Virus record (IMG/VR): IMGVR_UViG_3300020478_000004
Span: 44,526 to 108,525 of that record
Strand: one strand, 5' to 3'
Length of the DNA: 64,000 bases
Source of the DNA: a virus
Shown here: piece by piece, positions 1 to 64,000 of the stretch
Layout of the letters: every line of letters starts with the position of its first letter
How positions within the stretch are numbered: the stretch's first letter is position 1
Made by a program: the position numbers and the translations under genes
The notes under the pieces: model-generated
What the model saw: only the letters and a program-made list of their open reading frames with translations
Told to the model about the DNA's origin: nothing
The model's database searches: none

Positions 1-513
1 AAAATCTCATTTGCAGATAAGTTAAAAGATAGCGTAGCCGCTATGTTTGATTGGGATCGCGAATTGCTTGACGGTAAAACTGCTGAAAGCAGAGAATGGC
101 GCGAAAAAGTAGACTCATATTGGACTAATGAAATAGGTAGCGAAATTACACCTAGACTAGTACTACAAAAATTTGGTACAGAGTGTATGCGTAATGGATT
201 TTATGATGGTATATGGGTTAGCTTAACTAAAAAGAAAATACTAGATAATCCTGATATTAATTATGTTATTCCAGATACACGTTTCCCAAATGAAGCCAAA
301 ATGTTATATGAAATTAACGGGCAAGTTTGGAGAGTAGTACGTGGTGAAGATCCACAGTGGTTTACAGATTATAAGGATTTTGGTACAGAACCTAAAGATG
401 TACACCCTAGCGAATGGGCTTGGGCACACACAAAATTTAAACATATTATTAACAATAATGGGACTATTGACGAACTTAAAAGTCAGGTACAAGGTCTCCT
501 TGTTTCCAAGTAA
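1..513 (+). CDS. Deoxynucleoside monophosphate kinase, gp1-like (5' end missing)
   Basis: The frame is open from base 1, so the true start and the ATP-binding P-loop lie outside the window; the first internal ATG is at 43. Visible features are an N-terminal SFADKLKD-type segment and the PDTRFPNEA motif, both typical of T4 gene 1-type dNMP kinases, which phosphorylate dNMPs to dNDPs for phage DNA synthesis. The 3' end overlaps the convergent HNH-like gene by 38 bases. Family assignment is from motif memory; the truncation is seen directly. Confidence 0.75.
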   Translation, partial: KISFADKLKDSVAAMFDWDRELLDGKTAESREWREKVDSYWTNEIGSEITPRLVLQKFGTECMRNGFYDGIWVSLTKKKILDNPDINYVIPDTRFPNEAKMLYEINGQVWRVVRGEDPQWFTDYKDFGTEPKDVHPSEWAWAHTKFKHIINNNGTIDELKSQVQGLLVSK

Positions 514-814
514 CACCTTCTTTATATAAAATCTTACTACAGTTTGCACAAACAGTTTTTAAGTTTGATGTACGAACATTATTAAGATCTCCATCTATAT
601 AATAAACATGAAATTGCTCGCTATGTTTACTACGAAAGTTACATTTATCGCAAGTATTCTTTTTAAGATAGCCAGCTAACTCATACTTTGATGGTCCACG
701 TTTTTTACCTCCATGCTTGGCACAGTTCTCACAAAGGCTTCTATAATAAGGTACGCCTTCCTTATAATAATTAATTGCTACCGGCTTTTTACCGCATTTG
801 CATAAAGGTCTCAT
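476..814 (-). CDS. HNH/zinc-finger endonuclease-like small protein
   Basis: A 112-residue protein with four Cys pairs (CKCGKKP, CENC, CDKC, CANC) and an HVYYIDGD...NNV...NLKTVC segment that resembles the beta-beta-alpha HNH fold, in which the His and the Asn side chains bind metal. It could be a free-standing homing-type nuclease or only a zinc-binding protein. I chose ATG 814 rather than the longer frame to 841 because a TAAATA late motif ends exactly five bases before it, as at several other late genes here. It is the only leftward gene among the structural genes. Confidence 0.6.
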   Translation of the reverse strand: MRPLCKCGKKPVAINYYKEGVPYYRSLCENCAKHGGKKRGPSKYELAGYLKKNTCDKCNFRSKHSEQFHVYYIDGDLNNVRTSNLKTVCANCSKILYKEGVTWKQGDLVPDF

Positions 815-819
815 AATAA

Positions 820-825
820 TATTTA
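820..825 (-). promoter_or_regulatory. Late promoter TAAATA, five bases from ATG
   Basis: Read leftward the sequence is GGTAAATA-N5-ATG. The motif matches the T4 late promoter core. Transcription would begin at or very near the ATG of the HNH-like gene. Confidence 0.5.
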
Positions 826-896
826 CCCCTGCCCTTTTCAAATCCCTTTTGTATCCTAAATTAGCGAATCATTCCGTGGTGTTTTTTGGTAAATCA

Positions 897-904
897 TATA
901 AATA
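897..904 (+). promoter_or_regulatory. Late promoter TATAAATA for tail sheath
   Basis: Exact T4 late consensus TATAAATA, 39 bases before the sheath ATG. A GGGAG ribosome site follows at 931-935, so this transcript has a normal leader, unlike others in the window. Confidence 0.8.
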
Positions 905-943
905 CTAACAATAAGATGACTATGTCCAACGGGAGAACATACA

Positions 944-3900
944 ATGGCTAATTTAGTATCACCAGGCGTACAGGTTCAAGTTATAGACGAAAGTTTCTAT
1001 ACACCAGCTGAACCGGGTACAGTACCTATGTTATTCTTTGTATCCGCACAAGATAAGAAAAACGGTGCAGGAACAGGAACAGCTACAGGTACAACTAAAA
1101 AACAAGCAGGAACACCATTCTTGCTAACATCACAAAGAGAATTAACAGAAACGTTTGGAGATCCAACGTTTTATACAGACACTAATAACAATCCAATCAA
1201 TGGAAGTGAGCTTAACGAATACGGTTTACAAGCGGCTTATTCTTACTTAGGTGTAAGCAATAGAGCATTTGTAACAAGAGCAGATATTAATACATCTGAA
1301 CTAATTGCTTCAGCAACAGAGCCTGCGGCAAATCCAGCAGATGGCACACATTGGTTTGATACAAAAAATACATTATGGGGCATTTTTGAGTGGAATTCAA
1401 ATGCGGCGACTGTTACTGGTGGACAGACGTTTACTAATAAAATTCCAACTGTAATTACAGATAGTACAAAAGTAACAGGTGGAGTACCTAAGACATCCGT
1501 TGGCGCTGTAGGTGACTATGCCGTTGTTGCTACTACTACACTAAACAAAGTATATTACAAAAATTCAGCAGGAACATGGGTACAAGTTGGTTCAGCAGAT
1601 TGGATTAAAGCTAATGCAACAGTAATTGGAACAGAAAGTAATCCAACTATTACTAACGCGGCTAGTATGAGCGTTAATGGTACAGTAGTTACATCAGGTG
1701 GAACAGCTTTAGCAGATGTAGTAATTGCACTTAACGCCGCAGGTATTGCCGGTGTAACTTCAGAAGTTGTTGATGGTAAATTTGAAATTTACTCAACAGG
1801 CGTTGATGTTGTATTAGCAACTAACAGTTCAACATTACTTGCAGAAATTGGTTTAACAGCGGCAACACATAAAGCGCCAGCGTTACAAATTTCAGCACAT
1901 ACTGATGTACCAACATTTAAATCTACTGATACAGCACCAAGACCAACAGGGTCGGTTTGGATTAAAACTACACAACCTAACTTAGGTGCTCGCTTTAGAG
2001 TTAAAAAGTTTAATGGAACTACAAATCTTTGGGAAGATGTTGTAGCACCAATGTACACAGATGGACACACGGCATTGTTTAATTTAGATAAAGCAGGCGG
2101 TGGTGTAAATCTTGCAGTTGGTACTTTATACGTTAATTATAATAACGCTGAAGAATCATCAACTGTAGCAGATTTTAAAATTCACAGACGTACTAATACT
2201 GGAAACACAAGTATTAAGAGTTCAATAATTGCGGCACAGCTTACAGCAAACACTTATGCATTTAATATTCAAGAGTCAATTGTTGGTCAAGCGGCTCTTA
2301 GTGCAGACAAAACAGTTAGTGTAACTACAACAGCGGCATCAAGCGATGCTGATGTTATTGCAGGCGCAATTAACGCCGCAGGGTTTACTAACGTTGTTGC
2401 TTCAGTAGACGCTTCAAACAGAATCGTTATTGAACACAATGATGGTGGTGAGTTCCGTATTAAAGATACAGGTGGCGTACTTAACTTGGCAGGATTTAGT
2501 GCTTTTGTAAATGCTAACTCCGGTACACCTAATTTATATACAGCACCAACAGGTGACACAACACACGACTTTGTTGCAAGTAACTGGCAAGTATTAACAT
2601 ATACTGCTTCAGCTACGGCTCCAACTGCTTTAACAACAGATGGTAGACTATGGTATAGTTCAATTGTTGATGAAGTTGATATTATGATACACAATGGTAC
2701 TACTTGGGTAGGATATTTAGATTCAACTAGTCCGTATTTTGCGGCGGCTGATTCAGATAAAACTGACCCAGCTGGACCAATTGTTTCAGCAACAGAGCCA
2801 ACTTTGCAATCAGATGGAACTGCACTTAAAAACGGTGACATTTGGATTTCAACAGCTGATACTGAAAACTATCCAAAAATTTACAAATACAATGGCACAA
2901 CTCTAAAATTTGTACTTGTTGATAACAGCGACCAAACAACTGAAGATGGAGTTGTTTTTGCAGATGCACGTTATAATACAGCAGGTGCAAATTCAGATAA
3001 AGCAGGAACTATTGCTTCATTACTAGTAAGCAACTTTGTTGATATTGATGCTCCAGATCCAGCACTTTATCCAAAAGGAATGTTACTTTACAATCTACGT
3101 AGAAGCGGATTTAATGTTAAGAAATTTGTTCGTAATCACGTAAACACAGCAACAGATAACATTCGATTTGGCGACGAGTCGCAATCAGGTTACTATGCAC
3201 ACCGTTGGGTTACTGAATCAGCTAACCAAACAAACGGTGCAGGTAGCTTTGGACGTAAAGCACAACGCAAAGTTATTGTTCAGGCATTACAAGCTCTAGT
3301 AAATAGTAATCAAAAAATTAGAGATGATGAATCAAGAATCTTTAATTTAATGGCTTGTCCTGGTTATCCAGAACTAATTGGTGAAATGGTTACATTAAAC
3401 ACTGATAGAGGTTTAAGTGCATTTATTATTGGTGACAGTCCATTTAGACTAACACCAGATGCAACTACACTTAATAACTGGGGTAAGAATACTGCTTTAG
3501 CAGTTGAAGATAACGACGATGGACTTGTTACAAGTGACGAATACTTAGGTGTGTTTTATCCAAGTTTATTCACAAGTGATAACGCAGGTAACAATGTAGT
3601 TGTTCCAGCAAGTCACGGTATACTTAGAACATTTGCATTGAGTGATCAAGTTTCGTTTCCATGGTTTGCACCAGCAGGTACAAGACGTGGTGGTATTACA
3701 AACGCTACAGCGGCAGGTTACATTGACAGCGAAGGCGAATTTGTAAGTACTGCACTTAACGAAGGTCAACGTGATACATTATACAGCAATAACGTAAATC
3801 CAATTACGTTCTTAACAGGCGCAGGCCTTTTAAACTTTGGTCAAAAAACAAGAGCCAAAAATGCTTCAGCGTTAGATAGAATTAACGTAGCACGTTTGGT

Positions 3901-4192
3901 AGTTTACTTACGTGGCCAACTTAAAAAACTTGCTAAACCTTATATCTTTGAACCAAATGATAAAATTACGCGAGATGAGATTAAGGCACAAGCAGATACA
4001 TTGTTACTTGAACTAGTTGGGCAAAGAGCACTTTATGACTTCTTAGTAGTGTGTGATGAATCAAACAACACACCATCAAGAATTGATCGTAATGAGCTTT
4101 ATTTAGATATTGCCATAGAACCAGTGAAAGCAGTAGAGTTTATTTACATTCCACTAAGGCTTAAAAATACTGGTGAGATAGCGGGACTGTAG
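944..4192 (+). CDS. gp18: Contractile tail sheath protein (gp18-like), extra long
   Basis: The N terminus (LVSPGVQVQVIDES) and the C-terminal third (FFADARYNTAG to the RIDRNE region) have the look of T4-type sheath subunits, which surround the tail tube and contract on infection. At 1082 residues it is far longer than T4 gp18 (659). The extra length lies in the middle and contains repeated modules of about 35-40 residues with a P..DG..W....yk.NGTTW pattern near residues 123-152, 180-220, 330-365, 555-590 and 610-655, plus two INAAG...V modules. GGGAG at 931 sets the start. The tube gene follows. Confidence 0.9.
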   Translation: MANLVSPGVQVQVIDESFYTPAEPGTVPMLFFVSAQDKKNGAGTGTATGTTKKQAGTPFLLTSQRELTETFGDPTFYTDTNNNPINGSELNEYGLQAAYSYLGVSNRAFVTRADINTSELIASATEPAANPADGTHWFDTKNTLWGIFEWNSNAATVTGGQTFTNKIPTVITDSTKVTGGVPKTSVGAVGDYAVVATTTLNKVYYKNSAGTWVQVGSADWIKANATVIGTESNPTITNAASMSVNGTVVTSGGTALADVVIALNAAGIAGVTSEVVDGKFEIYSTGVDVVLATNSSTLLAEIGLTAATHKAPALQISAHTDVPTFKSTDTAPRPTGSVWIKTTQPNLGARFRVKKFNGTTNLWEDVVAPMYTDGHTALFNLDKAGGGVNLAVGTLYVNYNNAEESSTVADFKIHRRTNTGNTSIKSSIIAAQLTANTYAFNIQESIVGQAALSADKTVSVTTTAASSDADVIAGAINAAGFTNVVASVDASNRIVIEHNDGGEFRIKDTGGVLNLAGFSAFVNANSGTPNLYTAPTGDTTHDFVASNWQVLTYTASATAPTALTTDGRLWYSSIVDEVDIMIHNGTTWVGYLDSTSPYFAAADSDKTDPAGPIVSATEPTLQSDGTALKNGDIWISTADTENYPKIYKYNGTTLKFVLVDNSDQTTEDGVVFADARYNTAGANSDKAGTIASLLVSNFVDIDAPDPALYPKGMLLYNLRRSGFNVKKFVRNHVNTATDNIRFGDESQSGYYAHRWVTESANQTNGAGSFGRKAQRKVIVQALQALVNSNQKIRDDESRIFNLMACPGYPELIGEMVTLNTDRGLSAFIIGDSPFRLTPDATTLNNWGKNTALAVEDNDDGLVTSDEYLGVFYPSLFTSDNAGNNVVVPASHGILRTFALSDQVSFPWFAPAGTRRGGITNATAAGYIDSEGEFVSTALNEGQRDTLYSNNVNPITFLTGAGLLNFGQKTRAKNASALDRINVARLVVYLRGQLKKLAKPYIFEPNDKITRDEIKAQADTLLLELVGQRALYDFLVVCDESNNTPSRIDRNELYLDIAIEPVKAVEFIYIPLRLKNTGEIAGL

Positions 4193-4197
4193 AATGA

Positions 4198-4203
4198 TAA
4201 ATA
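4198..4203 (+). promoter_or_regulatory. Late promoter GATAAATAC for tail tube
   Basis: TAAATA core just after the sheath stop codon; a GGGAG ribosome site and the tube ATG (4226) follow. Confidence 0.65.
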
Positions 4204-4225
4204 CAGCTAATAGGGAGATATTATA

Positions 4226-4858
4226 ATGAGTATATCAACATTATCAAAACTTACAGTACCTTTAGATTCAAGTGCATCAGCCTCGAATCAAGGGCTGTTA
4301 ATGCCAAAACTCCAGTATCGCTTTAGGGTGACATTGGAAAATTTTGGTAGATCAACACCAACAACTGAATTAACAAAACAAGTTGTTGATGTTACAAGGC
4401 CTAACGTGTCCTTTGAACAAATTACACTTGACGTATACAACTCACGTGTGTTCTTAGCAGGAAAACATACTTGGGAACCAATCACACTTAACTTACGTGA
4501 GGATGTTTCTAATAACGTACAAAAATTAGTTGGTGAGCAACTACAAAAACAATTTGATTTCTTTGAACAATCATCAGCGGCATCAGGTAGCGATTACAAA
4601 TTCGTAACTAGAATTGAAATTTTAGACGGTGGTAATGGTACAAATGCGGCGGCGATTCTTGAAACATTTGAACTTTATGGTTGTTACTGTGAAAGTGCAA
4701 ACTACAATACATTAGCATATAGTACAAACGATCCAGTAACTATTGCATTATCTATTAGATACGATAACGCAATACAAACACCACAAGGTACAGGTATTGG
4801 TACAGCTATTGGTAGAACAGTTAATACTGCGGCTACTGGTGGTGGATCAGCAACTTAA
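4226..4858 (+). CDS. gp19: Tail tube protein (gp19-like)
   Basis: 210 residues, directly after the sheath gene as in T4 (18-19). The sequence has the tube-fold pattern: an N-terminal YRFRVTLENFG strand, a VTRPNVSFEQITLDVYNS segment and WEPITLNLRED, as in gp19/gp54-fold proteins that stack into the inner tail tube. The C-terminal tail is rich in Gly, Thr and Ala. It has its own late promoter and RBS and is followed by a strong intrinsic terminator, consistent with very high late expression. Confidence 0.88.
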   Translation: MSISTLSKLTVPLDSSASASNQGLLMPKLQYRFRVTLENFGRSTPTTELTKQVVDVTRPNVSFEQITLDVYNSRVFLAGKHTWEPITLNLREDVSNNVQKLVGEQLQKQFDFFEQSSAASGSDYKFVTRIEILDGGNGTNAAAILETFELYGCYCESANYNTLAYSTNDPVTIALSIRYDNAIQTPQGTGIGTAIGRTVNTAATGGGSAT

Positions 4859-4886
4859 TAAAAATAAATTATAATATTTCCGAGTC

Positions 4887-4920
4887 AAAGGGGGTCTTTT
4901 TAGGCCCCTTTTTTCTTTTT
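4887..4920 (+). terminator. Intrinsic terminator after tail tube
   Basis: AAAGGGG pairs with CCCCTTT around a short loop, followed by a T-rich tract. Confidence 0.85.
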
Positions 4921-4972
4921 GTATAACTCTTCAATAATACATTCATGTTAAATACCCACTTATTTTTATAGA

Positions 4973-4978
4973 TAAATA
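4973..4978 (+). promoter_or_regulatory. Late promoter GATAAATA-N5-ATG
   Basis: TAAATA core with only five bases between it and ATG 4984, and no Shine-Dalgarno sequence. This predicts a leaderless late mRNA. Confidence 0.6.
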
Positions 4979-4983
4979 ATAGT

Positions 4984-6393
4984 ATGGCTAGCAAATTTCA
5001 AGGATTTTTTGATAACATAATAGCAGGGACTTTAAATCCCAAGGGTAACCTTGGTGACTGGCAACACGCTAGAGCATTATATACTAATGACGATTTTCGT
5101 CTCGCTCCTAAACATAAGTTTTTATATCATGTGGCTTTTACATTAAACGAAAGAGCGGCAAAAGTAATTCCACAATTAAAAACAGAAGAACTTAATATGT
5201 TAGTTAAGTCAGTCGACTTACCTAAGTATAATATAAGCACTACTCTAAAGCACCAATACAATAAAAAACGTAATTTACAAACAAGATTAGATTATGATCC
5301 TGTTAACATTACCTTCCATGATGATAACTGGGGTATAACAACTGCTATGTGGGAAGCATACTATAGATACTACTTTAGAGACGGAACATATTCAGCATTG
5401 TCAGGCGCCGCTCCTGCTTCGTCTTCTAATGCTGGAAAAGATAACAGTGGATTACCACAAGGCGCTTATAACAGAGCTAATACATACTTAGACAGTTCAG
5501 TAAACAGATATCGTTTTGGTATGGACAACGATCAATTTGAAAACTTTTTTGATACAATTCAAATTTTTCAAATGTCAAGACGAAGGTATACTTGTTTTAC
5601 TTTAGTTAATCCTATAATTTCAAGTTGGCAACACGATACTATGGATAATAGCGATAGTGGTGTTGTAGCAAATCAAATGACAGTTCAATATGAAACTGTA
5701 TGGTATGCACGTGGACCAGTTAAAGAAGGTACTGCTCCTAAAATGTTTGGTACTCCATCAGGACACTATGATTCAACTCCGAGTCCAATAACCTTAGAAG
5801 GTGGCGGAGTAGCAAGTTTATTTGGTATTGGTGGTGTAGCTTCAGGTGGTTTAGATGTGCTTGGTGATATTACAAGTGGAAAAGCAACTGGAAGTTTAGG
5901 AGGTTTTCTTGGAACAGTATTAAAAGGTGCTAACGTATTTAAAAATGCAAAAAGTTTATCACGTAGTGGAATACGTCAAGAAGGATTTAATATTTTAAAA
6001 GGAGCTTTGGGTCAAGTAAATAATTCAGCTGTAGGCGGAGTTGCTAATACTTTCTTTCCGAAAGGAAGTGGTACAGGAAGTAGTAGTGCAAGTCTTATCA
6101 ATACAGTTGCAGGTCTCACAGCAGGGGCATCAATTATAAAAACTGTTTCTTCTGGAAGTACATTAGATGCTGTTACCTCGTTAGTTAATAATCCAGGTAA
6201 ACTAGACCAACTAGCCCTAGCAGGAAGTTTCTTAAAAACACATCTTGAAACAGGTGGAAGTGCAGTTATTGATGAAGTCGGAACAGCTTATGCTAATTTA
6301 TCCGAGTCCGCTAAAAATTCATTTAGACAATTAGAATTAGATAATGTACAACAAACATTACAAAATAATTCTAACTTAACATTGGAGGCCTAG
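4984..6393 (+). CDS. Tail tube-fold baseplate/tube-junction protein (gp54/gp48-like), tentative
   Basis: 469 residues. The N-terminal half has the tube-fold signature LVKSVDLPKYNIST...YNKKRNLQTRLDYDPVNITFHDDN, resembling gp19/gp54-type proteins that join baseplate to tube. The C-terminal half (from about residue 260) is Gly/Ser/Ala-rich and low complexity. It lies between the tube gene and head-completion genes. The exact T4 counterpart cannot be fixed by eye: gp54, gp48 or a marine-specific tube-like protein are all possible. A late promoter lies five bases before ATG. Confidence 0.6.
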   Translation: MASKFQGFFDNIIAGTLNPKGNLGDWQHARALYTNDDFRLAPKHKFLYHVAFTLNERAAKVIPQLKTEELNMLVKSVDLPKYNISTTLKHQYNKKRNLQTRLDYDPVNITFHDDNWGITTAMWEAYYRYYFRDGTYSALSGAAPASSSNAGKDNSGLPQGAYNRANTYLDSSVNRYRFGMDNDQFENFFDTIQIFQMSRRRYTCFTLVNPIISSWQHDTMDNSDSGVVANQMTVQYETVWYARGPVKEGTAPKMFGTPSGHYDSTPSPITLEGGGVASLFGIGGVASGGLDVLGDITSGKATGSLGGFLGTVLKGANVFKNAKSLSRSGIRQEGFNILKGALGQVNNSAVGGVANTFFPKGSGTGSSSASLINTVAGLTAGASIIKTVSSGSTLDAVTSLVNNPGKLDQLALAGSFLKTHLETGGSAVIDEVGTAYANLSESAKNSFRQLELDNVQQTLQNNSNLTLEA

Positions 6394-6395
6394 TC

Positions 6396-6806
6396 ATGGG
6401 TGAAGAAATAACAACAAGTATAGTTACACCAGATCCACAACCTACTAATCTACCACGTCAACCAGTTACTGATTCTACTGCACAAGTAAAACAATTTTTA
6501 GATAGATATTTTCAAGCACCTTTAAGTTTTCCTTCTAACCAAGTAGATGCAGTTATTGGATTTTTTGAAAGTAGAGATTTTGATTTGACTAGTGCTCAAA
6601 CTATCGGTACAGTTTTATTGCAACAAGCAAAACTAGATGACGTTAATGTATTTGAACTTTTAGATACACTTAAAGGTTTAGATACACTTCAATTAAGTGC
6701 AGTTGTTACAGAAGTAATCAATTATAATAGATCAAAAATTAGTACCTTAGGATATAAGTTAGACAAATCTGCTAATAAGTTAGAAGTGCGTAATGTATTG
6801 GTTTAA
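6396..6806 (+). CDS. Conserved structural-region protein, function unknown
   Basis: 136 residues. The N-terminal 30 residues are Pro/Thr-rich and probably disordered. The remainder is predicted helical, with FLDRYF, VDAVIGFFESR and VNVFELLDTLKGL. GGAGG precedes the ATG. It sits between the tube-fold protein and gp4, so it is probably a virion or assembly protein. I recall similar proteins in marine T4-like phages but no assigned function. Confidence 0.6.
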   Translation: MGEEITTSIVTPDPQPTNLPRQPVTDSTAQVKQFLDRYFQAPLSFPSNQVDAVIGFFESRDFDLTSAQTIGTVLLQQAKLDDVNVFELLDTLKGLDTLQLSAVVTEVINYNRSKISTLGYKLDKSANKLEVRNVLV

Positions 6807-6809
6807 CAA

Positions 6810-7247
6810 ATGGCGAAGTTTGCACAGGGTAGATTTACATTAAAAAATGCTAACAAATACCTAGGTAAAAAAACACCTTTATATAGATCAAGTTGGGAAT
6901 TTGCTTTCATGCGTTTTTGCGATGAAAGTCCTTCAGTTGCCAAATGGGCAAGTGAGTCTGTTAAAATTCCTTACAAAGATCCATTAACAGGAAAACTTAC
7001 TGTATATGTTCCTGACTTTATGATTCAGTATACTGATAAAAATGGTAGAGGTCACGTAGAACTTATAGAAGTTAAGCCAGAAAACCAAATGAAGAAAGAA
7101 CATATTGGGAGAGATAAATTTAGACAAGCTCAATATGTTAGAAATGTAGCTAAATGGGAAGCCGCAAGACATTGGTGTAAAAGACGTAAAATATATTTTA
7201 GAGTAATAAATGAGAATGATATTTTTCATAGAGGTCGAAGAAAATGA
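6810..7247 (+). CDS. gp4: Head completion protein gp4
   Basis: 145 residues, basic. The sequence YRSSWEFAFMRFCDESPSV...PYKDPLTGK...YVPDFMI...ELIEVKP has the E, D and ExK pattern of a PD-(D/E)xK/TnsA-type nuclease fold, as in T4 gp4 (gp50/gp65 family), which acts on filled heads before tail joining. The length fits the family. The stop codon overlaps a downstream in-frame start of the next tiny gene, consistent with an operon. Confidence 0.85.
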   Translation: MAKFAQGRFTLKNANKYLGKKTPLYRSSWEFAFMRFCDESPSVAKWASESVKIPYKDPLTGKLTVYVPDFMIQYTDKNGRGHVELIEVKPENQMKKEHIGRDKFRQAQYVRNVAKWEAARHWCKRRKIYFRVINENDIFHRGRRK

Positions 7248-7261
7248 CGGAGGGCGTAGAA

Positions 7262-7417
7262 ATGCAATCAGATCTTCAAACCATAGTAAGCCTATGGCCT
7301 ATATTTTTAGGATTTATTACATTAGTAATTGTATTAGCCAAAATGCATTCAAGTATTGAGGTATTACGTGAAAAAGTTAAAACTCTTTTTGAATTATGGA
7401 ATGAAAAAGACAAATAA
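7262..7417 (+). CDS. Small single-pass membrane protein
   Basis: 51 residues with one hydrophobic segment (LWPIFLGFITLVIVLA, about residues 9-24) and a charged C-terminal helix. An ATG at 7244 also exists, but GGAGGG at 7249-7254 lies seven bases before ATG 7262, which decides the start. Its stop codon is part of the next late promoter. Function unknown; the position between head-completion and terminase genes is typical of small late membrane proteins. Confidence 0.6.
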   Translation: MQSDLQTIVSLWPIFLGFITLVIVLAKMHSSIEVLREKVKTLFELWNEKDK

Positions 7418-7420
7418 ATA
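7415..7420 (+). promoter_or_regulatory. Late promoter TAAATAC for terminase small subunit
   Basis: TAAATA core built into the stop codon of the preceding gene, nine bases before ATG 7430. Confidence 0.55.
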
Positions 7421-7429
7421 CACGTAGTT

Positions 7430-7918
7430 ATGACAAAGAAATTAGAAGAACTCTTAAACTTACCCGAGTCAAAAGAAATTATTGACGAGGATAAAAAGAA
7501 AGCCAAAATAGAAGCTAAAGAGGAACAAAAAGAAACGTTCCGTGAAATAGCTGAATTTGATAAAATTACGGCCGCTTTACCACAAGTAAAAGGTTTAGGA
7601 GAACTAGGAGACAAAGAGCTTAACGAAGTAGCTGAAAAATCCATGCAGGCTTATGAAGATTTAATGGATTTAGGTATGAACGTTGAATCACGCTATTCAG
7701 GGCGTGTTTTTGAAGTAGCTGGTCAAATGCTTAAAACCAATTTAGATGCTAAAAATGCCAAGCTAGATAAGAAGCTTAAAATGGTAGAATTACAGCTTAA
7801 AAAGGAAAAAATGGACAGAGAAGGGTCTGTCGAAGGCGATACTTTAGTGAACGGTGAAGGATATGTTATAACAGACCGTAATAGCCTTATAGAAAAACTA
7901 AAGAAGATAGATAAATAA
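7430..7918 (+). CDS. gp16: Terminase small subunit (gp16-like)
   Basis: 162 residues, highly charged and helical. The central part (ALPQVKGLGELGDKELNEVAEKSMQAYEDLMDLGMNVESRYSGRVFEVA, given here only as a landmark by its ends at residues 49 and 98) matches the gp16 core that forms rings and directs gp17 to DNA; the C-terminal part is a predicted coiled coil (residues 100-130). Position upstream of gp17 fits T4 order, although several unknown genes intervene. Confidence 0.7.
   Translation: MTKKLEELLNLPESKEIIDEDKKKAKIEAKEEQKETFREIAEFDKITAALPQVKGLGELGDKELNEVAEKSMQAYEDLMDLGMNVESRYSGRVFEVAGQMLKTNLDAKNAKLDKKLKMVELQLKKEKMDREGSVEGDTLVNGEGYVITDRNSLIEKLKKIDK
7912..7917 (+). promoter_or_regulatory. Late promoter GATAAATA overlapping gp16 stop
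   Basis: TAAATA core contains the gp16 stop codon; a GGGAAAA ribosome site and ATG 7942 follow. Confidence 0.55.
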
Positions 7919-7941
7919 CAATATAACGGGAAAACAAAGTC

Positions 7942-8529
7942 ATGAGTAAAACATTTGTTGAACATCTAAATGAAGCAAAAAAGAACTATTCTTTTAAAGT
8001 AGGAGTAGCAGGCGATTTGCCAGAAGGCTATGCTGATCACTTAGAAAGCGTATTGCAGAAATTTAAGGTTGAAAATATGAGTGCAGGTAAACGTACTCCT
8101 ATTACTGAAAGACCTTTAGATTTTCCACAGTTACAAAACACCCATGTTCACTACTATGACGTTGAACTAGGTTACCCAACTACACCACAAGTACTTCAAC
8201 AGTATATTGCACAATCCTGTGGCATTCATGAATCTCATGTTATTGTAAGAGATCCAAATGCACCACAAGAGCAATATCAAGAAGACGGAGTTATCGGTGA
8301 GCAGGAATATAACAAAGTTTATACTGCAAACTTAGGTACTGATTTAGAAAGTGCAGACACAGATGCACAAAAACAAGTTGGTGGTGAAAGAATAATGGGA
8401 TTATTAAAAGAACTTGAAAAAGCTCGTGGTGAACGTGAGAATAAACAAGTTCCGGATGGTATATCCGATAAAGATCAAAAACACGATATGGGCGAGCCTG
8501 GTAAAACTAGTCCTGTAGGGAGCAAATAA
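7942..8529 (+). CDS. Conserved virion-region protein, function unknown
   Basis: 195 residues. The N-terminal domain (about residues 15-110) is globular with YSFKVGVAGDLPEGY and LDFPQLQNTHVHYYDVELGYPTT; the C-terminal 60 residues are charged and probably disordered. I recognise this arrangement from marine T4-like phages, where it lies among structural genes, but its role is not known to me. Its stop overlaps the next ATG (TAATG), suggesting coupled translation. Confidence 0.6.
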   Translation: MSKTFVEHLNEAKKNYSFKVGVAGDLPEGYADHLESVLQKFKVENMSAGKRTPITERPLDFPQLQNTHVHYYDVELGYPTTPQVLQQYIAQSCGIHESHVIVRDPNAPQEQYQEDGVIGEQEYNKVYTANLGTDLESADTDAQKQVGGERIMGLLKELEKARGERENKQVPDGISDKDQKHDMGEPGKTSPVGSK

Positions 8530-9119
8530 TGAAACTAGAAGACATTTATAAAAAGATCGATTCTCTTAACGAAGTTGCTTCAATGAACATCTCTATGAGC
8601 GGTGAAACTGCTGATGACGTTGGAAAACTTTTGAGATTGATGAAAGACGCAGGCCTAGAAAAAGCTGAGCCTGTTGGAGCAGATCTATTAAACCCTCCAT
8701 CAATGAGAGGTGACATGGATAAATTTAAAGACATCATTGATAAAGGACAACCCGACACTATGGGACCTCCAAGTCCAATGGATAGTCCATGTGGTGCACC
8801 AGACGGTCCAGATGATGGTCCAGATGACGGTCCAGGTGATATGAAAATTATTAAACTTGACGGTCCAGATGGCCCAGAAAAAGATGATGATGACGAAAAA
8901 GAATCCGGCTATGCTAACGAACCAGACGAAAAGTATGGTACTACAGATTTAATGACTAAAGATTTAGCAGGTGGATTAAATGGACCTAAAAAATCTTATC
9001 CTAAAGTAGCAGGCGGTGACAATCCAATGTCAATTCGTGCAGAATTAACTCGCTTAGAAAATTCTATTAAAGACGAACTAGCGGCTTCTTTAGCAGAAAA
9101 AATGAGTGGAGATAAGTAA
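8529..9119 (+). CDS. Acidic conserved protein with GPDD repeats
   Basis: 196 residues. A helical N-terminal 50 residues (MNISMSGETADDVGKLLRLM) is followed by a very acidic Gly-Pro-Asp repeat stretch near residues 82-115 and a C-terminal helix. Related proteins in marine myoviruses share the N-terminal part. Probably structural or assembly-linked; no enzymatic motif is visible. It overlaps neighbours on both sides by one to four bases, so the three genes 7942-9472 form a tight unit. Confidence 0.55.
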   Translation: MKLEDIYKKIDSLNEVASMNISMSGETADDVGKLLRLMKDAGLEKAEPVGADLLNPPSMRGDMDKFKDIIDKGQPDTMGPPSPMDSPCGAPDGPDDGPDDGPGDMKIIKLDGPDGPEKDDDDEKESGYANEPDEKYGTTDLMTKDLAGGLNGPKKSYPKVAGGDNPMSIRAELTRLENSIKDELAASLAEKMSGDK

Positions 9120-9472
9120 TGGTTAGCGTAACGAGAGTAACAGGTTTAGGCGTAACAGCAGGAACACTTTACGGTCATAATGCAAAGGCAATGTTAGTTA
9201 CTGTAAAAAATGCAGGTGCAACAGCAATTGACTTACGTGCAGAAGACGATGCAGTAGGTGAAGCGGCTGAAGTAGTACTAGGCGAAATTAGTCCTTTAAT
9301 GTATTTGGTAACTAATTCAAACGCAGGTACAATTTCAGTTATTACTGACATTAGTGCTAACGCGGCAGACTTACAAGCGAAGATTAGAGCATTAGGAACA
9401 GCAGTAGGACCAAACGATATTGACGTATCAGGTACAACTGTAGCTGATGGTACTTCAGTAGTTGTATCATAA
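9119..9472 (+). CDS. Small beta-rich structural protein candidate
   Basis: 117 residues, low in charge, rich in Ala, Val, Thr and Gly with alternating beta-strand pattern (TLYGHNAKAMLVTVKNAGATAID). This resembles small capsid or decoration proteins in marine T4-like phages, which is inference only. It overlaps the acidic gene (TAATG) and is followed by an intrinsic terminator, so it ends the transcription unit. Confidence 0.5.
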   Translation: MVSVTRVTGLGVTAGTLYGHNAKAMLVTVKNAGATAIDLRAEDDAVGEAAEVVLGEISPLMYLVTNSNAGTISVITDISANAADLQAKIRALGTAVGPNDIDVSGTTVADGTSVVVS

Positions 9473-9510
9473 ACAATAATACAATATTTCCTCCCCATAT
9501 TGTAAACTCA

Positions 9511-9535
9511 AATAGGACTTTCGGGTCCTATTTTT
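9511..9535 (+). terminator. Intrinsic terminator before gp17
   Basis: AATAGGAC pairs with GTCCTATT around TTTCGG, followed by TTTTT. Confidence 0.85.
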
Positions 9536-9540
9536 GCCAA

Positions 9541-9546
9541 TAAATA
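9541..9546 (+). promoter_or_regulatory. Late promoter AATAAATA-N5-ATG for gp17
   Basis: TAAATA core lies five bases before ATG 9552, immediately after the terminator. No Shine-Dalgarno sequence is visible between them. Confidence 0.6.
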
Positions 9547-9551
9547 CTATC

Positions 9552-11144
9552 ATGAGCGTAAAAAGTCTAGATGGTGTTTTAACTAAAAAAGCCCACCAAC
9601 GTGAAAAGTTTGGTGAGGCAGAGATAGAACATCTTAAAAAATGTATGGATGACGATACAGGGTATCTTCATTTTGCACGAAATTTCTTTTATATTCAACA
9701 CCCTGTTGAAGGTAAGATGTTATTTAATCCCTTTAAATATCAAGAAGAACTTTTAAGTGCTTACCACCAACATAGATTTAATGTTAATATGTTACCACGA
9801 CAAAGTGGTAAAACAACTTGTGCTTCTGCATATCTTTTATGGTATGCTATGTTTCATCCTGATCAAACAATATTAATTGCCGCACATAAATTTGCTGGTG
9901 CTCAAGAAATTATGCAACGTATTCGTTATGGATATGAATTATGTCCTGACTTTATTCGTGCAGGAGTTACAAACTATAACAAAGGTTCGATGGAATTTGA
10001 AAATGGTAGTAGATTAATAAGTGCTACTACTACAGGAAATACTGGTAGAGGTATGTCTATATCTTTACTATATTGTGATGAGTTTGCATTTGTTAATCCT
10101 AGTATTGCAGATGAATTTTGGACTTCAATGTCACCTACACTAGCAACAGGTGGTCGTGCAATTATTACTTCAACACCAAACTCAGATGAAGATACGTTTG
10201 CAATTATATGGAAAGAATCACAAAATAAATTTGACGAAAACGGAATTGAAAAAGACGTAGGCATTAATGGATTTCATGGATATACTGCTGGATGGGACGA
10301 ACATCCTGACCGAGATGATGAATGGATGAAAGCAGAAATAGGTCGTATTGGTGAAGAAAGATTTAGACGTGAATATGGTTGTGAGTTTTTAGTTTACGAT
10401 GAAACATTAATTAACGCAATTAAATTATCTACAATGGAGGGAGTAGATCCTATACTTAATATGGGGCAGACTCGTTGGTATGGAACTCCAACTGGAGATA
10501 AAACTTATGTAATTGCTTTAGATCCATCAATGGGTACAGGTGGAGATTTTTCAGCGATACAAGTTATTGAGTTACCTACTTATAAACAAATAGGCGAGTG
10601 GAGACATAATACAACTCCAATTCCGACTCAAGTTAGAATTATGAAAGATATTTGCATTTATATTAGAGATAAATGTGGAACTCACGGGCAAAATATATAT
10701 TGGAGTGTAGAAAATAATGCTGTAGGAGAAGCCGCACTTATTGTTATTAATGACTTTGGTGAAGAAAATATTCCAGGAATGTTTGTAAGCGAGCCTATTA
10801 AAAAAGGACATATACGTAAATTTCGTAGAGGGTTTAATACAACACATATGACTAAAGTTAGTGCTTGTGCTAAACTAAAAACTATGATTGAAAATGATAG
10901 ATTACAAATAAACAGCAAATTATTAATAACTGAGCTTAAAGGGTTTATTGCATCTGGATCTAGTTATAAAGCAAAACCAGGAGAAACTGATGATTTAGTT
11001 ATGGCGGCTATACTAACAATGCGTATAATTACTGTACTAAAAGCCTGGGATCCTAGAGTATATGATACATTTAACCAAGCTGACGAAGAACCTGAAGATT
11101 ACGTGCCGCCTATGCCGATCATGGTTACCACGTTTCCAAGATAA
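9552..11144 (+). CDS. gp17: Terminase large subunit (gp17-like)
   Basis: 530 residues from ATG 9552; a TTG at 9534 would extend it into the terminator and is rejected. The ATPase domain has Walker A LPRQSGKTT (about residues 81-89), Walker B LLYCDEFA (172-179) and the coupling motif TSTPN (207-210). The nuclease domain has IALDPSMGTGGDFS (Asp about 324), ENNAVGEA and GETDDLVMA, the RuvC-like metal ligands. Together these power and terminate DNA packaging. Its stop codon forms the next late promoter. Confidence 0.95.
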   Translation: MSVKSLDGVLTKKAHQREKFGEAEIEHLKKCMDDDTGYLHFARNFFYIQHPVEGKMLFNPFKYQEELLSAYHQHRFNVNMLPRQSGKTTCASAYLLWYAMFHPDQTILIAAHKFAGAQEIMQRIRYGYELCPDFIRAGVTNYNKGSMEFENGSRLISATTTGNTGRGMSISLLYCDEFAFVNPSIADEFWTSMSPTLATGGRAIITSTPNSDEDTFAIIWKESQNKFDENGIEKDVGINGFHGYTAGWDEHPDRDDEWMKAEIGRIGEERFRREYGCEFLVYDETLINAIKLSTMEGVDPILNMGQTRWYGTPTGDKTYVIALDPSMGTGGDFSAIQVIELPTYKQIGEWRHNTTPIPTQVRIMKDICIYIRDKCGTHGQNIYWSVENNAVGEAALIVINDFGEENIPGMFVSEPIKKGHIRKFRRGFNTTHMTKVSACAKLKTMIENDRLQINSKLLITELKGFIASGSSYKAKPGETDDLVMAAILTMRIITVLKAWDPRVYDTFNQADEEPEDYVPPMPIMVTTFPR

Positions 11145-11147
11145 ATA
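11142..11147 (+). promoter_or_regulatory. Late promoter GATAAATA-N5-ATG
   Basis: TAAATA core begins in the gp17 stop codon and ends five bases before ATG 11153. Confidence 0.6.
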
Positions 11148-11152
11148 ATAAC

Positions 11153-13072
11153 ATGAGCACAATGGATAAAATATCTGAGAATTTATTTGCTAAAATTAGG
11201 GGTCGTTTCCCATCAATTACATTGGGCGACGAAACAGGCGTAGTTACAGATGAGCCTAAATTAGCACGATATTTTGACTTTGATTTTAAAGATGGCGAAG
11301 AAACATTAGGAAAAGTAAGTATAACACTTAATGATGATGCTGGTGTAGTAGTAACATTTAATAATGATTTTGTTACTAATGAAAACGAAGATGTTAAAAA
11401 CAAATGGTACGACTTTTTAAAAGAGTTACGAGTATTTGCTAAGAAAAATATGTTAAATTTTGATACACGCGATATTACAAAATCAAATCTCGATAAACGA
11501 GATTATGCCCACTTAACTAAAACTAGTTCCGGAGACAACACAATGAGAGAATCAACAATGTACGGAACGAGTAGAACAAGCTATGAAGATGTTGGAACTG
11601 CTCGTTTAGTATTAAAACATAATCAGGCGGTTAATACAGAAATTCCTGGTTCAAGAACCCAACACGTTCATAGCATTTATATTGAAAGCGACAATGGTGA
11701 AAGATTTATGTATCCATATAGGCACTTAAATGGTGCGAGAGCATTAGCACGTCATGTCTCCGAAGGTGGTAATCTCTATGATGATTTTGGTAAACACATT
11801 GTTGGGTTAAGTGAAGAATTAGCAAAGTTACGTCAATTTAAAACATACATGAATCGTTCAGCAGTAATGGCAGAAGGTTTAAAACAATATATTGATGTTG
11901 TTAACGAAAGACTAGAATCTGTTAAAAAAGAATGTTTAAAATTACAACGTGAAACATATTATAAAGAAGCGTTTAAAGATTATAAACAAGAAGTTTTAGA
12001 AGAAGTTCCAGAAGATGTTACTAATAGTTGGATTGATGAATTAACTGTTAGATCATTTAATGAAGAATTAAAAAGTGTATTTCCTTACATTTATAAACTT
12101 ATTAACGACTCTAAGAAGGTTGAAGAGATTGATACAGTTGAAGGAATTAGTAAAGTAGTCGAAGATCACGGACCGAATGTTGATGAGTTCTTAACTAAAA
12201 TTGCAAATAGTGATGATTGGTTTCAATTAATAGATCAAGGTCTAACAGGAAAACACGGTCCTGAGATTGAAAAAGCATTACAAGATATGTACGATGGTGT
12301 TGCCGCTGATCATGGATTCCATGGCAAAGACGACCATGAAGAAATTTTTAATCGAATGCAGATGGATATCGAAGATGCATATGGCACTAAAGAAGAATTA
12401 GAACCACAAGCATTTGATCCAGTAGCAGAATACGAAAAAGTTGTTGACTATATTGTTGGTGAACAAGAAAATGCATTAACAGATGGGTCAGACGAAGATA
12501 AAGCTCAAGCAATTGATAGACTTAATGAATTGATGGGACAACATTTTCCAGCAGGTGTTAATGGTACAAACGCAATTGAAAGTTTAGCTGGAATAATTGA
12601 TGATCCAAAATTACAAGAAATGTTCCGCAAAGTTGGACAAAAAGATTCCGACATTTGTGTAAGACCACTTGTAATGAAATGGATTAAAGCACACGCACCA
12701 GACGTAACATCACAAATTAATACAGGTGATATGGACGGTGGAGCAGAAGTACCTGCAGAGGCGGCACCATTAGATCATCCAAAAACTTATATGGATCCAG
12801 AGCTAGTCAAAAAAATTGTCAAACAAAAAGGCGCAGAACGAGATAAAGAAAAAGGCGACAACAAAAAACCATCGGAAAGATTAGAAGAGCTAATCAAAAG
12901 TTATTATGATTACACAACTAATAAATTTCCAAAAGGCGAAACAGCAGTATTAACGGCTGTTGAAAAAGAATTTGGTGAGAAAAGTCTACCATATGCAGAA
13001 AAAATGATTGAGAAACTATTTTACGGCCAAGATGCAGAAATGGAACGTATAAAAAGTTTAGCAGGCGTATAA
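11153..13072 (+). CDS. Large conserved protein of the structural region, unknown
   Basis: 639 residues. An N-terminal domain (1-110) is followed by a TMYGTSRTSYED segment, then a mostly helical, very acidic remainder with predicted coiled coil around residues 225-290. The C-terminal 60 residues (YYDYTTNKFPKGETAVLTAVEKEFGEK) look like a separate conserved module. No catalytic motif is seen. Late promoter and place after gp17 suggest a virion or assembly protein. I recall large proteins of this type in cyanophages without assigned role. Confidence 0.6.
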   Translation: MSTMDKISENLFAKIRGRFPSITLGDETGVVTDEPKLARYFDFDFKDGEETLGKVSITLNDDAGVVVTFNNDFVTNENEDVKNKWYDFLKELRVFAKKNMLNFDTRDITKSNLDKRDYAHLTKTSSGDNTMRESTMYGTSRTSYEDVGTARLVLKHNQAVNTEIPGSRTQHVHSIYIESDNGERFMYPYRHLNGARALARHVSEGGNLYDDFGKHIVGLSEELAKLRQFKTYMNRSAVMAEGLKQYIDVVNERLESVKKECLKLQRETYYKEAFKDYKQEVLEEVPEDVTNSWIDELTVRSFNEELKSVFPYIYKLINDSKKVEEIDTVEGISKVVEDHGPNVDEFLTKIANSDDWFQLIDQGLTGKHGPEIEKALQDMYDGVAADHGFHGKDDHEEIFNRMQMDIEDAYGTKEELEPQAFDPVAEYEKVVDYIVGEQENALTDGSDEDKAQAIDRLNELMGQHFPAGVNGTNAIESLAGIIDDPKLQEMFRKVGQKDSDICVRPLVMKWIKAHAPDVTSQINTGDMDGGAEVPAEAAPLDHPKTYMDPELVKKIVKQKGAERDKEKGDNKKPSERLEELIKSYYDYTTNKFPKGETAVLTAVEKEFGEKSLPYAEKMIEKLFYGQDAEMERIKSLAGV

Positions 13073-13096
13073 ATCACTTTTTCGGCAACATAGAAC

Positions 13097-13125
13097 TTGA
13101 CTTACTAAATAAAAGATAGTAGTAT
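13097..13125 (+). promoter_or_regulatory. Sigma-70-type promoter upstream of gp32
   Basis: TTGACT, 17 bases, TAGTAT, followed by a leader of about 60 bases and AAGGAGG before ATG 13192. A TAAATA sequence (13106-13111) lies inside the spacer, so the site might also work late. Confidence 0.65.
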
Positions 13126-13191
13126 ATACGATATGTGCTACTGCTTAAGGCACTAAAGCGATAGGCTTAAAAATATAAGGAGGCTTAAATT

Positions 13192-14154
13192 ATGGCTACA
13201 TTAGCAGAAATTCGTGCAAAACTTAAAGAACAAGAGAATCGCTCTTCTGGCGGTTCAGGCGGCGGCGACAACGCCATTTACCCATTTTGGAATTTGAAAG
13301 AAGGAGAATCGGCAACGATTCGTTTCTTACCAGACGGAGATGAAAATAACACTTTCTTCTGGCAGGAACGTTTGATGATCAAACTACCTTTTGCAGGTGT
13401 TAAGAATGAATCCGATTCTAGACCTGTACAAGTTCAAGTACCATGTATGGAAATGTATGGTGAAACTTGCCCTGTATTAAGTGAAGTACGTGGTTGGTTC
13501 AAAGATAAAAATTTGGAAGACATGGGACGTAAATATTGGAAGAAACGTTCATATGTGTTTCAAGGCTTTGTAACTGATAACCCTCTTAAAGAGGACAATT
13601 CACCAGAAAACCCAATTCGTAGGTTTATCATTGGTCCGCAAATTTTTCAAATCATAAAGGGTGCATTAATGGATCCTGACATGAATGAATTACCAACAGA
13701 CTATACCGCAGGTGTAGACTTTAGAATTTCTAAAACTTCTAAAGGTGGTTATGCAGACTATTCAACTTCAACATGGGCTCGTAAAGAGCGTCCTTTGAAC
13801 GAAGACGAGTATAAGGCAATCGAAAATCATGGATTGTTTACTCTTAGCGACTACTTACCTAAGAAACCTAGTGAAGTAGAAGTTGAAGCTATCAAAGAGA
13901 TGTTTGAAAAATCTGTTGATGGTGAAGCATACGATATGGACAAATTTGGAAATTATTTCCGTCCAGCGGGAATGTCAGCTCGTACAGGTGATCCTGTAAA
14001 GGCGACTACTCCAAGTCCAAAAGCAACTCCAACTCCAGAAGCAACTGTAACTGAGAGTGTTGCAACTGAAACAGCAGAAGCACCAAAAACTGACAACAAT
14101 AAAGCGGAAGACATTTTAGCAATGATCCGCAATCGTCAGAACGACGCTAGTTAA
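13192..14154 (+). CDS. gp32: Single-stranded DNA-binding protein gp32
   Basis: 320 residues. A basic N terminus (ATLAEIRAKLKEQ) is the cooperativity region. The OB-fold core has YPFWNLKEGESATIRFLPDG and KYWKKRSYVFQGFV; only one Cys pair (CMEMYGETC) remains of the T4 zinc site, as is usual in marine relatives. The C-terminal tail from about 265 is Pro/Thr/Glu-rich and acidic, the partner-binding region. AAGGAGG decides the start. It precedes uvsX and is separated from it by a hairpin terminator. Confidence 0.9.
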   Translation: MATLAEIRAKLKEQENRSSGGSGGGDNAIYPFWNLKEGESATIRFLPDGDENNTFFWQERLMIKLPFAGVKNESDSRPVQVQVPCMEMYGETCPVLSEVRGWFKDKNLEDMGRKYWKKRSYVFQGFVTDNPLKEDNSPENPIRRFIIGPQIFQIIKGALMDPDMNELPTDYTAGVDFRISKTSKGGYADYSTSTWARKERPLNEDEYKAIENHGLFTLSDYLPKKPSEVEVEAIKEMFEKSVDGEAYDMDKFGNYFRPAGMSARTGDPVKATTPSPKATPTPEATVTESVATETAEAPKTDNNKAEDILAMIRNRQNDAS

Positions 14155-14159
14155 AGTAT

Positions 14160-14183
14160 AAAGGGGGGCTTCGGTCCCCCTTT
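14160..14183 (+). terminator. UUCG-capped hairpin after gp32
   Basis: GGGGGGC and GTCCCCC pair around a TTCG tetraloop. The T tract is short, so termination may be partial, allowing some read-through into uvsX. Confidence 0.75.
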
Positions 14184-14205
14184 CAATTTGGATTAAGGAG
14201 ATATA

Positions 14206-15258
14206 ATGACCAATAAAGTATTCGACGTTTCTAAGTTTCGTAAAAACTTAACTAAATCAATAACCGGTATGAGTCATGGGTTTCATGATCCAACTGATTG
14301 GATCAGCACAGGAAACTTTGCACTCAATTATCTTATTAGTGGCGACTTCCATAAAGGCGTACCGCTAGGTAAGGTTACAGTTCTGGCCGGTGAATCAGGT
14401 TCAGGTAAATCATTTATAGCGGCAGGTAATTTAGTACGAGCCGCACAAGAACAAGGTATCTATGTTATTCTAATTGATTCAGAAAATGCATTAGATGAAA
14501 CATGGTTACAGGCATTAAATGTAGACACCGACGATAAAAAATTACTCAAATTAGGTATGAGTATGGTTGATGATGTTGCAAAAACAGTATCAACTTTTAT
14601 GACAGACTACAGAGAAATGCCAGAAGAAGAACGCCCAAAAATATTATTTGTTATTGATAGTTTAGGTATGTTATTAACACCTACTGATGTTGATCAATTT
14701 ACAAAAGGTGATATGAAGGGTGATATGGGACGTAAACCAAAGGCATTAACAGCTCTTGTTAGAAATTGTGTTAATATGTTTGGTAGTCATAATGTAGGGC
14801 TTGTAGCAACTAATCACACGTATGCATCGCAAGATATGTTTGATCCAGACGATAAGATTAGTGGTGGACAAGGCTTTATATATGCAAGTTCAATAGTTAT
14901 AGCAATGAAAAAGCTAAAACTAAAAGAGGACGAAGACGGTAAAAAGGTTACTGATGTACGTGGTATTAGAGCCGCTTGTAAGGTAATGAAAACACGTTAC
15001 GCCAAGCCTTTTGAATCTGTACAAGTTAAAATTCCATATGAAACTGGAATGGATCCATACTCGGGGCTAGTTGACTTATTTGAGAAGAAAGGCCTACTAA
15101 AACAACAAGGCAATCGACTTAAATACGTTGATTCTTCAAAACAGGAGCATCTGCATTATCGGAAAGACTGGGACGGTGAGAAGTTAGAGATAATTATGAA
15201 TGACTTCAAGAACCTTAATGTAGACGAGGCAGTTGAAGATGAAAACACTGAGGAGTAA
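14206..15258 (+). CDS. uvsX: UvsX, RecA-like recombinase
   Basis: 350 residues. Walker A AGESGSGKS lies at about 61-69, and a Walker B-like ILFVIDSLGML segment near 145. NHTYASQDMF and SGGQGFIYASS match the UvsX core. It catalyses strand exchange for T4-type recombination-dependent replication, helped by UvsY and gp32, both encoded next to it. AAGGAG precedes the ATG. Its 3' end contains the ribosome site of the next small gene. Confidence 0.92.
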   Translation: MTNKVFDVSKFRKNLTKSITGMSHGFHDPTDWISTGNFALNYLISGDFHKGVPLGKVTVLAGESGSGKSFIAAGNLVRAAQEQGIYVILIDSENALDETWLQALNVDTDDKKLLKLGMSMVDDVAKTVSTFMTDYREMPEEERPKILFVIDSLGMLLTPTDVDQFTKGDMKGDMGRKPKALTALVRNCVNMFGSHNVGLVATNHTYASQDMFDPDDKISGGQGFIYASSIVIAMKKLKLKEDEDGKKVTDVRGIRAACKVMKTRYAKPFESVQVKIPYETGMDPYSGLVDLFEKKGLLKQQGNRLKYVDSSKQEHLHYRKDWDGEKLEIIMNDFKNLNVDEAVEDENTEE

Positions 15259-15265
15259 AAATCTT

Positions 15266-15502
15266 ATGGAAAGTGGTTCACAAATTAGTGAAATCTGGTC
15301 ATGCTTTAAAGAATATGTTGATAAAAAACATATTGAAACAGTAGCAGAACGTTTTGTTGACTTATGTGCAGACTATGGCACACCAGATGAAGCATTTAGA
15401 GATGCACTAGGCGTAGATAACGAACTAGACAAGGCAATAACATATTACTTAGATGAGGATTTTGATGACAACGACGATTGGACTGAAGACGAGGACTTTT
15501 AA
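15266..15502 (+). CDS. Small acidic protein between uvsX and uvsY
   Basis: 78 residues, ending in a strongly acidic tail (DEDFDDNDDW). I chose ATG 15266 because GAGGAG (15250-15255) precedes it; an upstream ATG at 15233 lies inside uvsX. The stop overlaps the next start (TAATG). Function unknown; location suggests a role in recombination or replication. Confidence 0.55.
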   Translation: MESGSQISEIWSCFKEYVDKKHIETVAERFVDLCADYGTPDEAFRDALGVDNELDKAITYYLDEDFDDNDDWTEDEDF

Positions 15503-15957
15503 TGGGCTGGTATTCTGATATTGCCAAAGATGTTGGCAAGATACCTGCGGCAATTGGTTATTTTGAACATGAATTAGAAGAAGCAAAAGCTGAGGTAAGA
15601 ATTAGAGGAAATGTAGAAAAATCTGCGGCGGAAATGCCGGGGATTGTTGAACATCGATTTAATCAACTTCAAGAATTAGAAGCAATATTAGAATATTTAA
15701 ACATTGAATTGCGTAGGCTAAGAAGTAGATATTTTAGAAAATATTTGGAAAATTATCAAAGAGCATTAAGTAGTCGTGACGTAGAAAAGTATGTTGACGG
15801 CGAAGCAGACGTAGTTGACTACGAAAAAATTATAAATGAGTTTGCATTAATGCGTAATAAATGGTTAGGAGTCACAAAAGCACTCGACCAAAAACAATGG
15901 CAACTAACTAATATAGTAAAACTTCGTGTTGCAGGAATGGAAGATGCTAGACTGTAG
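15502..15957 (+). CDS. uvsY: UvsY-like recombination mediator
   Basis: 151 residues, almost all helical and charged. The central LEYLNIELRRLRSRYFRKYLENYQR region and the C-terminal KALDQKQWQLTNIVKLRVAG match the pattern of UvsY proteins, which load UvsX onto gp32-covered DNA; the place just after uvsX agrees. The identification rests on pattern and context, as UvsY proteins diverge strongly. Confidence 0.7.
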   Translation: MGWYSDIAKDVGKIPAAIGYFEHELEEAKAEVRIRGNVEKSAAEMPGIVEHRFNQLQELEAILEYLNIELRRLRSRYFRKYLENYQRALSSRDVEKYVDGEADVVDYEKIINEFALMRNKWLGVTKALDQKQWQLTNIVKLRVAGMEDARL

Positions 15958-15969
15958 AGAGGAAAATGA

Positions 15970-16671
15970 ATGAAACTAACAGATACACAATTAGGTAAAC
16001 AAATACAAGATCAATATGGTGGTAATCACCGAGGTACTGATCATAAAGAGGAAAAGGCCGAATCTAATAGATTACCTACACCTCAAGAATATGCAGAAAT
16101 GTATAAAGAAAAATACGAAAGAACAGGACATCCTGCTTTGCCAGGATCTATTCAAAAAATAGAACGATATGATCGTATGCCTAAAGCTACATTTGTTAAT
16201 AGAGTAATGGGCGACTTCCAAAAAATTAGTACTGAAGAAATTTTTCCAAATAAAAAAGTTGTATTGTTTGGTTTACCAGGTGCATTTACACCAACGTGTT
16301 CAACTAAACAATTACCAGCATATGACGAAGCATATGATAGGTTTAAAGGTCTAGGTGTTGACGAAGTTTATTGTGTATCAATGAATGATGGCTTTGTTAT
16401 GAATGCTTGGGGTGAACAACTTGGTATTAAAAATGTAAAATTACTTGCTGACGGCAATGGTGATTTTACACAATCCTTAGGAATGAGTGTTAATAAAAGA
16501 CATCTCGGCTTTGGTCCACGTTCGTGGCGTTATTCAATTTATGTTATTAATAGCATTGTTGATAAAGCATTTATTGAACCGGGATTTAATCAAACAGGTG
16601 AAGACAATGATCCTTATGAATGTACTGATCCTGAAACAATAATCAATTATATCCAAACAACATTACGTTAA
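15970..16671 (+). CDS. Peroxiredoxin (Prx5/AhpC-TSA type)
   Basis: 233 residues. The peroxiredoxin domain (about 68-233) has VVLFGLPGAFTPTCS, whose Cys is the peroxidatic residue, then KQLPAYDEAYDRF and VYCVSMNDGFVM, as in Prx5-type enzymes that reduce peroxides. An N-terminal extension of about 65 charged residues is unusual; an internal ATG at 16177 would give a standard-length protein. It is a host-type metabolic gene within the recombination cluster and may protect the infected cell from oxidative stress (inference). Confidence 0.85.
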   Translation: MKLTDTQLGKQIQDQYGGNHRGTDHKEEKAESNRLPTPQEYAEMYKEKYERTGHPALPGSIQKIERYDRMPKATFVNRVMGDFQKISTEEIFPNKKVVLFGLPGAFTPTCSTKQLPAYDEAYDRFKGLGVDEVYCVSMNDGFVMNAWGEQLGIKNVKLLADGNGDFTQSLGMSVNKRHLGFGPRSWRYSIYVINSIVDKAFIEPGFNQTGEDNDPYECTDPETIINYIQTTLR

Positions 16672-16675
16672 TTAT

Positions 16676-16681
16676 TAAATA
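16676..16681 (+). promoter_or_regulatory. Late promoter ATTAAATAC
   Basis: TAAATA core eight bases before ATG 16690. Confidence 0.45.
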
Positions 16682-16689
16682 CAGTTGTA

Positions 16690-17448
16690 ATGACAATTGT
16701 ATTAGTAACCGGTGGATTCGATCCAATTCACTCTGGCCATATAGCATACTTCGAAGAAGCAAAAAAGCTCGGCGATGAACTATGGGTTGGAATTAATTCT
16801 GACGCATGGCTAATGCGTAAAAAAGGTAGAGCGTTTATGCCTTTTAACGAACGTGCTACAATAGTAAAAAATCTTAAAATGGTAGATAGAGTTATTGACG
16901 TCCCAAATGACGACAAAGTTGATAATTCTGGAGGAGCTATTTTTAAATCATTTGCCGTCGGTGCTAAAAAAATTATTTTTGCTAACGGAGGTGATAGAAC
17001 TAAAGAAAATATTCCCGAAATGAAACATTGGGGTGATAATCCGAATGTAAAATTTGTATTTGGTGTAGGAGGTGATAAACAAAATTCTAGTAGTTGGATA
17101 TTAGAAGAATGGAAAAGTCCTAAAACAGTACGCAATTGGGGATGGTATAGAGTATTAGATGACAAGCCTGGTTACAAAGTTAAAGAACTAGTAATAGAAC
17201 CTGGCAAAAGTTTAAGTATGCAACGACATGAATATAGGTCCGAACATTGGTACGTATTAAAAGGCAAGTGTTTAATTAGAACAGAATGGGAAGATAGAGT
17301 AGACGAACATAGTATTGATGAAAATAATACATATACAATTGGTAGAGCTGTATGGCATAGAGGAATTAATGAAACATCAAAACCGTGTCATATACTAGAA
17401 GTGCAGTACGGTGAAAAATGTATAGAGGAAGATATAGAACGTAAATGA
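16690..17448 (+). CDS. Cytidylyltransferase-like / cupin fusion (sugar nucleotide enzyme)
   Basis: 252 residues with two domains. Residues 1-135 form a nucleotidyltransferase of the GCD14/TagD/RfaE type: VTGGFDPIHSGHI contains the HxGH-type motif and WVGINSDAWLMRKKG follows. Residues 155-245 form a cupin like the C-terminal part of mannose-6-phosphate isomerases: SMQRHEYRSEHWYVLKGK and VWHRGINET supply the metal-binding His residues. A fused activity on a phosphorylated sugar is likely; the substrate is unknown. The next gene overlaps by four bases. Confidence 0.8.
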   Translation: MTIVLVTGGFDPIHSGHIAYFEEAKKLGDELWVGINSDAWLMRKKGRAFMPFNERATIVKNLKMVDRVIDVPNDDKVDNSGGAIFKSFAVGAKKIIFANGGDRTKENIPEMKHWGDNPNVKFVFGVGGDKQNSSSWILEEWKSPKTVRNWGWYRVLDDKPGYKVKELVIEPGKSLSMQRHEYRSEHWYVLKGKCLIRTEWEDRVDEHSIDENNTYTIGRAVWHRGINETSKPCHILEVQYGEKCIEEDIERK

Positions 17449-18164
17449 AAACAAAAAAAGAATTAGCCTGGGAACGTAAATTACAACAAGATATTGATCA
17501 TTCGCACTTAACTGATGAAGAATGGTATATGGTAGGAGTGTGTAAACCATATACTATGACAAGCGGTAAAAGACTTTTACATACATTTAATACTGTTAAA
17601 GAACTAGATAAAAATAATATTAAAGGTGATATAGTAGAATGTGGAGTATGGCGTGGCGGACAAATAATTAGTGCCTGGTTAGCAAATAAAACAACAAATA
17701 GAAATTTTTGGTTGTTTGATACATTTGAAGGAATGACTCCTCCAACAACTAATGATTATAAAATTAATCCAGATGGATCAAAAGGATTTGCTCATGACAG
17801 TGGTAAAGCAAAAGCAGGTTATGATCAATGGTGTAGAGCAGAATTACAAGAAGTTGTAAACAATTTAAATCCATATATTCCACAAAAGCAAACACATTAC
17901 GTTGTTGGAGATATATGTGAAACACTTAAAAATCCAAAAAATATTCCTGATCAAATTGCATTACTTCGTTTAGATACCGACTGGTATGACAGTACAATGG
18001 CCGAATTAACACATTTATGGCCTAAAGTAGTGTCAGGCGGTATATGTGTACTAGATGATTATAACAGTTGGCAAGGTAGTAAAAAAGCCTTTCATGACAC
18101 CTTTGGAGATACAATAAAGATACATACTATTGACCAGGTGGCAGTCTGGTTTCAGAAGGAGTAA
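17445..18164 (+). CDS. TylF/MycF-type methyltransferase
   Basis: 239 residues. GDIVECGVWRGGQII is the SAM-binding glycine-rich loop of TylF-type O-methyltransferases; WLFDTFEGMTPP and LLRLDTDWYDSTMAEL are further family motifs, and VSGGICVLDDY supplies the metal-binding acidic residues. This family methylates sugar hydroxyls in antibiotics and surface glycans. It overlaps the preceding sugar-nucleotide gene and precedes a glycosyltransferase, so a glycan is the likely substrate. Confidence 0.85.
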   Translation: MKTKKELAWERKLQQDIDHSHLTDEEWYMVGVCKPYTMTSGKRLLHTFNTVKELDKNNIKGDIVECGVWRGGQIISAWLANKTTNRNFWLFDTFEGMTPPTTNDYKINPDGSKGFAHDSGKAKAGYDQWCRAELQEVVNNLNPYIPQKQTHYVVGDICETLKNPKNIPDQIALLRLDTDWYDSTMAELTHLWPKVVSGGICVLDDYNSWQGSKKAFHDTFGDTIKIHTIDQVAVWFQKE

Positions 18165-18165
18165 T

Positions 18166-18915
18166 ATGGGTACAAGAGGCATGAGACAATTAAAAAATCC
18201 TAATCAGCTACAACTTTCGGAGTTGGCAACAAATAAAGTCTTTATAGGATATGATGTTAGAAGTGATATTCCTTGGCAGGTTTGTGAGCATAGTATTAAA
18301 CGATTTAATAATAACATTGAAGTCCAACCATTAGCACAAAAGGATTTACGAGAACGTAAGTTATATTGGAGAGATGAAGATAAACTTGCTTCAACGGAAT
18401 TTACATTTACAAGATTTTTAGTGCCTGCATTAATGAATTATAACGGTTGGGCATTATTTTGTGATGATGATATTATATTTTTAGAAGATGTACAAAACTT
18501 ATTCGATTTAGCTGACAACAAATATGCAGTTATGTGTGTACAACACGATCATAATCCATCACCGGGTATGAAAATGGATGGTCGAGTACAAACACAATAT
18601 CCAAGAAAAAACTGGAGTTCGGTAGTATTATGGAACTGTGGACATCCAAGTAATCAAAAAATTACAGTTGATTTAATTAACAATCCTGACACAACAGGAA
18701 AATATTTACATAGATTTTCTTGGCTTAAAGATGAAGAAATAGGTAAGATTTCAAACGAATGGAATTGGTTAGTTGGTTGGTATAAAGAACCACAAGACGG
18801 TACACCTAAGGCATTACATTATACAGAAGGTGGACCTTGGTTTAAAAATTATCGTGACTGTGAGTATAATCAAGTTTGGAAAGATGTACTTGCAGAAACA
18901 ATGCAAGGGAAATAA
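18166..18915 (+). CDS. GT-A glycosyltransferase (GT8-like)
   Basis: 249 residues from ATG 18166, chosen because AAGGAG precedes it. KVFIGYDVRSDIPWQVCEHSI is a GT8-like start and WALFCDDDIIFL contains the DxD motif that binds metal and UDP-sugar. LHYTEGGPWF is a typical C-terminal acceptor-side segment. It likely transfers a sugar to a phage or host surface glycan. It sits between a methyltransferase and further glycosyltransferase-like genes. Confidence 0.8.
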   Translation: MGTRGMRQLKNPNQLQLSELATNKVFIGYDVRSDIPWQVCEHSIKRFNNNIEVQPLAQKDLRERKLYWRDEDKLASTEFTFTRFLVPALMNYNGWALFCDDDIIFLEDVQNLFDLADNKYAVMCVQHDHNPSPGMKMDGRVQTQYPRKNWSSVVLWNCGHPSNQKITVDLINNPDTTGKYLHRFSWLKDEEIGKISNEWNWLVGWYKEPQDGTPKALHYTEGGPWFKNYRDCEYNQVWKDVLAETMQGK

Positions 18916-18917
18916 AA

Positions 18918-19970
18918 ATGGAATGGGACCCCAGACATTTGAAACCCGAATTAAAAAATTTAGTTAATAACATTTTAGCCGCAGTTGCACAAGGCAAAGC
19001 TAAAGATGCCGTTAATGCTGTAACTGAAGCATTTGAAGATGTTAAATCTCCTGAATTAATTTGTGTTGATAGTGGAATTAAAAAAGTAGAGAAAAAAGAA
19101 AAAGCACCATTTGGATTAGTAGATTCATTTGTAATGGCAATGGCTTTAGGTTCCAATGGAAAATATATTAGAGCAGATGATTTAGACTGGAACGATAAAA
19201 CTCCTTTATTAGTTAGAGGTTTAGGCAAAACTAAAATTATTAAAAGATGTATTGAAGAAGGTAGAGATTTTTACTTTATGGATACAGGGTATATAGGAAA
19301 TAATCCTAGTCCTTTAAATCCTAATGGTAAAAAGATGTATCATAGAATAGTTAAAAATGCATTACAAAATCTTCATATGCCGGCAAGAGATAGAATTGAA
19401 GATAAAGGAAAAGATCCTCGTGATGATGATCAAACTGCACAAAGAAAATTAGACGCTAACTTATTAATAAAAGCTCCCGAACATTATAGTGGTGAAAGAT
19501 GGAAACGTCTTGGTATACAATTTAAAGACGTTACAAATGGTAGAAAAATACTTGTTGTTCCTCCTAGTGAAAAAGTTATGAAATTCTTTGAATTAGATTT
19601 AGACGTATGGATTGAAAATACTATTCTAGAAATTAAAAAGCACACACAACGTCCAGTAGAACTTAGAAGAAAACCAAGTAGAGAAGCTAGAGTTTCTACA
19701 CAAACAATGGAACAAGCATTAGATGAAGATGTACATTGTATGGTTACATTTAATAGTATTGCGGCTTTAGAAGCAATGATTTATGGTAAACCTGCGTTAG
19801 TATTAGGTCCTAATTGTGCTCAAGATCTTTGTGAGAAAAAGATTGAACGAATTGAATTTATAAAACATCCTGGACGAAAACAACTTACATGGCTTTGTCG
19901 TTATTTGGCTAATAATCAATTTACGTATGACGAAATGCTTAATGGATATGCTTGGAGTAAAATAAAATGA
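18918..19970 (+). CDS. Glycosyltransferase-like protein (capsule-synthesis type)
   Basis: 350 residues from ATG 18918. After a charged N terminus of about 60 residues comes a GT-B-like protein: VRGLGKTKIIKRC, YFMDTGYIGN and, near the C terminus, VTFNSIAALEAMIYGKPALVLG, the nucleotide-sugar loop seen in capsule polysaccharide transferases. The four-base overlap with the next gene indicates one operon. Substrate unknown. Confidence 0.65.
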   Translation: MEWDPRHLKPELKNLVNNILAAVAQGKAKDAVNAVTEAFEDVKSPELICVDSGIKKVEKKEKAPFGLVDSFVMAMALGSNGKYIRADDLDWNDKTPLLVRGLGKTKIIKRCIEEGRDFYFMDTGYIGNNPSPLNPNGKKMYHRIVKNALQNLHMPARDRIEDKGKDPRDDDQTAQRKLDANLLIKAPEHYSGERWKRLGIQFKDVTNGRKILVVPPSEKVMKFFELDLDVWIENTILEIKKHTQRPVELRRKPSREARVSTQTMEQALDEDVHCMVTFNSIAALEAMIYGKPALVLGPNCAQDLCEKKIERIEFIKHPGRKQLTWLCRYLANNQFTYDEMLNGYAWSKIK

Positions 19971-20893
19971 GAGTAGTTGGATATACAAAAGTTATTCCTC
20001 CTGGAACTAGAACTAAACCATTAAAGCATAATCATAAAGAACAAATTATTCGTAATTTTGTTGCAGGTGTTAGACAATGTGGAGATAACGGTTTAGTATA
20101 TGATGGATTTAATTTATTAGATTGTGATGTTGCAATTATGCAAGGCTTTATACATGATGGAAGTGCCCATGTACCTCATATACAATTAAGAAGATCTATT
20201 TCTGAAAATACTGCCAATAAAGCATTTATAACAGCAGATAGTAATTTATTTTTATATAAAGCAGTAACGAACGAACCACATCATTATTTACGATATAGTA
20301 TTAACGGTGTATTCAATGATACTGGCAATTATTGTAATACTAATTCAGACGACACACAATGGAAAAAAATACAAAGAGATTTACGAGTTACTTTACAACC
20401 TTGGTCATTAAATCAAAGAGAATGCATACTATTATGTTTGCAACGTAATGGCGGTTGGTCAATGAAAGGTAAAGATGTTGTACAATGGGCTAATTTAAAA
20501 ATAGCAGAAATTAGAACATTTAGTAATAGACCAATTATAGTTAGACCACATCCTGGTGATAAGAAAGCACCAGAGTATACAAAAAATATTCACGGGCCTG
20601 ATGTACGTATAAGTTTTGAACCACGTATAGAACATGATTTAGCAAAAAGTATGGTCACAATAGTTTATAATAGTAGCCCGGCAGTGGCCAGCGTAATAGA
20701 AGGAGTACCAGTAATCGTGGAAGATCCAGTATCTAGTCAAGTATCTGAAGTATGTCACCGCAAGTTAGCTGACATAAATGATTTACAACCATTTAATAGA
20801 GACCAATGGATTAAAAATATTGCACAATGCCATTGGAGTTTTGCAGATTTAACATCAGGAGAAGCATGGAACCATATGCGAAAGTTTTTATAA
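19967..20893 (+). CDS. Glycosyltransferase-like protein, paralogue of 22600-23451
   Basis: 308 residues. RPIIVRPHPGD and VTIVYNSSPAVASVIEGVPVIVED are GT-B/capsule-synthesis landmarks. The protein at 22600-23451 shares the same RPIIVRPHP block, the SNPATQAVIGGVPVFV block and the W-x(7)-W end, so the two are paralogues. Start overlaps the preceding stop (ATGA). Confidence 0.6.
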   Translation: MRVVGYTKVIPPGTRTKPLKHNHKEQIIRNFVAGVRQCGDNGLVYDGFNLLDCDVAIMQGFIHDGSAHVPHIQLRRSISENTANKAFITADSNLFLYKAVTNEPHHYLRYSINGVFNDTGNYCNTNSDDTQWKKIQRDLRVTLQPWSLNQRECILLCLQRNGGWSMKGKDVVQWANLKIAEIRTFSNRPIIVRPHPGDKKAPEYTKNIHGPDVRISFEPRIEHDLAKSMVTIVYNSSPAVASVIEGVPVIVEDPVSSQVSEVCHRKLADINDLQPFNRDQWIKNIAQCHWSFADLTSGEAWNHMRKFL

Positions 20894-20894
20894 A

Positions 20895-21050
20895 ATGGCT
20901 ATGTCCCCGGCAGAATTTGACCGAGAGCTGGCAAATAGGATATGGTGGATGATAAAGGGCAAAGCAATACCTGACCAATATACAGATGAAGATTGTAAAG
21001 CAATAGTAAAACGTTATTGGCACAGAGCAATGGAACAAGGAAATGGATAA
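20895..21050 (+). CDS. Small protein (51 aa), unknown
   Basis: Tight fit between two genes: starts one base after the previous stop and its stop abuts the next ATG. Predicted helical, with EFDRELANRIWWMIKG and YWHRAMEQG. The pattern resembles very small unknown proteins near glycan genes. Confidence 0.5.
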   Translation: MAMSPAEFDRELANRIWWMIKGKAIPDQYTDEDCKAIVKRYWHRAMEQGNG

Positions 21051-21308
21051 ATGAAAATATTAAAAATTATAATGTGGCCATTTATAATGGTAAAGAATAT
21101 ATTAGATGGTAATTACTGGGCAGAAAAAATTGGTAATAAAACTGGTGCATATGATAAAGCACATAACAGTAAACTTGCACAATGGTCGCGTAGCCTTACA
21201 GGATGGAAATGGTGGGCATGGCAAATAGGTGGCGGTTTAGTATTTGTTGTTGTAATAGAGATGTTATTAAATTTTATAGGCCTTAGTATGTTGCCTTGGA
21301 GATGGTAA
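21051..21308 (+). CDS. Small membrane protein (85 aa)
   Basis: An amphipathic Trp/Ile-rich N terminus and one clear membrane helix near residues 57-77 (WQIGGGLVFVVVIEMLL). No conserved motif recognised. It is packed between neighbours without space, overlapping the next start, so it is probably translated. Confidence 0.55.
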   Translation: MKILKIIMWPFIMVKNILDGNYWAEKIGNKTGAYDKAHNSKLAQWSRSLTGWKWWAWQIGGGLVFVVVIEMLLNFIGLSMLPWRW

Positions 21309-21781
21309 TGAAAATTATTGAGAATTGGTTAGAACCAGAGTTAATAGAGTATCTACATGAACAATTTTTGTATAATACTCCGCATTATTATACTGAACGC
21401 TCAAGTACTGATACATTATTTTATTCTCATGATTTTAATAGTCGCGATCTTTTACTTGGACATTTAGAACTTAAACTTAGAACAAATTATCTTACACCAG
21501 CTCATGAAATTAATAGAATATTTTTTAATGTACAGCATCCTGGGATGAATGGATCTTTTCATGTAGATTCTAACCAAGATGATAGTGTAACTGCTATTTT
21601 AAATCTTAGCCCTGAGGATGAAGGCGGAGATTTTGTTTATTTAGAAAATGATATAGAAAAAAGAATAAAATATAAACGCAATAATTTAATATTACTTAAT
21701 AGTACTATGCCACATTACGGCGAAGCATTTAAAAAGGATCCAAGACTTACATTGGTGTTTCATACTTATGTCAGACATTAA
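21308..21781 (+). CDS. 2OG-Fe(II) oxygenase A
   Basis: 157 residues from ATG 21308. FNVQHPGMNGSFHVDS holds the HxD iron ligands, MPHYGEAF the distal His and DPRLTLVFHTYV the Arg that binds 2-oxoglutarate: the full prolyl-4-hydroxylase-type jelly-roll set. It is a paralogue of 33689-34204, with the same HPGMNGSFHVDS block. Such enzymes hydroxylate proteins, sugars or nucleotides; the target is unknown. The next gene overlaps by 14 bases. Confidence 0.82.
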   Translation: MKIIENWLEPELIEYLHEQFLYNTPHYYTERSSTDTLFYSHDFNSRDLLLGHLELKLRTNYLTPAHEINRIFFNVQHPGMNGSFHVDSNQDDSVTAILNLSPEDEGGDFVYLENDIEKRIKYKRNNLILLNSTMPHYGEAFKKDPRLTLVFHTYVRH

Positions 21782-22610
21782 ATTTGTAACTACATTTCAT
21801 AATCCAGGAATGGTGGAATACGGGCAACGCTTTATTGATAGCTTTGCAGAGCGTGTTGATAAAAATATACATTTAGTTGTATATGCAGAAGACTGTTGGC
21901 CTGATAATCCGGATCCTTTACAAATTATTATTAAAGATCAAAAAGAAGTACCAAAGCTAATAGCATTTAAAGAACGTTGGAAAGACGTTCCTAAAGCAAA
22001 TGGAAAATGTCCTTGGCCTGAAAGACGACCTCGTGATCATCATAAAGAATTTAAATGGCACGCCGTAAGGTTTGCTAATAAAACGTATACAGTATTTCAA
22101 GAAGCACTAGATCCAACTATTAATTGGTTAGTATGGATTGACGCAGATACATTTGTGCATAGTGATTGGAGTTATGAGCAAATTAAAAATTTACTACCTA
22201 GAGATAAATGGATAACTTATGTAGGTAGAGGTATAGGATCACAAACTTGGCCTGAGTGCGGATTTTATGGATTAAATGTTAAAGACAGAATGTGTAAACA
22301 ATTTTTAACAGAATTTGAAAGATATTATGAAGATGCTGACAATGGTATCTTTACACTAGATGAATGGCATGATTCATTTGTTTTCGGTCATATACTAAAT
22401 CAAATGAAAGCAAAATATCCTAATGTATTAGATTATAGTGCTAACATTTATAATAATACAGCAAAGACTGGGGGTGGCGGTCATCCTCTAATTAATTCTG
22501 TTTTAGGAACATGGCTCGATCATATGAAAGGTGTTCGTAAGTCAGAAGGTAGTAGTAGAAAAAAAGATCTTCTAGTACCTAGAAATGAGAAGTACTGGAA
22601 TGAAGTTTAG
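21768..22610 (+). CDS. GT-A glycosyltransferase with DADTF motif
   Basis: 280 residues. INWLVWIDADTFVHSDW holds the DxD motif for metal and nucleotide sugar; FVTTFHNPGMVEYGQRFIDSF is a typical first strand and helix, and DEWHDSFVFG a likely acceptor-site segment. It probably uses a UDP-sugar. It overlaps an oxygenase upstream and a paralogue of the capsule-type proteins downstream, so the cluster reads as one glycan operon. Confidence 0.78.
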   Translation: MSDIKFVTTFHNPGMVEYGQRFIDSFAERVDKNIHLVVYAEDCWPDNPDPLQIIIKDQKEVPKLIAFKERWKDVPKANGKCPWPERRPRDHHKEFKWHAVRFANKTYTVFQEALDPTINWLVWIDADTFVHSDWSYEQIKNLLPRDKWITYVGRGIGSQTWPECGFYGLNVKDRMCKQFLTEFERYYEDADNGIFTLDEWHDSFVFGHILNQMKAKYPNVLDYSANIYNNTAKTGGGGHPLINSVLGTWLDHMKGVRKSEGSSRKKDLLVPRNEKYWNEV

Positions 22611-23451
22611 TTTATGGACAAACTATGGTGCAAAAAATAGTAAACCTGTTTTTGATAGTTTTGCTAGTGGTGTTCGTATTGCCGGCCACTCTGTTACTTA
22701 CAATGAGTTTAGTGGTGACGTGGGTGTTATTTGGTCTATTTTGTGGAACGGCAGAATGGCTGACAACAGGAAAGTCTGGGACTATTACCGTTCGCAAGAT
22801 AAACCGGTTATAGTACTAGAAGTTGGTGGCATTAAACGAGGCACTACTTGGAAAGTTGGAATTAACGGAATTAATAATGAAGCAAACTTTGGTCCTAAAG
22901 GTAATGGTCCTGAACGTGCAAAATTATTAAATCTAGAATTACAACCTTGGCGTACTAATGGACGCGACATTATTATTTGCGGACAACACGACAAAAGTCA
23001 TCAATGGCGTCATATGCCACCAATGGCTGAATGGATTTTTCAAACAATTAGTGCAATACGAGAACATACATCAAGAAGACCTATTATCGTTCGACCCCAT
23101 CCTAGATGTACAGTAACTACCGAACTTAATAAATTTGAAAATGTAACAATAGAATTTCCTCGCCAAATTCCAAACACATATGATGACTTTGATTTTGATT
23201 TCCATAATGCATGGGCAGTAGTGAATTGGTCAAGTAATCCTGCTACCCAGGCCGTAATTGGAGGAGTTCCAGTTTTTGTTGGGCCTAGTAGTTTAGCTTG
23301 GGATGTTGGAAACGATTCATTAAAAGATATTAATAATCCAGTTATGCCTGACCGGCAACAATGGTTAAATGATCTAGCATATACTGAGTGGACAACGGAA
23401 GAAATTTCTCAAGGAATTCCGCTTAAACGATTGACATTTGACATAGAATAA
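22600..23451 (+). CDS. Glycosyltransferase-like protein, paralogue of 19967-20893
   Basis: 283 residues from ATG 22600 (an in-frame ATG at 22585 lies deeper inside the previous gene). RPIIVRPHPR, VVNWSSNPATQAVIGGVPVFVG and W-x(7)-EW correspond to the blocks in 19967-20893. The fold should be GT-B-like with the second Rossmann domain well kept. It is the last gene of the glycan island; a sigma-70 promoter lies in its 3' end. Confidence 0.6.
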   Translation: MKFSLWTNYGAKNSKPVFDSFASGVRIAGHSVTYNEFSGDVGVIWSILWNGRMADNRKVWDYYRSQDKPVIVLEVGGIKRGTTWKVGINGINNEANFGPKGNGPERAKLLNLELQPWRTNGRDIIICGQHDKSHQWRHMPPMAEWIFQTISAIREHTSRRPIIVRPHPRCTVTTELNKFENVTIEFPRQIPNTYDDFDFDFHNAWAVVNWSSNPATQAVIGGVPVFVGPSSLAWDVGNDSLKDINNPVMPDRQQWLNDLAYTEWTTEEISQGIPLKRLTFDIE

Positions 23452-23459
23452 AGTATAAT
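23431..23459 (+). promoter_or_regulatory. Perfect consensus promoter TTGACA-N17-TATAAT, leaderless start
   Basis: Both boxes match the sigma-70 consensus and the spacer is 17. Exactly six bases separate the -10 box from ATG 23466, so the expected start of transcription is the ATG itself. Confidence 0.85.
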
Positions 23460-23465
23460 AGTTTT

Positions 23466-24740
23466 ATGATTGAGAAATCGTTAACTATTGAAGATTGTTT
23501 AGAATTGGTTGCTGGTATTAGTCAATTAAAATATCATAACGACCCTGACCTTTCCAAACTCCAAAATTTTAAATTACACGAAGACAATCATAAAATAATG
23601 TTTAGTATTGCTAAACAAGTTATGAAAGGTACTGCTTTAACCCAAAGACAATACAATTTAGTTAAAAAGTTATTAATCGAATATTATGAACCCCAATTTA
23701 AAGCTCACGAAATTGAGCTTAAAGATTGTCTTGGGAAGTTAAGAACTCCTTTAAGAAAAATTAACGACGAGCATTGGATTAAACTTTTGGATTATAAGGA
23801 AATGAAAATGCTTGTTATTCGTTTTCCTTTTAATAAAAAGGTTATAAAGTATATTGAAGAATTAAAAAATAGTGTTGATAAAGAATACTTTTATGAAGCT
23901 CATAAACATTTCTTCCCATACGAAGAAAAGTATGTTTGGAAACTTGTTACTATAGCTAATAAGTTTGAAAGGAAATTTAACATTGAAAAACAAGTATTAG
24001 ACATTTATAATAAATTACTTGAATTCAATAATAATAAAACTGATTATATTCCGGGCATATACAACTATAAAATACGTAATATGCCGCAACGTGGTATTGA
24101 TTATTGTATTAATACTTTAGGAGAACCTTGTAAGGAAAACTTCTACAAGTATTATGATAGACGTCTTATGTTTGGCTTTGAACATATGGATCCAGATAAT
24201 TTAATAGAAAGCCAAGGATATCTTTCAATCTTATCACGTAAGATTATAAACAGACGAACTACTACAGTTCTTATTAATAGTAAGTCTTGGACAATAGATC
24301 AAATACTAACTAGTATTCACGAACTAGATAGATATCCATTATTAATTGTTTTAGATAAACATCATGCTATGGATGAGATATCACAGTTGCATCGTCGTTT
24401 TAGAAATTATATTGCACCAACAGAAATGTCTGTTATGTTTAGATTAGATTCTAATCCAAAAGGAAACTTATTTAACCATTTCGTCAGAGATGAGAGATTA
24501 AATAATATAGTTGACAAGCAAACTAAAATAGTGTATATTAGTACTAATAAGGTTCCTAAACCTTTAATAAAAACAAATTGGCGACCTATTGCTACATTTA
24601 CTTTAGGCAGTAAAAGGAACTATACTAAAGTAGACGGCTTTATATCAGGTACTGATTTGTATATGCAGTATGATGAAGATGCATCACCTTATTTGACACA
24701 TTCGAATCATTTTGCGGATAACAAAATAGAAAAAATATAA
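23466..24740 (+). CDS. Conserved early protein upstream of uvsW, unknown
   Basis: 424 residues, charged, Lys- and Tyr-rich. Two parts can be seen: a helical N-terminal half and, from about residue 240, an alpha/beta half with SKSWTIDQILTSIHELDRYPLLIVLD and KQTKIVYIST. No Walker or metal motif recognised. It adjoins uvsW without space and is driven by a consensus promoter with no leader. A role in replication or repair is inferred from context only. Confidence 0.65.
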   Translation: MIEKSLTIEDCLELVAGISQLKYHNDPDLSKLQNFKLHEDNHKIMFSIAKQVMKGTALTQRQYNLVKKLLIEYYEPQFKAHEIELKDCLGKLRTPLRKINDEHWIKLLDYKEMKMLVIRFPFNKKVIKYIEELKNSVDKEYFYEAHKHFFPYEEKYVWKLVTIANKFERKFNIEKQVLDIYNKLLEFNNNKTDYIPGIYNYKIRNMPQRGIDYCINTLGEPCKENFYKYYDRRLMFGFEHMDPDNLIESQGYLSILSRKIINRRTTTVLINSKSWTIDQILTSIHELDRYPLLIVLDKHHAMDEISQLHRRFRNYIAPTEMSVMFRLDSNPKGNLFNHFVRDERLNNIVDKQTKIVYISTNKVPKPLIKTNWRPIATFTLGSKRNYTKVDGFISGTDLYMQYDEDASPYLTHSNHFADNKIEKI

Positions 24741-26198
24741 ATGGTAAGTTGCAGAATAGTAATTCAAGACGAAGTTAATGTAAAGGTCGAAAATCTACCG
24801 GTAGAATACCGACGTAAGATTGCAAACAAGTTAAAGTTTGCTGTCCCGTATGCTCGATACTTACCTAAATATAAATTAGGTCGATGGGACGGTAAGATTA
24901 ACTTTTTTGGAATTGGAGGAACTGGGTATGTTAACCATCTCGATATTATTGTTAATACTCTTGTAGATTCAGGAGTTGAAATTGCAGAAATAAAAGATCA
25001 TAGAGTAAAGCATGATCTTTCATTTAAACAAATTACTAAAAATTATTGGAGTCATAAAACATGGCCTAAAGGACATATTGCTGAAGGCGAAAAAATTATA
25101 TTACGTGACTACCAAGTTGAAGTTGTTAATAACTTTTTAAAAAATCCACAAGCATTACAAGAAGTTGCCACAGGTGCAGGCAAAACAATTATTACTGCAA
25201 CATTATCACATCTTTGTGAGAAGTATGGGCGTACACTTGTTATTGTTCCTAATAAAAATTTAGTTACACAAACAGAAGAAGACTATGTTAACTGTGGATT
25301 AGACGTTGGTGTATACTTTGGCGATAGAAAAGAATTAGGTAAAACACATACTATTTGTACTTGGCAAAGTTTGAATATACTTGATAAGAAAAGTAAAAAC
25401 TATGAAGATACATTAACACTTGCAGAATTTTTAGATGGAGTAGAAACATTAATTGTTGATGAAGTACACCAAGCTAAAGCTGAAGTATTAAAAAAATTAC
25501 TAACACAGAATTTAAAACACGCACCTATTAGATGGGGACTAACTGGAACTGTACCTAAAGAAGATTTTGAATTTCAGGCTATACTTGCTAGTTTAGGTCC
25601 AGTAATAGGAAAAATAAGTGCTAAAGAATTACAAGATAAAGGAGTGCTATCTAATTGTCATGTTAATGTTGTACAATTAATTGATACACCGATACATACC
25701 AATTATCAAGAAGAATTAAAATATCTTGTTACAAATAAAGATAGAGTAAAATATATAGGCAAAATGATTAAAACAATTAGGGATTCAGGTAATACACTAG
25801 TCCTTATTGATAGAATTTCTTCAGGCGAAAAATTACAAGAACAAATACCAGATTCAGTTTTTATTAAAGGCGATGTAAAATTAGCAGATAGAAAAGAACA
25901 ATATGACGAAGTTAAAGAAGCAACTAATAAAGTACTTATTGCTACCTATGGCGTTGCTAGTGTTGGCATTAACATACCAAGAATATTTAATTTAATACTA
26001 ATAGAACCAGGCAAATCATTTGTGAGAGTAATTCAATCTATAGGCAGAGGTGTACGTAAGGCAGAAGATAAAGACTTTGTACAAATATGGGATATTACTT
26101 CTACGTGTAAGTTTGCAAAGCGACATTTAACACAACGTAAGAAGTTTTACAAGGAAGCACAATATCCCTTTACTATTGAAAAAATAGACTGGAATTAA
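24741..26198 (+). CDS. uvsW: UvsW-type DNA/RNA-DNA helicase
   Basis: 485 residues. The N-terminal 110 residues are the UvsW DNA-binding domain. Superfamily 2 motifs follow: LRDYQVEVV (Q-like), EVATGAGKTIITA (Walker A), LIVDEVHQA (DEVH), WGLTGT (motif III) and, in the second domain, VLIATYGVASVGINIP and VIQSIGRGVRKAE (motifs V and VI). In T4 this helicase unwinds R-loops and branched DNA and moves replication to recombination-dependent starts. Confidence 0.93.
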   Translation: MVSCRIVIQDEVNVKVENLPVEYRRKIANKLKFAVPYARYLPKYKLGRWDGKINFFGIGGTGYVNHLDIIVNTLVDSGVEIAEIKDHRVKHDLSFKQITKNYWSHKTWPKGHIAEGEKIILRDYQVEVVNNFLKNPQALQEVATGAGKTIITATLSHLCEKYGRTLVIVPNKNLVTQTEEDYVNCGLDVGVYFGDRKELGKTHTICTWQSLNILDKKSKNYEDTLTLAEFLDGVETLIVDEVHQAKAEVLKKLLTQNLKHAPIRWGLTGTVPKEDFEFQAILASLGPVIGKISAKELQDKGVLSNCHVNVVQLIDTPIHTNYQEELKYLVTNKDRVKYIGKMIKTIRDSGNTLVLIDRISSGEKLQEQIPDSVFIKGDVKLADRKEQYDEVKEATNKVLIATYGVASVGINIPRIFNLILIEPGKSFVRVIQSIGRGVRKAEDKDFVQIWDITSTCKFAKRHLTQRKKFYKEAQYPFTIEKIDWN

Positions 26199-26200
26199 TT

Positions 26201-26428
26201 ATGAAGGAATTCTTAATAAAGGTGAAAGTCGGAGATGAAATTGAGGTAGGAAGGTTTAGAAACGTTTCAACAAAAATCAAAGCTATTGAATTTGATGAAT
26301 ACGGACAACCTGTTGTAGTAACTGATAAAGGAAAGAAAAAACTTTTAAGTTGTAGGCTATCAAAATTAAATCCTGGCAATAAAACACCAAAAGAAATCCT
26401 AGCAGACGCTAGAAGGAAAAAGAAATAA
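26201..26428 (+). CDS. Small beta-barrel-like protein after uvsW
   Basis: 75 residues with KVKVGDEIEVGRFRNV and GQPVVVTDKGKKKLLSCRL, an SH3-like strand pattern, then a Lys/Arg tail. I recall such a short protein after uvsW in other marine phages. It might bind nucleic acid, which is inference. Confidence 0.5.
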   Translation: MKEFLIKVKVGDEIEVGRFRNVSTKIKAIEFDEYGQPVVVTDKGKKKLLSCRLSKLNPGNKTPKEILADARRKKK

Positions 26429-26935
26429 ATGAAGATATTAACCCTGGAAAATAAATGTTTTCTCTTGAATAACCTACCAGAAGAACTAACAGATGATGTA
26501 AGATTTGCAGTATTAGATAACTCTAATCCAAAAGAACCTGACTTCTTTTTTATACCGCTAATCTTTCTAGAAAGTTTTAGTTCACCAGCAATGGTATTAG
26601 AAATAGGTGGCAAAGAAATAACAATGCCTGTAGATTGGAGTTTAGCAGTAGGCGATAGTAACGGAGCAGGTGAAATAGAAATACTACCTTTAACAAGTTT
26701 AAATGATAGAGGTTTTGAAGCATTTTTATTTAATCCGTTAACCAGTTATACTTTAAATTGGGGACCTGTTAAGATAACTAATTTTTATAACGATGTGAAA
26801 TGGTACTTTCCTAAAATGAAAAATGGACAGCTTCTAGCTACTCCGATTACCGAAGGTGAGAATCCATTATGTGCATACTTTGTTAAAGATATTAGTAGAC
26901 AAAGTGAAATGATTGATTACGGTGCATTAATATAA
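26429..26935 (+). CDS. Conserved protein, unknown (168 aa)
   Basis: Beta-rich protein with FAVLDNSNPKEPDFFFIPLIFLESF and VDWSLAVGD. No signal peptide or catalytic motif seen. It is directly joined to neighbours (stop-start TAATG), so it belongs to the uvsW transcription unit. Confidence 0.5.
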   Translation: MKILTLENKCFLLNNLPEELTDDVRFAVLDNSNPKEPDFFFIPLIFLESFSSPAMVLEIGGKEITMPVDWSLAVGDSNGAGEIEILPLTSLNDRGFEAFLFNPLTSYTLNWGPVKITNFYNDVKWYFPKMKNGQLLATPITEGENPLCAYFVKDISRQSEMIDYGALI

Positions 26936-27693
26936 TGTGGGACGGATCTCAGTATAATTATATGTTTTGGAAAAAGAAAAATACAATCGTATTAGACGCA
27001 TATACTGATAGGAAAGAAATATTCGAAGCCTATCAACCTATGTTAGCAAGGAAATTTATTCCCGACTGGTGGAAAAATTTACCACAGTACAGAGAAACAG
27101 ATATGCCTGGCTATGATAAAATGCCAGTTGCAACTTTAAGACAATGTCCAGCAATTAATGATATACTTAAAACAGGAATTATAGTCCCGGCTTGGTGTCA
27201 AGTTCATGCAAAAATAGATATGGGCGGTAATAAAGAAATCCATATGGTTCCTAACTATACTCAAGTAAGTCAACATGACGAGCGTGACTTTGGTCATCAT
27301 AAACCTGATATGGTGCATTTAAAAATTACATCTCGTTGGGCGTTTGTAGAAAAAACAGGTGTTAAGTTTGTTTGGGTTAAACCTGATTGGCATCATAAAA
27401 ACCCATTAGCATATTGGACAGTTCCTGGTATAATAGAATACAAATATCAACACGCCGTTCTACATAATTTAATGGTTCCATATAATACTAAATTACAAAT
27501 TGATACTGGAACTCCGTGGTTACAATTAATACCTTTATCTGAAAAGCCAATAGAAGTAAAATGTCATTTAGTTTCCACACAAGAATTAGAACAGATAATG
27601 AATGCAAATGCACAAATTTCAACAACAGGGGGCTATTTAAAAAAAATAAAAGATATTAGAAAACAGCAGGAGAGACTAGATGAAAACGATTAG
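26935..27693 (+). CDS. Conserved protein, paralogue of 34188-34910 (DUF6065-like?)
   Basis: 252 residues. The segments RKFIPDWWKNLP, TLRQCPAINDILKTGIIVPAW and YNTKLQIDTGTPWLQLIPL correspond to FWPEWFKNAP, TVKSCPGILDMLNMGYIIPLW and FEYGMPLVQIIPY in 34188-34910. The pair is a two-copy family of unknown function; I tentatively relate it to DUF6065-type proteins. Each copy lies next to an oxygenase or methyltransferase gene, which points to the same modification pathway. Confidence 0.55.
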   Translation: MWDGSQYNYMFWKKKNTIVLDAYTDRKEIFEAYQPMLARKFIPDWWKNLPQYRETDMPGYDKMPVATLRQCPAINDILKTGIIVPAWCQVHAKIDMGGNKEIHMVPNYTQVSQHDERDFGHHKPDMVHLKITSRWAFVEKTGVKFVWVKPDWHHKNPLAYWTVPGIIEYKYQHAVLHNLMVPYNTKLQIDTGTPWLQLIPLSEKPIEVKCHLVSTQELEQIMNANAQISTTGGYLKKIKDIRKQQERLDEND

Positions 27694-28240
27694 TGAAGAA
27701 TATATATTACAATTATCTAGATTGCATGATCAAAAAGCATCATTTGGTGATGCTAAAGGATTAAAACAGTCAGAGAAATATATTAAAAAATATAATCCAG
27801 AGAGTGTAATTGATTACGGGTGTGGTAAAGGTGGAGTAACCTTAGCATTACAAGAAGCATATCCGGATATGAAAGTAGTAGGATATGATCCAGGTAATCC
27901 TACTTATGCGGCTAAACCTGAAGGAACATTTGATATGCTTATATCAACAGATGTATTAGAGCATATTGAACCACAGTTTTTAGAAAATGTTTTACGGCAT
28001 ATGAACGAACTATTTACTAAAGTTGCTTTTTTAATTATTGCAACAAGCCCTGCTAAAAAGTTTTTACCAGATGGGCGTAACGCACATCTTATTGTTGAAA
28101 ACCCAGGATGGTGGAAACCTTTATTAGAAAAGTATGTTGGTGGTAAAATTGTGCATCATGAATTTGTAGAAAAAACTAGAACAGATAAAAAAGGTATTGT
28201 TCATCCTAATAACAAATATATTGTAGTACTGGAAAAATAA
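27680..28240 (+). CDS. Class I SAM-dependent methyltransferase
   Basis: 186 residues. VIDYGCGKGGVTLAL is the SAM-binding motif I, VVGYDPGNP motif II and FDMLISTDVLEHI the typical acidic post-motif. Only the Rossmann-like core is present, so the substrate is not clear. It overlaps genes on both sides and is followed by an oxygenase, suggesting successive modification of one molecule. Confidence 0.8.
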   Translation: MKTISEEYILQLSRLHDQKASFGDAKGLKQSEKYIKKYNPESVIDYGCGKGGVTLALQEAYPDMKVVGYDPGNPTYAAKPEGTFDMLISTDVLEHIEPQFLENVLRHMNELFTKVAFLIIATSPAKKFLPDGRNAHLIVENPGWWKPLLEKYVGGKIVHHEFVEKTRTDKKGIVHPNNKYIVVLEK

Positions 28241-28737
28241 TGGTTACAAAAGCAGATTACACTATCACAGAAAACTTCTTAGATGAAGAAGCATTTAAGT
28301 TTATTGAACAACAACTTATGGGTACACAATTTCCTTGGTTCTTTCAACCAGGAGTTGTTGAAGAAAACGATGACGGACTATGGACTTATTTTGCTCATCA
28401 GTTCTTTGCAGAAAATAGACCACAATCAAATTATATACAAATACTTCAACCTTTATTTGATAGGCTTAACCCTAAAGCACTTGTAAGAGCAAAAGCAAAC
28501 TGTTATATACGTTCTGAAAAATTACATCAACATAACTTCCATATTGATGGTGATTACGATCATAATTTAGCAATATTATCTATTAATACTTGTAACGGAT
28601 TTACTGTCCTTGAAGATGGAACAAAAATAGAAAGTAAACGGAATCGTTTATTAATAATTAATGGTTCACAAAAACACGCCAGTACTACTTGTACAGATGC
28701 TCAAATGCGAGTAAACATAGGAGTTAATTTTTTCTAA
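28240..28737 (+). CDS. 2OG-Fe(II) oxygenase B
   Basis: 165 residues. HNFHIDGDYDHN contains the HxD iron ligands, GSQKHASTT the distal His and MRVNIGVNFF the Arg for 2-oxoglutarate. YTITENFLDEEAFKFI is a common start of this superfamily. It is not obviously a close paralogue of oxygenase A. Coupled with the adjoining methyltransferases by TAATG overlaps. Confidence 0.72.
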   Translation: MVTKADYTITENFLDEEAFKFIEQQLMGTQFPWFFQPGVVEENDDGLWTYFAHQFFAENRPQSNYIQILQPLFDRLNPKALVRAKANCYIRSEKLHQHNFHIDGDYDHNLAILSINTCNGFTVLEDGTKIESKRNRLLIINGSQKHASTTCTDAQMRVNIGVNFF

Positions 28738-29468
28738 TGTCTTTTACAAACTTAATGACTATAGCCCTTGATTCTATATTAGATGAAGTTACTTGCAATG
28801 GTAAGTGTGCTCCTAATGTAGTTGAACTTGGTAACCAAAGATTAAAAAATAATAAGTCACGTGCTAAAATGTACCTAAAATTAAACACTACTGGTACTGA
28901 AGGACTGTCAACAACAAAAGAATTTTATAAAGACATTGGCTTTAGGAGTTATCTAGCGATCGATGTAAACACCGATAATGATGCAGTTGCGTTAGATCTT
29001 AATATGGATTTAGAAAAGCATTACGGATTTAAAGACAAATTTGATTTAGTAACTAACAACGGTACTGGTGAACACGTTTTTAATCAGTATATGGTATTTA
29101 GAAATGTTCATAACTTATGCCAAGTTAAAGGTTTTATGATTCATGTATTGCCTTTTTATAGATGGGTTGATCACGGATTTTATAATTTTCAACCTAATTT
29201 ATTTCCGTGTTTAGCATTACAAAACAATTATAAATTAAATGGTTTATGGATAGGATCAAGCGATGGTCAAAGAATAGAAAAACTATCTGGAAAATTATCT
29301 CGTGATAAAGGATATAGAAATGACTATAATTTAGATAGTTGGGAACGTGATCCAATGATAGTTGCTATTATGCAAAAGAAAGAAGATAACGAATTTACTT
29401 CTCCACAACAACATTTATATAATAACGATAATATTACTAGTGAGGAAATATCTGAAAGATACAAATGA
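28737..29468 (+). CDS. SAM-dependent methyltransferase-like protein
   Basis: 243 residues. NVVELGNQRL, YLAIDVNTDNDAVALDLN and FDLVTNNGTGEHVFNQ follow the strand order of a class I methyltransferase, although the Gly-rich loop is replaced by ELGNQ. VLPFYRWVDHGFYNFQP is a landmark I also associate with marine phage methyltransferase-like proteins. Substrate unknown. Confidence 0.65.
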   Translation: MSFTNLMTIALDSILDEVTCNGKCAPNVVELGNQRLKNNKSRAKMYLKLNTTGTEGLSTTKEFYKDIGFRSYLAIDVNTDNDAVALDLNMDLEKHYGFKDKFDLVTNNGTGEHVFNQYMVFRNVHNLCQVKGFMIHVLPFYRWVDHGFYNFQPNLFPCLALQNNYKLNGLWIGSSDGQRIEKLSGKLSRDKGYRNDYNLDSWERDPMIVAIMQKKEDNEFTSPQQHLYNNDNITSEEISERYK

Positions 29469-30214
29469 ACCTGTCAGTATTACAAAACTTTAAACCTGAA
29501 CATTTTAAAATGGATCCGTTCCCACATATCCATATACCACAGGTATTACCATGGGGGTTATATAAAGAATTAGAAGAAACTTATCCCGAAGAACTTATGC
29601 TTAAAGGTGAAACTAAAGGCTTTGGCGATATGCGTTATCAACAAAAAGATTTTGATTACTCAGCTATTACTCCTTTATGGAAAGCATTTGCAGATTATAA
29701 TACTAGTAAGTGGTTTAAAGATGAAGCCGTACAAGCATTACAAGAAGGAATAAAATATCACTATGGTGATAAGTTATATACAAAATATGCCCGAGCTGAT
29801 GTAAAACCTAGATATGAAAAAGGCCCTGCTGATGCTATGAAAATGGAAATGCAATTTGTTATTAATGCAATTGATGTTAAACAAATTAGAACACCACACG
29901 TTGATCAAGCACGTGAATTATTTGCATTTTTATTTTATTTTAAAAAGTTTGCTGACAAAAAAGAAGACGGTGGATTAAATCTTTATAAGAAAAAAACAAC
30001 AGGACAATGGCGAAGATCCGGCGGTCGTGTTGCATTACCTGATGATATTGAACCTGTAGCTCATATTCAATATCGCCAAAATACTATGGTAGGTTTCTTA
30101 AATACAGTTAACAGTTTGCACGGTGTAACACCTAGAGAAAATCCTACTAATATTAGACGATATGTTAATATTGATTGCCATGTGCAGGAAAAATTATTTA
30201 AATTTCAAGATTAG
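29465..30214 (+). CDS. 2OG-Fe(II) oxygenase C (prolyl-hydroxylase-like)
   Basis: 249 residues. RTPHVDQARELFAFLFY contains HxD, GGLNLYK follows the usual strand, and NSLHGVTPRENPTNIRRYVNID contains the distal His and Arg. PFPHIHIPQVLPWGLYKELEE is a typical N-terminal helix. Overlaps the preceding methyltransferase by four bases. Confidence 0.78.
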   Translation: MNLSVLQNFKPEHFKMDPFPHIHIPQVLPWGLYKELEETYPEELMLKGETKGFGDMRYQQKDFDYSAITPLWKAFADYNTSKWFKDEAVQALQEGIKYHYGDKLYTKYARADVKPRYEKGPADAMKMEMQFVINAIDVKQIRTPHVDQARELFAFLFYFKKFADKKEDGGLNLYKKKTTGQWRRSGGRVALPDDIEPVAHIQYRQNTMVGFLNTVNSLHGVTPRENPTNIRRYVNIDCHVQEKLFKFQD

Positions 30215-30222
30215 GAGAAATT

Positions 30223-30333
30223 ATGTTTGAAAACGAATGGGTATCTTGGATATTAGGATATAAGTTACAATATTGGTATTGTAAAAATTATGATTTCGTT
30301 AATAAAAGATGTAAAAAGTGGGAGTGGAGATGA
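30223..30333 (+). CDS. Tiny Trp/Tyr-rich protein (36 aa)
   Basis: ATG 30223 follows TAGGAGA by five bases, and the stop overlaps the next start (ATGA). Composition is rich in Trp, Tyr and Lys, as in the tiny proteins at 37115 and 46018. Unknown function. Confidence 0.5.
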   Translation: MFENEWVSWILGYKLQYWYCKNYDFVNKRCKKWEWR

Positions 30334-30692
30334 CAGTTAAAGCAGGAAAGATATGGGGACAAACGGAATTAATTCATGCTAATGGTGTGTTAGAATTCCA
30401 TCGTATCGAATTTAAAAAAGGTTTTAAATGTTCAGAACATGAACACTTATATAAGTTTAATGGATTCTTTGTTGAACGTGGCAAGATGCTTGTTCGCGTT
30501 TGGCAAGATGATGATCAAGAAGGTTTAATAGACGAAACTATTCTTGAAGCAGGAGACTTTACTGTAGTTAAACCCGGTAAAGTTCATCAGTTTGAAGGCA
30601 TAGAAGATGGCGTAGCCTTTGAACTATATTGGGCTGAATTTGATCATAACGATATAGTTCGTAGAACAGTCGGCTCAAAAGTTAACCCTTAA
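30330..30692 (+). CDS. Cupin-domain protein
   Basis: 120 residues from ATG 30330; an in-frame GTG at 30318 lies inside the previous gene. CSEHEHLYKFNGFFVERGKMLV provides the HxH...E metal ligands and VVKPGKVHQFEG the last His of a cupin. It resembles the cupin half of the fusion at 16690-17448 and of sugar isomerases. Likely acts on a sugar phosphate or as a small metal enzyme. Confidence 0.75.
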   Translation: MTVKAGKIWGQTELIHANGVLEFHRIEFKKGFKCSEHEHLYKFNGFFVERGKMLVRVWQDDDQEGLIDETILEAGDFTVVKPGKVHQFEGIEDGVAFELYWAEFDHNDIVRRTVGSKVNP

Positions 30693-30705
30693 CCAGAGGT
30701 ATAAA

Positions 30706-30996
30706 ATGAAGTTTACAGTATTAGTTTTATTGAGTTTTATGTTTATGGGATGTGTAGGATTATATGCTGATTCAGATATTAATACACGATTGGATCAGGC
30801 AAGTAAAACAAAATGGCGTTCTCAATCCTGGCCGTTCATGCAATATCCAGCAGATGAGAAAAAGCTCACAAAGTTTTTAGCTAGTACATCTTTGTATAAA
30901 GATTGCGTAGCTAAGAAAGGTCATGTAACACAAATGTACCAGGATGGTATGATTGGTGACTTAACTCTTATTTGTGAAGAGAAAGTTGGAAGATAA
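30706..30996 (+). CDS. Small lipoprotein
   Basis: 96 residues. Hydrophobic signal VLVLLSFMFMGC with a Cys at about residue 16 in lipobox position. The mature part has two further Cys. It would be anchored in the envelope. Possible superinfection-exclusion or lysis accessory role, by analogy with other phages only. Confidence 0.6.
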   Translation: MKFTVLVLLSFMFMGCVGLYADSDINTRLDQASKTKWRSQSWPFMQYPADEKKLTKFLASTSLYKDCVAKKGHVTQMYQDGMIGDLTLICEEKVGR

Positions 30997-31188
30997 ATGC
31001 CTTTATATCCATATCTATGTCGCAGGTGTTGTTGGACTGAAACACTTGACATAGAAGTTAAGGATAGGGATAAAAAGCAATGGTGTGATTCTTGTCGGGA
31101 ACATACGCTAGACAGGACGTCATGGCGTATAAAACCCGAAGGATGGTACACAAACGAACATGGTGTAGTAACTATTAGAAAGGAATAG
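30997..31188 (+). CDS. FmdB-like zinc ribbon protein
   Basis: 63 residues. MPLYPYLCRRCCW and WCDSCREH give the two Cys pairs of an FmdB-type zinc ribbon. Starts directly at the stop of the lipoprotein. Possibly regulatory or nucleic-acid binding. Confidence 0.6.
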   Translation: MPLYPYLCRRCCWTETLDIEVKDRDKKQWCDSCREHTLDRTSWRIKPEGWYTNEHGVVTIRKE

Positions 31189-31332
31189 ATGTTTGGAATA
31201 TGTAAAAAAATATGTCGTTGGTTATGTCCAGAGAAACCTCTGGTATTAAAAAACGAAGTAAAAACAAAGAAAAAGAAAAAGTATAAACGTAAAGCTAACC
31301 CTTATGGTGGCAAATGGAATGGGAGGTTATAA
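31189..31332 (+). CDS. Small Lys-rich basic protein (47 aa)
   Basis: Starts immediately at the preceding stop. N-terminal Cys-rich helix (ICKKICRWLC) and a run of Lys. The stop overlaps the next ATG (TAATG). Unknown; may bind nucleic acid or membrane. Confidence 0.5.
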   Translation: MFGICKKICRWLCPEKPLVLKNEVKTKKKKKYKRKANPYGGKWNGRL

Positions 31333-31526
31333 TGTCAAAAGAACTTAACGAAAACGAAACACGCCCTAGAATTTATGAGCGTAATCCTGATACAGGAGTT
31401 ATTCGTTGGAGATATGTTGGTGAAAGTCCTGACGATTATGGATGGCCAAATTATGGCAACATTCTTACTAAAGAGGAAGAGAAAGAGTTGGATAAAGATT
31501 GTAAAGATGGAGGTTGTAAGTTGTGA
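31332..31526 (+). CDS. Small acidic protein with CKDGGCKL tail
   Basis: 64 residues from ATG 31332, set by GGGAGG at 31321. IRWRYVGESPDDYGWPNYG is a Trp/Tyr-rich core. The Cys pair at the C terminus might bind metal. Unknown. Confidence 0.5.
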   Translation: MSKELNENETRPRIYERNPDTGVIRWRYVGESPDDYGWPNYGNILTKEEEKELDKDCKDGGCKL

Positions 31527-31669
31527 GAAGCAAAGATGAATATCAAGATTTAGCTGATTGTATTCGTTCTGATCAATTATCTGCTAGACAAGTAGTAGAT
31601 GAAATGGAGGCTGATCCGGAATTTGCAAAATGGTATAAAAAGAAGTACTTGACAAATAATGAAGAATAA
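31523..31669 (+). CDS. Small protein with GTG start (48 aa)
   Basis: GTG 31523 overlaps the previous TGA (GTGA) and follows GGAGGTTG. The sequence has DLADCIRSDQLSARQVVDEMEADPEFAKWYKK, a compact helical domain. Its 3' end carries the next promoter. Confidence 0.5.
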   Translation: MRSKDEYQDLADCIRSDQLSARQVVDEMEADPEFAKWYKKKYLTNNEE

Positions 31670-31677
31670 AGTATACT
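31649..31677 (+). promoter_or_regulatory. Promoter TTGACA-N17-TATACT, leaderless start
   Basis: Consensus -35, 17-base spacer and near-consensus -10. Exactly six bases lie between the -10 and ATG 31684. Confidence 0.8.
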
Positions 31678-31683
31678 AGTACT

Positions 31684-32139
31684 ATGTATAATAAAGAACT
31701 ATTCATGGCGCTTGACAAAGATAGTAAAGGCGTATGGGACGAATATACTGATGACGAGCGTACACAAATTATTAAAGAAAAGTTTTGGTTACTAAATCGT
31801 TATATGAGTTTAGTCAACGGCACACAGGCAGAAGAAGAATTTGCTGTTACGGCTACAAACGAACTGTATAATATAAATTGGGCTATAGTTAGTAAACATC
31901 CTAAATTACTTTGGCAATTGTTATGTTGTACACATAATCCAGAAAGAAAAGAACGAAGTCATGGTTGGATAGCCTTAAAGAAAAAAGGTAGCAAAGATCC
32001 AAAAACAAAGTTCTTATTAGAACTATATCCAAATAAAAAACAAGACGAGGTTGAATTACTTGCTAGAATATCTACAAAAGCGGAACTTAAACAACTCGCC
32101 CAAGATTTGGGATACGAGAAAAAAGATGTCAAGTTCTAA
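31684..32139 (+). CDS. Conserved early protein, possibly replication-linked
   Basis: 151 residues, helical. KHPKLLWQLLC and the C-terminal pattern LYPNKKQDEVELLA...ELKQLAQDLGYEKKDVK are conserved, in my recollection, in T4-like marine phages. A relation to clamp-loader subunit gp62 is conceivable but I cannot show it. The leaderless promoter suggests early expression. Confidence 0.55.
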   Translation: MYNKELFMALDKDSKGVWDEYTDDERTQIIKEKFWLLNRYMSLVNGTQAEEEFAVTATNELYNINWAIVSKHPKLLWQLLCCTHNPERKERSHGWIALKKKGSKDPKTKFLLELYPNKKQDEVELLARISTKAELKQLAQDLGYEKKDVKF

Positions 32140-32812
32140 ACCATATATTTGTAAATACTGTGGAACAGGATACACAAGAGAAAAAACTCTTGCTGTTCAT
32201 ATGTGCGAAAAGAAAAGACGCCATATGCAAAAAGACGAGAAAAGAGTACAATTAGGATACTTAACGTTTAATAGGTTCTATCAATTGTGCCAAAAGTTTG
32301 AAGGAAATAAAACTTATGAAGAATTTTGTGATAGCCCTTATTATAATGCTTTTGTTAAGTTTGGGAGTTTTCTCAATAACGTGCGACCTCTTTATCCTGA
32401 CAAATACATCGATTATGTCGTAACAAGTGGTGTTAAACTTGATCATTGGTGCAGAGACGAATTATATGAAAAGTATGCATTGAATTTAATTCTTAAAGAA
32501 AGTGTTGAAACTGCACTTGAAAGAAGTATTAAAACAATGATGGATTGGTCAGAAGAAAAAGAAGCTCCTTGGCAACATTATTTTTCTTATGTTAGTTTAA
32601 ATCGTGCTTGCCAAGATATTAAAGATGGGAAAGTAAGTCCGTGGCTAATACTTAATACTAAGAGCGGAAAAGAAATGTTAGCAAAATTTAGTGACGAACA
32701 ATTACAAATTGTATTTCACGTTATGAATCCACAACATTGGGCTATGAGATTTAAAAGACACGTAGCTGATGTAGAGCTAGTTAAGGAAGTAGCAAAAGAA
32801 AGTAATTTATGA
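32126..32812 (+). CDS. C2H2-type zinc finger protein, conserved
   Basis: 228 residues from ATG 32126. The N-terminal CKYCGTGYTREKTLAVHMC is a zinc finger (CxxC, HxC). The rest is helical with FVKFGSFLNNVRPL, VKLDHWCRDELYEKY and PQHWAMRFKRHVADVE. I recall this architecture in many T4-like cyanophages without known function. It overlaps its neighbours and sits in the replication region. Confidence 0.6.
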   Translation: MSSSKPYICKYCGTGYTREKTLAVHMCEKKRRHMQKDEKRVQLGYLTFNRFYQLCQKFEGNKTYEEFCDSPYYNAFVKFGSFLNNVRPLYPDKYIDYVVTSGVKLDHWCRDELYEKYALNLILKESVETALERSIKTMMDWSEEKEAPWQHYFSYVSLNRACQDIKDGKVSPWLILNTKSGKEMLAKFSDEQLQIVFHVMNPQHWAMRFKRHVADVELVKEVAKESNL

Positions 32813-33042
32813 AAAAAGACGATAAATTTAAAGCACATGGTATTATAATAGAAGATATTCAAGCACAAGTTAGTATTGAAAAAGATGACTCTGTAACTAT
32901 TAAATTTGTTGGGTTTAAATCTAATGGCTCTGCACAAGAATATGCAAATAGAATTCTTGCTAACATGGGATTTATATTAGAAATGATAGAAGAAAATGCT
33001 CCTAATGAACCTAAAGGGCAAATTAAAAAGACGATACACTAA
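32809..33042 (+). CDS. Small protein (77 aa), unknown
   Basis: Alpha/beta protein, IIIEDIQAQVSIEKDDSV then a helix EYANRILANMGFI. Overlaps both neighbours by one to four bases, including the DnaE-like gene that follows. Confidence 0.5.
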   Translation: MKKDDKFKAHGIIIEDIQAQVSIEKDDSVTIKFVGFKSNGSAQEYANRILANMGFILEMIEENAPNEPKGQIKKTIH

Positions 33043-33632
33043 TGCCAGATATTGATATAGACTTTGCTAATAGAGATGTTATATTAGAAAAAATAAAACA
33101 TCGAGTAGCAAGATTAAACAAAGAAAAGAAACATAATACAGGAGTTTACTTTACAGAAATTCCAAGCAATCCTGTAGATAATATGTCAACTGTTGATTAT
33201 AAGACTGCTGAAAATCGTGGCTATTTCAAATTAGATTTTCTAAATGTAAGTCTGTATAAAGACATAAAAAATGAAGATCATCTAAATACGTTAGTACATA
33301 AGGAACCGTTATGGACACTTCTAGAACACGAAGATTTCGTCAAAAAATTATTTCACGTAGGCGAACATTTTTCAATTTTAAAAAGCATGAAACCAAAGTC
33401 AGTAGAACAACTCGCTATGGTCCTAGCAGTAATACGACCAGGGAAACGTCACCTACTAGGGAAGACGTGGAACGATATGAAAGAGACAATATGGGAGAAA
33501 CCGAAAAACAATGAATACTATTTCAAAAAAGCTCACGCAGTTGCCTACGCTATGGCAATTGTGGTACAAATAAATTTGATATGTGAGCAATTGAATGAAG
33601 GGAGCAACACTAATCCAGTGTCAACGATGTAG
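33042..33632 (+). CDS. Mini DnaE-like protein (fragment of DNA polymerase III alpha type)
   Basis: 196 residues. PDIDIDFANRDVI at the N terminus matches the catalytic PDxDxDF loop of DnaE; GYFKLDFLNVSLYKDI, VEQLAMVLAVIRPG and YYFKKAHAVAYAMA match later conserved DnaE blocks (LD.L......., IA..RPG, F.KSHA.AYA). Full DnaE has over 1000 residues, so fingers, PHP and most of the palm are absent. It is not a broken gene: the parts are joined in a short open frame. Role unknown. Confidence 0.7.
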   Translation: MPDIDIDFANRDVILEKIKHRVARLNKEKKHNTGVYFTEIPSNPVDNMSTVDYKTAENRGYFKLDFLNVSLYKDIKNEDHLNTLVHKEPLWTLLEHEDFVKKLFHVGEHFSILKSMKPKSVEQLAMVLAVIRPGKRHLLGKTWNDMKETIWEKPKNNEYYFKKAHAVAYAMAIVVQINLICEQLNEGSNTNPVSTM

Positions 33633-33741
33633 AGTTGGTAGCTTGATATATATTAAAGAGAATATATGGAAGTGTAATACGTGCAAACATGAATTCAGAA
33701 AATTTTGGCAAAGTAAAAATAATAGACAATTGGATAGATAA
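33595..33741 (+). CDS. Tiny zinc-ribbon protein (48 aa)
   Basis: Overlaps the 3' end of the DnaE-like gene and the 5' end of the next oxygenase in another frame. Two CxxC pairs (CQRC, CNTC) 18 residues apart, the spacing of a zinc ribbon. No good ribosome site, so translation may be coupled. Confidence 0.5.
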   Translation: MKGATLIQCQRCRVGSLIYIKENIWKCNTCKHEFRKFWQSKNNRQLDR

Positions 33742-34204
33742 AGATTTTATTGATCATTTATCCGATCAATTTTTGTATAGTTATCCACATTACTTTGTTG
33801 AAAGCTCATTGAACACAAAACCTAATATGTACTCGCATGATTTCCCGCCAGGAAATCCTATAATTAGTATGCTATCAGAAAAGATACAAAAACAATTCGG
33901 ACCTAAACTTAATTTTACTAGAGTTTATTTTAATGTTGCACACCCAGGAATGAACGGAAGTTTTCATGTAGACTCTAAAGATCCAAATGCTGGTCCTTCT
34001 ATAATGTTAATGGTTACACCTAAAGGCGAAGGAGGTGAATTTTTTTATAAACCCGACCCAACCGATAACTTATGTATAGAAAAAATAGAATATGAACAGA
34101 ATAGATTGCTCGTATTTAATTCACACATGGAACACTACGGACAATCATTTACTAACAAACCTCGAATAACTTTGGTATTTAAAACTTATGTCGAACCCAA
34201 TTAA
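33689..34204 (+). CDS. 2OG-Fe(II) oxygenase D, paralogue of A
   Basis: 171 residues. FNVAHPGMNGSFHVDS (HxD), MEHYGQSF (distal His) and KPRITLVFKTYV (Arg) line up with the gene at 21308-21781 along nearly the whole length, showing a duplication inside this genome. An insertion near residue 100 (SKDPNAGPS) differs. It overlaps the DUF6065-like gene downstream, as such genes also neighbour oxygenases elsewhere in the window. Confidence 0.82.
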   Translation: MNSENFGKVKIIDNWIDKDFIDHLSDQFLYSYPHYFVESSLNTKPNMYSHDFPPGNPIISMLSEKIQKQFGPKLNFTRVYFNVAHPGMNGSFHVDSKDPNAGPSIMLMVTPKGEGGEFFYKPDPTDNLCIEKIEYEQNRLLVFNSHMEHYGQSFTNKPRITLVFKTYVEPN

Positions 34205-34910
34205 AGTTAAATTTTTTACACCTTTTGCTGAATTACAAGAAACATTACCACCAGTTCCAGCTAGTAAGTTTTGGCCTGAATGGTTTAAAAATGCACCAGG
34301 AACACGACCCGGTACTGAAGGATACCACAAAGATTCTAGAACTGTAAAGAGCTGTCCAGGCATATTAGATATGCTTAATATGGGATATATTATTCCACTA
34401 TGGGCGGATTATAAAGTTACTAGACAAGAAGATGGAAATGTAAACTGGCAAGTACCTTCATTAAGCAACGGTCGTTCTATGTATGGAGCAGGAATTCATC
34501 CACATGATCAAATAGAAAGTTATCCTTTTGAAGAAGATACTTATAAAGGTTCATTTAAGTTTCAAAATCCTTGGGAAGTAAAAACTCCTAAAGGATATAG
34601 TTGTATTATGATTCATCCTTTTTATAATAAACATCCTAACTTACAAGTTTTAACTGGAAATGTTGATACTGATTATTATCATGAACTTCATGTAAATTCT
34701 TTCTTTACTGCTCCAGTAAATAAAACAATTTTATTTGAGTATGGTATGCCACTAGTGCAAATTATTCCTTATAAAAGAGACGAATATGAAATGGAAGCAT
34801 TAGCTGGAGATCATCGTACAAGAGATAATATTCTAACACAGTTTATACACAATTCTATATTTGCTCCTCAGCATTATAGAAAAAATCTATCTCCTAAACG
34901 ATACAAATAG
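34188..34910 (+). CDS. Conserved protein, paralogue of 26935-27693 (DUF6065-like?)
   Basis: 240 residues. FWPEWFKNAPG, SCPGILDMLNMGYIIPLWADY and FEYGMPLVQIIPYKRDEYE are shared in order with the other copy. Beta-rich with many aromatic residues. Function unknown. It ends next to the only leftward gene of this part, 34911-35282. Confidence 0.55.
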   Translation: MSNPIKVKFFTPFAELQETLPPVPASKFWPEWFKNAPGTRPGTEGYHKDSRTVKSCPGILDMLNMGYIIPLWADYKVTRQEDGNVNWQVPSLSNGRSMYGAGIHPHDQIESYPFEEDTYKGSFKFQNPWEVKTPKGYSCIMIHPFYNKHPNLQVLTGNVDTDYYHELHVNSFFTAPVNKTILFEYGMPLVQIIPYKRDEYEMEALAGDHRTRDNILTQFIHNSIFAPQHYRKNLSPKRYK

Positions 34911-35282
34911 TTAAGATTTTGGCTTTCTAATTAATTGGACACTCTTTCGTTTAACTCGCTTTACAGATAAGTTACCTAAATTTACAATAGGTCCTACTGT
35001 TACTTTAACATCTTTGCTATTCATAGTAACTAAGGCGTGTTTAAATCTAGTGAATTCTTTAGGTAAGAAGATACTTATAGGAATAGTTCTATTGCTTTCA
35101 AACCACCAAGTCTCTCCCATGCGTATAAAATGCTCTTTTTCTTCAGCTTCTCTGAGCATAGTATATACGTACATGGAAGTAACGTGTTGATCTTGATTAG
35201 CAATTATACCTATATATTCGTCACCCCCGTATTGTACAACACTTAAAAAGGGGAAATTTGTTTCTATATCTTTTAATAGCAT
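34911..35282 (-). CDS. Conserved leftward protein, unknown (123 aa)
   Basis: SVVQYGGDEYIGIIANQD begins a beta-rich domain; MGETWWFESNRTIPISIFL follows; the C-terminal 25 residues are very basic. I recall similar proteins in marine T4-like phages. It runs against the flow of its neighbours and is convergent with 34188-34910. Possibly a small nucleic-acid-binding protein. Confidence 0.55.
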   Translation of the reverse strand: MLLKDIETNFPFLSVVQYGGDEYIGIIANQDQHVTSMYVYTMLREAEEKEHFIRMGETWWFESNRTIPISIFLPKEFTRFKHALVTMNSKDVKVTVGPIVNLGNLSVKRVKRKSVQLIRKPKS

Positions 35283-35290
35283 CTTTCAAA

Positions 35291-35296
35291 TAAATA
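35291..35296 (+). promoter_or_regulatory. Late promoter AATAAATAC
   Basis: TAAATA core 26 bases before ATG 35323, in the gap between divergent genes. Confidence 0.6.
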
Positions 35297-35322
35297 CACT
35301 TATATAAAATAGTGAGAACATT

Positions 35323-36111
35323 ATGCAGTTAACACCTAGATATTTATCAACCAATAAAGCCATAGTCATAGCAGATTTGGCTAATAACATAACGGAGTAT
35401 AGACCAGTGTACCAGAGAAATTTACAAGTATATAAAGGCATAGATAACGTATTGACCTTTGAGATTCAGAATCCAGATCAGAAACCTTTAAGTATATTAA
35501 ACATTTACACGCCTAAATTTGTGGCGTTTGATGAAAATAACAATCTTGTCATTGAACATGATGGAACAATTAAAGAAACATCTACTCCTTCATTTAAAGG
35601 ACAATTTACTGTAACAGTGACAGAAAACGATCTATTAGATTTAAAATCGCAATACCTAAGCTATAACATTTATCTTATAAAAACTGCGGATTTATCAAAA
35701 GTATTAACGTATGCAAACACTCACTATAACGCACACGGAACTATATTTGTAAGTGCTGAAGCATTCCCTGGTCCTTCTACAACTTATACTGTAAAAACAT
35801 TTAGTGAAACTGCTGTAGATAGCAAAGTATTTGTAAGTGAATCTGTTACTGCCGAGCCGGCTAAAAATGGAAACGAAGCATTACATACTGCGGCATTTTA
35901 TACAACTGGTTTTGAAGGAACAGTACATATTGATGCTACATTGGATAATGCAGTTACACTTGCTACTAAATGGGGCGAAGTTGCCCAACTTACTTTGGAC
36001 AGTCCAACACAACCACAATACGTAAATTTTAATGGCGTATTCTCACACATAAGAGCTAGATATCAAAACAAAGTATCAGGTACAATTGATCAAGTATTGA
36101 TAAAAAACTAG
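35323..36111 (+). CDS. Virion structural protein candidate
   Basis: 262 residues, beta-rich. The N-terminal 110 residues (PVYQRNLQVYKGIDNVLTFEIQN...QPDQKPLSI) resemble proteins of the cyanophage baseplate or fibre region that begin with an Ig-like domain; the C-terminal part (AEPGPSTTYTVKTF, VHIDATLDN) is a second beta domain. A late promoter precedes it and a new early promoter follows, so it is a single-gene late unit amid early genes. Confidence 0.6.
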   Translation: MQLTPRYLSTNKAIVIADLANNITEYRPVYQRNLQVYKGIDNVLTFEIQNPDQKPLSILNIYTPKFVAFDENNNLVIEHDGTIKETSTPSFKGQFTVTVTENDLLDLKSQYLSYNIYLIKTADLSKVLTYANTHYNAHGTIFVSAEAFPGPSTTYTVKTFSETAVDSKVFVSESVTAEPAKNGNEALHTAAFYTTGFEGTVHIDATLDNAVTLATKWGEVAQLTLDSPTQPQYVNFNGVFSHIRARYQNKVSGTIDQVLIKN

Positions 36112-36140
36112 TTGACTTTTTCGCTAGTTTCTCATATAAT
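36112..36140 (+). promoter_or_regulatory. Promoter TTGACT-N17-TATAAT, leaderless start
   Basis: Near-perfect consensus boxes with spacer 17; exactly six bases to the primase ATG 36147. Confidence 0.85.
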
Positions 36141-36146
36141 AGTAAT

Positions 36147-37127
36147 ATGAGTAATCTAGTTCATGATACATTATTTTCGCACTTACCGGCAAAACGGAAA
36201 ACCACTCCGAGTGGATGGACTAGTTTTAATGCACCATGTTGTCACCATAATGGTGAAACTCAAGATAAAAGAGCAAGAGGCGGATTAATAACAAACGGTG
36301 ATGGTGGAATTAGCTTTCATTGTTTTAATTGTGGATTCAAAGCAAGTTATCAAAAAGGTCGTAAACTTTCTAGAAAGATGCGTAATCTTTTAGAATGGTT
36401 AGGAGCATCTGATAGCGTTATAACTTCACTTGCATTACAAGTTTTAGAATTTAATGAAAGCAATCCAGATTATAAAGTATTACCAGAACTTCCAAAATTT
36501 AAAGATGTAGAATTACCAAAAGGTGCAAAACCTATTACAGAATATAGCGATAATAATTTTACTAATAAGGTACTAGACTATATGAAACAACGTCAATTAA
36601 ATGTTGACGATTATAATTTTCATTGGAGTCCCGAACTTGGTTATCGTGATAGATTAATTATTCCGTTTTATTACAATGAAAGAATTGTTGGTTGGACAGC
36701 AAGAAAAATTACAGATGGCAGACCCAAATATATGTCCGAACAACAACCTGGTTATGTATTCAATTTAGATAATCAGGACTATAGAAGGTTATTTGTAATA
36801 CTTGTAGAAGGTCCAATAGATGCAATAAACATTGACGGTTGTGCATTAATGGGTAGCGAAGTCAGAGATCAACAAGCACTATTGGTGAATAGTTTAAATA
36901 AGCAAGTAATAGTTTTGCCAGATAGAGACAAAGCAGGTATTAAACTAGTTGAAGAATCTATAGAGTTAGGTTGGTCAGTTAGTATGCCAGAATGGGAAGA
37001 TGACGTGAGAGATGTTAATGATGCAATCCAAAAATATGGAAGAATGTTTACACTACACACCATTGTTTCTTATGCAGAAGAAAACGAATTAAAAATTAAA
37101 TTAAGGAGCAAAAAATGGTTTGGTTAA
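36147..37127 (+). CDS. gp61: DNA primase (gp61-like)
   Basis: 326 residues. The zinc domain has CCHH (31-34) and CFNC (59-62). The TOPRIM catalytic part has LVEGPIDAINIDG and VIVLPDRDKAG, with the acidic metal ligands. RLIIPFYYNERIVGWTARK is the usual RNA-polymerase-domain start. gp61 makes RNA primers on the lagging strand with helicase gp41, encoded at 40385. The promoter just upstream leaves no leader. Confidence 0.9.
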   Translation: MSNLVHDTLFSHLPAKRKTTPSGWTSFNAPCCHHNGETQDKRARGGLITNGDGGISFHCFNCGFKASYQKGRKLSRKMRNLLEWLGASDSVITSLALQVLEFNESNPDYKVLPELPKFKDVELPKGAKPITEYSDNNFTNKVLDYMKQRQLNVDDYNFHWSPELGYRDRLIIPFYYNERIVGWTARKITDGRPKYMSEQQPGYVFNLDNQDYRRLFVILVEGPIDAINIDGCALMGSEVRDQQALLVNSLNKQVIVLPDRDKAGIKLVEESIELGWSVSMPEWEDDVRDVNDAIQKYGRMFTLHTIVSYAEENELKIKLRSKKWFG

Positions 37128-37237
37128 AAAAACTTTGGACTAAAGTTTGTACACCGTTCAAACAATGGCGAGAAAATCGTCGCTTTAAAAAAAGAATAAA
37201 AGAACTCCAGAAAAAGGATCCTTTTATTTACAAGTAG
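37115..37237 (+). CDS. Tiny basic protein (40 aa)
   Basis: Overlaps the primase end by 13 bases; AAGGAG at 37103 fixes the start. Very rich in Lys, Arg and Trp (VWLKKLWTKVC). Similar in character to 30223-30333 and 46018-46104. Unknown. Confidence 0.5.
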   Translation: MVWLKKLWTKVCTPFKQWRENRRFKKRIKELQKKDPFIYK

Positions 37238-37247
37238 GAAAGGTAGC

Positions 37248-37493
37248 ATGATGTTAGGACACGAACAAGACGAAGAAAAATTAGAAATTGCATATAGAAA
37301 GTTTGAAAAACTAACAGAAGAATTATGTAAGAACGGCCAACATGGACCATTAGAAGTTGCAGGAGTTATGATGGCACAAGCTATGCGAATCTATAAAACT
37401 GCACTTAAAGAAGAAGACTTTGATCATCTTATTGAAACTATTTTAGAGAGTAGACATGGAATTACTCCGATACAGAAACCTACAATAAACTAA
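37248..37493 (+). CDS. Small helical protein (81 aa), unknown
   Basis: HGPLEVAGVMMAQAMRIYKTALKEEDF is a conserved-looking helix pair. I recall similar proteins in pelagic phages. GGAAAGG precedes the tandem ATG codons at 37248 and 37251. Confidence 0.5.
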   Translation: MMLGHEQDEEKLEIAYRKFEKLTEELCKNGQHGPLEVAGVMMAQAMRIYKTALKEEDFDHLIETILESRHGITPIQKPTIN

Positions 37494-37494
37494 T

Positions 37495-37818
37495 ATGCCT
37501 AAGAAGAGAGAAAAACTGGATGACAAAATCAAAGCCCTAGATTCAACAAGAGTTTTTAAAAAAATAACACCGAAGGGAGACCTTAGCTGGTACGTTAAGT
37601 GGACAGCTAGTGTTATTATTTTACAGGGGATGGTGTTAACAAGTATCGGAGGATTAGAACCTTGGAACTTGGTACTACACTTTATTGGAGTAACAGGTTG
37701 GTTAGTAGTTGGTTTGTTATGGCATGATAGAGCTTTAATTTTTATTAATACAGCGGCCGCAGTTATATTTGGTACAGGTATATTAAGAATTATATTGGAG
37801 AATTATAATGGCGTTTGA
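37495..37818 (+). CDS. Three-helix membrane protein
   Basis: 107 residues. A basic cytoplasmic N terminus is followed by membrane segments near 36-53, 59-76 and 82-100. The pattern W-YVKW...ITLQGM..TS..G.EPWN is one I recall from marine phages and bacteria (DUF6552-like, tentative). Overlaps the next gene by 11 bases. Confidence 0.6.
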   Translation: MPKKREKLDDKIKALDSTRVFKKITPKGDLSWYVKWTASVIILQGMVLTSIGGLEPWNLVLHFIGVTGWLVVGLLWHDRALIFINTAAAVIFGTGILRIILENYNGV

Positions 37819-38449
37819 TATATTAAGACCTTTTGGTCCTTCAATCTATCATTCAACAATGTCTGATGAGATGTTAAACACTTGTAAAAAAATTGCAGAA
37901 GACAGTCGTAGTGACGGTGCAGATATGCGTCAGAGACTAGCAGGCAATATCGCTAGAGAACGTCGATGGGTAGTTGACGATGAAGTACAACATACCTTTT
38001 ATTATCAGTTAAAAGAACATCTTCATAACTTTTCTGAAGCAGAAAATAAAAGATTTCAGAATCAATTAATTAATCCAGGAGTCATGCCTGATCTTGATAA
38101 AATGGAATATCAGTTTATTACTGACCCGTGGATTAATTATCAATTAGCTAACGAGTTTAATCCAATTCATTCTCATCATGGACAATATAGTGCAGTCTTA
38201 TATATTAATGTGCCAGAAGTAATTGCAGAAGAAAATATACACAGCCAAAGTAATATGGCGTGTAGCGGACAAATAGAATTTGTCGGCGATGCAAGTGATA
38301 GAGTAGGAGCAAACGGAACACACAAAATTATTCCGAAGACTGGAGACATATTACTATTTGATGCTAAATTAAAACATTGTGTATATCCGTTTAAAAGTGA
38401 AGTAGAAAGAATCAGTATGAGTTTTAATATTGCAGTTAATTTTCAATAA
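37808..38449 (+). CDS. 2OG-Fe(II) oxygenase E
   Basis: 213 residues. NPIHSHHGQYSAVLYINVPE carries the first His region (the Asp of HxD is replaced or displaced), GDILLFDAKLKHCVYPF the distal His and VERISMSFNIAVNF the Arg. This corresponds to the putative oxygenase family of phages described as TIGR02466-like. The HxH instead of HxD pattern is odd and could mean a different ligand set. Confidence 0.7.
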   Translation: MAFDILRPFGPSIYHSTMSDEMLNTCKKIAEDSRSDGADMRQRLAGNIARERRWVVDDEVQHTFYYQLKEHLHNFSEAENKRFQNQLINPGVMPDLDKMEYQFITDPWINYQLANEFNPIHSHHGQYSAVLYINVPEVIAEENIHSQSNMACSGQIEFVGDASDRVGANGTHKIIPKTGDILLFDAKLKHCVYPFKSEVERISMSFNIAVNFQ

Positions 38450-38460
38450 GGAGGGTGTTT

Positions 38461-38808
38461 ATGTTAGATGGACATTTTATAGATCCAGCAGACGCATATG
38501 ACAATCAGAACATTAAAGATTTTATAATGGTGTATTGTCCTAAATGCCAAGAAAGAGTTGAGTTTCCAATTACTCATAGTGGAGCAAATGGAAATTTTTT
38601 TCAAGCAATTAATATTCCTGTCGAGATTGCAACTGTTATGAAATGGGATAAGAAAGACGTTTTTTGTGAAAATTGTAATTTACAATTAGATGTCGAAAAA
38701 GAATTCGAACAACCAAAACGTGTCGAATTAAAGGTACGTATAGATTGTTCAGATATGGACCCAGGAATGGATTCATGGTATGATGAACACGGAAGAGGAT
38801 ATGATTAA
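38461..38808 (+). CDS. Zinc-binding protein (CPKC/CENC)
   Basis: 116 residues from ATG 38461; GGAGGGTG precedes it. VYCPKCQERVEFP and VFCENCNLQL form a treble-clef or ribbon type zinc site. The C-terminal tail is acidic. Just before clpP. Function unknown. Confidence 0.6.
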   Translation: MLDGHFIDPADAYDNQNIKDFIMVYCPKCQERVEFPITHSGANGNFFQAINIPVEIATVMKWDKKDVFCENCNLQLDVEKEFEQPKRVELKVRIDCSDMDPGMDSWYDEHGRGYD

Positions 38809-38817
38809 GGAGAAAAA

Positions 38818-39405
38818 ATGTCGCAATTAATACCGATGGTCGTAGAGTCGACTAACAAAGGCGAACGTGCATATGACATTTATAGTAGGCTATTAAAAGA
38901 TAGAATTATCTTTTTAACAGGACCTATTGATGAGAATGTTGCCGCATCAGTTTGTGCCCAACTACTATTTTTAGAATCAGTTAGTAAGGATAAAGATATC
39001 TCAATGTACATACAATCGCCAGGAGGATATGTTCATTCTGGATTAGCAATTTATGATACAATGCAATATATTAAACCTGATGTAACAACTGTTTGTATAG
39101 GTATGGCGGCATCAGCTGGCTCTATGTTATTAATGGCAGGAGCAAAAGGAAAACGTATTGCATTACCTAATAGTAAAATAATGATTCACCAACCGTCAGG
39201 TGGCTTTAAAGGACAAGCAACTGATATGGAGATTCATGTTAAAGATATTATGGAAACGAAAGATCGTTTGAACAAACTGTATGCTAAACATACAGGAACA
39301 GAACTTAAAGTTATTCAAGATGCTATGGAACGTGATAATTTTATGTTACCTCAGGAGGCAATTGAGTTTGGTCTTATTGATCGAATTGAGGAGAATCGTA
39401 AGTGA
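38818..39405 (+). CDS. clpP: ClpP protease
   Basis: 195 residues, full family length. Catalytic Ser in GMAASAGS (about 99), His in IMIHQPSGG (about 124) and Asp near 173 (MERDNF). YIQSPGG is the ClpP substrate-strand motif. It has no ATPase partner in the window, so it probably uses host ClpX or ClpA. AAGGAG fixes the start. ClpP occurs in several marine phages, possibly for phage protein processing or degradation of host proteins. Confidence 0.93.
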
Positions 39406-40385
39406 TAACTTGGGGAATGGTCGGTAATAGTCACGATGCCAGTATAGCAGTTTTTAAAGACGAAACGCTAGTATGGTCGGCTCTGGCTAAAGACTTTTCT
39501 AAAATAGACAACGATCCGCATTTAAATCCAGAACTTATTAATGCCGCCAAACAAGCTGGTGGCTGGCGAGATCCTGACGAAATTGTATGGTACGAAACAC
39601 CGTGGCTTAAAACTTTAAGACAATGGTGGGCTGGACAAGGTTGGTTAGGAAAAGAAAATAATATTGAAAAATATTTAAAACAATGGAATTTAAAATGTCC
39701 TATTAAGTATGCTATACATCATCACAGCCATGCCGCCTACGGATGGTACACTAGTGGATTTGAAGATGCTACTATATTAGTTCTAGATAGTATAGGTGAG
39801 TTTGAAACATTTACTATATGGCGTGCCACAGATCATCTTAAAAAAATTTATACACAAAGATATCCACATAGTGTTGGATTATTTTATTCTGCTATGACTC
39901 AACGTTTAGGCTTCAAAGCAAACAGAGATGAATATAAAGTTGCTGAACTAGGTGCTCCTATTAGAACTGAAGAAAATTTACACTTAATAAATGACATGGT
40001 AGAAACTTTCGTTGAACCTGAATTAGGTGGAGAAATGCCTGGAGTTCATTTCAAAGTTAATATGCATAAAGGGTGTGATTGGTATAAACCTGAATTAACA
40101 TCAGATATGGATTTGGCAAGACTTGCAAATGCAACACAATTTGTATTTGAATTAATGCTCAAATCAAATAGTAAATGGTGTTTAAAACATCTTCCAAGTC
40201 GTAATCTTATTATTACAGGCGGATGTGCATTGAATAAACAAGCGGTTAATTTAATTCAAAAAGAATGGGATAATATTTGGGTACCACCAAATCCAGGCGA
40301 CCCTGGATCATGTATTGGAGCAGTATTATCAAGAACAAAAAAACATATTGACTTTAACCCTAAAGTATGGTATAATAATAACTAA
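39402..40385 (+). CDS. Carbamoyltransferase-like (NodU/TobZ family), N-terminal domain
   Basis: 327 residues, start GTG 39402 overlapping the clpP stop and preceded by [18 protein letters not shown] and [16 protein letters not shown] match the ATP-hydrolysing carbamoyltransferase domain; [11 protein letters not shown] and [15 protein letters not shown] further motifs. The Sua5-like C-terminal domain of full NodU/TobZ proteins (about 550 residues) is missing. A sugar is the typical acceptor, in keeping with the glycan genes nearby. Confidence 0.82.
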
Positions 40386-41821
40386 TGGCTACAAAACAAA
40401 ATATAGATTACGGATATAATATACAAAAAACTTATCTAGAAATTATGTTAAGTGATGCACAAACTTTTGTGCGTTGTCAAGGCATATTCGATCCATCTTT
40501 ATTTGATCGTAAGTTACAAAGTACTGCACAATTTTTACAAGACTTTGTTGCTGAACATAACGTATTGCCAACACAAGACATTATAAACAGTTCTTGTGAT
40601 GTAAAATTAGAACCTTCTAAAGATTTAAATGAACAACATTATGATTGGTTATTAAATGACTTTGAAACTTTTTGTAGACATAAAAGTTTAGAGAAAGCTA
40701 TACTTGAAAGTGCTGACTTATTAGAAAAAGGCGAGTATGGACCAGTAGAAGATTTAGTTAAGAAAGCAGTACAAATAGGTTTACAAAAAGACCTAGGTAT
40801 TGATTATTTTAAAAGTCCTAAAGAAAGATTACTAGCATTAAAAGATAATAACGGACAAGTAAGTACAGGTTGGGAAACATTAGATAAAAAATTATTTGGT
40901 GGCTTTAACAAAGGTGAACTTAATATATTTGCAGGTGGTTCAGGTGCAGGTAAATCTTTGTTCTTAGCTAACATGGGTGTTAACTGGGTACTACAAGGAC
41001 TTAATGTTGTATACTTAACATTAGAACTTTCTGAGTCATTAGTTGCTATGCGTTTAGATAGTATGATGACTGAAATACCAACTAGGGAAATATTTAAAGA
41101 CTTAGATGGTGTTGAAATGAAAGTTAGACTAGTAGGTAAAAAAGCAGGAAACTTTCAAATTAAGTATATGCCAAGTGGTAAAAATGCAAACGATATTAGA
41201 AGCTTTGTTAAAGAATATGAAATTAAAACAGGACATAAAATTGATGTACTGTTAGTAGATTATTTAGATTTATTAATGCCGTTAAGTAAAAAAGTATCAC
41301 CTAGTGATTTATATGTTAAAGATAAATTTGTATCAGAAGAACTAAGAAATTTATCAATGGAATTAGGAATTATATTTGTAACTGCATCACAGTTAAACAG
41401 ACAAAGTGTTGAAGAAATAGAATTTGATCACTCACATATAGCAGGTGGTTTAAGTAAAATCCAAACAGCAGATAATGTTATAGGGATCTTTACAAGTAGG
41501 GCTATGCGTGAACGTGGACGTTATCAAGTACAGTTAATGAAAACTAGATCATCAAGTGGTATAGGAAGTAAAATTGATTTAATGTTTGACATTGATAGTT
41601 TACGTATTTCAGACTTAGATGAAGAAGAATCATATAGTTCTAGTAGTAGTAATTCTCCTATATTAGCAGGACTTAAGAAAACAACTACAGTAAGTGATGC
41701 ACCTGAAGAAATAAAAGAACCAGACGAAGGTAAACCTATACCTAAGATTCATGCAGAAACAGATTCTACAAAATTAAGAGAGTTTTTAAATAATCTTAAT
41801 ACAGAAAAAGACTCAGACTAG
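40385..41821 (+). CDS. gp41: Replicative DNA helicase (gp41-like)
   Basis: 478 residues, DnaB-type RecA fold. Walker A is FAGGSGAGKSLFLA (about 176-190), then VVYLTLELSESLVAMRLD and the Walker B VDVLLVDYLDLLMP; ASQLNRQ is motif H3 and HIAGGLSKIQTADNVIG H4 with the arginine finger. The N-terminal 150 residues are the helical collar domain. The C-terminal tail (Ser-rich, acidic) might bind gp59 or gp61. Starts at the preceding stop (TAATG). Confidence 0.93.
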   Translation: MATKQNIDYGYNIQKTYLEIMLSDAQTFVRCQGIFDPSLFDRKLQSTAQFLQDFVAEHNVLPTQDIINSSCDVKLEPSKDLNEQHYDWLLNDFETFCRHKSLEKAILESADLLEKGEYGPVEDLVKKAVQIGLQKDLGIDYFKSPKERLLALKDNNGQVSTGWETLDKKLFGGFNKGELNIFAGGSGAGKSLFLANMGVNWVLQGLNVVYLTLELSESLVAMRLDSMMTEIPTREIFKDLDGVEMKVRLVGKKAGNFQIKYMPSGKNANDIRSFVKEYEIKTGHKIDVLLVDYLDLLMPLSKKVSPSDLYVKDKFVSEELRNLSMELGIIFVTASQLNRQSVEEIEFDHSHIAGGLSKIQTADNVIGIFTSRAMRERGRYQVQLMKTRSSSGIGSKIDLMFDIDSLRISDLDEEESYSSSSSNSPILAGLKKTTTVSDAPEEIKEPDEGKPIPKIHAETDSTKLREFLNNLNTEKDSD

Positions 41822-41832
41822 GAGCTCTTACC

Positions 41833-42633
41833 ATGAGAACTTTACATATCTTTGGCGATAGTTTTACAGAACCATTCGAAGAAGATTGGGTATGGACTAA
41901 ACAATTAGCCACTAAATTAAAAGTTGAAGCATTACGTAATCACTCGTGTATTGGTGTTAGCAATGATTGGATCTTTTCAAACATTCGTACAGCAATACTT
42001 GAACAACGTTTACGAAAAGATGATATAGCTGTTGTAGTAATAACATCTCCCTACCGGTATTGGTTCTTTGAAGACAAACCTGAACTATCTAATTATATGA
42101 TTACTAACTGGGATGAATTTGCTACAGAAACAGATAAATCTATAGTTGATGCTGTCAAAGGCTATGTTAATCATATACAAAGAGACGATTTAGATCAGAT
42201 TAGGACAGAATTCCAAGTAGGTTGGCTTAAACAAATGCGTAATCAAATTGGATTTAATTTGTTATTAATTCCTGGATTTGCTATGACTATTGACTTTAGC
42301 GGTATTCCTGAAGTGCTAGGAGACTTAACAGGATCAGTATCTAATGCAGAATTTGTCAGTCCTAAAGATGATACTCTTTGGTATAGGCAAGGTATTGATA
42401 CTCGCTATAATCATTTATGTAAAGACAATCACGAAATACTAGCTGATAAGTGTGTACATACTTTATTAACTAATAATCCTTTAGATTTATGTGTAGGATT
42501 TAAACGACATTTTTTAAGAGCTGACGAAAGAAATACTAATAAACAAGTCGGATCTAGTTTAATTAAAAAATCTCAAAAATTAAAAGTAGAGTCGCTTAGG
42601 CGCACCAATACAAAACACTGGTTAAAAGAATAA
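41833..42633 (+). CDS. SGNH/GDSL hydrolase
   Basis: 266 residues. IFGDSFTEPF is block I with the catalytic Ser, and HLCKDNHEILADK holds the Asp/His pair of block V. GFAMTIDF and WVWTKQLATKL are further landmarks. Such enzymes remove acyl groups from carbohydrates or lipids; GGAGC precedes the ATG. With the carbamoyl- and glycosyltransferases it may act on a surface glycan. Confidence 0.72.
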   Translation: MRTLHIFGDSFTEPFEEDWVWTKQLATKLKVEALRNHSCIGVSNDWIFSNIRTAILEQRLRKDDIAVVVITSPYRYWFFEDKPELSNYMITNWDEFATETDKSIVDAVKGYVNHIQRDDLDQIRTEFQVGWLKQMRNQIGFNLLLIPGFAMTIDFSGIPEVLGDLTGSVSNAEFVSPKDDTLWYRQGIDTRYNHLCKDNHEILADKCVHTLLTNNPLDLCVGFKRHFLRADERNTNKQVGSSLIKKSQKLKVESLRRTNTKHWLKE

Positions 42634-42644
42634 GTAATACTATC

Positions 42645-43139
42645 ATGAGAATTATAGATAACTTTCGAGACTGGATTAATCCACAATGGATTGAACATTG
42701 TACAGAAGTTAAAGGATTAAAACAAGAAGGTAATAAAGGAATTGACCATGTTCCATTCGAAGGCTTTGAGTGGGAATTGTACGATAGGCATAATACAAAT
42801 TTTAATGTAGCACCACCATTTGATTTTGGTACACATAATTGGGATTGGTGGATTAAAAAATTATTACCTAGTGACGGATTTCCAGTAGTAACATTAACTG
42901 AATCAACTAGACGTCTTTGGATGCCTTTAACTGACTATGAAATGGGGCATATTTTTATATACGACGAAAGAATGATAGCTCCATATCTAGCTGGTGATTT
43001 ATTTGAGTTTGAGCATAATGCTCCTTATGCCGCAGTTAATTTAGGTACTACACCTTTCTATATGATGATGTTTTCTGTTAGCAAAAAACAACAATGGGAC
43101 AGCGGCAAAGTCCACGGCATAAGTAACCTTCACGAATAA
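42645..43139 (+). CDS. Conserved protein, unknown (164 aa)
   Basis: Trp- and Phe-rich. FEWELYDRHNTNFNVAPPFDFGTHNWDWW and FEHNAPYAAVNLGTTPFYMMMFSV suggest a beta-barrel fold like that of small oxygenase-like enzymes, but no full metal triad is visible. Directly after the SGNH hydrolase. Unknown. Confidence 0.5.
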   Translation: MRIIDNFRDWINPQWIEHCTEVKGLKQEGNKGIDHVPFEGFEWELYDRHNTNFNVAPPFDFGTHNWDWWIKKLLPSDGFPVVTLTESTRRLWMPLTDYEMGHIFIYDERMIAPYLAGDLFEFEHNAPYAAVNLGTTPFYMMMFSVSKKQQWDSGKVHGISNLHE

Positions 43140-43148
43140 ATCATAAGA

Positions 43149-43154
43149 TAAATA
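43149..43154 (+). promoter_or_regulatory. Late promoter GATAAATATAC
   Basis: TAAATA core, 67 bases before the lipoprotein start; the leader contains two CAGACGTAA repeats and a CAGTT/AACTG hairpin. Confidence 0.5.
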
Positions 43155-43221
43155 TACAGACGTAACGTGCAGTTTCAGACGTAATTCCTGAACTGGAATA
43201 AACGCTGTATAAGGATAATAC

Positions 43222-43566
43222 TTGAAACTCTGTTCGATCATAATAATGTCGATGTTACTCCTTCAAGGGTGTGCGTTGATTCCCTGGCAAATATCCGTAG
43301 CTCTACAAACCGCTGATGTTATATCCGCATCATCTTCAAATAAGACTTTAGTTGAACATGGAATGAGTAGTATAACAGGACAGGATTGTCAATGGTATAG
43401 ATTACTAGATGGTGCAGAAATATGTATGACTCAAGAAGAAGAAATAGCATACCTTAAAGAACATAAGTGCAAAGTTCATGCTTGGAACATATTAGCTATT
43501 CCATACTGTAAAGATTTATTACTACCTATTCAAAATCCTATGTTACCTACGCCTACTCTAGAATAA
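43222..43566 (+). CDS. Lipoprotein with TTG start
   Basis: 114 residues. Signal segment SIIIMSMLLLQGC with lipobox LQGC at about residue 17. The TTG start at 43222 is supported by AAGGATAA; the first ATG (43246) would cut the signal. Cys pairs in the mature part (QDC, EIC, HKC, YC) may form disulphides. It may act at the envelope. Confidence 0.6.
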   Translation: MKLCSIIIMSMLLLQGCALIPWQISVALQTADVISASSSNKTLVEHGMSSITGQDCQWYRLLDGAEICMTQEEEIAYLKEHKCKVHAWNILAIPYCKDLLLPIQNPMLPTPTLE

Positions 43567-43647
43567 GAAAGACGAACACGACACTATTCGGACATGGCCG
43601 CAAAATCATGTTCAAACCATTAAGACACCGCTTTTTATATCATTTGA

Positions 43648-43653
43648 TAAATA
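43648..43653 (+). promoter_or_regulatory. Late promoter GATAAATACT for the synthetase-tRNA unit
   Basis: TAAATA core ten bases before ATG 43664. It would transcribe 43664, the synthetase-like gene and the tRNA together. Confidence 0.6.
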
Positions 43654-43663
43654 CTACTTTAGT

Positions 43664-43936
43664 ATGCCGAGAGAACTCTTAAATACTAAAAACCACAAAA
43701 CACCAACACATACCATCTCCAATACACAATATCAAGACGTAGAATTAGTCAAACTTATGACTGAAGCATTAACGAATAAGAACAAGTATACTGTTCGTGT
43801 AGAAGGTTGGAATATAGAGTACAAACGGCATTGGACCTCTAGCATTAACAGTATCACTAATTGGGACAATTTAAACTTTAATTACAACCAAAAAGCTGAT
43901 ACATTTGTCTTTCAACATAGGAGCAACGGACAATGA
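43664..43936 (+). CDS. Small protein (90 aa), unknown
   Basis: Asn-, Thr- and Lys-rich (MPRELLNTKNHKTPTH). YTVRVEGWNIEYKRHWTS looks like two strands. Its stop overlaps the synthetase-like ATG (ATGA) and an AGGAG for that gene lies in its 3' end, so it is coupled to it. Confidence 0.5.
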   Translation: MPRELLNTKNHKTPTHTISNTQYQDVELVKLMTEALTNKNKYTVRVEGWNIEYKRHWTSSINSITNWDNLNFNYNQKADTFVFQHRSNGQ

Positions 43937-44847
43937 CCCAACTAATTAACCCACAAGCCTTTACCGAAACTGTCGGCCGTTTACGGTCGTTTTTTTTGGA
44001 CAAGGGATTTTACGAAGTACACACTCAAAACAGATTAAGCATACTAGCCGCTTGTGAAGACCCGTTTAACGTAGCAACATACAATTACGCAGACCAAGTA
44101 TGGCCTTTACCCCAAACAGGCCAGATGTGGCTTGAACACGAATTATTAAGTAGCCCCTCTTCGAAGGGGTTTTTTTGTGTCTCCACATCCTATAGGCAGG
44201 AACCAAATGCAATACCAGGAAGACATGATATCATCTTTCCAATGTTTGAATTTGAGATGCCTGGTGATATAGATGACCTTAAGAAGATGGAGTATGAATT
44301 ATGTGAACACTTGGGCTTTAAAAAGCCTACTGAAAAAACTTATGCTGAATGGCAAAAGCATTACGGTCATGCTGAAGACTATGAAATGACTGCGGAAGAA
44401 GAAACCAAGATGCACCAAGAGTTTGGTACAACCATGATAACAGACTTTCCTGAAATGACATCACCTTTTTGGAACATGAGTAGAAATGATGATGGCAAAA
44501 CTGCAAAGAAGATAGATGTTATACTAGGTGGTATGGAAACAATAGGAAGTGCGGAACGTTCATGCGATGTAGAAATGATGCGTGATACATTCCATAGCAT
44601 TACAGACGGAGAGTACAGTAAGCTACTTTATAAACTGTTCAGTCAGGAACGTGTTGAAGCAGAGCTAGAAAAGTTTCTAGAGTTTGACTTCTTTCCGAGA
44701 GTTGGTGGCGGAATAGGATTAACTCGTTTGTTAAGAGCAGTTGAAGATTATAAAAGTAAAAAAGTAAAAACTGATGATGACCGTGAAATTTTATATAATA
44801 AACGCCGAGAGATGAATAGGCAAAGCGTACACGGAATACTTCAATAA
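43933..44847 (+). CDS. Class II aminoacyl-tRNA synthetase-like protein (AsnRS/AspRS type catalytic core only)
   Basis: 304 residues. Motif 1 is near residues 14-30 (GRLRSFFLDKGFYEVHTQ), QTGQMWLEHELL matches the SPQ-type segment, motif 2 is SYRQEPNAIPGRHDIIFPMFEFE (86-108) and motif 3 GGGIGLTRLLRAVE (258-271). ILGGMETIGSAERS matches the Asx-type active-site strand. The N-terminal OB-fold that reads the anticodon in AsnRS/AspRS is absent, as in synthetase paralogues such as AsnA-type asparagine synthetase and EpmA. A tRNA with Asn anticodon starts six bases downstream. Two terminator-like hairpins lie inside the gene. Confidence 0.8.
   Translation: MTQLINPQAFTETVGRLRSFFLDKGFYEVHTQNRLSILAACEDPFNVATYNYADQVWPLPQTGQMWLEHELLSSPSSKGFFCVSTSYRQEPNAIPGRHDIIFPMFEFEMPGDIDDLKKMEYELCEHLGFKKPTEKTYAEWQKHYGHAEDYEMTAEEETKMHQEFGTTMITDFPEMTSPFWNMSRNDDGKTAKKIDVILGGMETIGSAERSCDVEMMRDTFHSITDGEYSKLLYKLFSQERVEAELEKFLEFDFFPRVGGGIGLTRLLRAVEDYKSKKVKTDDDREILYNKRREMNRQSVHGILQ
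43974..43997 (+). terminator. Terminator-like hairpin inside synthetase gene (1)
   Basis: CGGCCG-TTTA-CGGTCG followed by eight T. The coding frame continues through it and keeps motif 1, so it is not an intergenic terminator. Confidence 0.55.
44154..44176 (+). terminator. Terminator-like hairpin inside synthetase gene (2)
   Basis: CCCCT-CTTCGA-AGGGG followed by seven T, at codons for SPSSKGFF. In frame with the rest of the protein. Confidence 0.5.
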
Positions 44848-44853
44848 GGCTTT

Positions 44854-44940
44854 TCCGGGGTGGTGGAAACGGTAGACACGATAGCCTGTTTAGCTATTGC
44901 TTGGGAGAGCGTGAAGGTTCGAATCCTTCCCCCGGAGCCA
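44854..44940 (+). tRNA. tRNA with GUU (Asn) anticodon and long variable arm, CCA encoded
   Basis: Acceptor stem TCCGGGG (44854-44860) pairs with CCCCGGA (44930-44936); discriminator G and CCA follow. D stem GTG/CAC with the Leu-type loop, anticodon stem ATAGC/GCTAT with loop CTGTTTA (anticodon GTT, 44888-44890), a 15-base variable arm with GCT/AGC stem, T stem GAAGG/CCTTC. Aligned base for base with a class II tRNA-Leu the fit is complete. G73, U1-A72 and the GUU anticodon are Asn-like. Decodes AAC/AAU if functional; U37 is unusual. Confidence 0.85.
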
Positions 44941-45097
44941 CTGGTCTTGTAAGATGATCTAGTGTGATTGTTTGATGTAGAGGGATCATAGTAGTATCTC
45001 CCTCTGAATTAATATTTTTAGGCTTTGCTTGATATTTAAGTTTTTTAGCCAACTTCTTTTGTTGTCTCATTATATGTCTATCAGAATGTTTAGCCAT
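44894..45097 (-). CDS. Small basic protein whose 3' end is antisense to the tRNA
   Basis: 67 residues from ATG 45097 (or 45100). The N-terminal part is a credible protein (HSDRHIMRQQKKLAKKLKYQ). The last 16 residues, PGEGFEPSRSPKQ, are the antisense reading of the tRNA T and variable arms, an artefact sequence often seen in databases. It starts inside the end of the metalloprotease-like gene. The reading frame may be real with an accidental tail. Confidence 0.45.
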   Translation of the reverse strand: MAKHSDRHIMRQQKKLAKKLKYQAKPKNINSEGDTTMIPLHQTITLDHLTRPVAPGEGFEPSRSPKQ

Positions 45098-45797
45098 CAC
45101 TTGTCTCTATATAAGCCCATACCTTTTTAAGTAATTTTTTTATTACAGGATGGTTAGTATCAAAATCAAATGCCGCAAAATATCCAAATAAGTTAGGTGA
45201 TAATAATTTTTCTTTGTCTCTATATTGTGCAGTTTTTCCTGCCATACGTAATAAAGTAAGAGCAGTTTCTTTATCTGTTTTACGTACTAATTCACTAGCA
45301 ATATTTTTAGCATACGCTTCTATTTCATCGTCATTACCTAAGTATTCTCTAGTTCGTCTTATTTTATCAGATAATCCTTTTTTAGGTTTAAACTCACGTT
45401 GCTTTTTAAACCCTCTACCTCGATATTGGCTTTGATGAATTAACTCGTGTTCTAATACATCAATGATTCTATTCTTAATATTTTCAACACCTTCAGGACT
45501 AAAAGCAATTGTTTTATCTTCTTTAGAAAATATTAATTCAATTTCAAAATGTTCAAAGCCTTCTTGGTCATCAATAGGATCATATGAAGCATTCATATTC
45601 ATATCTCCTACTTCTACATTTTTAGAACGTAGAACATTTACTTCGTCAACTCCAATAGGTTTGGTATCAATTTCTAATTTTTTAGCAATATCTTTAAGGG
45701 GGATTTCTTCACCTGATGCTATAAATGTAAGGAACGGAGCAAGAGACTTTTCAATCTCTTTACGACTTGCAGGTTTTGTAAACTCCATTATTAACAT
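45090..45797 (-). CDS. Zinc metalloprotease-like protein (HELIH)
   Basis: 235 residues. VLEHELIHQSQYRGRGF has the HExxH zincin motif at about residues 114-125, and EIEAYAKNIASELV could supply the third ligand (Glu). VNVLRSKNVEVGDMNMNASYDP is a conserved-looking segment. I recall such proteins in marine T4-like phages. Possible prohead or host-protein protease; no direct evidence. Overlaps its upstream neighbour (TAATG). Confidence 0.65.
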   Translation of the reverse strand: MLIMEFTKPASRKEIEKSLAPFLTFIASGEEIPLKDIAKKLEIDTKPIGVDEVNVLRSKNVEVGDMNMNASYDPIDDQEGFEHFEIELIFSKEDKTIAFSPEGVENIKNRIIDVLEHELIHQSQYRGRGFKKQREFKPKKGLSDKIRRTREYLGNDDEIEAYAKNIASELVRKTDKETALTLLRMAGKTAQYRDKEKLLSPNLFGYFAAFDFDTNHPVIKKLLKKVWAYIETSDG

Positions 45798-46021
45798 TAT
45801 GCACCGCCATCATCTTTGTGTACAGCATGACCATCTTTACGACCATCTTCTTCTACTTTACGTTCAGGTCCTTCACCTTTAAGACTAGCGGCTAAAAAAC
45901 TTGCGGCCGCTAACATAGGTATAGTATATACCATCTTTTCTGTAAAAAAAGCTACAGCATAAGTTGGTACTAAGACTACTAATCCTTGTAAAAGGGCTAT
46001 ACGTATATTACTTATTTTCAT
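45797..46021 (-). CDS. Small two-helix membrane protein
   Basis: 74 residues, membrane segments near 9-25 and 32-48, then an acidic and His-rich tail (EEDGRKDGHAVHKDD). Start overlaps the stop of 46018-46104 (ATGA). Unknown. Confidence 0.55.
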   Translation of the reverse strand: MKISNIRIALLQGLVVLVPTYAVAFFTEKMVYTIPMLAAASFLAASLKGEGPERKVEEDGRKDGHAVHKDDGGA

Positions 46022-46104
46022 AATTTATCTAACAATTTTTGCAACTTATAACCCATTAACCATACAAAGTTATATATTTTAGCTTTAATAATCCATAGTT
46101 TCAT
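46018..46104 (-). CDS. Micro-protein (28 aa)
   Basis: Lys/Trp/Tyr-rich single helix (KLWIIKAKIYNFVWLMGYKL). ATG 46104 lies four bases after a TAAATA motif, and its stop overlaps the next ATG. Similar in type to 30223-30333. Confidence 0.4.
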   Translation of the reverse strand: MKLWIIKAKIYNFVWLMGYKLQKLLDKL

Positions 46105-46108
46105 ATTA

Positions 46109-46114
46109 TATTTA
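46109..46114 (-). promoter_or_regulatory. Late promoter AATAAATA-N4-ATG
   Basis: TAAATA core leftward, four bases before ATG 46104. Would transcribe the metalloprotease-like unit without a leader. Confidence 0.45.
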
Positions 46115-46116
46115 TT

Positions 46117-46380
46117 CTACCCTATACTGCCGGCATCTTCGATATAATCCACTACTTTCTTTTTATTAGGCGGAATAAACGACTCATATGCGTTAGATTG
46201 TTGTAGCTGTTTAATAAGAACATCTTTGTTCTCTAAATCTTCACGTAATTTAGAAATAGTAGCATTACTCAATCCAAGTTCTGATTCTAGGTTACTAATC
46301 TTTCCATCACGTACTTGTAATTGAGATTCTAAAATTGCGATTTGTGTCATAAGCATTGACTCGTTATCTTGAGTCCACAT
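46117..46380 (-). CDS. Coiled-coil protein (87 aa)
   Basis: From ATG 46380, set by AAGGAG. A heptad pattern runs through ILESQLQVRDGKISNLESELG and beyond to about residue 65; the tail PPNKKKVVDYIEDAGSIG is different. Similar small coiled-coil proteins lie among structural genes of marine phages. Unknown. Confidence 0.55.
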   Translation of the reverse strand: MWTQDNESMLMTQIAILESQLQVRDGKISNLESELGLSNATISKLREDLENKDVLIKQLQQSNAYESFIPPNKKKVVDYIEDAGSIG

Positions 46381-46489
46381 CTCTTTTCTCCTTTGTACAA
46401 GCCCACTTATCAACCCAAGACATTATGGGATTATTTGTAAAAACAATCAAAATATACAGTGGTGCTAATATAAAAATTAAATATTCCAT
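46364..46489 (-). CDS. Small membrane protein (41 aa)
   Basis: One membrane helix (YLIFILAPLYILIVF) with a short charged tail. TAATG overlap with the gene upstream; its 3' end contains the ribosome site of the coiled-coil gene. Confidence 0.5.
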   Translation of the reverse strand: MEYLIFILAPLYILIVFTNNPIMSWVDKWACTKEKRDVDSR

Positions 46490-46683
46490 TAAGCGTATAT
46501 GTTTACCATACTCCCTTTACCAACCTCAGGCACTACGGGAGCAGAAGCAGAAGCAGGTCCAGGGGCTGGTGTATTCATAGTACCTGATAACTGCTCTGTC
46601 ATGTTTTCGCCAACAAATCTATCTTGTTGGATAGGTGCTGAGTTTAATGGTTGTGCTGTTGAACTTAACCCTGTTACTTCCAT
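46489..46683 (-). CDS. Small Pro/Ala-rich protein (64 aa)
   Basis: GGAGAGG precedes ATG 46683. Low complexity, with PAPGPASASAPVVPEVG; likely disordered. Coupled by TAATG to the gene downstream. Unknown. Confidence 0.5.
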   Translation of the reverse strand: MEVTGLSSTAQPLNSAPIQQDRFVGENMTEQLSGTMNTPAPGPASASAPVVPEVGKGSMVNIYA

Positions 46684-46691
46684 GCCCTCTC

Positions 46692-46838
46692 CTATATTTG
46701 ATTAACTGCCCAAATAATACCAATTAAAAATACTATCCAACCTATGATAATTACTTTAGTTCGTTTACTCATAGGCTTTTCTTTTTCATTCTGTTTAGCA
46801 ATTCTACTATAATGATCTTCGCAATTACCCCATCCCAT
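46692..46838 (-). CDS. Small tail-anchored membrane protein (48 aa)
   Basis: GAGGAGGC precedes ATG 46838. A polar N terminus (WGNCEDHYSRIAKQNEKEK) and a C-terminal helix (VIIIGWIVFLIGIIWAV). Confidence 0.55.
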   Translation of the reverse strand: MGWGNCEDHYSRIAKQNEKEKPMSKRTKVIIIGWIVFLIGIIWAVNQI

Positions 46839-46854
46839 AATTGCCTCCTCTCGG

Positions 46855-47151
46855 TTACGTCATACTCTTGGCAATAAATTCACACCCTTTTATTACCCCA
46901 TCTACGAATTCTCGTTCTGTATCAAATTTCTCGTGACACGTATTAAAACTAACTTTCATCGAAGTTCCATTATCAACCATATAATGATTTGCTTCTACTC
47001 TAGTTCTACCTAATTCTACAGTATTTGATTCGCAAGTAATTACAGACTCACACCAATCACGGAGTTGATTTGCAATTGCAACTGCGTGTAATAACGGTAT
47101 TCGTACGTAATATGTTTTGACTAATGGATTTCCGGTTAAGGAACACTCCAT
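46855..47151 (-). CDS. Small protein (98 aa), unknown
   Basis: Alpha/beta protein with VRIPLLHAVAIANQLRDWCE and VEANHYMVDNGTSMKVSFNTC. Four Cys. A helix-strand pattern without known motif. Follows the oxygenase gene in the same leftward unit. Confidence 0.5.
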   Translation of the reverse strand: MECSLTGNPLVKTYYVRIPLLHAVAIANQLRDWCESVITCESNTVELGRTRVEANHYMVDNGTSMKVSFNTCHEKFDTEREFVDGVIKGCEFIAKSMT

Positions 47152-47169
47152 AACTAGCCCCTTAAAGAA

Positions 47170-47781
47170 TTATATATCGGTAGATTTATAGTCTTTATCG
47201 ACCACGCACATAACCATATGAATTCTGTCTGCTTCACTACCATTAAATTGCGAATGATAAAAACGTGTATCAGTAAACCAGCAAGTTCCAGTTTTCATAT
47301 GATGTACTTCATCTTCGATAATCATTTTTGATCCAATTAACGTTCTTATAGGAACGTGTATTCTTGGCTCTGGATCACGATGCCAAGACAAAGCTCTTCG
47401 TGGACTAGATAGTACTAAACGTACTCTACCAATTCTCCAGTCCGCTGAAATTGTATCATAAACTTCTTTAAAATATGTATGAGCAAACTCTGGAATAAAC
47501 TTTGTATACTCACTTTCGCATATATCTTGTAAACGACTTACTTCTTTACCGGTAGCATCAAACGTATCATAATGCCCGCCAAGTCCTCCACGAAATGCTT
47601 TTTCTTCTTCTTCTTTTTCTGTTAAACAAATTTGTGGAGAGTAAATATCGTTTCTTCCAAACTTGTTTACATTCCCTCCTGACATCTTATCGCCCCAGGG
47701 GCATATTTGCAAGACATCATGCATACCTTGTTCTAGCTTTTCAGCATCGAACTCGTACGTTAATTTTTTAAAATACTTCAC
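47170..47781 (-). CDS. 2OG-Fe(II) oxygenase F (aspartyl/asparaginyl hydroxylase-like)
   Basis: 203 residues, GTG start inside the end of the preceding gene. LSWHRDPEPRIHVPIRT holds the HxD-type HRD ligands, TRFYHSQFNGSEADRIHMVM the distal His and Arg, as in the Asp/Asn beta-hydroxylase family (PF05118-like). This is the sixth oxygenase-like gene in the window, and of a different subfamily from A-E. Confidence 0.75.
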   Translation of the reverse strand: MKYFKKLTYEFDAEKLEQGMHDVLQICPWGDKMSGGNVNKFGRNDIYSPQICLTEKEEEEKAFRGGLGGHYDTFDATGKEVSRLQDICESEYTKFIPEFAHTYFKEVYDTISADWRIGRVRLVLSSPRRALSWHRDPEPRIHVPIRTLIGSKMIIEDEVHHMKTGTCWFTDTRFYHSQFNGSEADRIHMVMCVVDKDYKSTDI

Positions 47782-47923
47782 GAAACATATTACCTATTGC
47801 CATTTTTACTTGAACATACCAAGGTGCCATGGCTGGACAACCACTTGGCATATTAATCCATATTAAACCTATCATGGCTCCAACAACAAACGCTCCCATT
47901 CCTACTTTCCAAAATGTTGTCAT
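47768..47923 (-). CDS. Small membrane protein (51 aa)
   Basis: From ATG 47923, preceded by AAAGGAGC. Gly/Met-rich membrane helix (VGMGAFVVGAMIGLIWI) and a C-terminal amphipathic segment that overlaps the oxygenase start. Confidence 0.5.
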   Translation of the reverse strand: MTTFWKVGMGAFVVGAMIGLIWINMPSGCPAMAPWYVQVKMAIGNMFREVF

Positions 47924-47924
47924 G

Positions 47925-48044
47925 CTATGCTCCTTTAATAAAGTGTAAAGCAACTAAAGTGCCTATAATAAACACTATCCAAACTACTGTCATTAATACT
48001 CTTTCTTTAGTCTTTGACTTAAAAAGATAATGATGTTCTTGCAT
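47925..48044 (-). CDS. Small tail-anchored membrane protein (39 aa)
   Basis: Polar start (QEHHYLFKSKTKERV) then a helix MTVVWIVFIIGTLVALHF. Its stop overlaps the ribosome site of the next gene. Same type as 46692-46838. Confidence 0.5.
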   Translation of the reverse strand: MQEHHYLFKSKTKERVLMTVVWIVFIIGTLVALHFIKGA

Positions 48045-48046
48045 TG

Positions 48047-49168
48047 TTATTTCATTATAAACATACTTCCAAACGTTGTTTCGATTGCGTCATTTAATGA
48101 AACGTCTTCTTGTTTATAATAGCCCTTCGGTTTAAGTTTACCCTTTAAAAATAATTCAACCATTGTTAATAATCCTGATGCTGTAGTTAACTCTATTGCT
48201 GTATAATATCTGCCGTTTTCTCTAATAGGATAAAAGAATTTTTTATAACATCTTTCTTTATGGTTACCGTTTTCGTCCCATCCACCAACTACAACATAAA
48301 TGATTACAAGATCACGTCTTGTAGTTGATACACCTCGTTTAATAATGTCAATTAATTCATTTTTAGGAATTCTTAAATCATTCATTAAAAAGTCTATAAG
48401 GTTATGATGTCCTTTATATCTTATTGTTTTATAATTTAAATCTACATTTTCAAATCGTTCATATGGGTGAGAATTAGATATTGTTTTTGCAAACGACCCT
48501 AACCCTCCACTTGTATTAAATGCTTCATATGTATTACCGTCAATCATTAATTCTTCATATCCTGTAAGTGTTGGCACTTTATAATAGCTTCCATTTCTAA
48601 CAATTTCACAGTCGCCACTATATTCATTTATTAATCCATCGGGGCTCCACATCAAATGATACTTTAATTTATTAGTAGAATCTTGTGATAATGAACCTAC
48701 ACGTATTTTAATATAATCAACCTTTTCCATATCATGCATTAGATGGTTAGCAATTACTGTACTCATGCCAGGTGCTAACCCACAATGTGGCATTGTAAAT
48801 GGTAATGGTTTGTTTAGATCAATGTTATGAATAAAGTCATTTAATTCAGCATCTTCTGAGAAATCAAAATAAGGAATGTTATGTTCCAAACAAGCACTAT
48901 ATATAACTACATTTTCAGTATATGGAAGTGCATTAATAACAAGTGTTTTATCAGCTATAAACATCTTAAGCATATTATTGTTAGTGCCCGGATGTCTAGT
49001 ATCTATTTGTTGATAGTGTTCTTCAGCAATTGCTTTAGGATGGAGGTCTTTATAATCACGCATATCCGCTACTGTAACGCTGTATGTTGTACGATCTCTT
49101 AATAGATCGTATACAGCACTACCTATAGCGCCTGCTCCAAATATTGCAATTTTGACTTGATCGGACAT
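48047..49168 (-). CDS. Saccharopine/lysine dehydrogenase-family protein
   Basis: 373 residues. IAIFGAGAIGSAVYDLL (residues 7-23) is the NAD(P)-binding loop, LAPGMSTVIANHL and KYHLMWSPDGLINEY match the central and substrate domains of saccharopine dehydrogenase and lysine 6-dehydrogenase. In the lysine pathway such enzymes release aminoadipate semialdehyde. Polyamine-type relatives (carboxynorspermidine dehydrogenase) are an alternative. It heads a leftward-running group with proline dehydrogenase and aldehyde dehydrogenase. Confidence 0.8.
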   Translation of the reverse strand: MSDQVKIAIFGAGAIGSAVYDLLRDRTTYSVTVADMRDYKDLHPKAIAEEHYQQIDTRHPGTNNNMLKMFIADKTLVINALPYTENVVIYSACLEHNIPYFDFSEDAELNDFIHNIDLNKPLPFTMPHCGLAPGMSTVIANHLMHDMEKVDYIKIRVGSLSQDSTNKLKYHLMWSPDGLINEYSGDCEIVRNGSYYKVPTLTGYEELMIDGNTYEAFNTSGGLGSFAKTISNSHPYERFENVDLNYKTIRYKGHHNLIDFLMNDLRIPKNELIDIIKRGVSTTRRDLVIIYVVVGGWDENGNHKERCYKKFFYPIRENGRYYTAIELTTASGLLTMVELFLKGKLKPKGYYKQEDVSLNDAIETTFGSMFIMK

Positions 49169-49179
49169 AGTATTATTAC

Positions 49180-50028
49180 TTATCTAGCAAAGTACTCCTT
49201 TAGGATATTAATACCTACAAATTTAAGATTCTTAAACTCCATTAAACGTCTTGTTACATAGGGCATCCAATTATCACCATACGGCACGTATGTTCTAACT
49301 TTATACCCATCTTCTAATAATCGTTTAGCTAAATCTCTTCTAATACCAAATAACATCTCAAAATAAAACTTTGTTTTACAAGCATATTGAGTAGCTAATT
49401 CTTTTATGTTTTCAATAAGGTATTCGTCATGTGTTGCTAATGATACTAATTCTTGTTGATAACTTTTATGATAAAAATATCCGCTTCTAAATAATTCCTC
49501 TACTAACTCTAAGTACGCAAACCTTATTTTAGTCATATTCGTTATATCGCCTTTGTATGCTCCTTTACATATTCTTACTCTACGAAACCTTTCAATTACA
49601 TCAGCTAAATCAGTATATGACCGTTCCATATTAGCTTGTAGCACAATACCTACATCATTAAAACAACGGGAAAATTTTATCGTATCATCAATTAAGTCTG
49701 CCTTTTCCATATCAAATTTAATTTTAATTCTTGGATTATCTTTTATTGCATTAACTATTTGTTCTACAGGCTCTTTCCATTGATATGGTGCATTACCAAA
49801 TTGACTTAACTTAATTGATATTTCATATTGTCTAACAGCCCACGTACCTTTTAGATAATCAATTAAATGTAAATATTCTGTTAAGTTTTTTAATCTTTGT
49901 AAATCTGTAGTAGCAGTTTCACCTACATAATTAATAGTTACTAAATCATAATAAACAATATTATGTATCATAGACTTAACATCATCGCCTGCTATAAATC
50001 TTTTAGCCAACGGATATAATAGTTTCAT
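49180..50028 (-). CDS. Proline dehydrogenase (PRODH) domain protein
   Basis: 282 residues, close to the length of a single-function bacterial PRODH. EISIKLSQFG, VRICKGAYKGD and YFEMLFGIRRDL mark the FAD-binding barrel; VRTYVPYGDNWMPYVTRRLMEF is the helix with the conserved Tyr and Arg-Arg that bind the proline carboxylate. It oxidises proline to pyrroline-5-carboxylate, passing electrons to FAD and then quinone. P5C dehydrogenase would normally follow; an aldehyde dehydrogenase lies 2 kb away on the same strand. Confidence 0.85.
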   Translation of the reverse strand: MKLLYPLAKRFIAGDDVKSMIHNIVYYDLVTINYVGETATTDLQRLKNLTEYLHLIDYLKGTWAVRQYEISIKLSQFGNAPYQWKEPVEQIVNAIKDNPRIKIKFDMEKADLIDDTIKFSRCFNDVGIVLQANMERSYTDLADVIERFRRVRICKGAYKGDITNMTKIRFAYLELVEELFRSGYFYHKSYQQELVSLATHDEYLIENIKELATQYACKTKFYFEMLFGIRRDLAKRLLEDGYKVRTYVPYGDNWMPYVTRRLMEFKNLKFVGINILKEYFAR

Positions 50029-50504
50029 TATCTCACTTCTTTAAAATATTTTAATTCGTTTTCCATTACACCAAATTTTAATTGCATATCTTTTAATGGA
50101 ATATCCCAATCTTCTTTATGCCAGGGCCATTCGCCTATACGTTTAACACCTTTACGAGTTTTTCCATAATAAAACCCTCTTTGAAATATTTGTATTTGTT
50201 CTTTTGTAAATTTATTTTCTTCTGGATATAAGTAACGTGAAATGAATTTAAATAATGTTACTTCCCAACTTTTAATTCGATCGTCTGTACCCATAGTGAA
50301 TCCGATTACAAATGCTTCTGAATCATTTGATTGATCACACTCTAGTAATACGTGAACAGCATCATGATCACGTAGACTAGCTGACCCGTGTAAACAAAAT
50401 GGAGACATTGGATTCTCCATTAACCATATCATGAAAGGTATTGCCTCTGGCTCTACCGTTTTGTATCCTTGCATGAACCTTTCGAATGCCTGACGAAAAG
50501 TCAT
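50028..50504 (-). CDS. Conserved protein with DHDAVH motif
   Basis: 158 residues. LRDHDAVHVLLEC resembles the zinc-binding HDxxH motif of COQ4-like proteins; DSEAFVIGFTMGTD follows. Helical overall. Overlaps the PRODH start by one base, so it is coupled to it. COQ4-like identity is tentative; a link with quinone would fit PRODH. Confidence 0.5.
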   Translation of the reverse strand: MTFRQAFERFMQGYKTVEPEAIPFMIWLMENPMSPFCLHGSASLRDHDAVHVLLECDQSNDSEAFVIGFTMGTDDRIKSWEVTLFKFISRYLYPEENKFTKEQIQIFQRGFYYGKTRKGVKRIGEWPWHKEDWDIPLKDMQLKFGVMENELKYFKEVR

Positions 50505-50517
50505 AACTTACCCTCTT

Positions 50518-50796
50518 TTATAAAAACAACATTTTGTATATTCCAAACAATGTAACACATATAACGATTATATTTAACACTACTAAATTAATACTTTGTC
50601 GCATATAAGCATTAACTGAATGTAATAAAGATCCAGCAAGTGTTAAAAGGAACACAAGCATGACTTTAGCATCATCGCCAAACCATGCTAGTACAACATA
50701 AACAGATATAAAACATAATGCACCGGCTGTTTCTATTACTAGTCTTACTCTGTTATTTTCCCAGTCATCTTTTAACCATTGCTGGATACTTTTCAA
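50518..50796 (-). CDS. Three-helix membrane protein (92 aa)
   Basis: Membrane segments at about 21-37, 45-60 and 72-90 after a charged N terminus (IQQWLKDDWENNRVRL). I recall similar small membrane proteins in marine metagenomes. Overlaps its upstream neighbour. Confidence 0.55.
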   Translation of the reverse strand: MKSIQQWLKDDWENNRVRLVIETAGALCFISVYVVLAWFGDDAKVMLVFLLTLAGSLLHSVNAYMRQSINLVVLNIIVICVTLFGIYKMLFL

Positions 50797-51188
50797 ATAC
50801 TGTCTCCGTCGGGTTTAGGAGCAAATAATTTTGCTCTGTTACCGCCAACAATACAAGCTAAATCTTTATGCTTATAGAAAAATACAATAGCCCATGTGTC
50901 GTTATTTGGATTCATCCACATTTCAACAGACATAAGCTCTTTATAGAATTCGTTATGCACTAGTCCTTCCATGGCTTTATGCATTTTATAATCACTTTCT
51001 GCCATCTCACGCATTTTATCTCTAGTATCACAATACGTAAGAATATTATCTAACTTTTTTAAGTTAGGTTCGTGCTCTTGACTTTCGTGTGCTTTAGCTG
51101 AATTCATACTACATAAAGTTATAGCACACATAATGACAAATAAGAATAATAATCTAAAAAAACCTATATTAGGTTTATACATTGTCAT
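50793..51188 (-). CDS. Secreted small protein with signal peptide
   Basis: 131 residues. Signal peptide to SAKA-HE at about residue 33, then a helical domain with two Cys (TYCDTRDKM, LACIVGG). Periplasmic, probably. GGAGG precedes ATG 51188. Next to a periplasmic thioredoxin-like protein, so the Cys pair could be its substrate. Confidence 0.6.
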   Translation of the reverse strand: MTMYKPNIGFFRLLFLFVIMCAITLCSMNSAKAHESQEHEPNLKKLDNILTYCDTRDKMREMAESDYKMHKAMEGLVHNEFYKELMSVEMWMNPNNDTWAIVFFYKHKDLACIVGGNRAKLFAPKPDGDSI

Positions 51189-51189
51189 T

Positions 51190-51891
51190 TTACCTCCTTT
51201 CTTCTAAGAGTTGCTCAGAGCCTTTATTAACAATCATGGAACAAGGCATCCATACCTGTTCTTTTGCATGATAGTGAATATTTGATCCACAGTCTAAAAA
51301 CTCAGCGGCCTGTAATGCTTTTTGCGGAGTATTATACGTATGATCAAAAATATTATCTGAATCTATTACTCCATCTGGAACATAACGCTTTAATTCCAAA
51401 TGTTTACCTCCATGGGAACCTTCAGGAAATGGTATTTCTCCAGGAACAGTACCTGGTATTTCTCCACCTTGTCCTGGCCATTGATCTTTATTTTGCTTTC
51501 CTAAAAACTGTTGGTTGTTCCCATGTATTAATGCTTGATGATCTCTCATAAAAGTTTCTATGATTTCATAAAAATCATTTGCATTCTTATATCCAACCCA
51601 GCGTGTAACTTCATGGTCTGTCCATATTATAAATGTAGGAGTTCCAGTTATTTTACCTATACGTTTTTCTTTAAACGCTTGAACATACCAATCTGGTACA
51701 GGTTTATTCATATTAATAATACGTAATGGTATAACTTCACCTGCTGGTGAATCTTTATACGTAGGTTCAACCTCTTTTAAAAAGTTTTGACAGTAACCAC
51801 AGTTGGGATTACTGAACATCAATAATTCTATTGCTTGACTCGGTGATGCGAATAGCAAGACGAATGCTACTGCTATGAATAGCTTTTTCAA
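51190..51891 (-). CDS. Periplasmic thioredoxin-like protein
   Basis: 233 residues. Signal peptide ends at SQA (about 20); LLMFSNPNCGYCQNFLKEV has the CxxC redox site (31-34) and GTPTFIIW the cis-Pro. The C-terminal 110 residues after a Gly/Pro linker have two further Cys and resemble a separate small domain. DsbC/thioredoxin-type disulphide chemistry is likely. It stands beside the secreted Cys protein. Confidence 0.75.
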   Translation of the reverse strand: MKKLFIAVAFVLLFASPSQAIELLMFSNPNCGYCQNFLKEVEPTYKDSPAGEVIPLRIINMNKPVPDWYVQAFKEKRIGKITGTPTFIIWTDHEVTRWVGYKNANDFYEIIETFMRDHQALIHGNNQQFLGKQNKDQWPGQGGEIPGTVPGEIPFPEGSHGGKHLELKRYVPDGVIDSDNIFDHTYNTPQKALQAAEFLDCGSNIHYHAKEQVWMPCSMIVNKGSEQLLEERR

Positions 51892-51917
51892 ATCCTTCTC
51901 CTTATAGCTAGTTTTAT

Positions 51918-53441
51918 TTAATCGTCTATTTGAGCTTTCTGCAAAGTACCACTGTAATCAACAAATACTGATTTCCATTCAGTACAATTATCAATCATAC
52001 TATGCCCAGCTTCACGATGCCCGTTACCAGTTCCTTTAGTACCACCGAACGGTAATTGTATTTCTGCACCGATTGTAGACGAATTAATGTAAGTAATGCC
52101 TGTATCAATTTCATGTAATGCTTTAAAGGCAAAATTTACATTCGCCGTATAGACAGCGGCCGATAATCCGTACTTACTATTATTAACCATATCTATGACT
52201 TCATCTGTATCACTAAATGATACTATAGCTACTACAGGACCAAATACTTCTTCCTGGGCTATCATATCATTTTGATCTACATCTGTTATTACTGTAGGTG
52301 TATAGAACCAACCATATGTTTCTGTAAACGTACCATACTTTTCATCTATATCATTAGTTGGATATTGATTTATTTTACCCCCACATAATACTTTATTGTT
52401 AACTGATGCTTCTGTTACCATTGTATGAATCTTCTTTAATGCTTTCTCATTAATAACAGGACCCATATCAACTTTATCATCTAAGCCGTCGCCTATGAAC
52501 AACGACTCTGCTCGTTTAACAAGTTTATCTGTAAAGTCAGCTTTAAGACTGTCGTGTACAAATACTCTAGAACACGCTGTACAACGCTGACCTGATGTGC
52601 CGAATGCACCCCATACAACACCATCTACTGCTAGATCAATATCAGCATCTTCCATTACAACTATTGCATTTTTACCACCCATCTCTAATGAGTATGGTAC
52701 CATACGTTCTGAACATCTAGTTGCAATTTGATAACCTGTTACAGTTGATCCTGTAAATGATACAAACTTAACAGTAGGATTATCTACTAATGGTTGTCCA
52801 GCTGATGGTCCATATCCTGTAACTACATTAAACACTCCTGCTGGAAGTCCTGCTTCTTCGAATACCATTGCTAGTCTGCATACACTTAATGGTGTATCCT
52901 CTGCAGGTTTAATAACCATTGTGTTACCGGCTACAAGGGCAGGGAAGGCCTTCCATGACGGAATGGCTATTGGAAAATTCCAAGGAGTAATTGCTCCAAT
53001 GACGCCTATCGGCATCCTCATGGACATACAGAACTTATCGTTCAGTTCTGAAGGAACAACTTGTCCTCCTAATCTCCGACCTTCACCTGCCGCATAGTAA
53101 CCCATGTCAATTGCTTCTTGGACATCGCCTCGTGTTTCAGATAATGGCTTACCCATTTCTTGGGTCATTACTTTTGCTATATCTTCTTTATCACGCAACA
53201 GAATTTCTGCCGCTTTAAACATTATTTCACCCCGTTTGGGTGCTGGCATCTTACGCCACGTTTTGAATGCCTTCGCGGCCGCCTCAACCGCATTATCTAT
53301 ATCTTCTTTGTTACTGTCTTGTACAGTAGCGATTACTTTAGTACAGTGAGCGGGATTGGTGACTTCAAAAGTCTTGCCAGAAGCCGAGTCTACCCATTGC
53401 CCACCAATGTAATTTTTATAATCAGTTCTGAATATATTCAT
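51918..53441 (-). CDS. Aldehyde dehydrogenase (aminoadipate-/glutamate-semialdehyde type)
   Basis: 507 residues. ITPWNFPIAIPSWK, FTGSTVTGYQI (NAD), LEMGGKNAIVV (general base Glu) and GQRCTACSRVFV (nucleophile Cys) form the complete ALDH set. The exact substrate is not set by motifs; together with saccharopine dehydrogenase and PRODH, aminoadipate semialdehyde or glutamate semialdehyde are the natural candidates. A TAAATA late motif lies upstream at 53472. Confidence 0.92.
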   Translation of the reverse strand: MNIFRTDYKNYIGGQWVDSASGKTFEVTNPAHCTKVIATVQDSNKEDIDNAVEAAAKAFKTWRKMPAPKRGEIMFKAAEILLRDKEDIAKVMTQEMGKPLSETRGDVQEAIDMGYYAAGEGRRLGGQVVPSELNDKFCMSMRMPIGVIGAITPWNFPIAIPSWKAFPALVAGNTMVIKPAEDTPLSVCRLAMVFEEAGLPAGVFNVVTGYGPSAGQPLVDNPTVKFVSFTGSTVTGYQIATRCSERMVPYSLEMGGKNAIVVMEDADIDLAVDGVVWGAFGTSGQRCTACSRVFVHDSLKADFTDKLVKRAESLFIGDGLDDKVDMGPVINEKALKKIHTMVTEASVNNKVLCGGKINQYPTNDIDEKYGTFTETYGWFYTPTVITDVDQNDMIAQEEVFGPVVAIVSFSDTDEVIDMVNNSKYGLSAAVYTANVNFAFKALHEIDTGITYINSSTIGAEIQLPFGGTKGTGNGHREAGHSMIDNCTEWKSVFVDYSGTLQKAQIDD

Positions 53442-53471
53442 TGGATCTCCTAGCTTGAATAATTATGTACG

Positions 53472-53477
53472 TATTTA
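53472..53477 (-). promoter_or_regulatory. Late promoter GTTAAATACG for aldehyde dehydrogenase
   Basis: TAAATA core leftward, about 30 bases before ATG 53441, with GGAGATCC ribosome site between. Suggests late expression of the ALDH-thioredoxin group. Confidence 0.5.
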
Positions 53478-53483
53478 ACTCTT

Positions 53484-53831
<348 letters not shown>

Positions 53832-53921
53832 TTATGTTATTAAATGATATAATAGTCCACCAACTATATACACTACTGTTGGTGCACCTACAAAAAATAA
53901 TGCAACTTCTAATCCAGTCAT
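53832..53921 (-). CDS. Micro membrane protein (29 aa)
   Basis: One hydrophobic helix (VALFFVGAPTVVYIVGGLLY). ATG overlaps the stop of the oxidoreductase gene (ATGA), so it is translationally coupled. Lies between the oxidoreductase and ferredoxin genes. Confidence 0.55.
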   Translation of the reverse strand: MTGLEVALFFVGAPTVVYIVGGLLYHLIT

Positions 53922-54862
53922 GTTGATACCAACTCCTTTGCTTTGGCTTGTTTAGCCATTTGGTCAGCTTTGAGCTTTTCCTTCATAGCTAACTTCCGTT
54001 CCTTCTTCTCTGTTTTTAATCTATCAATTACTACTTGTGCTTCTTCAGTTATATACTCACGCTGAACAAAGCGTCCACCTATCTGTTCACTATCCTTCAT
54101 TTCATCTAGACCTTCCATACTCTGTTTGCCAATCTCTAATATACATGGTGTATACAATTGTACAAACGTAGGTCCAACTTCACGTGCAATATGAACAGCA
54201 TTCTTAATAACTTCTTCAACTCTATTAGGTTTACTTACTGTAAGCATAGTAGAGTAATGACAGCCTGCTTCTTTGGCTATCTCAACTAAACGGACCTTAT
54301 CAAAGTTCTTACCCTTTGGAGCCATTTTAGCAACAAAGCCTTTTTGCATAAGTCCACTCTCTTGACCACCTGTATTAGCATACAACTCGTTATCAAAACA
54401 TATAGTTGTAAAGCGTTCTTGCCTAAACCATGATTGCATAGTCATATCTAATCCAATATCAACTGTAGCACCATCACCAGCTAGAACTATTACATCTTTA
54501 ATCTTATCTGGAAAACGACATCGTAATGCACGGACTAGTCCACTAGCAATAGCATTTTGATTACCAAACAAGCTGTGGATATTATTAACAGCTACATGGG
54601 GGAATACTAAACTAGTACAGCCAGTTGATCCTACAAATACTGTATCTTCTGGGTTTGGTATACTAGCCATAATATAACGAAACGCTATACTCTCTGGACA
54701 ACCCGCACATAAGCTATGTTGTTCAATTAATTCTTTACTTGAGCCTATATCTTTCCACCCTCTATCTTCTTTACCATACGTAGCATTATCAACTAAATCT
54801 TGATATTCAGGTGGCATAATATCAGCTAAATCTTCACATAATACAATCTTCTCTTTTGACAT
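53918..54862 (-). CDS. 2-Oxoacid:ferredoxin oxidoreductase, beta (TPP-binding) subunit
   Basis: 314 residues. LCAGCPESIAFRYI, VGSTGCTSLVFP, IVLAGDGATVDIGLD (TPP/Mg loop) and CFDNELYANTGGQESG are beta-subunit landmarks of pyruvate-type oxidoreductases. This enzyme splits a 2-oxoacid to acyl-CoA and reduces ferredoxin. The alpha and gamma subunits are not in this window; they may lie outside it or be host-made. The C-terminal 40 residues are a Lys/Glu/Ala-rich helix not usual in the family. Confidence 0.85.
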   Translation of the reverse strand: MSKEKIVLCEDLADIMPPEYQDLVDNATYGKEDRGWKDIGSSKELIEQHSLCAGCPESIAFRYIMASIPNPEDTVFVGSTGCTSLVFPHVAVNNIHSLFGNQNAIASGLVRALRCRFPDKIKDVIVLAGDGATVDIGLDMTMQSWFRQERFTTICFDNELYANTGGQESGLMQKGFVAKMAPKGKNFDKVRLVEIAKEAGCHYSTMLTVSKPNRVEEVIKNAVHIAREVGPTFVQLYTPCILEIGKQSMEGLDEMKDSEQIGGRFVQREYITEEAQVVIDRLKTEKKERKLAMKEKLKADQMAKQAKAKELVST

Positions 54863-54880
54863 AATAGTTTTCCTTAATGT

Positions 54881-54902
54881 AACAGAATAACGTGATTCTG
54901 TT
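54881..54902. repeat. 8-bp inverted repeat AACAGAAT/ATTCTGTT
   Basis: Perfect arms with six-base loop, between micro-ORF 54901 and the oxidoreductase start. No T tract, so an operator or RNA hairpin is more likely than a terminator. Confidence 0.5.
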
Positions 54903-54975
54903 ATCTATCGCCACATATACCTTTTGCTAAGATTACCATCAGTACTAATCCGATAACTGTAACCGCTAATGTCAT
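54901..54975 (-). CDS. Micro membrane protein (24 aa)
   Basis: One helix (LAVTVIGLVLMVILAKGI). TTTGGAG before ATG 54975. Very short, so only the ribosome site and hydrophobicity support it. Confidence 0.4.
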   Translation of the reverse strand: MTLAVTVIGLVLMVILAKGICGDR

Positions 54976-55034
54976 GTGTTCTCCAAAGTGTTACTGCGGG
55001 CCCTGTCAAAGCGACCCACATCACAAAGCACTCG

Positions 55035-55256
55035 TTACTTACGAGTAAAGATAGCATAGATCACGCCCACGGATGCCAATCCAACAACACCTTGAGCTCC
55101 TAAGGTAGTAATAATAGCACTAATACCACCTATGATATCGCCACCAATAAATGGTACAGCTTTACCAAATATGACCTGCATAACAATACCTAAAGCTAGT
55201 AAGCTAATACCAGCTTCAGTTAACTTTTTGATCCATCCTATAATTTGATCAAACAT
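55035..55256 (-). CDS. Small two-helix membrane protein (holin- or pilin-like)
   Basis: 73 residues, AAAGGAGC before ATG 55256. Helices near 15-32 and 44-70 with small residues (GGDIIGGISAIITTLGAQG). I recall close relatives in pelagic phages. Holin would be consistent with size, but no lysis gene is adjacent. Confidence 0.55.
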   Translation of the reverse strand: MFDQIIGWIKKLTEAGISLLALGIVMQVIFGKAVPFIGGDIIGGISAIITTLGAQGVVGLASVGVIYAIFTRK

Positions 55257-55603
55257 TCAATTTGCTCCTTTCGTAATTGAGCCGCGAAGCGGATCGCTCC
55301 GCATTAAGCCGAGAATCGGTAAGCTAGATTTTTATACTAGTACGAAGTACTTGCGGTTACGCAAAAAACGGTACCTCCGATTTGGCCTTCTACTGTAACT
55401 CTACCCTATAAAATAGCCTGCATTTACGATGCCTTAAATTGCCCTAAAAACGCTCTAAATGGCTCTTAAACGTCGAATAAGCATCTAACTGCTACTCTGA
55501 CACACAAACGCCTTATAAAGACGTCTATGCACGTTTAAAGCACCATATAAACTACAAGCTAGGACTAACGTCTAGCCTGCATAGCATAGGCGGAAAGACA
55601 AAG
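55257..55603. other. Non-coding gap with hairpin and phased GCYYTAAA repeats
   Basis: 347 bases without a convincing gene. It holds a GCGGA-TCGC-TCCGC hairpin (55289-55302) in the leader of the 55035 gene, a TAAGCCGAG...CGGTAAGC imperfect hairpin, and four TAAA units with a GCYY lead at 55435, 55445, 55456 and 55467. Possible promoter boxes near 55335-55360 are weak. Confidence 0.5.
55435..55470. repeat. Four TAAA units in helical phase
   Basis: TAAA at 55435, 55445, 55456 and 55467, each preceded by GCYY or CTCT. The 10-11 base spacing equals one DNA turn. Confidence 0.5.
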
Positions 55604-55726
55604 CTAACAATATATGCATAATAAAGGGTAGGTGCTCAATAACCAAACAATGCACGGAATCAATAATGCTATGATCCCTACCCAAATTGTGATGTTTAGT
55701 AATATTCTCTTGTAATTCTGTTCCAT
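55604..55726 (-). CDS. Small membrane protein (40 aa)
   Basis: Helix ILLNITIWVGIIALLIPCIVWLL inside; start ATG 55726 with no clear ribosome site. Supported mainly by hydrophobic pattern. Confidence 0.4.
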   Translation of the reverse strand: MEQNYKRILLNITIWVGIIALLIPCIVWLLSTYPLLCIYC

Positions 55727-55780
55727 ACTGTTATTAGCCCTATCAAACAGCCTATAACTACGTTAAACTGTAATTCTACA

Positions 55781-55876
55781 TTAAGTAGTTACTGTAGTAC
55801 CTGGATCACACATTACTGCACCAAAGTATACAGATACTACGACAATGGCTATAATCATCCACCATTTCATTTTCAT
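55781..55876 (-). CDS. Micro membrane protein (31 aa)
   Basis: ATG 55876 follows AAAGGAGAC. Sequence KWWMIIAIVVVSVYFGAVMC then a Thr tail; a longer frame exists upstream but lacks a ribosome site. The Cys after the helix could be a lipobox-like site. Confidence 0.5.
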   Translation of the reverse strand: MKMKWWMIIAIVVVSVYFGAVMCDPGTTVTT

Positions 55877-56169
55877 AGTAGTCTCCTTTACAAGTATAAC
55901 GCTTAAGATAGCGAAGGGAATACTCCGCTTATGTGCTACGATGAAGCTGTAGCTACTCACAATATGTTGTGTAATACACGAAGCATATTGCATATATTAC
56001 TTATCTGTTTTACAGTCCGAAATGGGTATTTAGGGCTAAAAATTTGGGCTACGATTTTTTTAATAGAAGTACTTAGGCTTTTGAGGTGGTGATTTTACCC
56101 CTGCTCAACTGCTAAACTGCTACTTCATTTTTAATTACTACGCCCCGTGCCCCTCGCCTCAAGATTATT
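55877..56169. other. Non-coding stretch
   Basis: About 290 bases with AT-rich runs and no gene or clear promoter that I can support. Confidence 0.4.
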
Positions 56170-56370
56170 TTAAAATTTATGTTTCTTTCTGAGAATTTTT
56201 AATTTCTTCATCACCTTCTCGAACTCGGGATGATCGCTGTTTCGTACGCCTAGATTTCTTTGTAGCCACGCAACGTTGCTCGCGAACATATCGCTACACT
56301 CGTCTAGGTTACGCCTACTGTTGGGTACGTCCATGTCTAAGGGTATCACCCTAGTAACTCTTAAGCTCAT
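56170..56370 (-). CDS. Small basic protein (66 aa)
   Basis: GGAGGCCC precedes ATG 56370. NLDECSDMFASNVAWLQRNLGV is a helix pair; the C terminus is Lys-rich. Coupled by ATGA to the gene upstream. Confidence 0.5.
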   Translation of the reverse strand: MSLRVTRVIPLDMDVPNSRRNLDECSDMFASNVAWLQRNLGVRNSDHPEFEKVMKKLKILRKKHKF

Positions 56371-56474
56371 GCTGGGCCTCCATCGTTATCGTTGTCGTTA
56401 CGGAACCACCATGTAAGCCATGCGGCTAAACATAAGGTCCCTATAATCTGTAATGTCTGTGCTAGTCCTACCAT
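56367..56474 (-). CDS. Micro membrane protein (35 aa)
   Basis: Hydrophobic helix (GLAQTLQIIGTLCLAAWLTWW) and an acidic Asn/Asp tail; stop overlaps the next start (ATGA). No strong ribosome site. Confidence 0.5.
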   Translation of the reverse strand: MVGLAQTLQIIGTLCLAAWLTWWFRNDNDNDGGPA

Positions 56475-56504
56475 AGTGTTGTCCTATGATGTGTTATAAA
56501 TGAA

Positions 56505-56526
56505 CATAGGGCCCGGAGGCCCTATG
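56505..56526 (-). terminator. Hairpin terminator after 56547-56906
   Basis: CATAGGGCC-CGGA-GGCCCTATG. A T-rich run (TTCATTTAT) follows on the leftward strand. Confidence 0.6.
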
Positions 56527-56546
56527 CATCCTCCCTATACGATACT

Positions 56547-56906
56547 CTATGTAGTGTATCGCTCCCCAGTGAATATGTTAACCATATCAACGCCGGGACC
56601 CATAGCCGCCCTCGCTTCGAATCTCTCCTCAGCTATTTGCTCTGGGCTTCTTAGCTTTTGTGCCTTCTTGTATGCTTCAATAGCCTCAGCATCTTCTATT
56701 GCTCTTACTTCGATGCTCTTGTCTACTACTGCTTGAGTAATAAGACCTAACGCACAAAAGTCATTCAGCATATCACTGAATGGTATCCTGCCATTGCTAT
56801 CCCAACGGAATACTGTATCCTGGCCGGTCTTGCTATTGTGCATGACCATCCCACTGTTGAAATGCTCTTTGATTTTGTTGATTGTGTAGCCCGTCTGTGT
56901 CTTCAT
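56547..56906 (-). CDS. Conserved early phage protein (119 aa)
   Basis: DTVFRWDSNGRIPFSDMLNDFCALGLIT is a conserved core, followed by a long helix. I recall similar proteins in many phages of marine and other proteobacteria. GAGGG before ATG 56906; own consensus promoter. Confidence 0.55.
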   Translation of the reverse strand: MKTQTGYTINKIKEHFNSGMVMHNSKTGQDTVFRWDSNGRIPFSDMLNDFCALGLITQAVVDKSIEVRAIEDAEAIEAYKKAQKLRSPEQIAEERFEARAAMGPGVDMVNIFTGERYTT

Positions 56907-56936
56907 CTGTATACCCTCTCGTCTAATTATATATAC

Positions 56937-56965
56937 AGTATAGTCTCAAAGGGCTACAATGTCAA
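56937..56965 (-). promoter_or_regulatory. Early promoter TTGACA-N17-TATACT
   Basis: Leftward; drives 56547-56906. GG precedes the -35 box. Confidence 0.8.
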
Positions 56966-57005
56966 CCTTTTTTTGGTCCTGTAACCCTTTGAATTGCTTG
57001 GGCTA

Positions 57006-57098
57006 TTAAGTGGCTATTAGAATAATCACTATGATCACAGCCGCGATCACGCCGATCTTGCCTAATTTTGAGCCCCAGATATTGCTTATGAAGTCCAT
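57006..57098 (-). CDS. Micro membrane protein (30 aa)
   Basis: GAGGAGGA before ATG 57098. Short N terminus (DFISNIWGSKLG) and helix IGVIAAVIIVIILIA. Confidence 0.55.
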   Translation of the reverse strand: MDFISNIWGSKLGKIGVIAAVIIVIILIAT

Positions 57099-57119
57099 AA
57101 GTCCTCCTCTATTATGTAT

Positions 57120-57148
57120 ATATTAGCATCTAATTTGGGTGGTGTCAA
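57120..57148 (-). promoter_or_regulatory. Early promoter TTGACA-N17-TAATAT
   Basis: Leftward; drives the micro membrane protein 57006-57098 and may read on into 56547. Confidence 0.7.
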
Positions 57149-57161
57149 TGGTGGATCCGCC

Positions 57162-57208
57162 AAAAAAAGCCCCCTGGTAAAAGTCGAGGGCACAACTCTA
57201 CCAGGGGG
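57162..57208 (-). terminator. Strong terminator after AAA+ ATPase gene
   Basis: Leftward strand: CCCCCTGGTA pairs with TACCAGGGGG, followed by seven T. Ten paired bases. Confidence 0.9.
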
Positions 57209-57210
57209 TC

Positions 57211-57230
57211 GGGTCCAACTAAATGGACCC
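57211..57230 (-). other. Second hairpin GGGTCCA/TGGACCC
   Basis: Seven-base arms just upstream of the terminator in the transcript. Possibly supports 3' end stability. Confidence 0.5.
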
Positions 57231-57262
57231 TATCACAGTATACGGAGCTTCTTTTGAGGGCA

Positions 57263-58267
57263 TTAGCTTCGACGTAGTACTGTGTTCTCGGCCATCGCTT
57301 GCCAGTTGTCTGGAAATGCTTTAGCCAAGTCTGCTACCTTTAAGACAGTCCTTAAAGATAATTCTCTTAAGCCCTTCTTATTAATGTCGATGAAGTCCAC
57401 AACCTCTTCGTGTACTCCCTCGGAAAGCTGATGTTCTTTCAGCATACCATCACCGACAATCTGTTTAATACGTAACATCTTCTCACGTTCGGTATCAATT
57501 GTAAGGTCGATGTAATGACATCTACTCTCAATCGCCATTAAGTGATCTCGCAACTTCTTCGACTTAACATTGTCGAACTTAATATTAGTTATGAAGATCG
57601 CTGAACCCTTGAACTCGAAGTGATCCGGAACACCCTCGTTACGCAACTTGAATGAATCTGTGTTCCAACAAATCCTACGTGACTTCTTAGAATCCAAAGC
57701 CGCTTTTAAAATGTTAAGACTTAGATCGTCCTGTAACACTGAGTCACAATCGTCAAAGACTAAAACGTTATCCTTGTCCGCATAGTTGAACAGTTTACAG
57801 TACAACCCAATCGCCGACATCGCACCCTTAACAAATTCGAACTTCTTCGGACGGTCATCGTTTGCGATCTCATGTACAAGATCATGCTTGGCAAGTACTT
57901 TCTCTACACCGAAGCTCTTACCAACGCCTGGAGGGCCTGTTACGATCATCGCACGTACAGTTCCCTTCTTGCAAGCCTTCGTCATATCCTCTAGGATATC
58001 GAAACGCTCACGTATACGCTCAACGGTCTCTTCATCCGTCTCTTCACGTTTAGTTGCTTTCGCTTTGGTTGCCTCGTAGTCATCTGCAGAGTCAACCTTG
58101 ATCTTAATGTTACGATCAGGGAAGCCTGCAATTGCACGACCATCGACTGTTACGTAGCCGCCTTGAGCACCTACTTTGAATTCTTCCACTAGTGGAAAAA
58201 CCATTCCGGCAAGCTCTACGTCTTTGCCGCGGATTTTATAAGATCCAGTTTTTATTCTGATTTGCAT
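57263..58267 (-). CDS. AAA+ ATPase
   Basis: 334 residues. Walker A is VTGPPGVGKSF (about 109-119), Walker B VLVFDDCDSVL, and NTDSF and FITN match sensor regions. The N-terminal 75 residues look like a separate small domain. Such ATPases are frequent in early regions of phages of marine alphaproteobacteria; the role is not known to me. Its promoter lies 40 bases upstream. Confidence 0.85.
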   Translation of the reverse strand: MQIRIKTGSYKIRGKDVELAGMVFPLVEEFKVGAQGGYVTVDGRAIAGFPDRNIKIKVDSADDYEATKAKATKREETDEETVERIRERFDILEDMTKACKKGTVRAMIVTGPPGVGKSFGVEKVLAKHDLVHEIANDDRPKKFEFVKGAMSAIGLYCKLFNYADKDNVLVFDDCDSVLQDDLSLNILKAALDSKKSRRICWNTDSFKLRNEGVPDHFEFKGSAIFITNIKFDNVKSKKLRDHLMAIESRCHYIDLTIDTEREKMLRIKQIVGDGMLKEHQLSEGVHEEVVDFIDINKKGLRELSLRTVLKVADLAKAFPDNWQAMAENTVLRRS

Positions 58268-58310
58268 ATTGCCCTCTATCTGTTGTGGTTAATTTCTAAC
58301 TGTTAACTAT

Positions 58311-58339
58311 AGTATACTCTCATGCATACGTAAAGTCAA
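58311..58339 (-). promoter_or_regulatory. Early promoter TTGACT-N17-TATACT
   Basis: Leftward; for the AAA+ ATPase. Confidence 0.8.
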
Positions 58340-58342
58340 CCC

Positions 58343-58492
58343 CTAAATTAAAATATTTCCTATTGTTTGAATGACCCCGCCCAGGAACACAATAAGAACT
58401 CCCAGGATGTGAATGAGCATCGAAAGGATACCGAAGTACCATAACACCCATACCGCACAAGCTATCGCGAACCACTTCCATATCGTTCTCAT
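58343..58492 (-). CDS. Small membrane protein (49 aa)
   Basis: AGGAGGG before ATG 58492. Two hydrophobic stretches (AIACAVWVLWYFGIL and ILGVLIVFLGGVIQTI). TAATG overlap with the gene upstream. Confidence 0.55.
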   Translation of the reverse strand: MRTIWKWFAIACAVWVLWYFGILSMLIHILGVLIVFLGGVIQTIGNILI

Positions 58493-58725
58493 TAGCCCTC
58501 CTGGTTGGTTTCAAGTTTCTGGAGTTCCTTAACCATGTCAAGGAATTTGTTGAACATCAGATCGATCCTGGATTCTTGCTCCGTGAATCTGTAGTCTTCT
58601 CCCTTGGGGATACAAATTGCTTCGTAGCCTGCCTTCTGGATAGAAGCTGATGCTTTGTTGCAGGTATCCAGGTCGCCATAGACCACCTGGAGATTCAGCG
58701 CCGCCGCTATAAGGAGAAACTTCAT
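58492..58725 (-). CDS. Small secreted protein (77 aa)
   Basis: From ATG 58725, fixed by GGGGAGG. Signal peptide LLIAAALNLQVVYG, two Cys (DTCNKA, AICIPKG), helical C terminus. Coupled to both neighbours by TAATG. Confidence 0.55.
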   Translation of the reverse strand: MKFLLIAAALNLQVVYGDLDTCNKASASIQKAGYEAICIPKGEDYRFTEQESRIDLMFNKFLDMVKELQKLETNQEG

Positions 58726-58979
58726 TAGTATTCCTCCCCGTAGTAGCCGTAGTCTTCGTCGGTACCCCAACCAGCACTGGCCAACGCACTCTCGTGGTCA
58801 CCATCCATGCTGTCGTCGAAATCGTCTTCCATGAAACGATCTGACAATTCGTTGCTGTCCATCATGTCAGCAACATCGTCCTCACTCATGTACTTCACGC
58901 ACATAGTGACAGCGTCGATCGGATTGATCAACCCTTCTTCTACCATTTCCAGGAATTTGTTTGTTTGTTCTCTTGCCAT
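58725..58979 (-). CDS. Conserved small acidic protein (84 aa)
   Basis: FLEMVEEGLINPIDAVTMCVKYMSEDDVADM is a helical motif I recall from many phages; the C terminus is a string of Asp, Glu and Tyr. First gene of a three-gene leftward unit behind a consensus promoter. Confidence 0.6.
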   Translation of the reverse strand: MAREQTNKFLEMVEEGLINPIDAVTMCVKYMSEDDVADMMDSNELSDRFMEDDFDDSMDGDHESALASAGWGTDEDYGYYGEEY

Positions 58980-59009
58980 TTTGCCCTCGCTTTGTTAATT
59001 GTTAAGTAT

Positions 59010-59038
59010 ATAATAGCACCTAATATCCACAATGTCAA
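59010..59038 (-). promoter_or_regulatory. Early promoter TTGACA-N17-TATTAT
   Basis: Leftward; for 58725-58979 and the two genes after it. Confidence 0.8.
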
Positions 59039-59050
59039 CCATTTTTTTTC

Positions 59051-59071
59051 TTCAATGATTTCAATGACTTA
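59051..59071 (-). repeat. 21-bp repeat TAAGTCATTGAAATCATTGAA
   Basis: One of three copies (others 63140 and 63235). It contains TCATTGAA twice with nine-base period and ends 12 bases upstream of the -35 box. Confidence 0.6.
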
Positions 59072-59225
59072 CGTCTTTGATCCAACATGGCCAATGACAC
59101 TCGGTCTCCTTTACGGCCCAAGTCGCTAACTCATTGATATTACTGCGGAAATACTCAACAACTGTGGGATCCTGGTAAGCCAGAGTGGCTCCGACCCCTA
59201 TTAGAATTCCTACCCAAATTCTCAT
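59061..59225 (-). CDS. Small secreted or anchored protein (54 aa)
   Basis: N-terminal hydrophobic segment (IWVGILIGVGATLAY), then a polar part with two Cys (TECHWPCW). ATG 59225 overlaps the stop of the 16-residue ORF. Its end contains one copy of the 21-bp repeat. Confidence 0.5.
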   Translation of the reverse strand: MRIWVGILIGVGATLAYQDPTVVEYFRSNINELATWAVKETECHWPCWIKDVSH

Positions 59226-59275
59226 TATATTAAGCTCGTTAATGCAATTAAAATTTCGTTAATTATCTGTCCCAT
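59225..59275 (-). CDS. Micro-ORF (16 aa), possible leader
   Basis: AAGGGGGT precedes ATG 59275; encodes a hydrophobic peptide (INEILIALTSLI). It overlaps the next start (TAATG), so it may only serve to couple translation. Confidence 0.35.
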   Translation of the reverse strand: MGQIINEILIALTSLI

Positions 59276-59305
59276 AATGTACCCCCTTAATTAATTGTTA
59301 ACTAC

Positions 59306-59334
59306 ATTATAGCAAATTGGATTGGTTTTGTCAA
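59306..59334 (-). promoter_or_regulatory. Early promoter TTGACA-N17-TATAAT (perfect)
   Basis: Leftward; both boxes are consensus. For 59061-59275. Confidence 0.85.
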
Positions 59335-59352
59335 CCGAAAAAGATGTGTCGC

Positions 59353-59502
59353 CTCGGGGGCCGATCATGGTTCCCCCGAGACTTGGGACGGTACCCGTCC
59401 CTAAATTTGGGCCTGACGCCTGCCCACTACATATACCGCGGGATTCTAGCGCCAGGCCCGAATCAGGTCTCCTCTCACCATAGAGGATGAGTCACCCGAC
59501 TC
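59353..59502 (-). ncRNA. Candidate structured RNA or 3' region with five hairpins
   Basis: No ORF. Stems: GAGTC/GACTC, CCTCT/AGAGG, an 11-base GGGCCTG-type stem (59409-59419 with 59449-59459, one mismatch), GGGACGG/CCGTCCC and CTCGGGGG/CCCCCGAG (59353-59360 with 59373-59380). The last is followed by CGACACATCTTTTTC, so it might also terminate. It lies right after 59511-59843. Confidence 0.45.
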
Positions 59503-59510
59503 TGCGTTAT

Positions 59511-59843
59511 TTAAGCGTCTGCTTCAGCTTCAGCTTTAACTAGATCGTTAATAGCTGGCTCAGGTGTTTCAACCTTAGCTGGTTTAGAAACCTTCACATT
59601 ACGCACCACGAACTCAGCGATAGCCGATTGGCTAGCCTCATCCTGGAACTTCTCGTGAGTTGAAAGGAACTTACAAACGTCAGCCTTGCTCATAGCTGTT
59701 TCCAGCTCGAGTAAATTGACATCGGTATGTCCGTTTTTGGTTAAGATTTTGAAACGACTTACATAGTCGTTCGCGAATCTTACTTTGGTTTTGCCGTTTG
59801 ATGTAGAAACACCAGCGACCGTGTAAGTTTTGCTTGTTGACAT
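59511..59843 (-). CDS. Conserved early protein (110 aa)
   Basis: From ATG 59843, set by AAAGGAGGCC. TKVRFANDYVSRFKILTKNGHTDVNLLELE is a beta-rich core, the C-terminal 30 residues are Ala/Glu-rich. Unknown, first gene after a consensus promoter. Confidence 0.5.
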   Translation of the reverse strand: MSTSKTYTVAGVSTSNGKTKVRFANDYVSRFKILTKNGHTDVNLLELETAMSKADVCKFLSTHEKFQDEASQSAIAEFVVRNVKVSKPAKVETPEPAINDLVKAEAEADA

Positions 59844-59881
59844 AATTTTGGCCTCCTTTAGCCTGTTCATTAAGTATGTAT

Positions 59882-59910
59882 ATAATAGCACTCTTTGGCC
59901 GAAATGTCAA
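59882..59910 (-). promoter_or_regulatory. Early promoter TTGACA-N17-TATTAT
   Basis: Leftward; for 59511-59843. Confidence 0.8.
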
Positions 59911-59940
59911 CCATTCCATTTACCAAAATGTGCCGCCTGC

Positions 59941-60156
59941 CTATCGAACATTTCGGTGATAACCGAAAACATTCTTAACGCCCGTATTCAATTCTTCAAT
60001 CACCCCGGGCTTGGTGATCATAGTGACATTTCTGGCACCATTTATGATTTTGATTGTATCCTTCCCTGATAGGGTAGTTCCGCCAATTTGCATAGTCGAG
60101 CAAGCCGACATCGAAATAGCGACAACCAAAGCCAAAAATACTCTAGTTATTCTCAT
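59941..60156 (-). CDS. Small lipoprotein (71 aa)
   Basis: Signal VFLALVVAISMSAC with lipobox MSAC at about residue 19. GGTTLSGKDTIKIINGARN follows. Overlaps the gene upstream by 14 bases. Confidence 0.65.
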   Translation of the reverse strand: MRITRVFLALVVAISMSACSTMQIGGTTLSGKDTIKIINGARNVTMITKPGVIEELNTGVKNVFGYHRNVR

Positions 60157-60325
60157 CTTGAGTCCTAATAGTTAAGATCCCAAAAACAATCATCATGCCT
60201 GCCATCGTAAAGCACAATCCCCAATTGTCTTGTTCGTAGCCTGTAGGACCGTCAATCGCCCCTACTGCCATAATCGCTGATAGAATAAATCCTATTGCGA
60301 AGATCGTGTTCAAAATACTTTTCAT
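60143..60325 (-). CDS. Two-helix membrane protein (60 aa)
   Basis: From ATG 60325, set by GAGAGGG. Helices near 4-22 (IFAIGFILSAIMAVG) and 36-53 (CFTMAGMMIVFGIL). Confidence 0.55.
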   Translation of the reverse strand: MKSILNTIFAIGFILSAIMAVGAIDGPTGYEQDNWGLCFTMAGMMIVFGILTIRTQDENN

Positions 60326-60355
60326 CGTTTTAGCCCTCTCTTTCATTATGTGTAT

Positions 60356-60384
60356 ATAATACACTCAAAAGCTGAGCTTGTCAA
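60356..60384 (-). promoter_or_regulatory. Early promoter TTGACA-N17-TATTAT
   Basis: Leftward; for 60143-60325 and the lipoprotein. Confidence 0.8.
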
Positions 60385-60392
60385 CCATTTAT

Positions 60393-61043
60393 TTACCGCA
60401 GAAATGTGTGGTTTCCTATGGTAGTGATATAGGTATATGACCCTGCCCAGCTAGGATTCACCAAATTGTGGTTATAATAGAAGACAGCCCCGTCTGTATT
60501 GTCCCTTAAATCAATGTAGTTCCCATACCCTAGGGTCCAGGCCGCTACGGTTAGAGAGTCTGCCCAAGCCTTAGCATTAGATTCAATAGTGACTCCAGTC
60601 TTCTCTTTGTTAGCCCAGATCTTGTCAGCTTTCCCATCACAGTACCAGCTGAACTGACATTTGTGTTTTATAGGGTAATAAATTGCATCGTCTTCTGGGG
60701 TTTGCTTGGTCTTCCAGCTCTCCCTCTTGGGACCTTGCTGAACTACCATACAATATGTCTCAGGCCATCTCTTATCTTTAACACGATTCCTTGTGACGTT
60801 CGCCACAGCCGCCTTACCTTCGATTGATTCTGCTCTCGCTTCGAAGTAGATGTTTTCAGCAAGACATACCAAGTCAGAAACATTGTCCACCTTAAATTCG
60901 TTGATCTTATCGAACAGAATCATTTGAGCTTGGCCTGTAAGTTCAGCCGCCCCAAGCTTCTGTTCATAGACCATATCGGTCTTTGCTGGCGAGGCGGTAT
61001 ATATCGCCGCCCCTACCATTGTTGCGAGCATAAACTTATTCAC
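60393..61043 (-). CDS. Cell wall hydrolase (SleB/CwlJ family)
   Basis: 216 residues, GTG start 61043 overlapping the previous stop (GTGA) with GGAGC before it. A signal-like N terminus (KFMLATMVGAAIYTASPA) precedes the hydrolase: CLAENIYFEARAE (catalytic Glu), GKAAVANVTRNRVKD and CQFSWYCDGK are SleB family motifs. It cleaves peptidoglycan; likely endolysin or spanin-assisted lysis enzyme. It is unusual that it lies in an early-type cluster. Confidence 0.85.
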   Translation of the reverse strand: MNKFMLATMVGAAIYTASPAKTDMVYEQKLGAAELTGQAQMILFDKINEFKVDNVSDLVCLAENIYFEARAESIEGKAAVANVTRNRVKDKRWPETYCMVVQQGPKRESWKTKQTPEDDAIYYPIKHKCQFSWYCDGKADKIWANKEKTGVTIESNAKAWADSLTVAAWTLGYGNYIDLRDNTDGAVFYYNHNLVNPSWAGSYTYITTIGNHTFLR

Positions 61044-61246
61044 GGATAGTTGCTCCAAATTTCATTCCACATCTCACCAAGCTGATCTTCAATCTCGTCG
61101 TTGTCATCTTGGATCGCAGGATAGGTTAGTTTCTCTCTGATCGTGCCCAATGCTTCAGCAAACGATTCTGACTCTTTCATAATGTCTTCAGCATCGCTCC
61201 AGAATTTCTCTTCTAGATCCATAAGCCAATTTTTAACTGCACCCAT
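61040..61246 (-). CDS. Small acidic helical protein (68 aa)
   Basis: GGAGGTGG before the ATG. FWSDAEDIMKESESFAEALGTIREKL is a helix; ends with EMWNEIWSNYP. Overlaps both neighbours. Confidence 0.5.
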   Translation of the reverse strand: MGAVKNWLMDLEEKFWSDAEDIMKESESFAEALGTIREKLTYPAIQDDNDEIEDQLGEMWNEIWSNYP

Positions 61247-61617
61247 TACGCCACCTCCTCTGGAAATGGCATAGCAACGTCATCCTTCGCGTCGCCCTGT
61301 TGCCTGTTCAATGCTTCGTTGACCAAGTCAACTGCTGACATATTAAATCCACCAATATGCCAATCATATGTGTGATATGGAGTTTCGTCTAACTTCCAAT
61401 CATATATTGTAGCCGGAATCATTACTTCGTCGCCATACTCGTCTACAACCGTAAACTCAATATGCCATTCACAAGTGGTTTTGTCGCCTCTTTCTAAAAT
61501 CGGCTCGCCAAAACATTCAATCAACGAATTGTAATCCGTTTTGACATAGCCCATCAGCGACGTACCGCTAATCGACATATTATCGTTGCTTCTGTTTTCT
61601 ATGTTTATTATTTGCAT
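61246..61617 (-). CDS. Conserved early protein (123 aa)
   Basis: SISGTSLMGYVKTDYNSLIECFGEPILERGDKTTCEW and IYDWKLDETPYHTYDWHIGG form an alpha/beta domain that I recall from phages and plasmids of many bacteria. Function unknown. First gene of the unit with its own promoter. Confidence 0.6.
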   Translation of the reverse strand: MQIINIENRSNDNMSISGTSLMGYVKTDYNSLIECFGEPILERGDKTTCEWHIEFTVVDEYGDEVMIPATIYDWKLDETPYHTYDWHIGGFNMSAVDLVNEALNRQQGDAKDDVAMPFPEEVA

Positions 61618-61648
61618 TTCGCCCTCGCTTTGTTAAGTTTATATTACT

Positions 61649-61677
61649 ACTATACTACCAAAATATCAGTTTGTCAA
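61649..61677 (-). promoter_or_regulatory. Early promoter TTGACA-N17-TATAGT
   Basis: Leftward; for 61246-61617. Confidence 0.75.
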
Positions 61678-61778
61678 CCTTTTTTTGGTTCCCGCCCAAC
61701 CTTGCTTTTATAACGCATTTTGGTTGGGCGATGTTTGTTGGGAGCTTCAGTCTGTGACCAGTATTCCCAACGGCCGTT
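61678..61778 (-). ncRNA. Candidate RNA with two hairpins between tandem promoters
   Basis: The promoter at 61785 would begin a transcript with no ORF. It has a GTTGGGA/TCCCAAC stem (61737-61771) and a nine-base CGCCCAACC/GGTTGGGCG stem (61693-61730), then meets the next promoter. No T tract follows on this strand. Confidence 0.4.
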
Positions 61779-61784
61779 AATATT

Positions 61785-61813
61785 ATACTACAACCAAATT
61801 AGGAGTTTGTCAA
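61785..61813 (-). promoter_or_regulatory. Early promoter TTGACA-N17-TAGTAT
   Basis: Leftward, just after the 61817 gene. Precedes no ORF for about 165 bases. Confidence 0.7.
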
Positions 61814-61816
61814 CCC

Positions 61817-62182
61817 CTAATCTGCTCTACTTGCCCCGTATGCTGAAATGCCATATTGCTCTAAAACCTTAGCATAAGCATCAGCACCAATTTCTTTGCA
61901 ATCCATCGACTGACCGTGATGATCACCTGGGTTCCAAAGTGTCAAGCCTCGTCTATAGCTCTTCTTGAATCCCACTTGAGCGAACGCCTTACCCAGCTTC
62001 GTGCTCAATTTCATTGTAGGTAGCTCTACCCAAGCAAAACCACAATACATAGGTTCGCCGTATTCGTTGCCACCCGTCTTAGCATTCCAATCAGCTAACC
62101 AATCAGCGATCGCTGTTTTGGCTACCAATGATGCTTTGTGGTGAATTTCCGGAACCATTTCCGGTGTTATAGTTGTCTGCAT
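61817..62182 (-). CDS. Conserved early protein (121 aa)
   Basis: From ATG 62182, set by GGAGGGC. YCGFAWVELPTMKLSTKLGKAF and LTLWNPGDHHGQSMDCKEIGADAYAKVL are a conserved pattern I recall from phages. Possibly nucleic-acid related; unknown. Confidence 0.6.
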   Translation of the reverse strand: MQTTITPEMVPEIHHKASLVAKTAIADWLADWNAKTGGNEYGEPMYCGFAWVELPTMKLSTKLGKAFAQVGFKKSYRRGLTLWNPGDHHGQSMDCKEIGADAYAKVLEQYGISAYGASRAD

Positions 62183-62209
62183 ATTGCCCTCCGTTGTGTT
62201 CATACTATT

Positions 62210-62238
62210 ATAATACCACCTTTGCTCCGAAATGTCAA
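62210..62238 (-). promoter_or_regulatory. Early promoter TTGACA-N17-TATTAT
   Basis: Leftward; for 61817-62182. Confidence 0.8.
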
Positions 62239-62281
62239 CCCCTAATTTCCAAAAAATTCGAATTATTTTTGGCTGAGCACA

Positions 62282-62309
62282 AGTGTTGCAAAAATGCAAC
62301 ACTTTTTTT
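62282..62309 (+). terminator. Rightward intrinsic terminator AGTGTTGCA/TGCAACACT + T7
   Basis: Nine-base stem, AAAA loop and seven T on the plus strand. An outer AGCACAA/TTGTGCT stem makes it usable from both sides, though the T run favours rightward transcripts. Confidence 0.8.
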
Positions 62310-62325
62310 GTGCTGTAAATAGTTG

Positions 62326-62736
62326 TTATAATTGCTCGTCCATATCACTTGCTAAACTTATAACTTCTTCATTATTATATTTGTATTTTTCACTAAATGC
62401 ATTTAGCTCAGCTAAACAAAGCATAAACTCAAGCTCATTTTCATGTAAATGCAAAGCTTCGTAAAATGCTTCTGTTTCGCCTTCTTCATCACTTATTAAA
62501 TGCTTTAAATTTTTATTAATGTAATCCACATCTTTTCTACTATATGCATCACTCATAATTCCGCTATCACACATATAATGTGCAATACCGCCAATTAATG
62601 TAGCACAATAATCTCCAACTACTTCTTTATATTTGTTTACTATTGTTTGCAATTCTGCTTTTTCACTTGCATTAATTGTATTAATTGCATAGTACCACTC
62701 GTTTGTATATTTGCATTGTATTAGTTTTTTAAGCAT
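62326..62736 (-). CDS. Early protein, unknown (136 aa)
   Basis: Helical with NEWYYAINTINASEKAELQTIVNKY and EALHLHENELEFMLCLAEL. More AT-rich and with different codon feel (GCA, CTT) from the genes to its left, so it may be of separate origin. First gene of the leftward early region. Confidence 0.5.
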   Translation of the reverse strand: MLKKLIQCKYTNEWYYAINTINASEKAELQTIVNKYKEVVGDYCATLIGGIAHYMCDSGIMSDAYSRKDVDYINKNLKHLISDEEGETEAFYEALHLHENELEFMLCLAELNAFSEKYKYNNEEVISLASDMDEQL

Positions 62737-62775
62737 AAGCCCTCACATTTTTTAAGTATTAATAACATTATAATA

Positions 62776-62804
62776 ATTGTAGCATAAGCTGTTCCAAAAT
62801 GCAA
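62776..62804 (-). promoter_or_regulatory. Promoter TTGCAT-N17-TACAAT
   Basis: Leftward and weaker than the others; a TATAAT also lies nearby at 62767-62772. Confidence 0.45.
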
Positions 62805-62858
62805 GCCACAAAATGCACTATTCTAAAAATAAATCTGCTTTCAAAATGCATTTTTTGG

Positions 62859-62887
62859 TTGACAACGTCTCCAAAATATGTTATAAT
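62859..62887 (+). promoter_or_regulatory. Rightward promoter TTGACA-N17-TATAAT (perfect)
   Basis: Consensus boxes; preceded by TTTTTTGG. Confidence 0.85.
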
Positions 62888-62893
62888 AAACTA

Positions 62894-62985
62894 CGGCTCT
62901 GGTGCCTGAAGGTCCATATATGTCTTTTGGCCCCCCTGGCCACTATATCTAGTCTAAAAAAAGATGGGGCCAAACCGTCTTTTTT
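62894..62985 (+). ncRNA. Candidate small RNA (about 92 nt)
   Basis: Begins seven bases after a perfect -10 box and ends at an intrinsic terminator; no start codon with ribosome site inside. Contains a GGCC...GGCC stem. Confidence 0.5.
62960..62985 (+). terminator. Terminator AAAGATGG/CCGTCTTT + T run
   Basis: Eight pairs (one G-U) and a seven-base loop. The T run joins directly to the next promoter. Confidence 0.8.
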
Positions 62986-62987
62986 GG

Positions 62988-63016
62988 TTGACTTCTACCC
63001 CGAAAGATCGTATTAT
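62988..63016 (+). promoter_or_regulatory. Rightward promoter TTGACT-N17-TATTAT
   Basis: Starts three bases after the preceding terminator. No ORF follows for about 260 bases. Confidence 0.75.
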
Positions 63017-63139
63017 AATAATACAACCGGAGCAAGAGACGGCGCTCACCAAAAAAAGAGTAAGGTTAAGTCAAACCAGCCGCAGAAAAACTTCGTTACT
63101 CAAAGGCTGGGCCGAACTCTGACCTGAGACTCAGAGCCC

Positions 63140-63160
63140 TAAGTCATTGAAATCATTGGA
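63140..63160 (+). repeat. 21-bp repeat TAAGTCATTGAAATCATTGGA
   Basis: Second copy; one base differs from the copy at 59051. Not beside a promoter. Confidence 0.6.
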
Positions 63161-63234
63161 GAATTTTGGAAGGCACCTTCAGGCCACCGAACGACCCCAA
63201 GAGGCCCCTCATCCAATCCATTAAATCGGCGACA

Positions 63235-63255
63235 TAAGTCATTGGAATCATTAGA
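63235..63255 (+). repeat. 21-bp repeat TAAGTCATTGGAATCATTAGA
   Basis: Third copy, 19 of 21 identical to the second. It covers the -35 box of the next promoter. Confidence 0.6.
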
Positions 63256-63270
63256 CTTTTCTGCTATAAT
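63242..63270 (+). promoter_or_regulatory. Rightward promoter TTGGAA-N17-TATAAT
   Basis: Weak -35, perfect -10, eight bases before ATG 63279. The -35 lies in the third copy of the 21-bp repeat. Confidence 0.6.
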
Positions 63271-63278
63271 AATTAGAT

Positions 63279-63473
63279 ATGAGACTTAGAAATCCTAAAT
63301 TCAAGAAAAGTATTCGAGATGATCTGCTGAAAAAACCTCAGGTAAATTCTGAAGAAAGTATAGCTAAATTAAAGCCCGAAGAAAATGCTATTAAAGTTCC
63401 GCCAAAAAATGAAGTTAAAAAATTATGGTGGAGCAAATACGAAGCAAACCTCAAAAATCCAAAATCCAAATAA
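63279..63473 (+). CDS. Small basic protein (64 aa)
   Basis: RLRNPKFKKSIRDDLLKKP and KLWWSKYEANLKNPKSK are Lys-rich; may bind nucleic acid. Starts eight bases after a TATAAT box, so nearly leaderless, and stops at the edge of the iteron array. Confidence 0.5.
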   Translation: MRLRNPKFKKSIRDDLLKKPQVNSEESIAKLKPEENAIKVPPKNEVKKLWWSKYEANLKNPKSK

Positions 63474-63474
63474 C

Positions 63475-63619
63475 AGTGAAGAGGCGGTCAGTGAAAACCC
63501 AATTGACCTAAACCTAGTGAAGGCCAAAAACCTAGTGAGCCTTCAGTTAGCCCACAGTGAGAACCCAGTGACCTTATACAGTGAGAGGCCTAGTGATCTA
63601 TATAGTGAGGACCTAGTAA
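63475..63619 (+). repeat. AGTGA iteron array
   Basis: AGTGA at 63475, 63490, 63516, 63534, 63556, 63567, 63580, 63592 and 63604, with AGTTA at 63545 and AGTAA at 63615. From 63534 on the step is 11-13 bases, about one helical turn. Common flank is CC(T/A)AGTGAG. Confidence 0.65.
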
Positions 63620-63973
63620 AGGCTGAGGCATCCCTTCATTGCTCCCCTCAGCCACTATAGAGAGAACTATACCCCTATGGTTCAGAAGCGAGCAATCCCT
63701 AATACGCCACAGGCGAGCGAGAGAAGGCCGGAGGCCTGATCGAATACCACCACGCCTACTATATAGGGGCGGCTATTCAAGGATATCAGATCATGGCCTC
63801 ACGGTTTTGGATCATTCTGTGTAGGTTTTTTACACAATTCAAAATCTCTGAGAAAGGTGAGAGGAGGGTGGCGAGAGGCATAGTTTGAATACTCCCACAT
63901 AGCCGAAAGGATTCATCCAATCAACGCCACTTCTTTCCAAACCATACTATACTCACTACCAGGAGGACCAAGA
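63620..63973. other. Non-coding stretch after the iterons
   Basis: About 350 bases; GGCC-rich short palindromes (near 63732), a TGTGTA/TACACA hairpin near 63818 and no gene that I can support. Confidence 0.45.
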
Positions 63974-64000
63974 ATGCGAGGTGCTCGTAAGGTGTCATAA
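63974..64000 (+). CDS. Eight-codon ORF with perfect ribosome site (leader peptide?)
   Basis: AGGAGG at 63961, seven-base spacing, ATG 63974, stop at the last base of the window. Could be a leader peptide of a gene outside the window or chance. Confidence 0.25.
   Translation: MRGARKVS

Follow-up and report, generated by a model that had tools for sequence, protein, structure and literature searches.

A short protein resembling asparaginyl-tRNA synthetase (AsnRS), encoded together with an unusual class II tRNA in phages, is best read as an asparagine-activating enzyme of pyrimidine synthesis that does not act primarily in translation, with the phage tRNA serving as a non-decoding asparagine carrier; we give this overall reading a probability of roughly 0.58. 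The genomic support for the link to pyrimidine synthesis is strong, and the reaction and the role of the tRNA are what we infer from it. The protein is referred to as AsnL, a name coined in this analysis, and the 64,000-nucleotide stretch of viral DNA from which we started is referred to as the window.

A first-pass annotation of the window had described a synthetase-like open reading frame followed, after six nucleotides, by a tRNA with a GUU anticodon, and both are confirmed by the ORF list, ARAGORN and Rfam (Table 1). The only Pfam result for the 90-aa ORF that overlaps the start of AsnL through an ATGA is a sub-threshold match, and translational coupling of the two genes is possible. The pair had also been assigned to a late unit, which is not borne out: a DnaB-like replicative helicase is among the upstream genes, and the late-promoter-like sequence ATAAATAC at 43647, upstream of the pair, occurs no more often than expected by chance. 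A NodU/TobZ-like carbamoyltransferase (39402-40385; phrog_1601, 1e-31) lies just 5′ of the helicase gene, and a large protein encoded at 51918-53441 on the minus strand strongly matches phrog_15577 (1e-116), a PHROG with no assigned function.

Table 1. Features of the AsnL locus and of the short phosphoribosyltransferases adjoining AsnL in other loci
Feature	Position	Strand	Basis
90-aa ORF, overlaps AsnL start via ATGA	43664..43936	+	ORF list
AsnL, short AsnRS-like class II synthetase core	43933..44847	+	ATG start, 304 aa, PF00152
Hairpin 1 + U8, terminator/attenuator-like, AsnL codons 14-22	43974..43997	+	Hairpin scan, shuffles, covariation
Hairpin 2 + U run, terminator/attenuator-like, AsnL codons 73-81	44152..44175	+	Hairpin scan, shuffles, covariation
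Class II tRNA, GUU anticodon, Leu-type D arm	44854..44940	+	ARAGORN, Rfam RF00005, covariation
Anticodon GTT, then T at position 37 (loop CTGTTTA)	44888..44890	+	ARAGORN
Leu-type variable arm + two unpaired bases after it	44898..44912	+	tRNA alignment, covariation
CCA encoded in DNA at tRNA 3′ end	44938..44940	+	ARAGORN
Short phosphoribosyltransferase next to AsnL	L104 6965-7369; L126 6416-6826; L018 4935-5324; L080 1863-2243		

The only Pfam match of AsnL is PF00152, the class II D, K and N synthetases (6e-18, residues 13-271). The N-terminus begins at motif 1 and no OB anticodon-binding domain is present, so that the AsnRS/AspRS-type core lacking this domain, as proposed in the first pass, is upheld; relative to most of its relatives, the window protein carries a C-terminal extension of about 30 aa. 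AsnL is a member of phrog_29758 (2e-128). Of the families with which it had been compared, AsnRS is matched in fold and pocket, but every equivalog model scores far below its cut-off: asnS (TIGR00457) gives 31.3 bits against 342.6, aspS_nondisc 28.9 against 368.4, EpmA (TIGR00462) 20.4 against 286.9, and asparagine synthetase A (NCBIfam NF005053) 12.5 against 322. The AlphaFold model (pLDDT 92.7) predicts a fold for which AsnRS structures are the best PDB matches.

The active-site residues are all in place: an alignment of 56 AsnL sequences has invariant motif 2 (R88, E90), motif 3 (G260, G262, R265) and pocket residues, with E42, E106 and R209 of the Asn pocket all conserved. AsnL was also aligned to real AsnRS, AspRS, LysRS and EpmA sequences. 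The AsnL segment QTGQMWLE corresponds to QSGQLYAE of AsnRS and to QSPQLFKQ of AspRS, the AspRS-type Lys being replaced in AsnL just as it is in AsnRS; E106 aligns with the Glu of AsnRS VEPE, which is Asp in AspRS; and ETIGSAER209 aligns with AsnRS EIIGGSER, Arg209 being absent from LysRS and EpmA. E42, R88 and E90 are the counterparts of E279, R322 and E324 of human AsnRS, which touch Asn-AMP (PMC10831071). AsnL thus shares with AsnRS, a class IIb enzyme, the catalytic fold, motif 2/3 residues and Asn-AMP contacts, but differs in lacking the C-terminal IRDVIPFPR segment as well as the OB domain, in the family-specific CEDP and T264, and in its genomic association with pyrimidine synthesis. Membership in the EpmA-like family is ruled out by the 20.4-bit score and a pocket that is not of the lysine type, and membership in the AS-AR/asparagine synthetase A group by low score and pocket, although profile comparison places AS-AR among its distant relatives (3p8t, E 8e-4). 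Isoelectric points are mostly acidic in both phage (4.5-5.0) and bacterial AsnL and are uninformative on tRNA binding.

The window tRNA, 84 nt plus CCA, scores 51.4 bits against the Rfam tRNA model (gathering 29). Its GUU anticodon had been recognized in the first pass, but its class II body with a long variable arm had been missed; we know of no other class II tRNA-Asn. The minimum free energy fold is not a cloverleaf, and the structure therefore rests on covariation rather than energy: over 43 distinct sequences 99.7% of cells are paired, with 156 double-change cells versus 29.5 when shuffled, and the stem of the variable arm covaries. U1-A72, G73 and G34-U35-U36 are invariant across these 43 tRNAs, and C2-G71 is found in most AsnL-linked tRNAs. 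At position 37, 42 of 52 distinct AsnL-linked tRNAs carry a pyrimidine, versus a purine in all 140 other tRNAs scored within the fetched loci. Compared with tRNA-Asn, the molecule has GUU, G73 and U1-A72 but not the class I body with a short variable loop, nor A37; compared with tRNA-Leu, its D and variable arms are of the Leu type but it has GUU and G73 in place of a Leu anticodon and A73. The anticodon and G73 are identity elements for AsnRS and ND-AspRS, and U1-A72 is an identity element for GatCAB (PMC9976931). The tRNA thus retains what loading with Asn requires, but not what an efficient decoder would be expected to have. Its variable arm alternates between a form of about 25 nt with GCAA kept in the loop (TACTGCAATAT, ACGGCAAATT, CTCGCAAAG; L001, L010, L030, L035 and others) and a short form closed by GAAA or a similar loop.

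The pairing of enzyme and tRNA is genuine and, among phages, practically obligatory. At least 597 relatives of AsnL are present in IMG/VR, and in a viral set of 85 genes – the window, 79 IMG/VR loci and five phage genomes – the same type of tRNA lies 3′ of AsnL in 79, mostly 4-10 nt past the stop codon. Genes without an adjacent tRNA, which the first-pass annotation had named as evidence against the pairing, are confined to four IMG/VR loci (L023/L024, L047, L053) and two huge phages (L085, L086), and a tRNA-model search of the two huge phages gave no dedicated tRNA. In the reverse direction, a DNA-pattern search of IMG/VR returned 80 such tRNAs, 77 of which have AsnL immediately upstream; the other three are at contig ends with only 9, 64 and 109 nt of upstream sequence, so that every one of these tRNAs with sufficient upstream sequence directly follows AsnL. 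Conservation of adjacency among marine phages is therefore seen in both directions, and with the near-obligatory pairing and the intact catalytic residues there is good support for enzyme and tRNA being functionally connected. The Prochlorococcus phages P-SSM2, P-SSM5 and P-SSM7 carry AsnL, annotated ‘tRNA ligase’, and the adjacent tRNA. Genomic contexts vary: AsnL lies in the gp23/gp3 interval in P-SSM7, in the purH/primase interval in P-SSM2, and 3′ of the replicative helicase in the window. In the P-SSM2 record (AY939844.2; L082) a tRNA-Asn is annotated at 164094-164179, within another CDS, and the class II GUU tRNA sits at 162083-162168, directly 3′ of AsnL; the annotation in the record looks shifted. 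In L090, the sequence TCCGGGGTCCCCCGGAGCCA just after the AsnL stop codon resembles the acceptor stem of the AsnL-linked tRNA, its middle deleted, and is remnant-like.

In a phylogenetic tree, the phage AsnL proteins including P-SSM2 and P-SSM7 form one clade (SH-aLRT 98) nested among bacterial sequences, with the two huge phages on long branches outside it; a homologue search seeded with a huge-phage protein gave no matches. At least 125 cellular relatives, 50-80% identical, are found in Patescibacteria, Bacteroidota, Midichloriaceae, Pasteurella atlantica and others (one genome scan). No class II tRNA is present beside bacterial AsnL, save on a few contigs that look phage-derived, and a dedicated tRNA elsewhere in the genome was rejected, the best tRNA-model match being an ordinary tRNA-Leu in all 30 AsnL genomes. 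A full AsnRS scores above cut-off in 11 of 24 bacterial AsnL genomes.

The surroundings of AsnL point to pyrimidine synthesis. PyrE/PyrF- or PyrD-like genes lie inside the fetched flanks at 26 of 80 cellular loci; Pfam confirms the order AsnL - PyrF - phosphoribosyltransferase (PRTase) - PyrD - Prs in a Midichloriaceae locus (L126), a divergent PyrD and a downstream PyrF in P. atlantica, and PyrEF and PyrD in Aureispira. Most Patescibacteria in the set have no pyr neighbours at AsnL. Among phages, L015 and L018 have the order PyrD (dihydroorotate dehydrogenase) - AsnL - tRNA - PyrE-like PRTase; PyrD is also near AsnL in L088 and L093, and PRTase in L060, L079, L080 and L063/L064. Neither phage-type gene is encoded in the window fragment, P-SSM2 or P-SSM7, and host PyrD, PyrE and PyrF could serve phages that lack their own PyrD and PRTase. 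A family of short (about 130 aa) phosphoribosyltransferases, which PyrE models barely match, adjoins AsnL in both bacteria and phages.

AsnL-bearing genomes also lack the early enzymes of the pathway. We scored 30 of them and 14 control genomes at model cut-offs: aspartate transcarbamylase (ATCase, PyrB; TIGR00670) is above cut-off in two of the 30 versus 14 of 14 controls (28 without), the large subunit of carbamoyl-phosphate synthetase (CarB) in three versus 14 of 14 (27 without), and PyrC_multi in one versus 11 of 14, with weaker matches in nine more AsnL genomes; a PyrC-like protein is kept in several AsnL-positive Bacteroidota. Among 296 near-complete Bacteroidia genomes ATCase is present in 290, and the sole AsnL-positive genome is one of the six without it; for Bacteroidota, PyrB is absent from eight of nine AsnL-positive genomes versus about 5 of 295 others (Fisher 7e-12). 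Many Patescibacteria lack pyrimidine synthesis anyway and therefore add little evidence. In P. atlantica (complete chromosome) and Aureispira CCB-QB1 (an isolate), incomplete assembly does not account for the missing enzymes. With CarB and PyrB missing, another source of dihydroorotate is needed, and bacterial AsnL very likely acts early in pyrimidine synthesis; phage AsnL probably does likewise.

The AsnL gene contains two conserved hairpins followed by U runs. In 31 non-redundant phage AsnL genes compared with 100 synonymous-codon shuffles, hairpin 1 is present in 29 versus 0.27 in shuffles (maximum 2), and hairpin 2 in 28 versus 1.24 (maximum 4). The outer pair of hairpin 1 varies among U-A, A-U, C-G and G-C, which is covariation, and hairpin 2 has a compensatory change from GCCCC/GGGG to GCCAG/CTGGC. 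Bacterial AsnL genes have 29 terminator-hairpin matches versus 2.9 expected, a few of them from phage-like contigs; once match starts are corrected these lie at the same codons as the phage hairpins, with unrelated stem sequences. Across 45 other window ORFs there is a single weak match. The arrangement resembles pyrBI attenuation, which is UTP-sensitive and uses a terminator within translated sequence (PMC10135430, PMC4491880), with the difference that the AsnL hairpins are within the enzyme gene itself and not a leader peptide. By analogy, the hairpins may attenuate AsnL expression at high UTP, the structural gene itself serving as the leader; UTP as the signal is inferred from the pyrBI parallel.

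A plausible reaction follows from stoichiometry, as dihydroorotate equals Asn plus CO2 minus H2O. An AsnRS core forms Asn-AMP, and AsnL would likewise adenylate L-Asn to Asn-AMP, which would close with CO2/HCO3- to an N-carboxyanhydride (NCA); attack of the side-chain amide nitrogen on the NCA carbamoyl carbon would then give dihydroorotate with a free carboxylate. The net reaction, Asn + CO2 + ATP to dihydroorotate + AMP + PPi, is mass-balanced and would bypass CarAB-PyrB-PyrC. At physiological levels, aminoacyl adenylates react with CO2/HCO3- to form NCAs in a matter of seconds, and the same study raised NCAs as possible metabolites (PMC4262824). Resting on stoichiometry and this model chemistry, the NCA route is somewhat short of an even bet. 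A variant in which a tRNA-bound ester is carbamoylated and closes on the alpha-carbonyl fails on paper, the product being a hydantoin, a problem that the NCA route avoids.

Host AsnRS, or ND-AspRS plus GatCAB, would recognize GUU, G73 and U1-A72 of the phage tRNA and load it with Asn, and the body and pyrimidine 37 of the tRNA would keep the Asn-tRNA off the ribosome. The Asn-tRNA may then feed AsnL, with tRNA-bound or re-adenylated Asn, for example where the host forms Asn solely on tRNA. NCAs form from activated esters too, and Asn-tRNA could therefore serve AsnL. Because the bacterial family lacks a tRNA of its own, it is not evident that the reaction requires one; a tRNA-dependent synthesis, in which the phage tRNA is the Asn carrier for the NCA route and the bacterial family uses free Asn, is accordingly a tentative and rather doubtful proposal.

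Less likely than a pyrimidine enzyme is the orthogonal decoding pair suggested in the first pass, in which AsnL charges the tRNA with Asn and the tRNA decodes AAC/AAU, so that phage translation continues when host tRNA-Asn has been cleaved or runs low. The obligatory adjacency and the AsnRS-like pocket are what such a pair would have, the invariant G73 and U1-A72 agree with it, and a strictly kept GUU is what decoding requires; G73 and C2-G71 would act as antideterminants, the former against LeuRS and TyrRS and the latter against SerRS (PMC9976931). Against this stand the prevalence of pyrimidine 37, the invariance of an anticodon for which AsnL has no binding domain, and the bacterial AsnL genes that lie in pyr operons without the tRNA, many in genomes that also have a full AsnRS. 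We consider this explanation unlikely: the earlier idea of a functional pairing holds for the adjacency and the intact catalytic residues, but simple Asn decoding fits poorly with pyrimidine 37 and the class II body. Quite unlikely is that AsnL catalyzes a different reaction early in pyrimidine synthesis, starting from Asp or Asn (for example to carbamoyl-aspartate or an amidated precursor), or is an AS-AR-like asparagine synthetase that supplies another enzyme, with the tRNA a separate matter. The same pyr neighbours and the absence of PyrB, PyrC and CarB would be explained, and the distant profile relationship to AS-AR and the PyrC-like proteins of some AsnL genomes lend it some appeal, but the asparagine synthetase A score is very low, the AspRS-type Lys is replaced as in AsnRS, and with CarB absent there is no obvious carbamoyl donor.

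Aminoacyl-tRNAs are known to be used outside the ribosome in general, and delivery of an aminoacyl group other than to the ribosome, also raised in the first pass, is the closest of its options to our reading. In its specific form – the charged tRNA as donor to a protein, lipid or peptide and AsnL as the loading enzyme – it would suit a tRNA that looks ill-suited to decoding, but no conserved transferase neighbour is seen among the varied phage contexts and the bacterial pyr link is left unexplained, making it very improbable. Hitch-hiking of two unrelated genes can be set aside, since although phage tRNA genes are often clustered and other tRNAs lie near AsnL in several loci, only the class II GUU tRNA is kept directly 3′ of AsnL across diverse phages and contexts, and the reverse test contradicts it, such a tRNA never being found without AsnL where upstream sequence sufficed.

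The proposed asparagine-activating enzyme has partial parallels among known systems. AS-AR and EpmA/GenX are likewise stand-alone catalytic cores without an anticodon domain and with roles outside decoding, but AsnL is far below their NCBIfam cut-offs and in phages is paired with a tRNA; Arg209, kept in AsnL, is missing from EpmA/LysRS pockets. PylRS and tRNA-Pyl are a dedicated synthetase and tRNA encoded together, without classical OB anticodon reading, as in the phage pair; no sequence link to AsnL was found, however, the AsnL tRNA has a sense anticodon, and bacterial AsnL has no tRNA. Nematode nev-tRNAs and allo-tRNAs also combine a long variable arm with a non-Leu/Ser anticodon, a class II body with a foreign anticodon as here, but the AsnL tRNA has Asn/GatCAB identity (G73, U1-A72) and its gene is tied to one enzyme. 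With the CarAB-PyrB-PyrC route and pyrBI, AsnL shares proximity to pyrD, pyrE and pyrF and a translated region that contains a terminator hairpin with its U run, but has no homology to CarAB, PyrB or PyrC. The phrog_29758 proteins of P-SSM2, P-SSM5 and P-SSM7 are the same family with the same adjacent tRNA, previously annotated as of unknown function or as a bare ‘tRNA ligase’. In the open literature we found no account of what the AsnL family does, of a class II tRNA-Asn or of pyrimidine enzymes resembling AsnRS.

If bacterial AsnL does act in this way, de novo pyrimidine synthesis would have another entry point that has gone unrecognised. It would be in use in Aureispira, Midichloriaceae, Pasteurella atlantica and further organisms that standard annotation makes appear to be pyrimidine auxotrophs. 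The start of the pathway would be run by a relative of a translation enzyme and might use an NCA, whose existence as a metabolite has so far only been proposed. If the tRNA takes part, marine phages would encode a tRNA that works in nucleotide metabolism. In both cases, the coupling of a class II tRNA of Asn identity to one enzyme in hundreds of ocean phages makes a new kind of pair that is directly testable.

Follow-up and report, generated by a model that had tools for sequence, protein, structure and literature searches.

Covarying terminator-like hairpins at two fixed positions of a synthetase-like gene in phages and bacteria suggest tandem attenuation within a coding sequence

Introduction

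The pausing of RNA polymerase depends on UTP in the pyrBI and pyrE systems of E. coli. A ribosome that closely follows the polymerase prevents formation of the terminator hairpin in both systems (PMC5021804, PMC4824070; Bonekamp et al. 1984, cited in PMC6941894). The same protection from intrinsic termination operates in or near translated frames more widely, pyrL included (PMC5021804, PMC4824070). The first E. coli ribosome catches the polymerase within about 100-200 nt, and terminators placed in the first 100 nt are largely active unless pausing couples both machines (PMC4824070).

Intragenic terminators are usually written off as noise, and a 2010 survey of cyanophages required terminators to be intergenic (PMC3037559), so that elements of the kind reported here are invisible to annotation of that type. 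In the present study we describe a protein family that keeps two such elements in its gene by means of matched silent changes, and control by the following ribosome therefore becomes directly testable in phages. The window, a stretch of 64,000 nucleotides (positions 44,526 to 108,525 of the IMG/VR virus record IMGVR_UViG_3300020478_000004), contains a gene of this family, for which a preliminary description had pointed out two hairpins. Our search of the literature found no account of the function of the gene family or of its hairpins.

Materials and Methods

Terminators were scored with a re-implementation of the published form of the d'Aubenton-Carafa-type score, d>0 being considered terminator-grade; the score takes ungapped stems only, and bulged hairpins are missed. 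The close set was formed by 80 close viral homologues (68 distinct ones, counting the window) and the wide set by 171 distinct viral homologues with 45-100% identity. Viral loci, designated by L numbers like the bacterial ones, were sampled by sequence-based retrieval with an upper limit of 80-120 loci per search, and the frequencies given below describe these samples rather than phages at large. The bacterial set comprised 62 distinct homologues from a genome collection, with MAG contigs included; the contigs L087-L093 of that collection are probably viral and were tallied as viral. Shuffles and slid positions served as controls for covariation. As pair counts ignore relatedness, we additionally counted switches between paired states on a phylogeny from FastTree that left out the hairpin residues.

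Results

Both hairpins lie, with the sequence and coordinates reported earlier, within the open frame of the synthetase-like gene (Table 1). H1 (CGGCCG-TTTA-CGGTCG followed by T8) has a stem of 6 bp and the loop TTTA, and H2 (AGCCCCT-CTTCGA-AGGGGTT with a T7 tract) a stem of 7 bp and the loop CTTCGA. They show the geometry of intrinsic terminators, namely a GC-rich stem, a short loop and a U tract directly 3' on the transcribed strand, and score d = 22.1 and d = 18.0, respectively, when the U tract is considered. Only four sites with d>0 occur on both strands of the window, two of them being H1 and H2, against a mean of 0.2 in 10 dinucleotide shuffles of the same 64 kb. In single-sequence folding the gain over dinucleotide shuffles is modest (z of -1.4 for H1 and -2.1 for H2). 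A search of the window against Rfam returned the tRNA as the sole match.

Table 1. Position of the two hairpins, their carrier gene and neighbouring features in the window.
Feature	Position	Strand	Remarks
T4-type late promoter likeness, GATAAATA	43646..43653	+	candidate transcript start
90-aa ORF without assigned function	43664..43936	+	stop overlaps synthetase start (ATGA)
AsnRS-like class II synthetase gene, intact, 304 aa	43933..44847	+	carries both hairpins
H1 terminator-like stem-loop	43974..43989	+	codons 14-19, 42-57 nt past start-codon A
H1 U tract, T8	43990..43997	+	codons F20 F21 L22
H2 terminator-like stem-loop	44152..44171	+	codons 74-80, about 220-239 nt past start codon
H2 U tract, T7	44170..44176	+	codons F80 F81, first base of C82
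tRNA, Asn anticodon GTT, long variable arm	44854..44940	+	6 nt past synthetase stop

The encoded protein belongs to the Asp/Lys/Asn group of class II synthetases (Pfam PF00152), of which it comprises the catalytic core only. It reaches 31 bits with the asnS equivalog model, whose cut-off is 342.6, lacks the anticodon-binding domain and scores far under the curated cut-offs of true AsnRS or AspRS. An AlphaFold2 model of the protein (mean pLDDT 86.7) best matches the cores of AsnRS and AspRS, and also matches the archaeal asparagine synthetase A 3rex. The gene is labelled 'tRNA ligase' (T4-GC 194) in the Prochlorococcus phages P-SSM2, P-SSM5 and P-SSM7, and the plasmid collection gave no relative. 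Neither of the two short ORFs found upstream in the window has a PHROG match; the overlap of one of them with the synthetase start is consistent with possible translational coupling. Transcription may start at the promoter-like element of Table 1: the motif ATAAATA is found within 160 nt upstream of the gene in 75 of 148 viral copies, compared with 4.4% of random windows. Another hairpin with AAATTTTTTTT, which we name H0, occurs in the 5' leader of 45 of the 148 viral copies and, in many close relatives, lies between a late-type promoter and the start codon (for example L010, just upstream of the gene at 3848); it is not present in the window.

At most viral loci a GTT (Asn) tRNA with a long variable arm and a Leu/Ser-like body follows a few nucleotides 3' of the gene, as in L082 (6813-6900), L083 (6805-6891) and the window. 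Of 145 viral copies, at least 84 fit a strict pattern for it and others show odd versions of 100 nt, while in L090 (around 4856-4890) only both ends of the acceptor stem are left, GGGGTCCCCCGGAGCC, giving the impression that the tRNA was excised. Gene and tRNA look like a dedicated synthetase-tRNA pair, and in the window they probably share a transcript.

The preliminary description proposed as a check that homologues be compared at synonymous sites. The comparison was carried out, and compensatory, largely silent changes keep both hairpins; free variation was not observed among the 171 distinct viral homologues. The most constrained parts of the gene in the close set are two stretches, around codons 12-22 and around codons 70-82, in which codon choice is frozen; F20 F21 of the H1 U tract are encoded by TTT TTT in 68 of 68 distinct homologues. 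Codons that are scarce elsewhere in the gene (AGG 2.5%, CCC 7%, GGG 1%) are placed exactly at the hairpins. Throughout the wide set, H1 reaches d>0 in 153 of 171 homologues and H2 in 132, with at least one hairpin in 163 and both in 122; not one of the 171 genes has a further site with d>0. In 771 further ORFs (690 kb) from these loci, such sites number 8 altogether. Coding for the conserved FF and P..GFF residues might in principle create such structures as a by-product, given that the motifs P75...G79-F80-F81 and L-R-S-F-F favour CC/GG stems before T runs. However, synonymous shuffles within each gene, which keep the protein, predict only about 1.5 copies with H1 and about 11 with H2, and this explanation, which does not account for double-synonymous covariation either, has a practically negligible probability. 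The same shuffles rule out a chance origin of the pair.

The covariation can be followed clade by clade. The H1 stem reads CGGCCG/CGGTCG in the window, TGGCCT/AGGTCA in another clade, TGACCT/AGGTCA in P-SSM2 and P-SSM7, and GGGCCT/AGGTCC, GGAGCG/CGCTCC or GTCACG/CGTGAC elsewhere; the H2 stem alternates among CCCC/GGGG, GCCC/GGGC, TCCTTC/GAAGGA, CCCTG/CAGGG and GCCAG/CTGGC. Pairing amounts to 95.7% at H1 (control 78.0 +/- 1.5) and 90.4% at H2 (control 76.1 +/- 1.3), with 39 double-changed cells against 12.4 and 52 against 19.9, respectively, exceeding both the shuffled and the slid-position controls. On the tree, one paired state was exchanged for another at least 16 times at V14.3-S19.3 of H1 and at least 37 times at 74.3-G79.3 of H2. 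In the 108 copies that have both Val14 and Ser19, the third bases of the two codons, which are silent, form a Watson-Crick pair 97 times. These sequence comparisons show that at two fixed codon positions selection acts on RNA pairing and on the U tract. All that persists across clades is the pairing, the strength of the stem and the U tract, while the letters of stem and loop change wholly, so that an intrinsic terminator is the simplest account of what is being selected. We also considered a sequence-specific protein site and tRNA mimicry, both disfavoured by stem and loop letters that are wholly clade-specific.

Relatives with 50-60% identity exist in Patescibacteria, Midichloriaceae, gammaproteobacteria and others. 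Among the 62 bacterial homologues, terminator-grade hairpins occupy the same two places 22 times against 0.65 expected (13 against 0.34 for H1 and 9 against 0.31 for H2), and 41 of the 62, several of them within pyr operons, have no hairpin with d>0. In five genomes of Midichloriaceae the H1 stem measures 10 bp and is followed by a long T run; in four gammaproteobacterial genomes it is H2 that has 10 bp, in the compensatory versions CCCCGG/CCGGGG and CCCCAG/CTGGGG. The gene carrying these 10-bp hairpins is the first of pyrF-pyrE-pyrD-prs or pyrE-pyrF, as confirmed with Pfam, and hairpins are present also where the bacterial gene stands alone. The tie between hairpins and pyr adjacency in bacteria is suggestive only (7 of 12 versus 14 of 50, p=0.09).

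Three hairpin-bearing bacterial loci (L108, L125 and L160) have a divergent upstream gene, and consequently the RNA carrying their hairpins must start at a promoter of the gene itself. The same loci bear on the idea that H1 and H2 terminate the upstream transcription unit and fall in the next gene by chance, as the compactness of phage genomes and the terminators found just upstream of the gene in L261 and L213 might suggest. The hairpins are nevertheless present behind divergent genes, and they travel with the gene across the unlike neighbourhoods of P-SSM2, P-SSM7 and bacteria, making this idea very improbable.

The gene adjoins pyrE, pyrF or pyrD in the bacterial loci L100, L115, L118, L121, L133, L135, L145, L156, L158, L160 and L162. 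In 20 bacterial genomes with the gene, partly incomplete MAGs, hits over the cut-off were found for PyrB in 2, for PyrC in 2 and 0 (two models) and for CarB in 3, whereas control genomes do contain the three enzymes. Pyr-like genes lie near the synthetase-like gene at 14 of 171 viral loci, the usual phage neighbour being tRNA-Asn, and the 108-kb record of the window has no PyrD-like gene. In some phages the synthetase-like gene has as neighbours short genes resembling PyrD (DHO_dh) and PyrE (phosphoribosyltransferase), related to the versions of Midichloriaceae (L015 at 3701-4411 and 5935-6327, L018, L253 at 1459-1836, L088 at 1276-1965).

In P-SSM5 (L084, around 5990-6020) the H1 tract is T7, instead of the T8 of P-SSM2, and the frame is shifted; a sequencing error, a real frameshift and a slippage-corrected gene are the alternatives. 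This difference would fit hairpin-dependent transcriptional slippage at T8 and T7 leading to frameshifted products, for which a hairpin next to a slippery run is a known requirement (PMC5009743). The shifted frames of viral copies are, however, short (median 2-6 codons for -1 and 5-27 codons for +1) and end at variable places with no conserved alternative product, so we regard slippage as quite improbable.

Discussion

A terminator kept within a gene that needs expression must be conditional or partial, and the compensatory, mostly synonymous upkeep of the hairpins leaves dependence on the ribosome as the best reading. We propose that H1 and H2 are tandem attenuators within the coding sequence, acting on the gene itself and on what follows, and we assign to this proposal a probability of about 0.55. 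We infer that transcription would terminate at H1 and H2; control of both sites by ribosome coupling is slightly favoured. A polymerase outrunning the first ribosome would allow the hairpin to form and transcription would stop, while a ribosome close behind would cover the stem and transcription would continue towards the downstream targets, which would be the tRNA in phages and pyrimidine genes in some bacteria. H1, located before the catch-up point, would tend to stop transcription unless the polymerase pauses early, and H2, beyond that point, would test whether coupling holds.

H1 may terminate constitutively, since it falls within the first 100 nt, where the ribosome has usually not yet arrived. 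This position, at which ribosomes usually give no protection, is in line with true terminators that do not switch, either stopping a fixed share of transcripts or being overridden by a late phage antiterminator. Such terminators might hold down a costly or toxic synthetase, set its ratio to the tRNA or make short 5' RNAs; the strong, conserved stems and a late-type promoter of the gene's own close upstream in half of the viral copies would fit as well. Tandem sites at fixed places, kept in bacteria with unlike neighbourhoods, suit a conditional device better, and the synonymous constraint is centred on the hairpins and not on the remainder of a putative short RNA. This reading without a switch is rather unlikely.

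The preliminary description had suggested that the hairpins could make synthesis dependent on translating ribosomes through an attenuation sensitive to tRNA supply, with short RNAs or a late antiterminator as alternatives. Of the attenuation idea, the first element agrees with the compensatory silent changes and stands as the best reading; the second, a tuning to charged tRNA-Asn, is improbable. An AsnRS-like protein, a tRNA-Asn 3' of its gene and a frame translated through the hairpins would all be expected from it, but codon usage gives it no support: Asn codons do not form a run ahead of H1, the window having a single one there and homologues such as L024 none, and no constrained alternative antiterminator region was found upstream. 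Moreover, stalling of the ribosome before the hairpins would promote termination, the wrong sign for a synthetase needed at that moment.

With ribosome-dependent attenuation at H1 and H2, UTP is the likeliest signal, because the gene heads bacterial pyrimidine operons and half of the viral leaders have T runs: 78 of 148 viral copies show a run of at least seven T, a candidate pause site if transcribed, in the 120 nt before the gene, against a background of 4.8%. By analogy, the supply of UTP would set the dwell time of the polymerase on U-rich stretches. No UTP-dependent pause site was found, and no U-rich one was seen ahead of the terminator in the window. A role of UTP is only tentative, with the odds somewhat against it, and weaker for phages, in which pyr-like genes are seldom near and the usual neighbour is a tRNA.

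The gene neighbourhoods also point to a synthetase-like enzyme tied to pyrimidine synthesis. As a speculation, the AsnRS-like enzyme may supply carbamoyl-aspartate or dihydroorotate, for example from asparagine, bicarbonate and ATP. The full picture, in which a family-wide UTP attenuator in phages and several bacterial phyla sits in an unrecognised AsnRS-like pyrimidine enzyme replacing carbamoyl-phosphate synthase, PyrB and PyrC, is doubtful.

Finally, the locus can be compared with known systems. In E. coli pyrBI (with pyrL) and rph-pyrE, as proposed here, an intrinsic terminator lies inside a translated frame or just past its end, and there it precedes pyrimidine genes. In E. coli that frame is either a short leader peptide, pyrL, or the final part of rph, whereas here it is the 5' third of a conserved enzyme gene; in addition the hairpins described here are doubled, covary synonymously and are common to phages and distant bacteria. 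E. coli narY and rsxC likewise have a predicted hairpin and U tract inside the coding region, masked by translation (PMC5021804), but they are single-gene cases, whereas here an entire protein family retains its hairpins at two shared positions. The Roseiflexus IS slippage system shares a stem-loop adjoining a slippery run, and differs in that our genes have no open alternative frame and show terminator geometry with pure T runs. The leader-peptide attenuators of the trp/his type let the position of the ribosome decide termination, as we propose for H1 and H2; in the present family neither a run of cognate codons nor a mutually exclusive antiterminator was found.

Follow-up and report, generated by a model that had tools for sequence, protein, structure and literature searches.

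What a virus does with a tRNA gene that joins a leucine-type body to the identity elements of an asparagine tRNA is the question raised by positions 44854..44940 (plus strand) of the window (i.e. the whole 64,000-nt stretch of viral DNA analysed here, taken from an IMG/VR virus contig of 108,525 bases), and this family of chimeric tRNAs is relevant to the wider question of why phages have tRNA genes. ARAGORN called a tRNA-Asn(GTT) with exactly these bounds, the Rfam tRNA model RF00005 matched positions 44854-44937 (51.4 bits, E 4e-8; the sole Rfam match in the window), and the gene scored 92.3 bits against the family covariance model R1. The acceptor stem (7 bp) pairs UCCGGGG (44854..44860) with CCCCGGA (44930-44936), opens with U1-A72 and is followed by the discriminator G73 and an encoded CCA (44937..44940). 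The D region reads UGGUGGAAACGGUAGACACG, the anticodon stem (AUAGC/GCUAU) closes the loop CUGUUUA, with the anticodon GUU at 44888..44890 and U37 at 44891..44891, the 15-nt variable region (44898..44912) reads UGCUUGGGAGAGCGU and holds a short stem (GCU/AGC), and the T arm (5-bp stem) is GAAGGUUCGAAUCCUUC; all of these lie on the plus strand. Measured against canonical tRNA-Asn, the gene has the expected GUU and G73, but lacks the class I body with its short variable loop (the arm is 15 nt long and bears a stem) and the purine (a modified A) at position 37; measured against tRNA-Leu, it has the type II body with a Leu-like D arm, but G73 and GUU in place of A73 and a Leu anticodon. The Leu-like character of the body is further indicated by the matches of R1 in bacterial genomes, which (where fetched and typed) were mostly tRNA-Leu, the weaker ones including Ser, Tyr and class I Asn tRNAs. 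The chimera that the earlier note had proposed from the letters alone is thereby confirmed. The R1 and R2 models returned mostly tRNA-Leu, only a subset of their listed matches was typed, and in large genomes they scored only part of the candidates, so that absence from a genome is weak evidence.

Folding of the single sequence did not recover the cloverleaf, which is recovered by covariation: in 50 distinct homologues all five helices covary, including the variable-arm stem (helix 4), with 99.7% of the cells paired (vs 83.9% in shuffles) and 178 double-changed cells (vs 35), a value that none of 500 shuffles reached. Since the stems covary this strongly, the tRNA fold is maintained and the chimeric tRNA is a real one. 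The earlier note had named a better-scoring fold with a standard Leu anticodon as a refutation, and none better was found; a leucine tRNA with a shifted anticodon is ruled out by the 7-nt loop that displays GUU in the window's tRNA and GUY in all homologues parsed.

Six nucleotides before the tRNA ends a gene of the same strand (43933..44847) encoding a 304-aa protein, in which the class II D/K/N synthetase core (PF00152, 6.3e-18) is the only Pfam domain and which belongs to PHROG 29758 (2.4e-128), a family of ‘unknown function’. The protein lies far under the cut-offs of the AsnRS, AspRS, EpmA and AsnA families (e.g. 31.3 bits of 342.6 for the AsnRS family TIGR00457). Its AlphaFold2 model (monomer only; pLDDT 90.8, from an alignment of 30 sequences) finds its best structural neighbours among AsnRS (Z 27.5 for the human enzyme with Asn-AMP), followed by AspRS (best Z 25.5), GenX (23.9) and the archaeal asparagine synthetase (23.1). 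R88, E90 and R265 are invariant across the 30 enzyme sequences, and we take the former two to be the motif 2 residues and the latter the motif 3 residue. The stretch LPQTGQMWLE aligns with LTQSSQLYLE of AsnRS, where AspRS has SPQLYKQ or similar; its GQMWLE hence pairs with the SQLYLE of AsnRS and not with the AspRS form, and we assume that this stretch is what separates Asn from Asp pockets. The enzyme thus shares with AsnRS (class IIb) the catalytic-core fold, the motif 2 and 3 residues with their arginines and the pocket motif, but is a minimal version of it: family members have about 270-304 aa and ~20% identity to AsnRS, and the N-terminal OB-fold anticodon-binding domain is missing (the core starts at about residue 4). 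Judged by the predicted structure, the protein amounts to the core of a class IIb synthetase, nearest to AsnRS and without an anticodon-binding domain. Because the pocket is AsnRS-like, we infer that its amino acid is most likely Asn, an assignment based on one sequence motif and a narrow margin in fold score, in the absence of aminoacylation data.

We assessed how firmly the two genes are tied to each other by an enzyme-based search that drew loci from viral contigs, phage records and genomes; each scan of viral contigs contributed the best 80 of its 597-600 confirmed candidates and is not a random sample. The 301 distinct locus records (overlapping fetches of one contig being merged only when both the gene and the DNA downstream of it matched exactly from a common start) were reduced to 288 by dropping 13 in which the contig ended soon after the gene, and 262 of these were counted as phage-type (including the window, the phage records and L087-L090, which are binned in MAGs), with L091-L116 and L181-L184 left out as cellular. 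The final tRNA parser required a variable region of at least 9 nt and the T-loop motif, and it dropped two demands of an earlier version, namely a pyrimidine (U or C) at 33 and pairing of 1 with 72. Among the matches listed, 235 of the 262 distinct phage-type loci have a long-arm tRNA no more than 400 nt beyond the synthetase stop; these tRNAs comprise 176 distinct sequences, 160 of which start 4-12 nt after the stop. In the other 27 loci no tRNA was parsed beside the enzyme: several hold short-arm or imperfect versions by eye (short-arm members fall under ‘none’ because of what the parser requires), and in others none was seen. At one locus (L090:5866-5885) the synthetase is followed by two joined acceptor strands and CCA with the tRNA body missing, which could be a deletion, an assembly error or a minihelix. 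Conversely, a scan of viral contigs with a pattern for the tRNA only (one that demands U33 and GTT and hence samples that type alone) found the synthetase directly upstream in 78 of the best 80 loci (of 597-600 candidates), the contig ending 66-67 nt upstream of the tRNA in the other two. This reciprocal search rules out that the genes are chance neighbours. Any other gene family in the neighbourhood is shared by at most 16 of the 176 loci (matches listed), from which we conclude that the two genes form a self-sufficient cassette. Nothing supports a new genetic code or a new amino acid. The earlier note had suggested that a long-armed Asn tRNA would be told apart from the host tRNA by a dedicated enzyme, and one part of this stands, in the form of a synthetase-like gene directly upstream that accompanies the tRNA in hundreds of contigs; that the long arm acts as the discriminator has not been shown, and a few members (L475 and L392) are short-armed. 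The enzyme gene itself, like the family-wide loss of conserved positions 33 and 37 and the cellular relatives described below, lay outside what that note had covered.

The positions of the tRNA that are held fixed differ sharply from those that are free. Of the 176 distinct tRNAs (matches listed), 173 carry GTT as their anticodon and 3 carry GTC; the acceptor stem opens with T-A (U1-A72) in 175, and base 73 is G in all; position 8 is T and the D-loop GG is present in all 176 (GG being required by the parser), the T-loop is kept in nearly all, and the variable region spans 11-39 nt among parsed members. The encoded CCA is absent in 62 of the 176, mainly in one clade that includes P-SSM7. Position 33 of a tRNA is normally U (C, A or G being rare there outside initiator tRNAs) and position 37 is normally a purine. 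In this family position 33 is T in 145, C in 15, A in 14 and G in 2 (i.e. non-U in 31), and position 37 is T in 151, A in 18, C in 4 and G in 3, so that the U37 that had been singled out as unusual in the window is part of a wider departure (a pyrimidine in 155 of the 176 distinct homologues listed), and U33 and a purine at 37 occur together in only 20. Loci in which C, A or G33 stands beside an intact GUU downstream of the synthetase include L028, L249, L255, L263, L407, L441 and L276. A further 100 distinct tRNAs encoded at these loci served as controls: every one has U33, 98 have a purine at 37, and the two exceptions at 37 proved to be the short-arm members of the chimeric family already mentioned (L475 and L392), leaving 98 true controls that are normal at both positions. 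On the tree of the enzymes, the fewest changes needed were 0, 0 and 3 at positions 34, 35 and 36, and 0, 1 and 0 at 1, 72 and 73, as opposed to 26, 22, 21 and 33 at 32, 33, 37 and 38, and 5-33 at each of the remaining acceptor positions (Fitch parsimony on one FastTree with 173 tRNA-bearing tips, branch support ignored; recombination between tRNA and gene would inflate the counts at all positions alike). The anticodon drift that would have betrayed a pseudogene is therefore absent, and a pseudogene is ruled out by the covariation of every helix and the frozen anticodon. A queuosine signal (U33-G34-U35) as the cause of the fixed anticodon is likewise ruled out, since 33 varies. The combination of a frozen anticodon with a dispensable U33 and purine 37 amounts to a natural experiment on the role of positions 33 and 37.

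According to the accessible part of PMC9976931, the bacterial Asn identity set consists of G73, G34, U35, U36 and A37, and the Asp set of G73, G10, G34, U35, C36 and C38; U1-A72 is given there as what permits amidation of Asp-tRNA-Asn, and in yeast a modified A37 prevents aspartylation. By that listing, the family holds every Asn determinant except A37, together with the amidation pair, and releases the positions that matter for decoding. By analogy with the yeast A37, the U37 of the chimeric tRNA may be relevant to aspartylation.

Homologues of the enzyme (43-63% identity to that of the window) occur sporadically in cells, i.e. in MAGs of bacteria and archaea and in one Chlamydia assembly. 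The enzyme is present in 4 of 100 genomes of one family and gives strong matches in 7 of 198 genomes of the order Chitinophagales (that of genome G011), a further 13 of the 198 giving only weak matches (E 1e-4 to 1e-3) to longer proteins and not being counted as carriers. With the strict parser, no chimeric tRNA was found within 600 nt of the synthetase in the 27 loci L090-L116; among the stand-alone homologues without such a tRNA nearby are L113, L100, L101, L110 and L111 (Chlamydia assembly, Patescibacteria, Woesearchaeota and Dependentiae). Three genomes (G011, G014 and G010) hold elsewhere long-arm tRNAs with U1-A72, G73 and the anticodon GUC, and a pattern search with positive controls (G000 and G033) found the tRNA in only G011 and G014 among the remaining cellular genomes. 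In the Chitinophagales sample, 30 of the 198 genomes have a long-arm tRNA match no shorter than 110 nt, and 13 of these carry two to four; the 30 include 4 of the 7 enzyme carriers, and in the other 26 no close synthetase was found (tRNA in 4/7 carriers vs 26/191 others, Fisher test p 0.011, kinship ignored). The 38 loci parsed yielded 32 distinct giant-arm sequences with arms of 44-108 nt, all of which have U1-A72, G73, GTC and C38, and an ATAAA...CTAAC motif recurs in many. ARAGORN made no call at the three giant-arm loci given to it (L124, L125 and L141), nor did Rfam (E 0.01) match a tRNA at any of the seven loci searched, so that the analysis exposes a class of giant-arm tRNAs that both tools missed where tried. 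We regard these GUC tRNAs as relatives of the phage tRNA, their common descent being likely, not proven. Giant-arm tRNA-like genes were seen at L124, L125, L141, L504-L516 and L521-L536 (genomes of the Chitinophagales order and Aureispira), often with two to four clustered. In 17 of the 37 Chitinophagales loci compared (some of these loci overlap one another), the giant-arm tRNA has an Lrp/AsnC-like ORF (named by eye) close to it, a proximity that we take as a conserved chromosomal position. Two matches in LR756508 (at 9418 and 71288) were judged by eye to be other tRNA-like sequences and not members.

On the grounds of the linkage and the frozen acceptor end, we infer that the enzyme charges the neighbouring tRNA, which we regard as likely, with good confidence, in the absence of aminoacylation data. 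The reading that we prefer goes further, and we put it forward as one that could equally well turn out wrong: the cassette would be a private Asn-charging pair that supplies the phage with an Asn tRNA that resists host anticodon nucleases, with the charging, the amino acid and the use in decoding under host attack on tRNAs all being inferred. According to this proposal, the minimal synthetase would form asparaginyl-adenylate and load Asn onto its partner, reading the acceptor end (U1-A72 and G73) and probably the elbow and the variable arm, as an enzyme without an anticodon-binding domain needs to recognize the acceptor end. The loaded tRNA would decode Asn codons (AAU and AAC) in phage messages, and GUU would be kept for that purpose; as the enzyme cannot reach the anticodon by the usual route, the fixed GUU suggests ribosomal use at Asn codons. 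The loop flanks (32, 33, 37 and 38) and the body, having diverged from the host tRNA-Asn, may go unrecognized by host anticodon nucleases and other tRNA-depleting defences, and the altered tRNA would be a poor substrate for the host AsnRS/AspRS, which is why a dedicated enzyme would be needed. Such a pair is supported by the observed reciprocal linkage, the intact catalytic core, the AsnRS-nearest fold with its AsnRS-type pocket motif and the 98 same-locus controls, none of which has lost U33 or the purine at 37. The frozen positions 1, 34, 35, 36, 72 and 73 also match the bacterial Asn set and the amidation determinant as far as these are given in PMC9976931. An intact anticodon with mutated loop flanks is, in the part of PMC10264068 at hand, the pattern proposed for nuclease-proof phage tRNAs, and the chimeric family meets it; by this analogy the flank changes agree with an escape from anticodon nucleases, for which there are no host nuclease data. 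Against the private pair stands that A33, G33 or C33 together with U37 should weaken decoding, so that decoding is not the first role one would infer. Furthermore, U1-A72 and G73 are frozen in the cellular relatives too, mostly in genomes without a close synthetase (26/30), and are therefore not explained by the enzyme alone; the loci without a parsed tRNA (27/262) and the cellular homologues without such a tRNA nearby also count against it.

The main rival is a use off the ribosome, in which the Asn or Asp of the charged tRNA would be spent elsewhere (e.g. in modifying a protein, lipid or wall), charging being due to the phage enzyme or to a host AspRS/AsnRS that reads GUY, with possible amidation by GatCAB. 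We consider such a donor role unlikely, though worth keeping in view: it would leave the decoding loop free to decay and hold the determinants of aminoacylation and amidation fixed, as is seen in positions 33 and 37, each changed more than 20 times, next to 1, 34, 35, 36, 72 and 73, which have hardly moved, in a tRNA whose fold is intact by its U8, D-loop GG and T-loop. The loss of U33 in some members is easier to understand if the tRNA does not decode, in which case the host AspRS/AsnRS may be the reader of GUY, and the 32 giant-arm relatives keep U1-A72, G73, GUC and C38, which is most of the Asp set plus the amidation determinant as listed in the accessible part of PMC9976931. However, no acceptor gene is conserved beside the cassette, and since the phage enzyme has no domain that reads GUU, the anticodon need not be fixed for the enzyme alone. 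Extending this line, one may speculate, with considerable doubt, that phages and some Bacteroidetes share a separate Asx tRNA class (Leu-like body, U1-A72 and G73, GUU in phages and GUC in cells, arms from 11 to 108 nt) that abandoned the usual decoding loop and acts as a carrier dedicated to Asn/Asp, possibly outside the ribosome, and that phages made this class autonomous by means of a private minimal synthetase.

Two further explanations were weighed. The enzyme could be an asparagine synthetase of the AsnA or archaeal AS-AR type or an EpmA-like protein-modifying ligase with which the tRNA merely travels, AS-AR and GenX/EpmA being likewise stand-alone class IIb cores of similar fold (Z about 23 and 24); the phage enzyme, however, falls far under both NCBIfam cut-offs (NF005053, 12.5 of 322; TIGR00462, 20.4 of 286.9) and differs from them in its tightly linked tRNA partner, and a hitch-hiking tRNA would hardly yield the linkage in 78 of the best 80 tRNA-pattern loci together with a fixed acceptor-end identity, which makes this improbable. 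That the tRNA is instead a decoy, its GU-containing anticodon occupying a host anticodon nuclease or modification enzyme and its charging protecting or maturing the bait, agrees with the invariance of G34 and U35 in the 176 phage-type and 32 cellular tRNAs and with flanks that vary in the phage ones, but leaves the linked synthetase and the fixed U1-A72 and G73 unexplained, and we give it very little credence.

A full-text literature search (titles and starts of abstracts, with subscription papers and most preprints not covered) found no paper on either the pair or the chimeric tRNA, and the two-gene tRNA-charging cassette of marine phages seems to be undescribed so far. Relatives of the cassette occur in T4-like cyanophages, and in P-SSM2 and P-SSM7 the family gene, labelled ‘tRNA ligase’ in GenBank, is directly followed by a tRNA-Asn. 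For these two phages PMC3037559 tabulates the same genes as T4-GC 194 ‘tRNA ligase’; they are members of the synthetase family, but the accessible part of that paper gives the gene name only and discusses neither the pairing nor the chimeric tRNA. Among known tRNAs of unusual architecture, the closest in kind are the long-arm selC* tRNA-Cys, which comes with a matching synthetase variant (CysRS*), and the allo-tRNAs (Mukai 2017, via PMC7609411); as far as the latter source describes them, these have lengthened acceptor domains and identities of the Sec/Ser/Cys type, in contrast to the phage tRNA with its 7-bp acceptor, 5-bp T stem, Leu-like body and Asn identity. The nuclease-evading phage tRNAs of PMC10264068 likewise keep the anticodon and change the flanks of the loop, but no synthetase is mentioned in the part of that paper available, whereas the chimera is of type II, has its own synthetase and in some members has replaced U33. 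Few dedicated tRNA-synthetase pairs exist in nature, and they are valuable; as the cassette is small and present in marine phages that include cultured cyanophages (P-SSM2 and P-SSM7), it is directly testable.

Elsewhere in the window, a minus-strand run of amino-acid genes (48047-53441; saccharopine dehydrogenase-like, proline dehydrogenase and aldehyde dehydrogenase) is unusual for a phage and is not a constant companion of the cassette, given that no neighbouring family exceeds the 16 loci noted above. A ClpP-like protease ORF (38818-39405, by eye) is followed by a carbamoyltransferase N-terminal domain (39402-40385). At about 46000, right after the cassette, both GC skew and the direction of coding reverse, and G+C rises up to 0.43-0.44 at 56-62 kb. 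In six related viral contigs (L004, L016, L023, L054, L063 and L072) ARAGORN also reported tmRNA genes (marked tmRNA*).
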